Assembly (NCBI GenBank): GCA_902785485.1
Contig: CACZZA010000014.1
Coordinates: forward strand, 1 to 34,018
DNA length: 34,018 bases
Direction: 5' to 3'
Source of the DNA: an uncultured Ruminococcus sp.
GTDB lineage: Bacteria; Bacillota; Clostridia; Oscillospirales; CAG-272
This document shows positions 1 to 34,018 of the stretch, piece by piece. Positions within the stretch are counted from its first letter, which is position 1. Each line of letters starts with the position of its first letter. Both the position numbers and the translations under genes were made by a program. Below the pieces are notes generated by a model. That model was not told the DNA's origin and ran no database searches. It saw only the letters and a list, made by a program, of their open reading frames with translations.

Positions 1-110
1 CATGCCCGAAGGGCGCATCATTCGGCGCAGCCGTACATCACGTTCCGCTGTCAGCGGAACACATCGTTCGCCGAGTGTCCTTAAGAACACTCGGCGTTTC
101 CGGGCGTTTT
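1..110. repeat. Array of short palindromes ending in a hairpin and T-run
   Basis: Back-to-back small hairpins are separated by CATCA/CATCG-like spacers. One has arms GTTCCGCTG/CAGCGGAAC near 50-68. The last has arms GCCGAGTGT/ACACTCGGC near 71-96. An outer GCCCG/CGGGC pair and six T residues follow at about 105-110. No open frame is convincing. From memory, similar CATCATTCG-type palindrome strings occur between genes in clostridial genomes. It could be a dispersed palindromic repeat or a structured transcript end of a gene beyond the left edge. Confidence 0.5.
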
Positions 111-200
111 TTCTGTTATTATAGATCCACACATTCGATTTATTTCTTGTTATCGCCTACAATATAGGAAATAATGATTTGAAATACACATAATAAACGG

Positions 201-227
201 ACGGCGGCGGGAAATCCCCGCCGCCGT
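201..227 (-). terminator. Rho-independent terminator of the xxxLxxG/MMPL operon
   Basis: An 11-bp perfect GC stem (ACGGCGGCGGG, loop 5 nt) lies 6 nt beyond the stop codon of the heptad-repeat gene. On the minus strand it is followed by a weak T-rich tail (CCGTTTATTAT). It closes the minus-strand operon. Confidence 0.8.
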
Positions 228-232
228 ATTGC

Positions 233-2443
233 TTACTTGGATCTTATTTCTTCCGTACGATAGATGAATTTGACCTGACCTCCCATATCATCGCTGATGC
301 CGGAGAAATTTCGGTAATTCTTTGATACGTCTATCGTTGCCTTCAAGCGAGTAACAATACCTTTCATATCGTTGTCCGCAAGCTCAATGATCTTTTGAAC
401 GCCTTCCTCGTTGAACTTTTTCAGTCCGTCACTTAACTGCATTGCTCCGTTTTTCAGCTGAGATACGCCGTCAACTAAAGCAGGGGCTCCGTTTTTTAAC
501 TGCAGGATACCATCGAAAAGTGCAGCGGCTCCGGCTTTGAGCTGAGCCGTGCCATCCTTAAGATCTGAGGCTCCTGAAGCAAGAGATGAGGCCCCGTCTG
601 CGGCAGAGGCAACACCGTTTGTATAAGTCAAAAGTCCGAGATAGAATGCATTGTAGCTGTCAAGAGAGGTCTTCAGAGAAATGATCGATTTTGCGCCTTC
701 GGATGCAGCCGCAAGCTTTGCTTTGACTTCATCGGAAGCCATGTTTTCGGAAATTGCCTGTTTTACCTGCAATTCAACATTATCCGCAACCGTTTTCTGA
801 ATTGCTTCGGTCTGCATCTGCGCGTCGGTGTTTGCTTTTACGGTCGCCTTGATTTCGTCACTTTCCATTTTTGCCGTGATATTGGATTCGATCAGCGCAT
901 TAACTTCATTTGTCTGCATCTGCGCTTCAATTGCAGCGGAAATGGAATTCTGCGTTTCTGCGGGGATCATTCCTGCGGAAACGGCAGCTTCGTAATCGGA
1001 TCTGCTCATTCCGGCAGCGGCAACGATCACTTGCTCAGAAACCTGCTCGCGCACGGCGGCGGTCACACCTGCCGCAACCTGTTCACGAACGGCGGCGGTC
1101 ACTCCGGCAGCCACTTGTTCACGAACGGCAGCCGTAACCTTTTCTGCGATAAGCGGTCTGTTGTTCTCCACGGCGGCAGTGACCTGCGCGAGCGCCCGGT
1201 TATATACAGAGGTTTCGTCAAGAGAATCGATCACACCGGTCAACACTTGAGCGTAATTATCAACGGTAAGAGCGGGAACCGAAATGCCGCCGGCTTTGAT
1301 CTGCGCTTCTGCGGTAGAAAGCAAGGTTTCAAAAACTTGCTTGGCTCCGCCGTTGAGCGTGTCATTGTTACCTTTCAAAGTATTAAGACCGCCGGCCAGT
1401 TCTGCAGCGCCTGCCTTCAACTGTCCTGCGCCGTCATCAACGGAAACAGCGCCGTCTTTCAAAGCTTTCGCACCGTCAGCAAGCCGGTCGATCCCGGATA
1501 CAAGCTCTTTCGATTTGTCAAGCAGTGTAGTAAGTCCGCCATAGAGCGCTGACGATCCGTCAAGCAACTGCTTCATTCCGTCGGAAAGTTCTCCTATGGA
1601 ACCTGTCAGGCCGTCGACAGAATCAAGCTTTGATGTATTAAAGTTATTGAACAGTTCATTGGTGGCAAACGTAACGGTCATTCCAAAACTGAAGTCGGAA
1701 GCGTCCGCAGTGATTTCCACGTAATCGGGAATGTTAAGTTTGTCTTTGCTGATGCCGAGATTTTCCTGTAATCCGGGAAGCGCGATTCCCACGACTGCCG
1801 TGCGATCGCCGTCGTTGATGATCTTACCGTTTGTTACTTCAACATTGCGGAAATGCTCGTTATCAAGAAGCATACCCGTGAGCATCGCAAAAGGAACATA
1901 GATCTTTTCTTCTTTACCGTCGATTTTTACCGTTTCATACTGTCTGTTATCGTAATCAAACCGAATGCTTACTTTGCCGGTCTTACCCGCGATCTCATCG
2001 GCGGAAACTTTCTTGCCATCGAGCGTGTAGGTGACAGTCATGCCTACGGGCAGTTCTTTTTCAATATTGCCCCGATAGTAAATATCGTTGCCTTGCGCAT
2101 CCCAAACCTTGGCGTTTCCGCTGATCGTGTAGGACTCATTGCCCTTTACGTTTTCAATATCGGAAAGCCCGGTGGAATCGGTAATGGAAGCAGCGCCTAA
2201 AGCATTTTTTATCCAGTCGCTTACAATAATTTTCTGAACAGAACCGTCGGCTCCTGCCAAGACATACACAGTTTCATCTTTCGTTGAGTCTTTATCTGTA
2301 TTGGCGGTGGTTGTTGCTGTGACCGCATCTTTTTTTGGCTCTTCGGTTTTATCGTTTGTCAGGGCAAACACCGTAATGACACTCGAAAGGCATAAAACGG
2401 CGCATAAGATAATTGCCGTTATTTTGAATGATGGCTTATTCAT
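233..2443 (-). CDS. Secreted xxxLxxG heptad-repeat protein (YhgE/Pip-like), MMPL partner
   Basis: A 736-residue protein with an N-terminal signal or anchor helix (about residues 8-28) and a Thr/Lys/Asp-rich linker. A globular part reaches about residue 280. Two blocks of L-x-D/x-G-x-x-x-L heptads follow, at about 283-370 and 605-690. The heptads match the X-X-X-Leu-X-X-Gly family seen in YhgE/Pip-type exporter components. Between them is an Ala/Glu/Met-rich helical region with a triplicated VTAAVREQVAAG unit. Unlike full YhgE/Pip proteins it shows no C-terminal membrane bundle. The ATG has a GGAGG site, and the first 8 nt overlap the end of the MMPL gene, so the two are coupled. An extracytoplasmic partner of the transporter is inferred; no substrate can be named. 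Confidence 0.8.
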   Translation of the reverse strand: MNKPSFKITAIILCAVLCLSSVITVFALTNDKTEEPKKDAVTATTTANTDKDSTKDETVYVLAGADGSVQKIIVSDWIKNALGAASITDSTGLSDIENVKGNESYTISGNAKVWDAQGNDIYYRGNIEKELPVGMTVTYTLDGKKVSADEIAGKTGKVSIRFDYDNRQYETVKIDGKEEKIYVPFAMLTGMLLDNEHFRNVEVTNGKIINDGDRTAVVGIALPGLQENLGISKDKLNIPDYVEITADASDFSFGMTVTFATNELFNNFNTSKLDSVDGLTGSIGELSDGMKQLLDGSSALYGGLTTLLDKSKELVSGIDRLADGAKALKDGAVSVDDGAGQLKAGAAELAGGLNTLKGNNDTLNGGAKQVFETLLSTAEAQIKAGGISVPALTVDNYAQVLTGVIDSLDETSVYNRALAQVTAAVENNRPLIAEKVTAAVREQVAAGVTAAVREQVAAGVTAAVREQVSEQVIVAAAGMSRSDYEAAVSAGMIPAETQNSISAAIEAQMQTNEVNALIESNITAKMESDEIKATVKANTDAQMQTEAIQKTVADNVELQVKQAISENMASDEVKAKLAAASEGAKSIISLKTSLDSYNAFYLGLLTYTNGVASAADGASSLASGASDLKDGTAQLKAGAAALFDGILQLKNGAPALVDGVSQLKNGAMQLSDGLKKFNEEGVQKIIELADNDMKGIVTRLKATIDVSKNYRNFSGISDDMGGQVKFIYRTEEIRSK
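1030..1140 (-). repeat. 36-bp in-frame repeat within the heptad protein
   Basis: Three adjacent imperfect 36-bp units encode the 12-residue motif VTAAVREQVAAG (the last unit diverges). They extend a predicted amphipathic helix by whole turns and leave the frame intact. Confidence 0.75.
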
Positions 2444-4553
2444 TGTTAGATACCTCCGTTTTTATAGATTTTATTTTAGTCATACCGAGAGTTGTTTTAC
2501 AGATGATTTTATCAAACAGCATAAACAACGCCGGCAGAACGAAGATGACAAGGAGCATACTGATAATAGCTCCTCTTGCCATGAGCATACACATTGAACT
2601 GATGATTTCGATGTCCGAATAAAGCGCAACACCGAATGTTGCCGCAAACAGGCCCATACCGGAAACGATGATGGACGGAATGGACGTATAGAGGGCCGTC
2701 CAAACGGCATTTTTCTTATCTCTGCCCGCAATTCGTTCCGCTTTATAACGTGTAGTCATCAGAATTGCATAGTCGACGGTAGCGCCGAGCTGAATCGTGC
2801 TGATACATATTGGGGTGATAAACGCCATACTCTGACCGAGATAATGCGGCAGACCGAGATTGATGAATATGCCGACTTCGATCAATATGCCGACTTCGAT
2901 CACAGCGATCAGGATGAACGGGAGAGAGATACTCTTTTCCACGAGCAGAATGATGAGGAATATTGCGATAACCGATACGGCGGTAACGACGGCAAAATCG
3001 TGTCCCGTCGTTTCGATCATATCCTTCATACACGGAGCTTCGCCGATCAGCATGCCGTTTTCATCGTATTTTTTAAGGACAGTGTTAAGCTTGTCGATCT
3101 GCTCATTTACATCATCACTTGCCGCTTTGTATTCGGAGTTAATAAGTAACAGTTCCCACCGATCGCTTTCAAGAATGGATCTTAGGCTGTCGGGCAGAAT
3201 TTCTTCCGGCACACGGGAGCCGACGACCGACTCAAGGCCTAAAACGTATTTCACGCCGTCAACGTCTTCCATTTCGGATATCATATTCTTGACGGATTTT
3301 GCCGGGAGCTTGCTGTCAACAAGGATCATGTGAGTAGAAGCAATATCGAAGTCCTCACGAAGTTTGGAATTGGATATTACATAGTTCATATCCTCCGGCA
3401 GGCACTCTCCCATATCGTAATACACTTCATCGTTTGCTTTGTTATATCCGTAGTAGGCAGGGGCTACGAGAATTGCAAAAATGATGAGAAACACCGGAAA
3501 AGCCTTTACAACACCCTTCGCAAATTTTCCCATGGGCGGGATGATCGAGCGATGCCTCGTTTTCTGAAGCGGTTTGTCAAGAACAAGGATCAGTGACGGC
3601 AGCACGGTTACACAGCCGATAACGCCGAGTAGGACGCCTTTTGCCATAACGATCCCGAGGTCGCGGCCTAAGGTGAAACTCATAAAGCATAGAGCTGCAA
3701 AGCCGGCGATCGTTGTAATGGAGCTTCCGACCACACTCGTAAGTGTTTCCTTGACGGCAACCGCCATTGCCTCTTTGTTGTCAGAATACTTTTCTCGCTG
3801 TTCATTGTAACTGTGCCAAAGGAAGATGGAATAGTCCATCGTCACGGCAAGCTGGAGAACGGCGGAAAGCGCTTTGGTTATGTAAGAAATCTCACCGAAG
3901 AAAATATTCGTTCCGAGGTTGAGAAGGATCATCGCGCCGATAGAGGCAAGGAACACAAAAGGAATAAGCCAACCGTCAAGGAAAGCGACCATAGCGACGC
4001 AGGCAAGCACCACGGCAAGACCTACATATATCGGTTCCTCTTTTTCACAAAGGTCACGGAGATCCACAACAAGCGCCGTCATACCGGAAACGAAACACTG
4101 TTTTCCGCAGACCGACCGGATCTCCTCCACTGCGTCCATTGTAAGTTCATCCGATGTTCCCGTATCGAAGAACACCGCCATCATTGTAGAATGATCGGAA
4201 TTAAACTCCTTGAAAACCGAATCCGGCAGCAGCTCCATCGGGATGGACAGATCCGCAAGAGAATCGTACCAAAGAACTGTATCGACGTGGTCAATGGCTT
4301 CGATCTTTTCTTTCAGCTTCGCCACGTCCTTGTTTGGCATATCCTCGAATATCAGAAACGTAAAAGCGCCTTTATCAAAATCCTTCAGCAGTTCATTCTG
4401 ACCGATGACCGTTTCCATATCCGACGGCAGATACGTCAGCATATCGTAGTTTACTCGTGTATTGATCATACCGATAACCGACGGTATCATAAGAATAACC
4501 GTCAGTATCAGGATCAGGATGCGGTGCTTTACTACCGCCTTTGCAAAACGCAT
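2436..4553 (-). CDS. MMPL/RND-family transporter
   Basis: About 705 residues from the ATG at 4553, which has AGGTGA at good spacing. A GTG at 4562 in the same frame overlaps the upstream stop but has poor spacing. The protein has the two-fold RND layout: helix 1, an extracytoplasmic loop with the conserved N-Y-D-M-L-x-Y-L-P segment, helices 2-6, then the same again. Both halves carry the Asp-Tyr pair of the proton relay (AVTMDYSIFLWH and GATVDYAILMTTRY). MMPL proteins export lipids, glycolipids or hydrophobic compounds by proton antiport. It sits in an operon after the DUF308 remnant and before the heptad-repeat protein. A six-residue in-frame duplication lies in a C-terminal-half helix. Substrate unknown. 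Confidence 0.92.
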   Translation of the reverse strand: MRFAKAVVKHRILILILTVILMIPSVIGMINTRVNYDMLTYLPSDMETVIGQNELLKDFDKGAFTFLIFEDMPNKDVAKLKEKIEAIDHVDTVLWYDSLADLSIPMELLPDSVFKEFNSDHSTMMAVFFDTGTSDELTMDAVEEIRSVCGKQCFVSGMTALVVDLRDLCEKEEPIYVGLAVVLACVAMVAFLDGWLIPFVFLASIGAMILLNLGTNIFFGEISYITKALSAVLQLAVTMDYSIFLWHSYNEQREKYSDNKEAMAVAVKETLTSVVGSSITTIAGFAALCFMSFTLGRDLGIVMAKGVLLGVIGCVTVLPSLILVLDKPLQKTRHRSIIPPMGKFAKGVVKAFPVFLIIFAILVAPAYYGYNKANDEVYYDMGECLPEDMNYVISNSKLREDFDIASTHMILVDSKLPAKSVKNMISEMEDVDGVKYVLGLESVVGSRVPEEILPDSLRSILESDRWELLLINSEYKAASDDVNEQIDKLNTVLKKYDENGMLIGEAPCMKDMIETTGHDFAVVTAVSVIAIFLIILLVEKSISLPFILIAVIEVGILIEVGIFINLGLPHYLGQSMAFITPICISTIQLGATVDYAILMTTRYKAERIAGRDKKNAVWTALYTSIPSIIVSGMGLFAATFGVALYSDIEIISSMCMLMARGAIISMLLVIFVLPALFMLFDKIICKTTLGMTKIKSIKTEVSNNE
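2866..2901. repeat. Exact 18-bp tandem duplication inside the MMPL gene
   Basis: Two perfect copies of AATATGCCGACTTCGATC abut at 2866-2883 and 2884-2901. In the protein this duplicates six residues (VIEVGILIEVGIF), lengthening a transmembrane helix by about 1.5 turns while keeping the frame. Confidence 0.95.
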
Positions 4554-4686
4554 GATCTTCACCTATCCTTTTCGAAAAAATCAATTGTATCTGTTTCAAC
4601 AAAATCCGGCGCCTGGTTTTTGACAATTAAAACCGTTCTGATGACGGTATAGAGATTAAGTATCCCTTCGGAAAGAAATGAAACGC

Positions 4687-4748
4687 CCATTAGAATTGTC
4701 AGCACCCCTGCGCCGAACCATTAGAATTGTCAGCACCCCTGCGCCGAA
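4687..4748. repeat. Exact 31-bp tandem duplication
   Basis: Copies at 4687-4717 and 4718-4748 are identical and abut without a spacer. The length is not a multiple of three, so the DUF308-like gene changes frame here. Confidence 0.97.
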
Positions 4749-5001
4749 GGCGGAATCAAAAACAAGCGCAACGCCTACTATGCCCGCAAGGATCGCCAGG
4801 GAAAGAATAAGCCACCAATCTTTGATGCCGAAACGTTTGGCGTCCAGCGCGATCCGAATTTTGAACAGACCGTCAAACAGGATGGCAATACCGAAAGCGG
4901 CGGCAATAAAAGCCATCAGGTTTTCGGGATGGAAAAGAACGACCGTCCCCAACACGACCATCAATATTCCGAATTCCAAATCAAATTGAAACGCCAACCG
5001 A

Positions 5002-5109
5002 TACAGATCTTTGGAAAAATAACCGATCAATTTTACGATACCGAATACGATCGCTTACAGATCTTTGGAAAAATAACCGATCAATTTTACGATACCGAAT
5101 ACGATCGCT
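5002..5109. repeat. Exact 54-bp tandem duplication
   Basis: Copies at 5002-5055 and 5056-5109 are identical. The length is 18 codons, so the frame survives, but the copy junction reads TAA on the minus strand and stops the DUF308-like gene. Confidence 0.97.
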
Positions 5110-5285
5110 GCGATGCCGATTTCGATCCCGACGATCTTCGTTGAAATTTCCGGCAGTGCGATAAATAAAATCCCTGCTATGCAAAACAGCACCGATACCA
5201 CGATGTATCCGATTTTGGCTATTTTCATCGGTGCGACAGAACGCATTTTCATGGATTACGAACCTCCTTTGATGATTCTGGAGTC

Positions 5286-5314
5286 AGTATAGTACTTTGC
5301 CGACGCTTTGTATA
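5286..5314 (-). promoter_or_regulatory. Promoter of the DUF308-MMPL-xxxLxxG operon
   Basis: On the minus strand a TATACA -35 (5309-5314) and TATACT -10 (5286-5291) are 17 bp apart. The -10 lies in AGTA-CTA-TACT, a small palindrome that could be an operator for the adjacent TetR protein. This is inference from position and symmetry. Confidence 0.5.
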
Positions 5315-5319
5315 CGGAC

Positions 5320-5358
5320 AAAAAAATACCCAATGCCTGATTTTCAGGCATTGGGTAT
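5320..5358 (-). terminator. Rho-independent terminator after tetR
   Basis: A perfect 15-bp stem (ATACCCAATGCCTGA) with a 3-nt loop is followed on the minus strand by seven T residues. It separates the xre-tetR transcript from the efflux operon, which therefore needs its own promoter. Confidence 0.93.
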
Positions 5359-5402
5359 TGATTCAGCTGATTTTCAGACAGCTTACGGCTGTTTGTCTGA
5401 AT

Positions 5403-5960
5403 TTATGTTTCTTCGCAACGTTCGATCATTTCCTTGAGCATTCCTTTTTTGATATCCATAAGTCGTACAACAGCAGAACGGATATCGTCGTTCATATCGT
5501 TCCTTAACCAGTTTGAAACGATTCCGAATCCCAAACTGGAATAATAATTTTTCATGATATTCAAATCGTTTTCTTTAATCTTATGTCCCTTTAGTACAGC
5601 GGACAGATACGTTTCGATGGCATAATCGCAAACTTTCCAAAGATACATTTCATAAATATTGCGATTTACCGAATGATAGATGTGCAAAACCGCCCGTTTT
5701 TTAGACAAGGCTGTATCAAGCACAGCTTGCAGACAATCTCCGAAATTGTCAACCGTAGGATATGTTTGGATGATCGCGGCGGCATCCTCCTCAACGACGG
5801 TTTCGATCAATTTCGGAATACTTTCGAAATAATAATAGAAAGTATTGCGATTGATCCCGCAATCAGTCACAATATCCTTGACTGTGATTTGAGAAAGCGG
5901 TCGTTCTGTCAAAAGTTTTATAAAAGAGGCTTCAATTGCTTTTTTTGTGAAGTTTGCCAT
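5403..5960 (-). CDS. TetR/AcrR-family transcriptional regulator
   Basis: A 185-residue protein. Residues about 5-55 form the TetR DNA-binding domain (SQITVKDIVTDCGINRNTFYYYF, the recognition helix being the last part). The rest is an all-helical ligand/dimer domain as in clostridial TetR proteins. The ATG at 5960 sits 1 nt after the stop of the upstream Xre gene, and its GGAGG lies inside that gene's end, so both are co-transcribed. A terminator separates it from the efflux operon downstream on the same strand. Control of that operon is the natural guess, supported only by adjacency and the palindrome over the operon's -10. Confidence 0.9.
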   Translation of the reverse strand: MANFTKKAIEASFIKLLTERPLSQITVKDIVTDCGINRNTFYYYFESIPKLIETVVEEDAAAIIQTYPTVDNFGDCLQAVLDTALSKKRAVLHIYHSVNRNIYEMYLWKVCDYAIETYLSAVLKGHKIKENDLNIMKNYYSSLGFGIVSNWLRNDMNDDIRSAVVRLMDIKKGMLKEMIERCEET

Positions 5961-5961
5961 T

Positions 5962-6186
5962 TTATTGCTCCTCCCATTTGATTTCTACGATATCCGAAAT
6001 CCCGCATTGCAGAGCAATGCAGATTTTAGCAAGCGTTTCAAGTGTAACGGATTCGCCCTTACCCATTTTTGTAATAACGTTGGAAGAAAGAGAAGTTATT
6101 TTCTGAAGATCTTTCTTCATCATATGCTTATCTATCAGCAGTTTCCAAAGCCTATTGTAACTGATGTGATATAATACTTTTTCCAC
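5962..6186 (-). CDS. Small Xre/Cro-type HTH regulator
   Basis: A 74-residue single-domain protein from a GTG start at 6186. The helix-turn-helix is about residues 20-60 (MKKDLQKITSLSSNVITKMG, then TLETLAKICIALQCGISDIV). It matches the short Cro/C1-type family (HTH_26) common on clostridial mobile elements and beside phage, restriction or conjugation genes. It is the first gene of the xre-tetR transcript. The promoter upstream carries two near-identical 14-bp boxes, which suggests autoregulation. Its targets beyond this are unknown. Confidence 0.85.
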   Translation of the reverse strand: MEKVLYHISYNRLWKLLIDKHMMKKDLQKITSLSSNVITKMGKGESVTLETLAKICIALQCGISDIVEIKWEEQ

Positions 6187-6216
6187 GATAGCACTCCAAT
6201 CATAACAATTGACTAT

Positions 6217-6265
6217 ATTATATCATATAATCACTCAAAAATCAATATAAGTCACTCAAAAGTCA
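6217..6265 (-). promoter_or_regulatory. xre promoter with two direct-repeat operator boxes
   Basis: On the minus strand the -35 is TTGATT (6240-6245) and the -10 is TATAAT (6217-6222), 17 bp apart. Two copies of TCACTCAAAA[A/G]TCA (plus strand) lie at 6231-6244 and 6252-6265, 21 bp start to start, that is two helical turns. Each box is itself nearly symmetric (T-x-ACT-N4-AGT-x-A). One covers the -35 and spacer, the other lies just upstream. Confidence 0.8.
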
Positions 6266-6335
6266 TAATAATTCTCTTTTTTGCTATTCTCTTGCTTTGC
6301 AGATAACCGGTTCTGCCGCATCGGCGGATTATGCT
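6266..6335. other. Gene-free boundary of the low-GC block
   Basis: Between the xre operator and the first hairpin I see no reading frame, RNA or repeat I can support. Base composition changes from AT-rich to GC-rich over this stretch. Confidence 0.4.
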
Positions 6336-6384
6336 GCCCCGTCCGGAATCAGGATTTTTGTCTTGGCTCCGGGCGGGGCTTTTT
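6336..6384 (+). terminator. Rho-independent terminator-like hairpin without an upstream plus-strand gene
   Basis: A 12-bp stem (GCCCCGTCCGGA with TCCGGGCGGGGC, one G-T pair) and 20-nt loop are followed by TTTTT on the plus strand. No plus-strand gene precedes it, so it may be left over from a deleted or rearranged gene. Confidence 0.65.
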
Positions 6385-6396
6385 GCGTTTTACGGA

Positions 6397-6582
6397 CTAT
6401 AACCATTTATCTTCTTGCATTGCTTTTTGAAACTTGTCTATCGCTCCACGGTAGATGCGGTCAGCAGAAGACGGCGCGACGCCGTGTTCTCCGGCGAGGT
6501 CTATGAACGCTGTTTTTTCGAACTTGCGTTTTACTTCGGCGTAAAAGGTTTGGAAAAGGGTACGGGAAAAACCTTTCCTCAA
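6397..6582 (-). pseudogene. Possible 3' remnant of an unidentified gene
   Basis: A minus-strand frame encodes about 60 residues ending ...RIYRGAIDKFQKAMQEDKWL. The stretch IDLAGEHGVAPSSADRI has the pattern of a helix-turn-helix or the C-terminal helical tail of a mobile-element protein. The apparent start lies inside a perfect hairpin (6562-6596), not after a ribosome site, and the codons downstream of the hairpin look coding. I read it as the 3' end of a truncated gene enclosed by two hairpins. I do not recognise the family; it may also be non-coding. Confidence 0.35.
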
Positions 6583-6596
6583 AAGGTTTTTCCCGT
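6562..6596. terminator. Perfect hairpin downstream of the mgtC-like gene
   Basis: Fifteen-base arms (ACGGGAAAAACCTTT and its complement) flank a 5-nt loop, 7 nt beyond the MgtC-like stop. The arms contain A/T-rich tracts instead of a clean terminal T-run, so it could end transcription weakly from either side. Confidence 0.6.
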
Positions 6597-6602
6597 ATGT
6601 TT

Positions 6603-7340
6603 TTATATGATCTCGCCTATAAACGACACGTAGTCGAGCGTCGACAGCGCCTCTATCAATGCGTCGTGGCTCTTATATTTTTTGAGCGTCTCTTTCGTTA
6701 TCGTGATGGAGATCGTGTAGACGGCGAGTCCGGAGTTGAGGTAGGCGGGGTTCGCCTCGATGTCGTCTATCTTCATCCCGATCTTGCGCAGCGTGGTTAT
6801 GAAATCGTAGAGGTCGCTCCTGCTTTTTAATTCGAGGTGTATCTCAAAGTGATTGGACTTATCCTTGAGAAACTTTTCCGCGCCGGGCAACACCGAAAGG
6901 CAAAGGATGAGCAGAACGAACAGCGTCAGCGCCGCGGTATAGAAGCCCGCTCCGCACATAAGTCCGAGGAACGCGCTCGCCCAGAGAGCGACAGACGTCG
7001 TCAGTCCCTTGATCTGGTTTTTCGAGCTGAACAGCAGACTGTTCGACGCGAGTATCGCCGCTCCGATGAGCGCCGCCGCCGAGAGGAGCGGAAAAGTCAG
7101 CGTTCCGGAGCCTATGCAGAACATATCGAGAAGCATCGCGGACGAAGCTCCGACGGAAACGAGTATGAACGTACGGACACCGGCGGAATGACGTTTTCTC
7201 GCGCGCTCGCAGCCGATAAGCGCCGCAAACAAAAACGCGAGCGCGAGGCGGAATATGACCGACCACTCGTTGAGGGTCGCCGCCCATTCGCCGAGCAGCG
7301 CGGCAAGCGGATCTTTTGCGTTGAAAATGGATTCAAACAT
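6603..7340 (-). CDS. MgtC/SapB-family membrane protein
   Basis: A 245-residue protein. After a short N-terminus come four to five membrane helices with the MgtC core FRLALAFLFAALIGCERARK (about residues 30-50) and VRTFILVSVGASSAMLLDM. The C-terminal 85 residues look like the soluble ACT-like domain found in many MgtC proteins. The family is linked to growth at low magnesium and to modulation of membrane ATPases; the role here is inferred. The start has GGAG about 8 nt upstream. It follows the CPA2 antiporter by 24 nt, so the two form an operon joining ion homeostasis functions. Confidence 0.92.
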   Translation of the reverse strand: MFESIFNAKDPLAALLGEWAATLNEWSVIFRLALAFLFAALIGCERARKRHSAGVRTFILVSVGASSAMLLDMFCIGSGTLTFPLLSAAALIGAAILASNSLLFSSKNQIKGLTTSVALWASAFLGLMCGAGFYTAALTLFVLLILCLSVLPGAEKFLKDKSNHFEIHLELKSRSDLYDFITTLRKIGMKIDDIEANPAYLNSGLAVYTISITITKETLKKYKSHDALIEALSTLDYVSFIGEII

Positions 7341-7364
7341 AGTAATATCTCCTTTTTGATCTTT

Positions 7365-8840
7365 CTATCGCCGGTTGAGGAAACGTCCGCGTTTCTGCGA
7401 GCCGAAGTATTCCTCCTCCGCGAGCTGAAGTTCGTCGAACGCCTCGGTGAAGGCGTTTTCGTTCTCTCTTTGTCTGTCGTCGTTTTCGCGTATCTCGGTC
7501 TGTATCTCGCGAAGCTGTTCGACAAGAATATCGATCTCGCTCTTTTCCGTTCCGTCTGCGTTGACGGGAGATACGTGAGTAGCCTCGTCAAGATCGGTCG
7601 AATACGAATGAGAAAGGTAGAGCGAGAGCTTCGCGCAGACGGGACCAATCAGCTCGTACAGGAAGCTCGACGACAGTATGATCGTTTGCAGACTGCCGCC
7701 TGTATCCGGTCCGAGCGACCGCACGCACAAGGCGGCAAGTCCTATCGCGACCCCTGCCTGAGGGATGAGCGCAAGTCCGAGATAGTTTCGCACCTCCCTG
7801 CTCTTTCCGGTGACAAGGCAACCGATCCACGCGCCGGAATACTTGCCCGCTATACGAACGGCAAAGTAGACGATGCCGATCGTGAGGAGCGAGTATTTTC
7901 CCATCGCTCCGGACGCTCCCACGAGCGTGGAAAGGTCAAAATTGAGTCCCGAACGCACGAAGAACAAGAGCAGGAGAGGCGGCGAAAAGTAGTTAAGCTG
8001 TTTGAACAGGCGGTCGTCGTCCGAAATGTTGATATAGACCGTCCCCATCGCCATACACCCGAGCAGCGGCGACACGTCGAAGAAAACGCAGATACCGCAG
8101 AACAGGAACAGGACCCCGACGGAGACGATAAGACGGTTGTCCGTCGAACGCTTGCCCGGCGGCATCAGGAGCATCATCAGAAACGCAAATCCGCCTCCGA
8201 GCAGGAGCATCAGAATATTTTTTACTATCGGCATTACGATCGACCCGACCGTGGCTCCCTGCGAGGGGTCGGTCAAAGTCACGGCGAGGGAGATCGAAAG
8301 GCTGTATGCGACGAGCCCGACGACGTCGTCCATAGCGACGACCTGCAGCAGTGTCTCGACAAAATCGCCCTTTGCCCGTGTCTGCCGTATCGTCATCATC
8401 GTGGAAGCCGGAGCCGTGGACGCGGCAAGCGCCGAGAGGACGAGCGAGAACGGGAAGTTCATCCCGAGGATGAAATACGTCGTGACGAACACGAATACCG
8501 ACGCTATCAAAGCCTCGAACAGAGTGATGACGAACGACTTGCCTCCGCTTTTTTTCAACGTCGAAAACTTGAAGAATTCTCCGACCGAAAAAGCGATGAA
8601 CGCAAGCGCGATATCCGCAAGAAAGTCCGTTCCGCGTATGAAGTCACGCGGGATGAGATCGAGAACGTACGGTCCGATCAATACACCCGTGATTATGTAC
8701 GCAGTCACGTTCGGCAGCTTCAGTTTTTTTGTGATCCGCGTCATCGCAAATCCGAGGAACAGCATCAAGGCGACCGAAATGATGACTCCGGCGAGCGCTG
8801 ACGTCGAACCGAGACGGGAATACAGTTTTTCAAGGCGCAT
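7365..8840 (-). CDS. CPA2-type cation:proton antiporter (Kef/NapA-like)
   Basis: 491 residues from the ATG at 8840, which has AAAGGAAG upstream; a longer frame to 8909 lacks a ribosome site. About twelve membrane helices are visible, starting with STSALAGVIISVALMLFLGF and including the LPNVTAYIITGVLIGPYVLD segment typical of CPA2 and a helix with ALAASTAPASTMMTI. The last roughly 90 residues are charged and partly coiled coil (LVEQLREIQTEIRENDDRQR). There is no TrkA-N/RCK domain, so it is not a complete Kef channel. It should exchange Na+ or K+ for H+ across the membrane. It is first in an operon with the MgtC-like gene and divergent from a LysR gene. Confidence 0.93.
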   Translation of the reverse strand: MRLEKLYSRLGSTSALAGVIISVALMLFLGFAMTRITKKLKLPNVTAYIITGVLIGPYVLDLIPRDFIRGTDFLADIALAFIAFSVGEFFKFSTLKKSGGKSFVITLFEALIASVFVFVTTYFILGMNFPFSLVLSALAASTAPASTMMTIRQTRAKGDFVETLLQVVAMDDVVGLVAYSLSISLAVTLTDPSQGATVGSIVMPIVKNILMLLLGGGFAFLMMLLMPPGKRSTDNRLIVSVGVLFLFCGICVFFDVSPLLGCMAMGTVYINISDDDRLFKQLNYFSPPLLLLFFVRSGLNFDLSTLVGASGAMGKYSLLTIGIVYFAVRIAGKYSGAWIGCLVTGKSREVRNYLGLALIPQAGVAIGLAALCVRSLGPDTGGSLQTIILSSSFLYELIGPVCAKLSLYLSHSYSTDLDEATHVSPVNADGTEKSEIDILVEQLREIQTEIRENDDRQRENENAFTEAFDELQLAEEEYFGSQKRGRFLNRR

Positions 8841-9015
8841 GGCGTGCTTCCTTTCATCATCCGTAAAAGAAAAAGTGTTGAATAAAAACGCAAAACGGCG
8901 CGTTTTCAAAAACCACTTGATTTTCGATGATATATATGATACACTAATTACATAAAAAAATAAAATTATATTTATTTTGTCATCGATAAATATTATTTAT
9001 AACAGGAGTTTTGAT
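8841..9015. promoter_or_regulatory. Divergent antiporter/LysR control region
   Basis: A 175-bp AT-rich region. A perfect 15-bp palindrome (ATAAATATTATTTAT) at 8986-9000 lies just upstream of the LysR ribosome site (ACAGGAG at 9002-9008) and is a candidate LysR site. On the minus strand a weak AATAAA/ATGATA pair (plus-strand letters, 8959-8964 and 8936-8941) with 17-bp spacing could be the antiporter promoter. Confidence 0.5.
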
Positions 9016-9915
9016 ATGCTGGATCAAAAGGTCGAAACCTTGCTCAACGTCGCAAAATACGGCAATTTCACAAAAGCGGCGGCGGAGATGTCGCTGACAC
9101 AGCCCGCGGTCAGCCATCACATAAAACAGCTCGAACAAGAGCTGGGCGTCACGATATTCTCACGCAAGCGCGGAGAGCTTTCCCTTACGGAATACGGAAA
9201 AATAGTCGTGGAATACGCCACGCGGATGAACAGTCTGAACGAACGCCTGCTCGAAGTACTGTCAGACAAGGAAAACAGCGTGAGAAGGCTCCGCATCGGC
9301 GTCACGCACACTGCGGAGAGCAATCTGATCGCCGAGGTCATAGCGCGTTACGGAAACGAAAATCCCAACATTATCATAACGATAATCACAGAGAGCATAA
9401 AAAATCTTTATGCTATGCTTGAAAACTATGAGATTGATTTTGCGATCGTCGAGGGCGGATCCGGGAATGAACGCATAAACAGTCTGCTCCTCGACACGGA
9501 CTACCTTGTCTGCGCGTGCGCGAACGAAAATCCGATCTCGCGCCAGGCGCTCGTGACAATCGACGATCTTCGCAAGCAGAGGCTTATCCTGCGCCTGCCC
9601 AAATCCGGGACGATCAATCTGTTCGTATCAAGCCTCGAAAGCATCAACCGTTCGATAGACGAATTCAACGTTTTTCTCGAGGTCGACAACATAGACACGA
9701 TAAAGACGCTGATAAGAAAAGACCTCGGTGTTTCGATCCTGCCCAAGAGCGCGTGCATGGACGAGGTCAGAAAGCAGAAGATGACCGTTCTTCCGATAGA
9801 AAATCTGTCGATGGCGCGGGAAACCAACCTTATTTATCTTAAAGATTTTTCGCACGTTTCTCTTCTTCGCGACATTACGAAGCTCTATGCGAAGATCTCA
9901 AAAAACCTTAAATAA
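9016..9915 (+). CDS. LysR-family transcriptional regulator
   Basis: 299 residues from the ATG at 9016, which has ACAGGAG 7 nt upstream; an in-frame start 39 nt earlier has none. Residues about 1-60 are the winged HTH (FTKAAAEMSLTQPAVSHHIK). Residues about 90-295 are the periplasmic-binding-like effector domain. It is transcribed away from the antiporter-MgtC operon, the classic arrangement for a LysR protein that controls its divergent neighbour. The effector cannot be told from sequence. The radC gene follows after 14 nt, so it may be co-transcribed. Confidence 0.94.
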   Translation: MLDQKVETLLNVAKYGNFTKAAAEMSLTQPAVSHHIKQLEQELGVTIFSRKRGELSLTEYGKIVVEYATRMNSLNERLLEVLSDKENSVRRLRIGVTHTAESNLIAEVIARYGNENPNIIITIITESIKNLYAMLENYEIDFAIVEGGSGNERINSLLLDTDYLVCACANENPISRQALVTIDDLRKQRLILRLPKSGTINLFVSSLESINRSIDEFNVFLEVDNIDTIKTLIRKDLGVSILPKSACMDEVRKQKMTVLPIENLSMARETNLIYLKDFSHVSLLRDITKLYAKISKNLK

Positions 9916-9929
9916 CGGAGGCTTTTCAG

Positions 9930-10616
9930 ATGTATGACAACGGGATCCACAAAGGGCACAGAGAAAGGCTGAAAGAACGTTTTCTCAACGAGGGACTCGA
10001 ACACTTTGAAGAGCATAACGTTCTTGAATTGCTCCTGTTTTTCGGAATACCTTACAAAGACACCAACGAGATCGCGCACGAACTTCTTAATCAATTCGGT
10101 TCGTTTTCGGGAGTTTTCGACGCGGATGTAACTTCACTTTCCAACATTCGCGGAATGACAAAAAACGCGGCGATACTTCTGAAATTGATACCTCCCCTTT
10201 CAAGAAGGTACGTTCTGGGGACCACGACCAACCCTTCGTCGGAACGTTACGACGGAGAAGCCGTCAAACTGTATTTGAAAAATCTGTTCCTGGGTGAGAA
10301 AAAAGAATGTATCTACGTCGTTTTATTCGACAAATCGTTCAACATCCTCCGCTCGGTCAGGATAACGGACGACAGAACGAGCGAAGTGCGTATGAATATG
10401 CGCATTCTCACCGAAAACGCCTTTGCCTGCTCGGCATACGGCTGCGCGATCGCGCACAATCATCCGGGCGGTACGGAGAAATCCTCGCTCGACGACGTCT
10501 ACTCGATGAACAAGATCAAGTACGTTCTTTCGGAGCTTGACATAACCCTGTACGGAAACTATATCGTCACAAAGGACAAGGTCGTCGAAAACCACGTTCT
10601 CGATCTGTTCCCGTGA
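9930..10616 (+). CDS. radC: RadC/JAB-domain protein
   Basis: 228 residues. The N-terminal part (about 1-80) holds a helix-hairpin-helix-like region (LSNIRGMTKNAAILLKLIPP). The C-terminal MPN/JAB domain has the metal motif AIAHNHPGGTEKSSLDD, matching the family's HxHPSGxxxPSxxD. RadC was once called a DNA repair protein, but its real function is unsettled. The ATG has CGGAGG upstream. The last bases are TGA, one of several genes here showing that TGA is a normal stop. Confidence 0.93.
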   Translation: MYDNGIHKGHRERLKERFLNEGLEHFEEHNVLELLLFFGIPYKDTNEIAHELLNQFGSFSGVFDADVTSLSNIRGMTKNAAILLKLIPPLSRRYVLGTTTNPSSERYDGEAVKLYLKNLFLGEKKECIYVVLFDKSFNILRSVRITDDRTSEVRMNMRILTENAFACSAYGCAIAHNHPGGTEKSSLDDVYSMNKIKYVLSELDITLYGNYIVTKDKVVENHVLDLFP

Positions 10617-10641
10617 TCTGACAAAATAAGCGCCCGAACCG

Positions 10642-10670
10642 TTGACAAGGCGGGATTTTTGTGGTATCTT
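10642..10670 (+). promoter_or_regulatory. Sigma-A promoter of the ACT-UPF0210 operon
   Basis: A perfect TTGACA at 10642-10647, 17-bp spacer, TATCTT at 10665-10670. The start codon of the ACT gene lies about 55 nt beyond the expected transcription start. Confidence 0.85.
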
Positions 10671-10731
10671 TTCAATCAGAAACAAACAAGAAACACAGCG
10701 GGACAAAAGTTCCGCATCGGAGGTAAAAACA

Positions 10732-11001
10732 ATGCAGGCTGTAATAAGCGTTACCGGTAAAGACAGCGTCGGCATCGTCGCCAAGGTCAGTGAAAAATGC
10801 GCGAAATACAACGTCAATATTTCAGACGTTTCGCAAACCGTCCTTCAGACTTATTTCGTTATGATAATGGTCGTGGATATAGCGAACATTTCCATCCCGT
10901 TCAACGATTTCGTCGACGAGATGGCGGCGCTCGGGCGTGAAAATCTGCTCGAGATCCACACGATGCACGAGGATATTTTCAATTCTATGCACAAGATCTG
11001 A
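10732..11001 (+). CDS. ACT-domain protein (UPF0237)
   Basis: 89 residues from the ATG at 10732, which has CGGAGG upstream; a frame open from 10642 starts inside the promoter and is not used. The whole protein is one ACT domain (AVISVTGKDSVGIVAKVSEK, then NVNISDVSQTVLQTYFVMIM). ACT domains bind amino acids or small effectors. It is 15 nt upstream of a UPF0210 gene, and these two families pair in many Firmicutes and archaea. A regulatory subunit for the partner is a reasonable inference, not shown. Confidence 0.93.
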   Translation: MQAVISVTGKDSVGIVAKVSEKCAKYNVNISDVSQTVLQTYFVMIMVVDIANISIPFNDFVDEMAALGRENLLEIHTMHEDIFNSMHKI

Positions 11002-11016
11002 AAAGGTGAAATAAAA

Positions 11017-12375
11017 ATGCTCAATATCCACGATATTCTCGAAACGATAAATATGATCAAGGACGAGAACCTCGACATCCGTACGGTGACGATGGGCATC
11101 TCACTCTTCGATTGCGTCAGCGAGGATGAAAACAGACTCAACGACAAAATCTACGACAAAATAACCAAAAGCGCGGAAAATCTCGTGTCCGAATGCTCCG
11201 AGATCGAAAAGCAGTACGGGATCCCGATCATAAACAAGCGCGTTTCGCTGACTCCGATCTCGCTCGTCGGCGGCGCTCTGCCTTCGGAAAGCTACGTCCG
11301 TCTGGCGAAAACTCTCGACCGCGCGGCGAAGACGCTCGGGATCAACTTCATCGGAGGCTTCGGCGCGCTCGTACAGAAGGGCATGACCCTCGGCGCCCGC
11401 AACCTCATCGAAGCGATCCCGCAGGCGCTTGCCGAAACGGAATTCGTCTGCTCGTCCGTCAACGTCGCCTCCACCAAAGCGGGGATCAATATGGACGCCG
11501 TCGCCGAAATGGGCAGGATCGTCAAAAAAGCGGCGTATCTCACCCGCGACCGCGACTCGCTCGGATGCGCCAAGTTCGTCGCGTTCGCCAACGTCCCGGA
11601 CGACAACCCGTTCATGGCGGGCGCATTCCACGGAGTCGGCGAAAACGAGAAGGTCATAAACGTCGGCGTCTCCGGTCCCGGAGTCGTCGCGAGCGCCATC
11701 AAACGCGCGGGCGACGTTCCGTTCGACGAGCTCGCCGAGGTCGTGAAAAAGACCGCGTTCAAGATCACCCGCGTAGGTCAGCTCGTCGCTCACGAGGCGT
11801 CGACCCGTCTCGGAGTACCGTTCGGCATCGTCGACCTTTCCCTCGCTCCCACCCCGGCGGTAGGCGACTCCGTCGCATACATACTCGAGGAGATGGGACT
11901 TGAAAAATGCGGCTGCCACGGCACGACAGCCGCGCTCGCTCTGCTCAACGACGCCGTTAAAAAAGGCGGAGTCATGGCGTCGAACCATGTCGGAGGACTC
12001 TCAGGCGCGTTCATTCCGGTTTCAGAGGACGCCGGAATGATAAGCGCCGCCGCGTCGGGCGCTCTCACCCTCGAAAAACTCGAGGCGATGACCGCCGTCT
12101 GCTCGGTCGGACTCGACATGATCGCAATTCCGGGAGACACTCCCGAGGACGTTATATCCGCCATCATTGCGGACGAGATCGCTATCGGCGTCATAAACAA
12201 CAAGACCACCGCCGTCCGCGTCATTCCGGCTTACGGCAAAAAGGAAGGCGACTCCGTCGTCTTCGGCGGGCTTCTCGGGGAAGCGCCGATAATGCGCGTG
12301 TCGACCTACTCTCCTTCGCGCTTCATATCCCGCGGCGGACGTATCCCCGCTCCGATCCACAGCCTGAAAAACTGA
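11017..12375 (+). CDS. UPF0210/DUF711 (PFL-like) family protein
   Basis: 452 residues, the usual length of the UPF0210 family, with conserved stretches [40 protein letters not shown] and [20 protein letters not shown]. The family has been linked to pyruvate-formate-lyase-like folds by structure, but no glycyl-radical motif is visible and its reaction is unknown. It is co-transcribed with the ACT-domain gene. A terminator hairpin lies 20 nt after its TGA stop. Confidence 0.92.
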
Positions 12376-12394
12376 AAAGCAGATAAGAATAAGC

Positions 12395-12424
12395 GAGAGG
12401 GACTTTTTGAACAAAGTCCCTCTC
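12395..12424. terminator. Hairpin after the UPF0210 gene
   Basis: Perfect 12-bp arms (GAGAGGGACTTT) flank a 6-nt loop. There is no long T-run after it on the plus strand, but its position 20 nt after the stop codon fits termination. Confidence 0.7.
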
Positions 12425-12453
12425 ACGCTCTCTTCAAAAGCGTTAAAAACGGC

Positions 12454-12495
12454 AAAAAGCAAGAGGAAAGACAGTGTCGCCTCTTGCTTTTAGTC
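12454..12495. terminator. Bidirectional terminator between convergent genes
   Basis: Perfect 12-bp arms (AAAAGCAAGAGG and complement) around a 13-nt loop. T-rich tails are present on both strands, so it serves the minus-strand dockerin gene and backs up the plus-strand one. Confidence 0.85.
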
Positions 12496-12498
12496 TTT

Positions 12499-14433
12499 TT
12501 ACAGAATATCTTCCGACCAACCCTCATTTTCGCCGTACTGTGAAGCCGGAGCGGGACCGAGGATTATCGGTTTGCCGGTCAAAGGATCGTTGCCGGCAAA
12601 ATACTTTTTAAGTCTTATGATGTCAAGAGCAGTCACTTTCCCGTCTCCGTTGGCGTCGGCGCCCTTGCCTACCGTAACGGACGATATACCCGTCTTGGGA
12701 TCGGTCTCTGCGAAATATCTCTTGAGTCTGACTACGTCGTTGATCTCGACCGCACCGTTTGAGTCCGCGTCGCCCCAGATAAAGTCGCGCACGGTCACTT
12801 CATACGACAGTTCGAACGACATAAAATCTACTTTTACGTCGAATTTTCCCGCGGTATTGAAGTCCGGTCCGGTGATCGTGAGATCGGCGACGGAAAGCTC
12901 GACTTCGTCGTCGTTCTTAAGTATCACCTTTGCTTGGAGTCCTGTCGTGTCAAGCTCGCCTTCAAGCAGGTAGTCGGTCCTGACTTCTATCGCGTTCAGA
13001 AGGAACGATTTTATTGCGGTGCGCGGGATGCTGTTCGCGTCGGCGTAAGAAGCGGCTGCGCTGTTTTCACTGCAGACGATGACCGCGTTTCTGCACCTCA
13101 GTACGGCGTCATCTCCTATATCGGTCACGGAGTCCGGAATGAAGATATACTTAAGAGACGGCTTACGTTCGAAAGCGCGCGGGAGTATGGTCGTCGTTCC
13201 GTTCTTTACGACCGCGTATTCGGCTCCGCCCTTGAAGCGCAGGACCGCGCCCGCGTCGTCGTAGTTGACTCCGTCGGGAAGACTGCTCATCTCGGTCGTT
13301 TCAAACGTGAGCGTTTCCGACCAGTCCGAGAACAGATCGTCCGTTTCGGGCTGATAACAGAAGTAGCGGCAGCGGACCTCGATCTCGGTGTCGTCCTCTA
13401 TCGTCAGGTGCGCTCCGGTCGCGAGATGCAACAGCGGACATTCCATTTCGCCCGCTTTTATATCACGCTCCGCGTTTTGCATCTGGAGCCATTCCGCATC
13501 GCCTTTAACGCGGGCGTAGGTCTCGATAAAGAGGCTGCCGCCCTTTGCCGTCACTTTTGCGACGTTCTGTGCGAGCTCGTCCGGAACGGTCAGCGTGAAC
13601 GCGGCGACCGGACAGCCGTTGAAATCCCTGTCGGTCAGATAGAGAGACGTGATGACGGGAGCCTTAAGGTCTTCCTTCGTCACGGGGTCTGAGGAAGGAG
13701 CGTCCTTGCCGACAGCCGCGGCGTCCGACCAGTCGGAATAGTAATGTTTCTCGACAAGCTCTTCGTTTTCGGTATAACGCGCAGTGACGTCAAAACGCGC
13801 GCGGTAATAGACGGTGTGCTCGGTGTAGTCTATATACAGACTCATATCGCCGTCTCCCGCGTCTTTATATTCATACTGTCCTTCGTTCAGCTGATCCTTG
13901 AGGCCGGGAGTCTTCGTATCGGGATTTCCGTTGAACTCATCCTCGTTTATTCCCCTTGTGACCCATACATAGTTTGCGGTCACGGCCGGATAAAGCAATG
14001 CATCCACAACGTCCCACGGTCCGAGACGCATATGGTATTCTTCGTCATAGCCGGTCCCGTATTCGCCGTAGTCCCAGAACTCGTTGTAATGCCAGCCGGA
14101 GACCGCGTCCTCCACGTCGTCGACCGCCCAGTCGATCTGCGTGTTGATCCAGATATCGTCAAGTCCGTACTGCGCCAGAAACTCCTCCCTGGTCTCGTTT
14201 TCCCCCGCCTGCTCAAGCAACTCGAAGAATTCGGTGATCCCGTTGCCGAGACTGTAGGTGACGATCGTCGAGGTCGGCGAATCGCTGCCTTCCTGCCACT
14301 CGGCGTAGACGTAAGCGGGCGCTGAGAGCTCGAACGGCAGCTTGCTTTCGGCGACCGGAGCGGCGAACGCCGAGAGCGGCAGACAGCCGAGCGTCAGCAA
14401 AAGACAAATGACGAGCGATGTGATCCTTTTCAT
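12499..14433 (-). CDS. Secreted dockerin-containing protein with Ig-like and LRR segments
   Basis: 644 residues with a clear signal peptide (SLVICLLLTLGCLPLSAFAA). Residues about 30-250 and 260-380 are acidic, Trp/Tyr-rich and unassigned. Around 400-450 is a single BspA-type leucine-rich repeat (SLKYIFIPDSVTDIGDDAVL). Around 465-545 is a bacterial Ig-like (Big_3-type) domain. Around 548-620 is a type I dockerin: two calcium loops, GDADSNGAVEINDVVRLKRY and GADANGDGKVTALDIIRLKK. A short Gly/Pro tail follows. Dockerins bind cohesins in cellulosome-like assemblies; no cohesin or catalytic domain is visible here. Extracellular; role unknown. Confidence 0.85.
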   Translation of the reverse strand: MKRITSLVICLLLTLGCLPLSAFAAPVAESKLPFELSAPAYVYAEWQEGSDSPTSTIVTYSLGNGITEFFELLEQAGENETREEFLAQYGLDDIWINTQIDWAVDDVEDAVSGWHYNEFWDYGEYGTGYDEEYHMRLGPWDVVDALLYPAVTANYVWVTRGINEDEFNGNPDTKTPGLKDQLNEGQYEYKDAGDGDMSLYIDYTEHTVYYRARFDVTARYTENEELVEKHYYSDWSDAAAVGKDAPSSDPVTKEDLKAPVITSLYLTDRDFNGCPVAAFTLTVPDELAQNVAKVTAKGGSLFIETYARVKGDAEWLQMQNAERDIKAGEMECPLLHLATGAHLTIEDDTEIEVRCRYFCYQPETDDLFSDWSETLTFETTEMSSLPDGVNYDDAGAVLRFKGGAEYAVVKNGTTTILPRAFERKPSLKYIFIPDSVTDIGDDAVLRCRNAVIVCSENSAAASYADANSIPRTAIKSFLLNAIEVRTDYLLEGELDTTGLQAKVILKNDDEVELSVADLTITGPDFNTAGKFDVKVDFMSFELSYEVTVRDFIWGDADSNGAVEINDVVRLKRYFAETDPKTGISSVTVGKGADANGDGKVTALDIIRLKKYFAGNDPLTGKPIILGPAPASQYGENEGWSEDIL

Positions 14434-14594
14434 AATATGACCTCCGATATAATATACCGTTGATAAAGCATAATGATCATGTTTATAATATCATATCAAA
14501 TAATGGATGTCAAGAATAAAGTAAATATATTGACTGCATTTTCAAGCGTTTAAAGGCGTAAAAGAAAAAGGACTTTTTCAAGCCCTTTTCCGTT

Positions 14595-15269
14595 TCAAGT
14601 TATTATAAAAAACAAAATACAGATGAAGTGGCAAATACTGCCGAGCAGTACGAACAGGTGGAACATCGAGTGCATATAGCGCTTCTTCTTTCCGAGTCCG
14701 TAAAGCACCGCGCCGAGCGTGTAGGCGACGCCTCCGACGAAAAGCCACACGAGTCCGCCCGCGGGGATCGACTCGACCGCCGGCTTGACGGCGAAAACGA
14801 TGCACCAGCCGAGTCCGATATAACAGATCATCGACAGCTTCGAATACTTTTTGAGGTCGATAGCCGTGAAGACGATCGCCATAGCCGAGATCCCCCACAC
14901 GACGCCGAACAGCGCCCACCCCCATCCGGGAGATACCCGTCTTATCGCGCAGAGCGCGACGGGAGTGTACGTTCCGCTGATGAGCAGATAGATCGTACAG
15001 TGGTCGATCACCTGCATCACCTTTTTCGCGGTGTTTGGACGAAGTCCGTGGTAGACCGCGGACATCGTATAAAGAATTACCATCGACGCGCCGTATATCG
15101 CCGAAGAAACGACCGCCCATACGTCTCCGTATATCGCCGAAAAAACGACGCACAAAACGAGCGCGATGATACCGAATCCGCCTCCCACTATATGGGAGAC
15201 CATATTGAATATCTCCTCCCCCTTCGTGTAGTCGGGGAGGACTCTGTCTTTTAACTTGATCCTTTTCAT
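14595..15269 (-). CDS. trhA: PAQR/hemolysin III family membrane protein
   Basis: 224 residues with seven predicted helices. The family signature is visible: YTKGEEIFNMVSHIVGGGFG at the start, YHGLRPNTAKKVMQVIDHCT (the conserved S/Y-x-x-H near a metal site, with D-H in helix 3) and HSMFHLFVLLGSICHF at the end. The His and Asp residues form the metal site of PAQR proteins, which are linked to membrane homeostasis; the hemolysin name is historical. It lies 55 nt after fakA on the same strand, so it may share that transcript. The ribosome site is weak. Confidence 0.92.
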   Translation of the reverse strand: MKRIKLKDRVLPDYTKGEEIFNMVSHIVGGGFGIIALVLCVVFSAIYGDVWAVVSSAIYGASMVILYTMSAVYHGLRPNTAKKVMQVIDHCTIYLLISGTYTPVALCAIRRVSPGWGWALFGVVWGISAMAIVFTAIDLKKYSKLSMICYIGLGWCIVFAVKPAVESIPAGGLVWLFVGGVAYTLGAVLYGLGKKKRYMHSMFHLFVLLGSICHFICILFFIIT

Positions 15270-15324
15270 TCCGTGATACCGATAGAGTCTCGCGGCACGG
15301 AAATAATTCTCTGCCGCTGTGGGT

Positions 15325-16992
15325 TTATTCCGCTACGAGTACAAACGGATAAACGTCCTGCTTGCCCTCGATGAAATACGCCTCTATTTTCGGATGGTTC
15401 TGGTTCAGGAACGCCTTGAAGCTCTTTTTTTCGTCTTCTGTCAGGTCCTTACCGAAGAACACGGTCAGCATAAACTTCTCGCCGTCGTCGAATATCATAT
15501 CGACAAGGGAGTTCGCCGCGTTGGTCTTGCTCTTTTCGCTGACCATCATCGTCTTGCCGACGAAACCGATATAATCGCCCTTTCTGATCTCGACTCCGCC
15601 TATGTTGGCGTCGCGTATCGACGGCGAGATCATTCCGGTCGTGACCGACTTCATCGCGTCGTTCATCTGGTTTACGAGCGCCTCGGTCTCTTCTGACGGA
15701 TCTATGTAAGAAAGGGCGACGTAACCCATTCCTATATCCTTGCTCTCGATGACGACGATCTCAGCGTCCCCGTAGATCGAAGCCGCCTGCTTTGCCGCCA
15801 TTATGATATTTCCGTTGTTCGGGAAGACGAATATGGTTTCCGCCGCGACCTTTTCAAACGCTTCGATGAAATCGTTGGTCGAGGGATTCGACGTCTGTCC
15901 GCCGTCGACGATAACGTCGACGCCGATGTCGGTGAACGCCTGTTTGACTCCGTCGCCGGAACAGACCGCGACCGAGCCGTATTTTTTCTTTTCGGTCTTT
16001 TTCGCTTCTTCGGTGATGCTCTCGTGGTGCTGTACCGACATATTCTCGATCTTGAGAGTCAGAAATTCACCGAACTGACGGCAGAAAGCGAGGACCTTTT
16101 CGGGAGTCAGCGTGTGAACGTGGAGCTTGATTATCGATCCCGTGCGGAAAATGACTATCGAGTTGCCTCCTATGGAGGTCAGATAGTCGGAGATCACCTT
16201 GTAATCGAACGAATTTATATCGCATTTTGCGTTCTGGAGCTGGAGGAGCAGTTCGGTGCAGTAGCCGTACGTCATCTCGCTGTCGGGTCCGAACGACGAA
16301 ATATCGACGTCGGCGTTTGACGCGGGACGCGCTTCTTCGATGGCTTCGACCCCGATCTCTTCACCGTTAATGACTTTGACGAATCCCTCGAAAATATAGA
16401 GCAGACCCGCGCCGCCGGAGTCTATGACTCCCGCTTCCTTCAGCACCGGGAGCAGATCGGGAGTATGAGCAAGAGACTCGCGCATACCGGCTACGAGGTC
16501 GTCGAGCAGTTTTCCGAGCGTCGTTTCCCCGTTTATCCTTCCGCCGGCGTATTCGACAGACTCACGCGCCACGGTGAGGATCGTTCCCTCGGTCGGAGTC
16601 ATTACCGCCGAATACGCGGTCTTGACACCGGTTTTCAGCGCCTCGCCTAAAGAGACTATATCGGAGTTTTCATTTTCTCCGACTCCTTCCGCGATACCCG
16701 CGAAAAACTGAGACAGTATTACTCCGGAATTTCCGCGCGCGCCGAGAAGCATACCCTGAGACATGGTTTTCAGCACTTCGCCGAGCGAATCGCTGTCGGT
16801 CTTGGAAAGCCGGGAGACGCCGCCCTCGATAGTCATACGCATATTGTCTCCGGTGTCTCCGTCGGGAACGGGGAACACGTTGAGCTTATTCACTTCGTCT
16901 GCGTTTGCGCGAAGCATCGCGGCTCCGCCGAGCGCAAGTTTCTTGAAAAGACGTCCTCCGATGACTCGTACGTCCCTCAGATTCTGATCCAT
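15325..16992 (-). CDS. fakA: Fatty acid kinase FakA (DAK2 domain, YloV)
   Basis: 555 residues, the usual FakA length. The N-terminal DAK2 domain (about 1-210) shows the ATP/Mg site VFPVPDGDTGDNM, LLGARGNSGVILSQFFAGI and GVIDSGGAGLLYIFEGF. A central linker and a C-terminal DegV-like domain follow. FakA phosphorylates FakB-bound fatty acids to acyl phosphates for phospholipid synthesis. A fakB gene lies 23 nt upstream on the same strand, so kinase and carrier are made together. Confidence 0.95.
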   Translation of the reverse strand: MDQNLRDVRVIGGRLFKKLALGGAAMLRANADEVNKLNVFPVPDGDTGDNMRMTIEGGVSRLSKTDSDSLGEVLKTMSQGMLLGARGNSGVILSQFFAGIAEGVGENENSDIVSLGEALKTGVKTAYSAVMTPTEGTILTVARESVEYAGGRINGETTLGKLLDDLVAGMRESLAHTPDLLPVLKEAGVIDSGGAGLLYIFEGFVKVINGEEIGVEAIEEARPASNADVDISSFGPDSEMTYGYCTELLLQLQNAKCDINSFDYKVISDYLTSIGGNSIVIFRTGSIIKLHVHTLTPEKVLAFCRQFGEFLTLKIENMSVQHHESITEEAKKTEKKKYGSVAVCSGDGVKQAFTDIGVDVIVDGGQTSNPSTNDFIEAFEKVAAETIFVFPNNGNIIMAAKQAASIYGDAEIVVIESKDIGMGYVALSYIDPSEETEALVNQMNDAMKSVTTGMISPSIRDANIGGVEIRKGDYIGFVGKTMMVSEKSKTNAANSLVDMIFDDGEKFMLTVFFGKDLTEDEKKSFKAFLNQNHPKIEAYFIEGKQDVYPFVLVAE

Positions 16993-17015
16993 CGGTCTGA
17001 TTTCCTCCGAAACGA

Positions 17016-17891
17016 TTATCTCTCTTTACCTAAGAAGAACAACGCCATGGTACCGGGACCGGAGTGCGCTCCGATGACGGGACCGACGTCCGCTATGTAC
17101 GTAAAGCCTACGCCGTATCTCTCTTTTAGTACGCTCCCGAGGTATTCTACGTCCTCGATACAGTCGCCGTGCGAGACGAAAACGGTATCGCCCTCGCCTT
17201 TATTGAGCGCAAGCTCGCCGTACTTGTCCGCCATCGCGTCGAGCGAGGTCTTTCTTCCGCGGACCTTGAACATATTGATCAGATGCCCGTCGTTGTCAAC
17301 GTGAAGCACGGGTTTGATGCCGAGCATACCGCCTATGAACGCCGCCGCTCCGCTCACGCGTCCGCCGCGTTTGAGGTAAACAAGGTCGTCGACCGTGAAC
17401 CAGTGGCAGAGCTTGAGTTTGTTGTCTTCGCAGAATTTCGCCGCTTCTTCCATCGTTGCGCCCTTCTTCACTTCTTGGAGAGTAAGATAGAGCAGAAGTC
17501 CGAAGCCCGCCGACGCCGCGAGGGTGTCGACGCAGATTATTTTACGTTCGGGATATACCGTTTTCAGTTCATCTGCCGCGACCTTGGCAGAGTTGACCGT
17601 GGTGCTGAGTCCGGAAGAAAAACCTATATACAGGATGTCCTTGCCCTCTTTGAGGATCGGCTCGAAGCCTTCCTTGAAGGCGGACACGTTTACCGCAGAG
17701 GTCTTAGCTATCCTTCCTTGGCGCATACGCGAATAGAATTCTTTTGACGGCAGACCGTAATTCTTGTACTCTTTGTCAGGCTCGTCGTCGAACTTGAACG
17801 TGAGTTCCTCATAAAGAACTCCCCATTCCTTCAAAGTATCCGGCGCGATGTCGCACGCGGAATCCGTGTAAACAACATAGTTTTCGGGCAT
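17016..17891 (-). CDS. fakB: DegV-family fatty acid-binding protein FakB
   Basis: 291 residues with DegV hallmarks: YTDSACDI at the start, TSAVNVSAF (the TS-x-x-S site), FSSGLSTTVNSA, KRGGRVSGAAAF, and IGAHSGPGTMALFF at the end, which contacts the acyl carboxylate. FakB holds a fatty acid for phosphorylation by FakA, whose gene follows directly. The ATG at 17891 has CGGAGG 9 nt upstream. A consensus promoter lies at 17975-18003. Confidence 0.95.
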   Translation of the reverse strand: MPENYVVYTDSACDIAPDTLKEWGVLYEELTFKFDDEPDKEYKNYGLPSKEFYSRMRQGRIAKTSAVNVSAFKEGFEPILKEGKDILYIGFSSGLSTTVNSAKVAADELKTVYPERKIICVDTLAASAGFGLLLYLTLQEVKKGATMEEAAKFCEDNKLKLCHWFTVDDLVYLKRGGRVSGAAAFIGGMLGIKPVLHVDNDGHLINMFKVRGRKTSLDAMADKYGELALNKGEGDTVFVSHGDCIEDVEYLGSVLKERYGVGFTYIADVGPVIGAHSGPGTMALFFLGKER

Positions 17892-17974
17892 GATCTTTTA
17901 CCTCCGATAAAAGTAACGTTACGCTGCAGCAGTTCCGTACCGGAAGAGCGAGGCGTTTGCTTTCCGGCAACACA

Positions 17975-18003
17975 ACTGTAAGCGTATCTGTGAAAAATGT
18001 CAA
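17975..18003 (-). promoter_or_regulatory. fakB-fakA promoter
   Basis: On the minus strand a perfect TTGACA (17998-18003), 17-bp spacer and TACAGT (17975-17980). Confidence 0.8.
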
Positions 18004-18077
18004 CCTACCGATCTGAGAGAACGGAAAAAACCGGGTGTTTTTTCTCTCCACCGGCGCGGGAATTTCCTTTGATGACC

Positions 18078-18106
18078 TTGATTTTCGGTCTTTTCCGTGG
18101 TAGAAT
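18078..18106 (+). promoter_or_regulatory. Candidate promoter of the AlkZ-related gene
   Basis: TTGATT at 18078-18083, 17-bp spacer, TAGAAT at 18101-18106. A second AT-rich site with TATACT lies near 18195-18200 but has no good -35. Confidence 0.5.
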
Positions 18107-18295
18107 CGTTTACGGAAAAACACACGTCATACTCGGGGAGAAAAAACGTTATCCGGACCTTTCCGAAAAAAGGCAGACCTTCCCATATTTATTATATACT
18201 AACAGTTTAGAAATATTTTGTCAAGCGATTTTTCCTAAATTTGATCCTTCGGGGGTGATTTTACGGTATTCGACAAGCGAAAAAAGATCAAAAAT

Positions 18296-18943
18296 ATGGA
18301 GGAAGCTGCGAAAGCGGTCGAAAAATACGGAATTCTTCCGTTTTTCACAAACTCAGTCGACGGCTTTTCGCTCGAAGAAACGGTCACTCCGGATATCTGG
18401 TTCACCGACAAAGAAGGTCCGTGGGAGTGGAAAGGTCCGCTCATCCGTAAAAAAGGCTTTTTCTACGGCAAATTCTTCGAAAACAAGGCGGCGTACGTCG
18501 CCCCGGAATGGTTTTTACGTCTCGCGAATTACAGGCGCAACGGCTACGACTTCGACGCGAGATACGACGACGGACTCGCCTCGCGGCGCGACCTCGACCT
18601 GTATTCTCTCATAGCGGCGAACGCGCCCGTCGTATCCAAAAAGCTCCGCGAGACAGGCAACTACGGCAAGAACGGGATAAAAGGCTTCGATACGATGATA
18701 ACGAGACTCCAGATGCAGTGCTACGTCAATATAAACGACTTCGTCTACACCCTCGACAGGCACGGCAAGCCTTATGGATGGGGCGTCGGGGTCTACACGA
18801 CTCCCGAGCTCTTCGCGGGAGAAGCTTTCACGAAAAACGTTTATAAAGAAACGCCCGAGGAGTCTTACGAGGCGCTTTTCACACACCTGCGCACGCTCTT
18901 TCCCAAGGAGAGCGAAAAGAACTTAAAAACATTTCTCGGATAA
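18296..18943 (+). CDS. AlkZ-related protein (short winged-helix family)
   Basis: 215 residues from the first ATG. Motifs recall short clostridial proteins that, from memory, are named AlkZ-related: DIWFTDKEGPWEWKGPLIRK, FYGKFFENKAAYVAPEWFLR, NYRRNGYDFDARYDDG and YGWGVGVYTTPELF. Relatives are linked to the AlkZ/YcaQ DNA glycosylase superfamily but are about half as long; activity is unproven. The start is uncertain: the frame stays open back to 18245 with family-like residues, no in-frame ATG/GTG/TTG occurs there, and the ATG at 18296 lacks a clear ribosome site, while GGGGGTGA sits at 18251-18258. A terminator follows. Confidence 0.8.
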   Translation: MEEAAKAVEKYGILPFFTNSVDGFSLEETVTPDIWFTDKEGPWEWKGPLIRKKGFFYGKFFENKAAYVAPEWFLRLANYRRNGYDFDARYDDGLASRRDLDLYSLIAANAPVVSKKLRETGNYGKNGIKGFDTMITRLQMQCYVNINDFVYTLDRHGKPYGWGVGVYTTPELFAGEAFTKNVYKETPEESYEALFTHLRTLFPKESEKNLKTFLG

Positions 18944-18948
18944 AAATC

Positions 18949-18976
18949 GAACGGGGTCGCAAGAGCGATCCCGTTC
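18949..18976. terminator. Bidirectional terminator between AlkZ-related and flavodoxin genes
   Basis: A 12-bp stem with one G-T pair (GAACGGGGTCGC, loop AAGA). T-rich tracts lie on the minus-strand side directly and on the plus-strand side a little further on. Confidence 0.8.
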
Positions 18977-19011
18977 TTAAGATTACCGTGACCTTTTTCG
19001 GTTTTTCTCTC

Positions 19012-19434
19012 TCATCCGAGCGCTTTTCCGAGGGCGCTGCAGTTTTCGAGCGCGCCGTCGTCCGGCGCGTCGTTGCAGATGACGCTCTCGCACGCCATCT
19101 CCGCTCCGTCGGATACGCATCTGTCGTACCAGTTCCTCATCCACTCGCCGTCTCCCCAGCCGTAAGAGCCGAAAAGCGCCGTGCGTTTGCCGGAGAGCTT
19201 TGCTTCGACCTCTGAAAACATCGGCTCGAACTCGCCTTCCTCAAGTTGCTCCGAACCCATGGAGGGACATCCGAACGCAATAGCGTCAAAGGAGTCGACC
19301 ATATTCGGAGAGAACTCCGACGCTGTGTAAAGGCTCCCCTCGTTTCCCGAGGACGTTATCCCCTCAAGAACGGCGTTCGCCATCTCTTCCGTGTTTCATG
19401 TGCCGCTCCAATAAACGACCGCGATCTTACTCAT
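19012..19434 (-). pseudogene. Flavodoxin with an in-frame TGA in the FMN phosphate loop
   Basis: From the ATG at 19434 (AAAGGA 9 nt upstream) the frame reads MSKIAVVYWSGT, then TGA at 19396-19398, then NTEEMANAVLEG and on to the normal end: 140 codons, the usual short-chain flavodoxin length. The TGA replaces the Gly of the SGTGNT loop that binds FMN phosphate; GGA to TGA is one base change. The later FMN segments (FGCPSMGSEQLEEGEFEPMF, LFGSYGWGDGEWM) are intact. TGA ends several neighbouring genes, so recoding of the whole genome is excluded. It is downstream of DUF3793 in one operon. It could be a fresh nonsense mutation, a sequencing error, readthrough, or less likely selenocysteine. Confidence 0.85.
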
Positions 19435-19459
19435 ATAACATCATCCTTTCATATTATGT

Positions 19460-20017
19460 TCAAACGCTCACCGTGAGCTGTTCGACCGATCTTCCTTCGC
19501 GCCACGCTTTTTTGTAGATCTCGGCGCATTTTTTGTATTTTTTGAAAGTTTTTTCCGCTCTGTTGACGTCGCCGTACACTTTCCACGCGCCGACGGTCTT
19601 GCAGCTTTGCCTGTTTTCGATAAATCCCCTGACGTCCTCCGGAGGGTAGCCGAGAAACAGTCCTATCTCGTGCGGAAATTCCCTCTGCTCCGCCAGACGT
19701 TTCGCAAGGCAGGCGACGCACCTGTCGGGAAACTCGACCGAATAGCCGCGCTCGCAAAGAAGCTCCCTCGCTCCGTCGCAAAGAAGGTCGCCGGACAGCA
19801 GAGCCGGACGGTAAACATAGAGGAGAGCGTAGCCGTCGCGATATTCGAGCGGAACGACGCGCAATCCTTTATCCCGCAGACTTTTGTTCCATCCGCGGAC
19901 GGACGACGTCATCTCTCCCTTCGTCGCGTAAGCGAGACGGAACAGATTTCCGGTCTTGATCCCCGCGAGAGTCGGAGAACAATGATCGATCAACGCCTCT
20001 TCGGACATTTGCTTCAC
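19460..20017 (-). CDS. DUF3793 family protein
   Basis: 185 residues with family features: a start like CSPTLAGIKTGNLFRLAYAT, RGWNKSLRDKGLRVVPLEYR, VYRPALLSGDL, then FPHEIGLFLGYPPEDVRGFI and a basic tail (WKVYGDVNRAEKTFKKYKKC). The family has no known reaction and often lies beside flavodoxin in Clostridia, as it does here with 25 nt between genes. Conserved Cys residues (including CVACL and C in the tail) may bind metal; this is inference. The promoter carries two DtxR-like palindromes, pointing to control by iron or manganese. Confidence 0.92.
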   Translation of the reverse strand: MKQMSEEALIDHCSPTLAGIKTGNLFRLAYATKGEMTSSVRGWNKSLRDKGLRVVPLEYRDGYALLYVYRPALLSGDLLCDGARELLCERGYSVEFPDRCVACLAKRLAEQREFPHEIGLFLGYPPEDVRGFIENRQSCKTVGAWKVYGDVNRAEKTFKKYKKCAEIYKKAWREGRSVEQLTVSV

Positions 20018-20032
20018 CGCCTTTCCGTTTTG

Positions 20033-20048
20033 GTTAGCGCAGGCTAAC
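20033..20048 (-). promoter_or_regulatory. DtxR/IdeR-like operator, site 1
   Basis: The palindrome GTTAGC-GCAG-GCTAAC lies between the transcription start and the DUF3793 start codon. It matches the core of the DtxR/IdeR iron box (TTAGGTTAGSCTAACCTAA) in its TTAG/CTAA arms. Confidence 0.7.
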
Positions 20049-20090
20049 TGTTCGGGTAAATTATCGACCTCCGCCGAGGTCTCCGTGTCG

Positions 20091-20145
20091 GTTAGCCTAT
20101 GCTAACCACCACGGTCATAATACCATATCCTTTAAGCTTTGTCAA
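20091..20145 (-). promoter_or_regulatory. DUF3793-flavodoxin promoter with DtxR-like operator, site 2
   Basis: On the minus strand TTGACA (20140-20145), 17-bp spacer, TATTAT (20117-20122). The palindrome GTTAGC-CTAT-GCTAAC at 20091-20106 covers the expected transcription start, the place for a repressor. It is 58 bp from site 1. Confidence 0.85.
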
Positions 20146-20280
20146 TAGTTGCGCGTTATTTTTTCAAGAGGACCCTTTTCGGATCCGCCCGTATTGTTAT
20201 TCCCGCGACAGCGCAATTTCATACGCAAGCGGGTTTAATAAAACAAATATTTCTATCAACGATTGAGTTTTTCGTCAGAT
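20146..20280. other. Spacer between the divergent DUF3793 and HTH-kinase promoters
   Basis: No gene, RNA or repeat recognised. A loose CCCGC/GCGGG inverted pair is present at about 20202-20235. Confidence 0.4.
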
Positions 20281-20329
20281 TTCTATTATTTTTCTATTGA
20301 AAAACCGGTTATTTCGATTTATAATAGAA
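20281..20329 (+). promoter_or_regulatory. murQ-operon promoter flanked by an inverted repeat
   Basis: TTGAAA at 20297-20302, 17-bp spacer, TATAAT at 20320-20325. The spacer begins with the palindrome AACCGGTT (20303-20310). Exact 9-bp inverted repeats, TTCTATTAT (20281-20289) and ATAATAGAA (20321-20329), flank it 40 bp apart. Any of these could be the operator of the HTH domain encoded next. Confidence 0.75.
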
Positions 20330-20344
20330 TATGAGGTGAAGAAA

Positions 20345-21451
20345 ATGAAGCGATACACCGAAGTCGGGAGCGCGATAAAACGTCTCCGCGAGAAAAAAGG
20401 ACTGACGCAGATCTCTCTTGCGGAAATGATCGGCGTTTCGTTCCAGGCAGTGAGCGCCTGGGAGCGCGGAGCTTCGCTGCCCGACCTTTACAACGCGGCG
20501 GCTCTGGCAAATAAACTCGGAGTGACGGTAGATACGCTCCTCAGGAGCGGCGCGGACGAATACCGCATAGGCGTCGACGCGGGCGGAACGAAGACAGAAT
20601 TCATGCTCGTCGACGCGCAGGGGCGCGAGGTCGAGCGTTTTTCGCTCGGGGGAGCGAACCCGAACGACGTGTCTCTCGATCACACCGCGGAAGTACTTTC
20701 ATCCGGACTCGACCGTCTTACCGTCGGCAGGAACGTCGCCTCCGTATTCTGCGGAGTCGCGGGCGTCACAGCGGGAGACAACGCCGTTCTGCTTAGGGAA
20801 ACGCTGACAAAACGGTACGGAACGCGCATATTCGTCGAAAGCGACGTATCCAATCTCCTTTTTCTCGGAGAAAGGGAAGGGTGCAAGGGTGCCGTCATCT
20901 GCGGAACAGGCTCCGTTGTTTTCGTTCGTACCGACCGAGGCGACGTCCGGGTCGGAGGCTGGGGATACCTGTTTGACGAAAAAGGCTCGGGGTACGACGT
21001 AGGGAAGGACGCCCTGCGTCACGCGCTCGCTTGCCTCGACGGTCTGGAAAAGCCGGACGAGCTTTCAAAAAAAGTCGAAGAAAGGCTCGGGAAAGGGATA
21101 TGGAAAAGTCTGTCCGAAATATACAAAAAAGGACGTCCGTATATAGCGTCGTTCGCGCCGGACGTCGTAGAGCTTGCAAAATCGGGCGACCCGAAAGCGG
21201 AGTCGATACTGAAAACCAACGCCGAGAGGCTCGGTAAGATCGTTTCGCTCGCGTCCGGAAAATACGGAGCGGGAGACGTTCTGCTCGCGTCGGGCGGATT
21301 TTTCAACAACGAAATATATTTGAAAATGGTCGAAGAAGCCTCGGGAAAAAGGCTTATAAAAAGTACGCTCGCGCCGGTCGTCGGCGCGTGCGCGGGGAGC
21401 TTTGAAAGAGCGGGAGCAAAGGCTCCCGACGGACTGTTTGAAGGGAGATAA
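20345..21451 (+). CDS. Xre HTH domain fused to a BadF/NAGK-type sugar kinase (MurK-like)
   Basis: 368 residues from the ATG at 20345 with GAGGTGA upstream; the frame open from 20297 overlaps the promoter. Residues about 8-66 are a Cro/C1 HTH (KGLTQISLAEMIGVSFQAVS). Residues about 73-360 are an ASKHA kinase of the N-acetylglucosamine kinase/BadF group: GVDAGGTKTE, the CGTGSVVFV and GGWGYLFDEKGSGYDVGKDA phosphate loops, and ASGGFFNNEIYL near the adenosine site. The gene ends 2 nt before murQ. MurK kinases phosphorylate MurNAc/GlcNAc and work with MurQ, so the enzyme part fits MurNAc recycling. The HTH suggests a sugar-sensing self-regulator; that is inference. Confidence 0.9.
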   Translation: MKRYTEVGSAIKRLREKKGLTQISLAEMIGVSFQAVSAWERGASLPDLYNAAALANKLGVTVDTLLRSGADEYRIGVDAGGTKTEFMLVDAQGREVERFSLGGANPNDVSLDHTAEVLSSGLDRLTVGRNVASVFCGVAGVTAGDNAVLLRETLTKRYGTRIFVESDVSNLLFLGEREGCKGAVICGTGSVVFVRTDRGDVRVGGWGYLFDEKGSGYDVGKDALRHALACLDGLEKPDELSKKVEERLGKGIWKSLSEIYKKGRPYIASFAPDVVELAKSGDPKAESILKTNAERLGKIVSLASGKYGAGDVLLASGGFFNNEIYLKMVEEASGKRLIKSTLAPVVGACAGSFERAGAKAPDGLFEGR

Positions 21452-21453
21452 AA

Positions 21454-22263
21454 ATGAAACTTAACGAAACCGAAAAAAGAAATCCGCGGTCGATGAACTT
21501 TGACAAAATGTCGACCCGCGAGATGATAGAACTGATGAACGACGAAAACAGACGTTCGGTCGAAGCGGTCGAGCGCGCCCTCGACTCGGTCGAAAAAGCG
21601 GTCGACGCGATAGCCGAGGCGTTCGGACGCGGCAACAGCCTTATCTATATCGGCGCGGGCACGTCGGGAAGGCTCGGGATACAGGACGCCGCGGAGTGCG
21701 GACCTACGTTCGGAGTGCCCGAGGGAACGGTCAAAGCGATCATAGCGGGCGGCAGAGAACGCGTATTCACCCCCGCCGAAAACGCGGAGGACGTCGAAGA
21801 GAACGGACGCGCGGACATTCTCAAAGAGTGCCGCCCCGGAGACGTCGTCGTAGGGATCTCCGCCGCGGGAGGAGCGAGATACGTCGTCGGCGCGCTCAAC
21901 GCCGCAAAGAAAAACGGCTGTTTCACCGTCGCGCTGACTAACAACACCGGCACCGCGATAGAAAAAGAGGCGGACGTCGCCATCGTTTGCGAGACCGGAC
22001 CCGAGGTCATAACGGGATCGACCCGTCTCAAAGCGGGCAACAGTCAGAAATTCGTCCTCAATATGCTGACCACCTGCGCTATGGCAAAGACAGGAAAGGT
22101 CTGCGAAAACCTTATGATAAACCTCAAGCCGTCGAACGACAAGCTCCGCGCGAGAGTCATAAGGATCACGTCCGATCTGCTCGGAATAACGCAGGAGGAA
22201 GCGGAGGAAAAACTCAAAAAACACTCCTTCAGCATTCGCGAGACCGTGGACGCGGAAAAATAA
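21454..22263 (+). CDS. murQ: N-acetylmuramic acid 6-phosphate etherase
   Basis: 269 residues, about 30 shorter than usual, missing most of the C-terminal helical tail. The SIS fold is clear: IYIGAGTSGRLGIQDAAECG (E of DAAEC is a catalytic acid), FTPAENAEDVEENGRADI (second Glu), VVGISAAGGARYV and ITGSTRLKAGNSQKFVLNML. MurQ cleaves the lactyl ether of MurNAc-6-P to give GlcNAc-6-P. The kinase gene 2 nt upstream provides the phosphate in place of a PTS, as in the clostridial MurK-MurQ route. A strong terminator follows. Confidence 0.95.
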   Translation: MKLNETEKRNPRSMNFDKMSTREMIELMNDENRRSVEAVERALDSVEKAVDAIAEAFGRGNSLIYIGAGTSGRLGIQDAAECGPTFGVPEGTVKAIIAGGRERVFTPAENAEDVEENGRADILKECRPGDVVVGISAAGGARYVVGALNAAKKNGCFTVALTNNTGTAIEKEADVAIVCETGPEVITGSTRLKAGNSQKFVLNMLTTCAMAKTGKVCENLMINLKPSNDKLRARVIRITSDLLGITQEEAEEKLKKHSFSIRETVDAEK

Positions 22264-22270
22264 AACGGCG

Positions 22271-22301
22271 CGGGAGGTCTTTTGAAAGAAAAGACCTCCC
22301 G
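22271..22301. terminator. Terminator between convergent murQ and nfnB
   Basis: Perfect 13-bp arms (CGGGAGGTCTTTT and complement) with a 5-nt loop, 8 nt after murQ and close to the nfnB end. The T-rich part follows loosely (GTGAATTTTATTT). Confidence 0.85.
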
Positions 22302-22307
22302 TGAATT

Positions 22308-23714
22308 TTATTTGCTCAGATATTCGTCTATCGCGCTTGCGGCGACTTTGCCGGCGCCCATGGCGGATATGACGGTCGCGGCGCCTGTGACGGCGTCGCC
22401 TCCGGCGTAGACTCCGCGAAGAGACGTCTTTCCGGATCCGTCGACGATGATACCGCCGTACCTGTTTATATCAAGTCCCGAGGTCGTATTCTTGATAAGC
22501 GGGTTCGGAGACGTGCCTATCGACATAATGACAGTATCGACGTCGAGCGTGAATTCGCTTCCTTTGATCTCGACCGGACGTCTGCGTCCGTCGGAGTCCG
22601 GCTCCCCCAGTTCCATTCTGATACATTCGATCCCGGTGACGAAGCCGTTTTTCGGGTCGCGCGGATCGGACTCGTTGTTATATCCCAATATTCGCGTCGG
22701 ACTGCAGAGCAGGCAGAAGTCTATGCCCTCTTCCATCGCGTGTTCGACTTCCTCTTTACGCGCGGGAAGCTCTTCGAGCGAGCGGCGGTAGATGACCGTC
22801 ACCTTTTCCGCGCCGAGTCGGAGCGCCGTTCTCGCGGCATCCATAGCGACGTTGCCTCCGCCGACTACGGCGACGCGCCCTCCCTTCATTATGGGGGTTT
22901 CAGGCTCGTCGACGTACGCTTTCATCAGGTTCGCGCGGGTGAGGAATTCGTTAGCGGAATATACTCCGATACAGCTTTCGCCGGGAATGTTCATAAACTT
23001 GGGCAGACCCGCTCCGCTTCCGATGAACACCGCGTCGAACCCCGACGCCATAAGCTCTTCGACCGTAAAAGTACGTCCGATGACGACGTTGTTTTCAAAT
23101 TTCACTCCGAGGCGTTCGAGAGATCTGATCTCACGCGAGACTATCGCTTTGGGCAGACGGAATTCCGGTATGCCGTACACGAGAACTCCGCCGGGTGTGT
23201 GGAAAGCCTCGTAGACCGTGACTTCATATCCTTTTTTTGCGAGGTCTCCCGCGCAGGTGAGTCCCGACGGTCCGGAGCCTACGACCGCTACCCTGCGGCC
23301 GTTCGGCGCGGGGCGTTCTGCGCTCTTTACGCCTTTTTCGGCGTGGAAGTCGGCGACGTACCGTTCAAGCCTTCCTATCGCCACCGGCTCGAAACGGATG
23401 CCGAGCGTACACAGGCTCTCGCACTGCGTTTCCTGCGGACAAACTCTTCCGCAGACCGACGGCAGGCTCGACGAGCGGTTTATGATCTCATACGCGCCCT
23501 CGATGTCGTTCTCTTTTATTTTTGTGATAAAATCCGGAATGTCTATGTTGACGGGACAACCTTTGACGCAGGGACGGTTCTTGCAATTCAGGCATCTTTG
23601 CGCCTCCGCCGCGGCGAGCGCGGGAGTGTATCCGAGCGCGACCTCGTCGAAGTTATGCGCGCGGACTTTCGGGTCCTGCACCGGCATTTCGGTCCTTTTC
23701 GGTATTATCGCCAT
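22308..23714 (-). CDS. nfnB: NfnB/GltD-like NADPH oxidoreductase subunit
   Basis: 468 residues. The N-terminus has the Cys clusters CLNCKNRPCVKGCP and CGRVCPQETQCESLC for two [4Fe-4S] centres. An FAD Rossmann motif (VVGSGPSGLTCAGDLAKKG) and an NADPH motif (AVVGGGNVAMDAARTALRLG) follow. With the NfnA-like gene overlapping upstream by 1 nt (TAATG), it should be the large subunit of NADH-dependent ferredoxin:NADP+ oxidoreductase, an electron-bifurcating cytosolic complex. The small subunit of glutamate synthase is the alternative, but its large subunit is absent here. Confidence 0.93.
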   Translation of the reverse strand: MAIIPKRTEMPVQDPKVRAHNFDEVALGYTPALAAAEAQRCLNCKNRPCVKGCPVNIDIPDFITKIKENDIEGAYEIINRSSSLPSVCGRVCPQETQCESLCTLGIRFEPVAIGRLERYVADFHAEKGVKSAERPAPNGRRVAVVGSGPSGLTCAGDLAKKGYEVTVYEAFHTPGGVLVYGIPEFRLPKAIVSREIRSLERLGVKFENNVVIGRTFTVEELMASGFDAVFIGSGAGLPKFMNIPGESCIGVYSANEFLTRANLMKAYVDEPETPIMKGGRVAVVGGGNVAMDAARTALRLGAEKVTVIYRRSLEELPARKEEVEHAMEEGIDFCLLCSPTRILGYNNESDPRDPKNGFVTGIECIRMELGEPDSDGRRRPVEIKGSEFTLDVDTVIMSIGTSPNPLIKNTTSGLDINRYGGIIVDGSGKTSLRGVYAGGDAVTGAATVISAMGAGKVAASAIDEYLSK

Positions 23715-24568
23715 TATTTTACCTCCCCGCGCAGCAGATTACAGGTCGCCTCGTGCGCCTTGCGTTCAAACTCGTTATACGCGCGGTTGCGCAGCATCGC
23801 CTCGTCGAAATCGACTTCATAACCGTCAAAATCCGGTCCGTCGACGCAGGCGAATTTCATTATTCTTTTTCCGTCCCGCACAAGCGTGAGACGGCAACCG
23901 CCGCACATTCCCGTTCCGTCGATCATAATGGGGTTCATCGACACCGTGACGGGGATCCCGAATTCCTTCGCGGTCTGTGTCACGAACTTCATCATAATAA
24001 GCGGACCTATCGTGATGACGCGGTCGAATTTCCGCCCTGTTTCGAGCGTCTCGCGCAGGGGCAGCGTAACGTTTCCCTTTCGTCCGTAGCTTCCGTCGTC
24101 GGTCATGACCGTAAGAGAGTCGGAACAGAGCCTGAACTCGTCTTCGAGAATGACGAGATCTTTGGAGCGAAAGCCGATGATGCTCGTCACTTCCCTGCCG
24201 AGGCGGCGGAACTCGCGCGCGACCGGGAGAGCTATCGCGCAGCCGACGCCTCCTCCGACTATACAGACTTTTTCTATCCCTTCCGTGTGAGTCGGCTCTC
24301 CGAGAGGACCCACGAAATCAGAGATATATCCGCCTTCTTCCTTTGCGTTCAGTTTTTCCGTCGTCGCGCCGACGACCTGAAAAATGATGGAGACGCCGCC
24401 CTTGTCGGGATCTGTCCCCGCGACGGTGAGCGGGATACGCTCGCCCGTTTCGTCGACTCTGAGTATTATGAACTGTCCCGCCTTCGCTTTTGCGGCGACC
24501 GCGGGAGACTCTATCTCCATATAAGTCACGAAGTCGTTCAGTTTTCTTTTTTTCAGTATCTTATACAT
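23714..24568 (-). CDS. nfnA: NfnA-like ferredoxin-NADP+ oxidoreductase subunit
   Basis: 284 residues from the ATG at 24568 (GGAGG 8 nt upstream); an ATG 6 nt earlier is too close to that site. The N-terminal FAD domain has RIPLTVAG, the NAD domain CIVGGGVGCAIALPVAREF. The C-terminal cysteines DGTGMCGGCRLTL and FACVDGPDFDG hold the [2Fe-2S] cluster. The pair with NfnB moves electrons among NADH, NADPH and ferredoxin. Homologues also serve as PyrK-like electron-transfer subunits, but the partner settles the call. Confidence 0.92.
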   Translation of the reverse strand: MYKILKKRKLNDFVTYMEIESPAVAAKAKAGQFIILRVDETGERIPLTVAGTDPDKGGVSIIFQVVGATTEKLNAKEEGGYISDFVGPLGEPTHTEGIEKVCIVGGGVGCAIALPVAREFRRLGREVTSIIGFRSKDLVILEDEFRLCSDSLTVMTDDGSYGRKGNVTLPLRETLETGRKFDRVITIGPLIMMKFVTQTAKEFGIPVTVSMNPIMIDGTGMCGGCRLTLVRDGKRIMKFACVDGPDFDGYEVDFDEAMLRNRAYNEFERKAHEATCNLLRGEVK

Positions 24569-24635
24569 GGTCATGCCCTCCGGCAAAAATAAAACCGTTT
24601 TCGCAAACAGCGGCGCCGTTACGCCGTCCGCCTCC

Positions 24636-24664
24636 ATTATATTACCATATTTCTTCCGTGTCAA
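24636..24664 (-). promoter_or_regulatory. nfnAB promoter
   Basis: On the minus strand TTGACA (24659-24664), 17-bp spacer, TATAAT (24636-24641): full consensus. Confidence 0.9.
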
Positions 24665-24728
24665 TGTTTTGCCTTAAAATTCATCATAAAAAAGGTTGAC
24701 GCCGTTCCTCCTGAAAAAAATCCCGGCA

Positions 24729-24757
24729 TTGACTTATCGCCGAAAGTGTGATATTAT
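24729..24757 (+). promoter_or_regulatory. Promoter of the ZIP transporter gene
   Basis: TTGACT at 24729-24734, 17-bp spacer, TATTAT at 24752-24757. It predicts a leader of about 155 nt before the start codon. Confidence 0.8.
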
Positions 24758-24764
24758 GAAAAAA

Positions 24765-24910
24765 ACGGAATATTTAATAATCGTAACCGAATATCTGATT
24801 TTTGAAAGTCAGTACAAGGTATGTTTTATCCGGCGTGACGCCGAAAACTATAACTGTTCCGGAAGATAAGGCGTATAATGATAAAGGCGTTATGACGCCC
24901 AAACTCCGGA
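24765..24910 (+). promoter_or_regulatory. Structured 5' leader of the ZIP gene
   Basis: Two related hairpins, CGGCG-TGA-CGCCG and GGCGT-TATG-ACGCC, lie in the second half. A CCGG pairing (TTATCCGG with CCGGAAGATAA) encloses the first one and competes with it. A further CCGG copy sits next to the AAAGGAGG ribosome site, so it could sequester or free it. I do not recognise a known riboswitch class; the yybP-ykoY (manganese) signature is not present. Regulation by metal is inference from the downstream gene. Confidence 0.4.
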
Positions 24911-24920
24911 AAGGAGGAAC

Positions 24921-25700
24921 ATGGACTTCAGAGTGATCATCGGTTTATTGATACCGTTCGCAGGCACCTGCCTCGGCGCGGGCTGCGTATTCTTTATGAA
25001 AAAAGAACTTGGAGACAAGGTCAACAAGGGACTCAACGGCTTTGCCGCGGGGATCATGGTGGCGGCGGCTTTCTTCAGCCTGATACTCCCGGCAATCGAA
25101 CAATCGAGGGATATGGGACGTCTCGCCTTTATCCCGACCGTAACGGGATTTCTGGCGGGAATACTGTTCCTGCTGTTCCTTGACGTAGTAGTGCCTCATA
25201 CGCATACGGGCGACCACGACGAGGGCGTGCCGAGCGGACTCAAAAAAACGACCAAACTCGTGTTTGCGGTGACTCTCCACAACATTCCCGAGGGGATGGC
25301 GGTCGGAGTCGTCTTCGCAAACCTGATATACGGCGAGATAGATATGTCGCTTGCCGCGGCGTTCGCTTTGTCGGTCGGGATCGCGCTCCAGAACTTTCCC
25401 GAGGGCGCTATCGTCTCAATGCCTCTCAAGGCGGAAGGGATGCCGAGGACAAAAACGTTTCTGATAGGCGTGCTTTCGGGTATAGTGGAGCCGATAGCCG
25501 CCGCTTTGACCATACTCGCCGCCGGACTCGTGGTGACGATTCTGCCTTATTTCCTGTCGTTTGCCGCGGGAGCGATGTTCTACGTGGTGGTTGAGGAGCT
25601 TGTCCCGGAAATGGGCAGAGGCGAACATTCCAACGCGGGAACGGTCTGTTTCGCGCTCGGATTCGTACTTATGACTGCGCTCGACGTCGGACTCGGATAA
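24921..25700 (+). CDS. ZIP-family metal transporter
   Basis: 259 residues, eight predicted helices. The metal-binding helices are seen as HNIPEGMAVGVVFANLIYGE (helix 4, H-N-x-P-E-G) and QNFPEGAIVSMPL (helix 5). A His-rich loop (VPHTHTGDHDE) lies between helices 3 and 4. These match the ZupT/GufA branch, which brings in Zn2+, Fe2+ or Mn2+. The ATG has AAAGGAGG upstream. The wecB gene follows after 51 nt and may be co-transcribed. Confidence 0.94.
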   Translation: MDFRVIIGLLIPFAGTCLGAGCVFFMKKELGDKVNKGLNGFAAGIMVAAAFFSLILPAIEQSRDMGRLAFIPTVTGFLAGILFLLFLDVVVPHTHTGDHDEGVPSGLKKTTKLVFAVTLHNIPEGMAVGVVFANLIYGEIDMSLAAAFALSVGIALQNFPEGAIVSMPLKAEGMPRTKTFLIGVLSGIVEPIAAALTILAAGLVVTILPYFLSFAAGAMFYVVVEELVPEMGRGEHSNAGTVCFALGFVLMTALDVGLG

Positions 25701-25751
25701 AGCGGGGCAAGCAACGGAAAAACTCAGATGAATAACAGAAAGGACAGAAAA

Positions 25752-26858
25752 ATGAAAAAAGTGATGCTCGTATTCGGCACGCGCCCCGAGGCGATAAAAA
25801 TGTGTCCGCTCGTAAACGAACTCAAGACCCGCAAGGGGATAGAGACCGTCGTCTGCGTGACCGGTCAGCACAGACAGATGCTCGATCAGGTACTCGACAC
25901 GTTCAAAGTGACGCCCGACTACGACCTCTCCATAATGAAGGAAAAGCAGACGCTTTTCGACATTACGACCGGGATCCTTTCCGGGATCAAAGAGGTGCTT
26001 GAGAAAGAAAAACCCGACGTCGTGCTGGTACACGGCGACACCTCGACCACTTTTGCCACCGCGCTCGCCTGCTTCTATATGCAGATCGACGTCGGTCACG
26101 TAGAAGCGGGTCTCCGCACCTACGACATCTATTCGCCGTTCCCCGAGGAGTTCAACCGTCAGGGCGTCGGCATAATCTCAAAATACAACTTCGCTCCGAC
26201 CGAGCGCGCAAAGGAAAACCTGCTGCGCGAGGGCAAAAAAGCCGAGTCGATCTTCGTCACGGGCAACACCGCGATAGACGCCCTGAAAACCACCGTCACC
26301 GATACTTACTCTCACCCCGAGCTCGATTGGGCAAAAGGGTCGAGACTCATATTCATCACCGCTCACAGGCGCGAAAATCTCGGTCAGCCGATGCACAATA
26401 TGTTCCGCGCGATCCGCCGCGTGATGGAGGAGCATCCCGACGTAAAGGCTCTCTATCCGATACACATGAACCCCGTCGTCCGCAAGGCGGCGGCTGAGGA
26501 GCTCGGCGGACTCGACCGCATACGCATCATAGATCCCGTCGAGGTGTTCGACTGTCACAACCTGATGGCGCGCAGTTTTATGATCCTCACCGACTCGGGC
26601 GGCATCCAGGAGGAGGCTCCCTCGCTCGGCAAACCCGTGCTCGTCATGCGCGACACGACCGAACGTCCCGAGGGAATAGCCGCCGGAACTCTCAAGCTCG
26701 TCGGAACGGATGAAGAAGTCATCTACCGCGAATTCACCCGTCTGCTCGACGACAAAAAGGCATACGCCGCGATGTCCGAAGCGAGCAACCCCTACGGCGA
26801 CGGCCGCGCCAGCCGCCGCATAGCCGATATACTCGAATACGGCAAGGTCACGTTCTGA
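25752..26858 (+). CDS. wecB: UDP-N-acetylglucosamine 2-epimerase (non-hydrolysing)
   Basis: 368 residues from the ATG at 25752 with AAAGGACAG upstream; an ATG 24 nt earlier has no ribosome site. Motifs are complete: FGTRPEAIKMCPLV, LVHGDTSTTFATAL, GHVEAGLRT, PEEFNRQ and DSGGIQEEAPSLGKPVLVMR with the TERPEG loop. It makes UDP-ManNAc for cell-wall polymers such as teichoic acid linkage units. In Bacillus-type genomes the gene is called mnaA. Confidence 0.95.
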   Translation: MKKVMLVFGTRPEAIKMCPLVNELKTRKGIETVVCVTGQHRQMLDQVLDTFKVTPDYDLSIMKEKQTLFDITTGILSGIKEVLEKEKPDVVLVHGDTSTTFATALACFYMQIDVGHVEAGLRTYDIYSPFPEEFNRQGVGIISKYNFAPTERAKENLLREGKKAESIFVTGNTAIDALKTTVTDTYSHPELDWAKGSRLIFITAHRRENLGQPMHNMFRAIRRVMEEHPDVKALYPIHMNPVVRKAAAEELGGLDRIRIIDPVEVFDCHNLMARSFMILTDSGGIQEEAPSLGKPVLVMRDTTERPEGIAAGTLKLVGTDEEVIYREFTRLLDDKKAYAAMSEASNPYGDGRASRRIADILEYGKVTF

Positions 26859-26874
26859 AAAAAACAAAATATTT

Positions 26875-26914
26875 ACGGGTCTGCCGCAAAAAAGTTTTGC
26901 GGCAGACCCGTTTT
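26875..26914 (+). terminator. Strong terminator after wecB
   Basis: Perfect 17-bp arms with a 3-nt loop, then TTTT. It lies 16 nt past the wecB stop and also faces the convergent coaW gene. Confidence 0.93.
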
Positions 26915-26930
26915 GACGTTATTTGATATT

Positions 26931-27755
26931 TCACTCCGTCAGGGCGGCGCCGATGACGGTGCTGAACTGCGCGTGTTCCGGGATGATGAAGCGGATGCCG
27001 AACAACGCCTCGAGGTTACGGAAAACGTCGGTTATCTGCGGTACTACGGTCATATTCCCCGTGAGGACGACGTTTTCGATCTTATGTTCGCGGGCGGCGA
27101 ACACGGCGAGCATACCGGCGACCTCGAACACCATATTGATAATGCCGAGCGCGATGTCGCTCTTCGTCGCGACGTCGGAGACCTTTCCGAAGTTCGACGC
27201 GGTCAGTATCTCGGGGAGCCCGCCCCAGCTCTCTTTTTTGGTTATATCGCGTACTCTCAGGTCTACGTTGTTGAGGTCTCCCCCTTTGGCAAGCTCGACT
27301 ATGTGGTCGATCTCGTCCATCTTGAGTATCTGTTTCGACAGTCCCATCAGCGTGCCTCCGCCGACGCCGGTGCCTCCGAGATAAACGACCTTCTGTCCGC
27401 GTTTCGCGTGTACGAGCGCGGTGCCCGTGCCGAGAGAAACGACGATCGCCTCGTCGAGCTTTGAAAGGAAGAGTCCGCCGCGTCCGACCGAGTCAAACTC
27501 GGGGACGTTCACGCATTTAAGGTCGTACAGAGGCTTCGTTATATAAGTCGAGCCGACGCCCGTGACCATGATCTTTTCTATCTCGTCAAGGCCGATCCCG
27601 TTCTCGGACGTGAAGCGCCCGAAGGCGCCGTAGACCGAGGTGATCTGATCCGTCGCGCGTACGAAAAGGGGCGAGATCAGCGCCTTTTTTTCATCAAATC
27701 CGACTATTTTCGTGGTGCTTCCGCCCACGTCGATACCGAGTACGTATTTTCCCAT
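26931..27755 (-). CDS. coaW: Type II pantothenate kinase
   Basis: 274 residues of the ASKHA fold: LGIDVGGSTTKIVGFDE (phosphate 1), VTGVGSTYI, VVSLGTGTALVHA (phosphate 2), LGGTGVGGGTLMGLS and VVLTGNMTVVPQI (adenosine site). It phosphorylates pantothenate, the first step of CoA synthesis. The GGAG site is 8 nt before the ATG. An unknown membrane protein lies 33 nt upstream on the same strand and likely shares the transcript. Confidence 0.93.
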   Translation of the reverse strand: MGKYVLGIDVGGSTTKIVGFDEKKALISPLFVRATDQITSVYGAFGRFTSENGIGLDEIEKIMVTGVGSTYITKPLYDLKCVNVPEFDSVGRGGLFLSKLDEAIVVSLGTGTALVHAKRGQKVVYLGGTGVGGGTLMGLSKQILKMDEIDHIVELAKGGDLNNVDLRVRDITKKESWGGLPEILTASNFGKVSDVATKSDIALGIINMVFEVAGMLAVFAAREHKIENVVLTGNMTVVPQITDVFRNLEALFGIRFIIPEHAQFSTVIGAALTE

Positions 27756-27788
27756 AACATTTCTCCTTGAACCTGTTTTTTCAGCGAT

Positions 27789-28484
27789 CTATCCGGCTGT
27801 CCCGGAAACGGAAACCTGTTTATCCGGCTGAAGAACAAAGTCGCTCTCCTGCGTTTTGCCCCGGATCACCTGAATCCAGTAATAAATATATCCTACGCGG
27901 CACGCCGTAAAACATACGGTGATGATCCACCCTATAAAGCTCATACCGAAAACGACTAAAACCAACAGACGTAATGTATCATATATATAAAACAACTCGG
28001 CCGCGATCCCGAATATTGCGCATAGAACTTTTGTTTTCCCGCCGACATACTGAGAGACCACCGCAAGAAGTCCATACGCAAGAGGCAGGATCAACAGAAG
28101 ATACGGTTGGATCGAATAATACAAAGAACCTCCGGGAACGGAAAAGGAAAACTCGTAGCCGAGTAAAAACACGAGCACGTACACCGTTTCCGCCACCGAC
28201 ATAAGAACAAAGGAAAGAAGGAGCGGTCTGCGCGGTTTTTGACTGCGGATACCGAAAACGGCGCGGGACGTAAAGATCCATACTGCAACGGACATTAGAG
28301 CAATAGCGGCTATGAAAGAAAAATATAAAAGCCAGTCGGCGAACGAACGCTCCGCGCGAGCGCTTTCAGCATTGCCTAAGATGGGGTGGAAACGGGAAAA
28401 ACCAAGGGTGTTTTCCAAAATCCGGAACAACGGCACAGATAGTGCGATCAGCGCCGAAACGACTGATTTTACAATATTTTTCAT
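27789..28484 (-). CDS. Membrane protein of unknown function
   Basis: 231 residues with about six hydrophobic helices: near residues 8-25, 48-72, 85-108, 120-145, 150-172 and 175-200. The N-terminus may instead be a signal anchor. A basic patch RSQKPRRP follows helix 2, and the C-terminal 25 residues are polar and cytoplasmic. I recognise no family or catalytic motif. The ribosome site GAAAGGAAG precedes the ATG. It is transcribed ahead of coaW from a promoter at 28571-28599. Confidence 0.8.
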   Translation of the reverse strand: MKNIVKSVVSALIALSVPLFRILENTLGFSRFHPILGNAESARAERSFADWLLYFSFIAAIALMSVAVWIFTSRAVFGIRSQKPRRPLLLSFVLMSVAETVYVLVFLLGYEFSFSVPGGSLYYSIQPYLLLILPLAYGLLAVVSQYVGGKTKVLCAIFGIAAELFYIYDTLRLLVLVVFGMSFIGWIITVCFTACRVGYIYYWIQVIRGKTQESDFVLQPDKQVSVSGTAG

Positions 28485-28570
28485 AACTGTCTTCCTTTCG
28501 GACTAATTGTACAACGATACCGAGCTTACTAAAATACCGTTTTTCCTGTCATCTTTGTTACGGTGACCCA

Positions 28571-28599
28571 AGTATACCACAAAATTATTAACAAATCAA
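28571..28599 (-). promoter_or_regulatory. Promoter of the membrane protein-coaW transcript
   Basis: On the minus strand TTGATT (28594-28599), 17-bp spacer, TATACT (28571-28576). Confidence 0.7.
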
Positions 28600-28648
28600 G
28601 AATACTCCGCCCCAATCGCCGTTCACACACAAAAATAGGCGAAAAATG

Positions 28649-28677
28649 TTGCATTTGCGTATAAAATATGATACAAT
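28649..28677 (+). promoter_or_regulatory. Promoter of the DivIVA-like gene
   Basis: TTGCAT at 28649-28654, 17-bp spacer, TACAAT at 28672-28677; the start codon is about 30 nt beyond the expected start of transcription. Confidence 0.75.
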
Positions 28678-28712
28678 ATATTGAATGACAAAAAACAAAG
28701 GGGTAGACCCGG

Positions 28713-29351
28713 ATGGAAAACATAGTATTCAGAAAATCGTTCAACGGATATAACAAGGACGACGTGAATTCCTACGTCATCAGCATTTCAAGGAAAGTTT
28801 CCGAAGCGGAGAGCGCAAAGCAGGAGGCTCTTGCAAAGCTCGACGCCGCGGAGAAGGAAAAAGAGCTTCTTTCCGCGGAGCTTGCCGTCCTTAAACTCAA
28901 GGCGGAGAACCTCGCGAAAACCGGAGCCGGGATAAGCAACACCGAACTTGAAAACCTGAAAAAAACACTCGAAGAGGTAACTCGCGAACGCGACGAATAC
29001 AAGAATGCCGTCGAGGCGAACGAGGAAAAATCCAGGCAATACGACAGTCTCAGCAGCAAGCTCGGAGAAGTCATGATCACCGCTAACGCGCAGGCGCAGG
29101 CGCTGATCAGCGACGCGGAAAAACGGGCGAACGCCCGCTACGACGAGATGCTCGATGATTCGAGAGCCAAGGTCGGAGAATTGAACGAAAAATATTCCGG
29201 AAAAATATTCGATAAGACGCGCGAGCTGCTCAAAAGGCTCGACGACATAGTGACCGACTCCGCTCTGCTCAAGGCGGAGGTAAAGGTCGCGCTCGACGAA
29301 GATATCGAGGAATGCAAGAATCACGACGGAGGCGATAAGATTGAGCAATAA
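28713..29351 (+). CDS. DivIVA-domain coiled-coil protein
   Basis: 212 residues. The N-terminus (IVFRKSFNGYNKDDVNSYVI) is the DivIVA membrane-binding motif. Long coiled-coil segments follow at about 30-125 (rich in Glu/Lys/Ala) and 135-200. Such proteins sit at curved membranes and act in division, sporulation or polar growth; this one is closest to the short DivIVA-like forms. AAAGGGG lies 11 nt before the ATG. The last 11 nt overlap the next gene in another frame. Confidence 0.9.
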   Translation: MENIVFRKSFNGYNKDDVNSYVISISRKVSEAESAKQEALAKLDAAEKEKELLSAELAVLKLKAENLAKTGAGISNTELENLKKTLEEVTRERDEYKNAVEANEEKSRQYDSLSSKLGEVMITANAQAQALISDAEKRANARYDEMLDDSRAKVGELNEKYSGKIFDKTRELLKRLDDIVTDSALLKAEVKVALDEDIEECKNHDGGDKIEQ

Positions 29352-29871
29352 GTACAACACGGCAAACGTAGAAGAATGGGCGCCTACGCTCCGCGCGGGA
29401 AGCGAGATACTCCTGTCCGGCGTAGTCTACACGGCGCGCGACGCGGCGCACAAACGCATAAACGCCCTGCTTGACGAGGGCAAGCCTCTCCCGTTCGACC
29501 TTAAAAACGCGACGGTATATTACGCGGGTCCCACCCCCGAAAAGGAAGGAATGCCGATAGGCTCCTGCGGACCTACGACGTCTACCCGTATGGACGTCTT
29601 CTCGCCCCGTTTTCTCGACCTCGGACTCAAATGCATGATCGGCAAGGGCAACAGAGGACAGGAAGTCATCGACGCCATCATCCGCAATAAGGCGGTCTAC
29701 CTCTGCGCGATAGGCGGAGCCGGGGCGCTCGCCGCAAGGTGCGTCAAAAAACTCGACGTCATCGCGTTCGAGGACCTCGGATGCGAATCGGTAAAACGCC
29801 TCGAGATCGAAGACTTTCCGCTCTACGTCGGTATCGACTGCGCGGGCGGCAGTCTGTTCGCGGCAAAATAA
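29341..29871 (+). CDS. Class I fumarate hydratase / tartrate dehydratase beta subunit
   Basis: 176 residues from a TTG start at 29341 with GGAGG 8 nt upstream. The family core is clear: GEILLSG-type start (SEILLSGVVYTARDAAHKRI), YYAGPTPEKEGMPIGSCGPT, TSTRMDVFSPRFLDLGLKCM, IGKGNRG and GGAGALAARCVKK. It forms the C-terminal half of Fe-S hydro-lyases that interconvert fumarate and malate or dehydrate tartrate. The alpha subunit, which carries the cluster and normally lies directly upstream, is not in this window; a DivIVA gene takes its place. A terminator follows. Confidence 0.93.
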   Translation: MSNKYNTANVEEWAPTLRAGSEILLSGVVYTARDAAHKRINALLDEGKPLPFDLKNATVYYAGPTPEKEGMPIGSCGPTTSTRMDVFSPRFLDLGLKCMIGKGNRGQEVIDAIIRNKAVYLCAIGGAGALAARCVKKLDVIAFEDLGCESVKRLEIEDFPLYVGIDCAGGSLFAAK

Positions 29872-29885
29872 AAAACGGCAAATGA

Positions 29886-29928
29886 AAACGAGAGGACTTT
29901 TCGCGAAAGTCCTCTCGCTGTTTTTTTG
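29886..29928 (+). terminator. Terminator after the fumarase beta gene
   Basis: A perfect 12-bp stem (CGAGAGGACTTT, loop TCGCG) followed by CTG and seven T residues on the plus strand. Confidence 0.95.
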
Positions 29929-29954
29929 AAAACACCGTTCTGATTTGATCGGGT

Positions 29955-31871
29955 TTAGTTTTCAGTCATCTTTTCCCAGTAGACGTATCCGAAGCATTCC
30001 TCCGACAGACGGGCGAGGTAATCGAGCTTAGCCACGAGACGGGGATAGGAGTAAATGAAATTGTTGCGTTTCTGATAATCGCCGACCATAGCGAGCGTTT
30101 CTTCTATCAGCGTGGCGCGGTCCTCCTGCGGAGTAACCGTGGAGTATATCCTTGTAAAATACGGGTCGTCCGAGGAATACAGGACTTGATCCAATATCTC
30201 TTCATTATCGGTATAAGAATCAAAGTCGTATTGATACGCAAACCCGTCCGGGTTGAGTTTCGACCACTCGTTCTCGTCGATCCCGCTCGTAAGCAGATCT
30301 ATCAGCAGTTCCGCGGCGTGCCAGATCTCGTGATGTACGGAATTCTCGTAAACAGAATCAACGTCAAGCGCGACGTTGTACCACGCTCCGGTGTTGTATT
30401 GCAGCCCCGCGGCGGTAAAGCTTTCGTTTTGGTCGCTCGCCATATCTCTTACAAGGAGAAAGCGGAGTCCGCCCTTGCCTCGCGAGTTTATAAAGCTCCG
30501 CGTAAAGCCGTCGGGATAGCGTGACAGCGACGTGTCGATTATATTGAGCATATTCACGACGTCCGATATCTCTTCCTCGTCGGAATAACCGTCTTCGCCG
30601 GACGTAGTAGACGCAAAGACGTATTCTCCCTGCTCCTCGGCGGACAGTATTTCGTCTCCTATCAGGATCTCCACTCCGTATTTTTCTTCGATCTTATCCG
30701 CCCACGTCCTTGCGTCCGAAAGATAGGGCGCGGACGACGCCGATCCGCTTTCCTCCGGAGCGGGGAGCGGCTCGACGGGCTCCGTATAAGAGAGAAGCGA
30801 CGGATCGACGATATAGGCGGCGACGTTCCCGTCCTGATCGGTAGTTGCGAGCGCTATGCTCTCACCGAATTCGCCGTACGCTCCGGAAATATTCATAAAG
30901 CTGCCGTCAAGCTCCGGAAAGGCGGACAGGTCCGCAAGCATACCGCTTCCCAAGTCGAGGATACTCAAATCAGAATTCATATACCCGTTGAAAGAGACCG
31001 AATACGTATAACGCGAAAACGGGTTGAAATAAAAGATGTGATCGCCCTCAACGGAACATCCGCCTACGTAACTTCCGTTCGACCCGGAATAGATCCTGAC
31101 GACGGTTTTCTCCTCGTCTTCACCGATAAACAAAGTATCGCTCGTCGCGATATTGTTGTAACAAAACTCCGCGGTAAGACTGCTCGTATCGAACGAGCAT
31201 ATTTCTTTCCCTGCAAGATCAAGACGGACTATCTCGTTGTGAAGTCCGGCTTTTTCTCCGCTGAAAGAGACCATGACGGATTCGCCGAAATGACTTAGAC
31301 CGAGTATACTGGCGTCACGGGGAAGCTCGAGTTCGACTCTTGCCGATCCGTCAAGACCGAACGAAACGACGCCTTTCTTGCCGTACCCGAACAAACGCTC
31401 GCTCTTCGGATCGAACATCGGCTGATAATCCTCGATACGCAGTTCGCTTTTAAGCTCCTTCGTCCCTTCGGGAGAATAGACGCGTATAACGTTCTCGACG
31501 TAGTTCAGCGCGACGGCGTCTCCGTTTTTGCATACGCCCGCAAGAACGTCGTCCGAAGAAGCCGATTCGTAGACCGCCTTCAACTCGTCTTTCACGGAAT
31601 CGACGACGATGAAGCGGCAATCGACCCAGCCGTCCTGAAAAGCGAATATCCCGTTATCGGCGGAAAAAGCGGCGAACAGCCCCGTCCTTGCTTCTCCCTT
31701 TACACAAGTAAGCTCGCGGACCGCGACCTTCTCGGGTACCGCGTCCGTCTCCGCCTCCCCGGAGATAGACTCCGCGGGACCGGTGGCAACGGCGTGAGAT
31801 CCTTCGTTTTCGCACGCGAATAAGGCGAACGTCAGGATCGCCAGAACAAATAAACACAACAATCTTTTCAT
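29955..31871 (-). CDS. Lipoprotein with a C-terminal HEXXH metallopeptidase-like domain
   Basis: 638 residues. A lipoprotein signal ends in the lipobox LFAC (about residue 20). Residues about 45-365 are beta-rich with repeated W/Y-containing blades, consistent with a propeller-like domain. After a Pro/Ser/Glu linker, residues about 390-635 carry VHHEIWHAAELL, a zinc-binding HEXXH, with Glu-rich helices further on (TLIEETLAMVGDY) that could give the third ligand. It is presumably a surface-anchored peptidase; the substrate is unknown. It lies 63 nt downstream of a GGDEF protein on the same strand, with a weak hairpin between. Confidence 0.8.
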   Translation of the reverse strand: MKRLLCLFVLAILTFALFACENEGSHAVATGPAESISGEAETDAVPEKVAVRELTCVKGEARTGLFAAFSADNGIFAFQDGWVDCRFIVVDSVKDELKAVYESASSDDVLAGVCKNGDAVALNYVENVIRVYSPEGTKELKSELRIEDYQPMFDPKSERLFGYGKKGVVSFGLDGSARVELELPRDASILGLSHFGESVMVSFSGEKAGLHNEIVRLDLAGKEICSFDTSSLTAEFCYNNIATSDTLFIGEDEEKTVVRIYSGSNGSYVGGCSVEGDHIFYFNPFSRYTYSVSFNGYMNSDLSILDLGSGMLADLSAFPELDGSFMNISGAYGEFGESIALATTDQDGNVAAYIVDPSLLSYTEPVEPLPAPEESGSASSAPYLSDARTWADKIEEKYGVEILIGDEILSAEEQGEYVFASTTSGEDGYSDEEEISDVVNMLNIIDTSLSRYPDGFTRSFINSRGKGGLRFLLVRDMASDQNESFTAAGLQYNTGAWYNVALDVDSVYENSVHHEIWHAAELLIDLLTSGIDENEWSKLNPDGFAYQYDFDSYTDNEEILDQVLYSSDDPYFTRIYSTVTPQEDRATLIEETLAMVGDYQKRNNFIYSYPRLVAKLDYLARLSEECFGYVYWEKMTEN

Positions 31872-31893
31872 AACTGTCCCTCTATCTAAAACG

Positions 31894-31920
31894 TCCCGGA
31901 AGACTGTACGTCCTCCGGGA
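31894..31920 (-). terminator. Weak hairpin between the GGDEF and metallopeptidase genes
   Basis: Arms TCCCGGA/TCCGGGA with a 13-nt loop, then GTTTTAG on the minus strand. It may only attenuate read-through. Confidence 0.4.
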
Positions 31921-31934
31921 TCCTGTTTGAGCTT

Positions 31935-33287
31935 TCACTCCGCGAACCTGACGCATTTACGTCCGACGTCTTTTGCTTCATAGAGCGCGTTATCGGCGTC
32001 CTTGAACACCTTTTCCGGATCGTCGCCGCGTTTTGCGAATGCGGCGCCCGCGGAGACCGATACGCCTTTCAGCGTTTCGTCTTTCCGGAGGTCGGCGTTT
32101 ATGGAGTTGATCTTTTCCTCTATCTTGGTTTTGGCTTCGGCTCCCGCCCTGACCATTATGACTACGAACTCGTCTCCGCCGATACGGCAGATATAGTCTT
32201 CGGAACGGAACGTGTTTCTCATTATCCGCGCCGCCCCGGAAAGCACGTCGTCGCCGACGTCGTGGCCGTACGTGTCGTTTATGCCCTTGAAGCGGTCGAT
32301 GTCGATTATTAGCAGGGTATAGGCGAACAGGTCGAGCGTTTTTACGATATCCTCATATCCGCTCCTGTTGTAAAGACCCGTCAGTTTATCGTGAGACGCC
32401 TCGAACGCGAGTTCTTTCTTTCGCTCGGAATTCGTCTGATACATCTTGTTGTACGTTTCCGCGAGAAACCGGTACTCTCTCGCTCCTCTGACGGGCAACG
32501 GCATGTCTTCTCGTATTTGAGGTATGGCCCGAAGCAGCGGAATGATGACCTGATACGACGTCATAACGGCAACGACGGCTACCATCAGCAAAAGAACAAC
32601 GATAAGGATCTGCTGACGCGCAAGCAGTTTTCCGAGTCTTTCCGTAGTGTTCTTTTCGGTACTGCGCGTATCTTTGGCAAGCTCGTTGAGACAGTCCTGA
32701 ACGTCTCCCGTGATCTTGCTTTTGCGGCTGTGGTATGCCGCGTCGAACACCATTGTCTGCGCGAGTTCCTTTTTTTCTTCGGCTGTCAGCGAATTTATAT
32801 GTTCGCCGACGTCGATATTACGTATCTGCGCGGGAAGCTCGCTGAACTCGAAGCCGAAGAAATCGACCGCGTACCGTATCGCCTTCATTTCGCGCTGCGC
32901 AAGTTCGTTTGACTGAAGAAGCGCGTCTTCGATTTCGGAGAGAGCAACGGTTCCCGGAAGCATCTCGCGGAAGATTTCCACGGATTTTTCCCGGCGGCGG
33001 GCGACGTTGATCTCGTCAAAATACGCGTTGAGATACGTTCTTTTGCCCGTGATCACGAAACACTGTACCTGTTCGGTAAGATAGTCCGAAGAGACCTGAA
33101 GATCGTAAGCGGCGCTCTGGAGTTCGATATACGACTCGGTGGCGTTGTGCATCTCGGTATAACCCGCGGTAGTCTGCACGGTGGTGAACAGAAGAAGGGC
33201 GGAGATCACGATAACCATCCCGTACATGATATAATTCAGTTTGCGCTGCGGGATACCGCCGATATACTTTTGTCCGGAAACCGTCAT
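31935..33287 (-). CDS. Membrane-bound diguanylate cyclase (GGDEF)
   Basis: 450 residues from the ATG at 33287, which has AGGAGG upstream; a longer frame to 33326 starts before that site. One membrane helix (about 18-40) and a second (about 225-250) flank an extracytoplasmic helical sensor domain of about 185 residues, like four-helix-bundle sensors. A short linker leads to the GGDEF domain (about 290-450): HDKLTGLYNRSGYEDIV, DIDRFKGINDTYGHDVGDDV and RIGGDEFVVIM. The RSED five residues before GGDEF is an RxxD inhibitory site, so c-di-GMP feedback is likely. Confidence 0.93.
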   Translation of the reverse strand: MTVSGQKYIGGIPQRKLNYIMYGMVIVISALLLFTTVQTTAGYTEMHNATESYIELQSAAYDLQVSSDYLTEQVQCFVITGKRTYLNAYFDEINVARRREKSVEIFREMLPGTVALSEIEDALLQSNELAQREMKAIRYAVDFFGFEFSELPAQIRNIDVGEHINSLTAEEKKELAQTMVFDAAYHSRKSKITGDVQDCLNELAKDTRSTEKNTTERLGKLLARQQILIVVLLLMVAVVAVMTSYQVIIPLLRAIPQIREDMPLPVRGAREYRFLAETYNKMYQTNSERKKELAFEASHDKLTGLYNRSGYEDIVKTLDLFAYTLLIIDIDRFKGINDTYGHDVGDDVLSGAARIMRNTFRSEDYICRIGGDEFVVIMVRAGAEAKTKIEEKINSINADLRKDETLKGVSVSAGAAFAKRGDDPEKVFKDADNALYEAKDVGRKCVRFAE

Positions 33288-33425
33288 CGTTCCCCCTCCT
33301 TTCCGGTTATTCGGTCTTATGATCATAATAGTAGTGTGTTATTATATCACATAATTATAAAAAAGTACACCCCCATTCGTAAACTTTTTTCAAATTTTCA
33401 TATTTTTTTATTTTTCTGCAAAATA
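33288..33425. other. AT-rich region between divergent GGDEF and lipoprotein genes
   Basis: Very AT-rich, with a minus-strand TATAAT near 33340 that may serve the GGDEF gene but has no good -35 element. No gene or RNA seen. Confidence 0.4.
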
Positions 33426-33454
33426 TGGACAAATCGGGAAAAATATGTTACAAT
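33426..33454 (+). promoter_or_regulatory. Promoter of the small lipoprotein gene
   Basis: TGGACA at 33426-33431, 17-bp spacer, TACAAT at 33449-33454. Confidence 0.7.
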
Positions 33455-33515
33455 TATCACAATAAAGTTCGGCTTGTTCCGGTCTTTAAATCTATTTTTC
33501 AGGGGTTGTGTCACT

Positions 33516-33899
33516 ATGAAAAACACTTTAAGAGCCGTTGCTCTCGCGACGGCGGTCATTATGCTCGCTCTGGCTGCGGTCTCCTGCGGAGGCGGAAAAG
33601 AGATCGGCGTTTACTCGGCGACCAAAATGTCCCTCAACGGTATGGAAATGCCCATCGAACAGCTTTCCGACCTTAAAATGGAGCTGAAAGACGGCGGAAA
33701 AGCCGTATTCAATTTCGGAGACGGTCAGCGTGAAGGCGACTACACCGTCGACGGCAGCAAGATCACGCTTTCGGTTACGGCTGACGGCGAGACCGAGACA
33801 ATGAACGGAACGATCGACGGAAATGTCATCACCTTTGAGCAGTCCGAATCCTCCGAAATGGGCGACCTCACCATGACGCTCGTTTTCGAGAAAAAATAA
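33516..33899 (+). CDS. Small lipoprotein (lipocalin-like repeat)
   Basis: 127 residues from the ATG at 33516. A signal peptide ends in the lipobox AAVSC (about residue 24), so the mature part is lipid-anchored. The rest is beta-rich with the pattern G-x-Y-x-x-x-x-M, KDGGKAVFNFGDGQREGDYT and DGSKITLSVTADGETETMNG, as in many clostridial lipocalin-like or DUF4923-like proteins. The function is unknown. The ribosome site AGGGG is 11 nt upstream. The frame is open far upstream to 33147, but only the ATG follows a promoter and is followed by a signal peptide. Confidence 0.85.
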   Translation: MKNTLRAVALATAVIMLALAAVSCGGGKEIGVYSATKMSLNGMEMPIEQLSDLKMELKDGGKAVFNFGDGQREGDYTVDGSKITLSVTADGETETMNGTIDGNVITFEQSESSEMGDLTMTLVFEKK

Positions 33900-33953
33900 G
33901 GGACGCTTAAGCAAAAAGGAAGGGGCTGTAAAAAAAGTCCCGAAAAAAAAGAG

Positions 33954-33992
33954 AGACTATGTTCAAAAAAATGAGGACATAGTCTTCTTTTT
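33954..33992 (+). terminator. Terminator after the small lipoprotein
   Basis: Arms AGACTATGT/ACATAGTCT around a 14-nt loop, then TCTTTTT on the plus strand. Confidence 0.8.
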
Positions 33993-34002
33993 GTGGTATA
34001 AT
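33974..34002 (+). promoter_or_regulatory. Promoter of a gene beyond the right edge
   Basis: AGGACA at 33974-33979, 17-bp spacer and TATAAT at 33997-34002. It overlaps the terminator hairpin, so the next gene starts right after this boundary. Confidence 0.6.
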
Positions 34003-34018
34003 TTTTGTATGACAATAA

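Follow-up and report, generated by a model that had tools for sequence, protein, structure and literature searches.

A Cro/cI-type HTH fused to a MurK-type kinase beside murQ in an uncultured Ruminococcus sp.: a predicted autoregulator of MurNAc recycling

Introduction

The ROK repressors (NagC, Mlc and Lmo0178), in which a winged HTH is combined with an ASKHA-fold sugar-binding domain, resemble in their combination of parts the HTH-kinase fusion described here. BzdR of Azoarcus also has an N-terminal XRE HTH on a kinase-fold domain, in this case a shikimate-kinase-like domain with no detectable kinase activity, and regulates a catabolic promoter; its authors engineered an HTH-kinase chimera, Q1, as a 'missing link', and the HTH on an active shikimate kinase responded to substrate (PMC3602430). 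The fusion differs from BzdR in its kinase fold and pathway, in retaining the catalytic residues and in its much shorter linker, and the Q1 chimera with its active SKI is its nearest functional analogue. NadR of Enterobacterales, a 'trigger enzyme', carries an N-terminal HTH on active salvage enzymes of the same pathway, including a kinase (PMC12421817), although the kinase is of another family, there is an extra NMN adenylyltransferase domain and several NAD genes are repressed.

The MurK proteins of Clostridium acetobutylicum (PDB 8zo3) and Tannerella forsythia (PMC10465942) share the kinase domain family and probably the reaction of the fusion but carry no HTH; the T. forsythia enzyme shows induced fit (PMC10465942). 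Control of murQ has been described in Escherichia coli, in which the operon is repressed in the absence of MurNAc-6P by a separate MurNAc-6P-responsive protein of other folds, MurR (RpiR/SIS family), and MurR-like genes are present in Bacillus subtilis and Staphylococcus aureus (PMC5061867).

Here we analyse a window of 34,018 nucleotides, the whole of a stretch of contig CACZZA010000014.1 from an uncultured Ruminococcus sp. (GCA_902785485.1). The open-access literature contained no report of an HTH-MurK fusion. If our reading is correct, one protein would control the recycling of peptidoglycan sugars in bacteria that lack a MurR-type regulator, and the fusion would be a natural counterpart of the step built synthetically with BzdR (PMC3602430), that is, the joining of a DNA-binding domain to a kinase with intact catalytic residues.

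Organization of the locus

The initial annotation had proposed that a Cro-type HTH is fused to a MurK/NAGK-like kinase directly before murQ, and the ORFs (20345-21451 and 21454-22263, forward strand) and their Pfam domains agree with this. The features of the locus are as follows.

20297..20302, + strand: -35 element TTGAAA (predicted promoter)
20320..20325, + strand: -10 element TATAAT, 17-bp spacer (predicted promoter)
20345..21451, + strand: HTH-kinase fusion ORF, 368 aa, stop codon counted in (Pfam, sequence matches, AlphaFold2)
20375..20536, + strand: Cro/cI-type HTH, residues 11-64 (HTH_3 E 5.5e-16, AlphaFold2 helices, alignment with P22 C2 and dh434)
20567..21388, + strand: NAGK/MurK-type (BadF/BcrA) kinase domain, residues 75-348 (Pfam, alignment, Foldseek)
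21454..22263, + strand: murQ, MurNAc-6-phosphate etherase, 269 aa (NF003915), in the same operon as the fusion, with a 2-bp gap

Both domains of the fusion lie in one frame without a stop, and the ORF is preceded by the SD sequence GAGGTGA and a near-consensus promoter; the gene upstream of it in the window is divergent. The murQ product passes NF003915 (326 bits, cut-off 168) and NF009222 (291, cut-off 255) and falls short of the TIGR00274 equivalog (285 against 302 bits) because of its short C-terminus, as it covers positions 5-268 of 300 in NF003915 and ends about 30 residues before the family models. In related loci the neighbouring MurQ has a similar length. The further statement that no PTS or transporter is nearby holds for sugar transporters, but not for transporters in general, since Pfam identifies MMPL, Na+/H+ exchanger and ZIP genes in the window. 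A single PTS EIIC match is present in the genome, on a different contig.

The HTH domain

The N-terminal domain scores 58.8 bits against HTH_3 (cut-off 23) and so belongs to the XRE (Cro/cI) type. Its nearest solved relatives are P22 C2 (E 1e-6) and the 434 repressors; it shares HTH fold and sequence with these and with lambda cI, which have palindromic operators, as is predicted for the fusion, but are phage regulators without an enzyme domain. Six residues of the HTH core (R15, Q22, S37, W39, E40 and P46) are invariant in 31 aligned fusions. The recognition helix occupies approximately residues 33-40 (FQAVSAWE), and in the dh434 alignment residue 34, a Gln, corresponds to the second Gln in the recognition helix of 434-type repressors. 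In 434 the half-site is ACAA, and this second Gln contacts its second to third base pairs.

The kinase domain

Residues 75-348 match BcrAD_BadFG (E 2.3e-24; 86.8 bits, cut-off 31.5), placing the domain in the BadF/BcrA kinase family. The nearest relatives by sequence are the Sulfolobus tokodaii hexokinase (StHK) and C. acetobutylicum MurK, and the same two proteins head the Foldseek ranking (StHK, TM 0.72; MurK 8zo3, TM 0.66), with the ROK repressor Lmo0178 and Mlc also among the matches. The shikimate-kinase-like C-terminal domain of the BzdR family is replaced here by a BadF/ASKHA domain, and PRK08154 matches residues 5-70 only. The Pfam ROK model gives a partial match of 22.4 bits, below its cut-off of 22.9, so that the difference from ROK repressors drawn in the initial annotation stands: the HTH is of HTH_3 type, and the enzyme part is of the BadF family with kinase catalytic residues kept. 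The score against the NagK equivalog NF046058 (75, cut-off 370) sets the fusion kinase outside that NagK family.

The motifs typical of NAGK/MurK kinases, namely those for the ATP phosphates and the catalytic Asp, are present in all 31 aligned fusions. The phosphate-1 residues D78, G80, G81, K83 and T84 are invariant, as are D167, the catalytic Asp by alignment to StHK, the phosphate-2 residues G187-T188-G189, and D282 and G317 of the adenosine region. This invariance favours an active enzyme over a ROK-like dead sensor. The linkage to murQ and the similarity to C. acetobutylicum MurK point to MurNAc and/or GlcNAc as the likely substrate, on which the fusion is accordingly predicted to act as a kinase. 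Transfer of the MurNAc-specificity residues of T. forsythia MurK (PMC10465942) was tried and rejected: C. acetobutylicum MurK already departs from them beside the catalytic Asp (an N precedes the D), and these residues therefore do not discriminate. A query of the same genome at E<=1e-3 found no second kinase of this family, the remaining matches being to the HTH only. A Fumble-like protein (pantothenate kinase type) of the BadF/ASKHA fold without an HTH is encoded at 26931-27755 on the reverse strand.

An AlphaFold2 model built with the alignment of 31 fusions has both domains formed (mean pLDDT 94.4, pTM 0.81) and a linker of about five residues. The five helices of the cI-type domain (4-17, 22-29, 33-40, 48-58 and 62-66) lead straight to the first strand of the kinase at residue 72.

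Distribution of the fusion

We sampled 394 genomes of the order, 196 of the family, 391 of the class and 398 of the phylum, many of them fragmented, and scanned the fetched loci at ORF level. In these we found 44 fused genes across the class, 40 of them with murQ alongside, so that the domain order that the initial annotation suggested looking for beside murQ does recur and the fusion, far from being absent from all relatives, is conserved among them; the number also shows that the architecture is neither an assembly join nor chance. The murQ gene is nearly always downstream of the fused gene, the exceptions being L062, L066 and L068, where it is upstream. In the phylum sample of 398 genomes the HTH was covered by none of the listed matches outside the class, and the contigs of named relatives gave one match, distant and unfused. 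Within the order the fusion is found in about 18 of 394 genomes, a patchy distribution, and unfused kinases also adjoin murQ (e.g. L012, L013, L024, L026, L034, L070 and L071). A quick tree of the kinase domains places the fused genes in two main clades with unfused members inside each, which indicates that the HTH has been gained or lost during evolution; the tree is compatible with a single origin of the fusion and with more than one. In locus L027 (2592-3977) the fused kinase is followed, instead of murQ, by an unrelated long ORF that by eye is glycoside-hydrolase-like, and a TCTA-N7-TAGA site is kept at -62.

Palindromes upstream of the fused genes

After reading of the upstream regions had suggested short palindromes, all 4-mer inverted repeats with gaps of 0-15 were counted exhaustively. 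In class A (helix xQA[VI]S[NAG]WERG) the top pattern is TCAA-N7-TTGA, found in 8/12 upstream regions, against a maximum of 6 for any pattern in 300 shuffles. In class B (helix xQxxSKWE) it is CAAC-N5-GTTG (12/17, shuffle maximum 5), and in class C (helix xKxxS[KQ]WE) TCTA-N7-TAGA (4/11), which is weak alone because the shuffle maximum is also 4. One 15-bp dyad is common to the three patterns. The pooled 15-bp palindrome is found upstream of 27/44 fused genes and of 0/62 unfused homologues (Fisher 6e-14). This contrast covers a small number of independent lineages, in which 5 pairs are supported and their outcome (2:0:3) is not significant. After shuffling, the palindrome is present on average in 0.8 of the 44 fused upstreams; as the pooled pattern was made once the fused set had been seen, the unfused and shuffled sets are controls and not a blind test. 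The other 17 fused upstreams have no strict site, and some of these genes are inside operons or are murQ-first.

Several further loci bear on the association. The class-level loci L057-L060, L062, L063 and L067, fetched after the motif was first noticed, also carry the palindrome; L047 and L050, which are fused and without murQ, retain it, and the unfused murQ-linked genes are without it. In the murQ-first locus L062 it precedes murQ, at -62 from the -10 (one case), and in murQ-first L066 and L068 no palindrome was found in promoter register upstream of murQ. A pattern search of the window's own genome gave the two promoter sites and one other, which shows rarity only since the pattern was derived from the window's own two sites. 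In class-B genomes TCAACN5GTTGA is often single, at the fusion's own operon (G539, G461, G468 and G725). The same pattern exceeds its reversed-pattern control in G208 (13 vs 4) and G467 (4 vs 0), perhaps a sign of an enlarged regulon in these genomes or of a different regulator that shares the site.

Predicted operator positions and promoter register

Promoters were predicted independently of the palindromes, as the best -10/-35 pair near the start codon; the mean matches to consensus are 5.7/6 and 5.0/6, values that the promoter finder itself favours. Within 300 bp upstream of the fused genes there are 30 exact matches to the palindrome, and the centres of 24 of these lie 59-62 bp before the -10; the exact palindrome was found in 0 of 64 unfused upstreams. 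A motif-free dyad score peaks at -60 with a mean of 2.30, the maximum in 2000 register-shuffled sets being 1.89. In class A, the window's subclass, anchoring on the -35 places matches of at least 7/8 exactly at -37 in 10/12 upstreams and exactly at -8 in 10/12, with a weaker third position at +15 (4/12); the mean number of such matches over all offsets is 0.27. In the window the corresponding positions are as follows.

20252..20266, + strand: O1, predicted operator TCTATCAACGATTGA, centre 61 bp before the first base of the -10 and 38 before the -35
20282..20296, + strand: O2 position TCTATTATTTTTCTA, degenerate here at 6/8 but well conserved in the subclass, with at least 7/8 in 10/12
20314..20328, + strand: O3, probable second operator TCGATTTATAATAGA, overlapping the -10, register as in L015

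Relative to the predicted transcription start, O1, O2 and O3 are at about -72, -43 and -20. Good support for the predicted O2 and O3 is restricted to the window's subclass, and the sites (20252-20328) are all upstream of the region that the initial annotation covered. We take the O2/O3 spacing to resemble that of lambda OR at PRM. Among in-register exact sites a Gln at residue 34 goes with the half-site TCAA(C) and a Lys with TCTA(C); the window's own O1 has mixed TCTA/TTGA half-sites, with Gln34.

Two other candidates were rejected. The element AACCGGTT in the promoter spacer (20304-20311) is not at that place in the relatives' promoters examined. The palindromes GTTAGC-N4-GCTAAC and GGTTAGC-N4-GCTAACC (20031-20050 and 20091-20110), which were considered near 20031-20108, sit before divergent DUF3793 and flavodoxin genes and look like what we presume to be DtxR/IdeR-type metal-regulator boxes.

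Proposed function

Very probably the fusion serves as a dedicated autoregulator while keeping a conserved kinase active site, an enzyme that would both run and control its own pathway; as judged from sequence, it may be a trigger enzyme, with a conserved active site and predicted sites at its own operon. We think it probable that it combines two functions, those of a MurNAc (or MurNAc/GlcNAc) kinase and of a local transcription factor for the kinase-murQ operon, and is switched by its ligand. The initial annotation had also distinguished it from a separate MurR, and the genome assembly indeed contains no MurR-type (HTH_6) regulator.

We infer that the fusion itself binds the predicted operators as a dimer, which would occupy the 15-bp palindrome O1. 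In the subclass it would also bind at one or both of the positions O2, against the -35, and O3, across the -10, perhaps cooperatively. The ASKHA kinase domain would take up MurNAc and ATP. Closure of its cleft during catalysis would be relayed to the two HTHs by way of the very short linker; as the initial annotation suggested for sugar or ATP, binding of MurNAc and/or ATP would then alter DNA affinity, and the supply of MurNAc would set operon expression. Such coupling is plausible given the induced fit of T. forsythia MurK (PMC10465942) and the linker of about five residues. The response would be self-limiting, since the sensor consumes its own signal. Of the two signs of control we slightly favour repression, exerted by the protein without ligand, since the core promoters come close to consensus. 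The spacing from the -35, exact to the base, would be compatible too with an activator that contacts RNA polymerase, or with dual control like that of lambda cI at PRM. More tentatively, the family may represent a natural, active HTH-kinase that carries out the first step of MurNAc recycling and at the same time switches the operon that encodes it, an enzyme part-way to a regulator, with operator specificity rewired together with the Gln/Lys change at residue 34 and a promoter register that points to direct RNA polymerase contact in activation or dual control. With a predicted operator in a fixed register and a link to residue 34, the proposal can be tested directly using one protein and short DNA fragments, and the fusions form a natural series for the study of HTH specificity change.

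The operator evidence would fit equally well an HTH that binds its own promoter and holds an active kinase at a set level through simple feedback, sugar and ATP having no effect on DNA binding. We consider this rather unlikely in view of the very short linker in the AlphaFold2 model, the induced fit of MurK upon substrate binding (PMC10465942) and the precedents of BzdR, its chimeras and NadR, in which DNA binding responds to what the enzyme domain binds (PMC3602430, PMC12421817). It is highly improbable that the kinase domain is a pure sensor, with MurNAc-6P made by another kinase or a PTS: the architecture does resemble that of BzdR and the ROK repressors, Lmo0178 and Mlc are among the Foldseek matches and one PTS EIIC is encoded elsewhere in the genome, but the 31 aligned fusions show no variation in the phosphate-1, phosphate-2, adenosine or catalytic Asp motifs, and the query of the genome found HTH matches and no second kinase of the family.

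The palindromes could instead be bound by a separately encoded regulator, or be terminators of the upstream gene, with the fused HTH acting elsewhere or not at all. Several class B and C palindromes (L009, L028, L030, L053, L057 and L063) are indeed flanked by A/T tracts on either side and form longer stems, in the manner of bidirectional terminators. This explanation is nevertheless very unlikely, as the half-site co-varies with residue 34 of the fused HTH, the palindrome is absent from unfused murQ-linked genes, the class A stems are short and imperfect, and the gene upstream in the window is divergent; the fixed distance to a promoter downstream of the site rules out the terminator reading. 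That the HTH is a coincidental or non-functional appendage without a regulatory role is scarcely credible: its patchy occurrence (about 18/394 genomes in the order sample) might suggest as much, but R15, Q22, S37, W39, E40 and P46 are invariant in 31 fusions, and the palindromes track the HTH in a fixed register.

Other features of the window

A 644-aa protein with a dockerin type I domain is encoded at 12499-14433 on the reverse strand, and a gene for an AlkZ-related protein (Pfam AlkZ-rel) stands alone at 18296-18943 on the forward strand.
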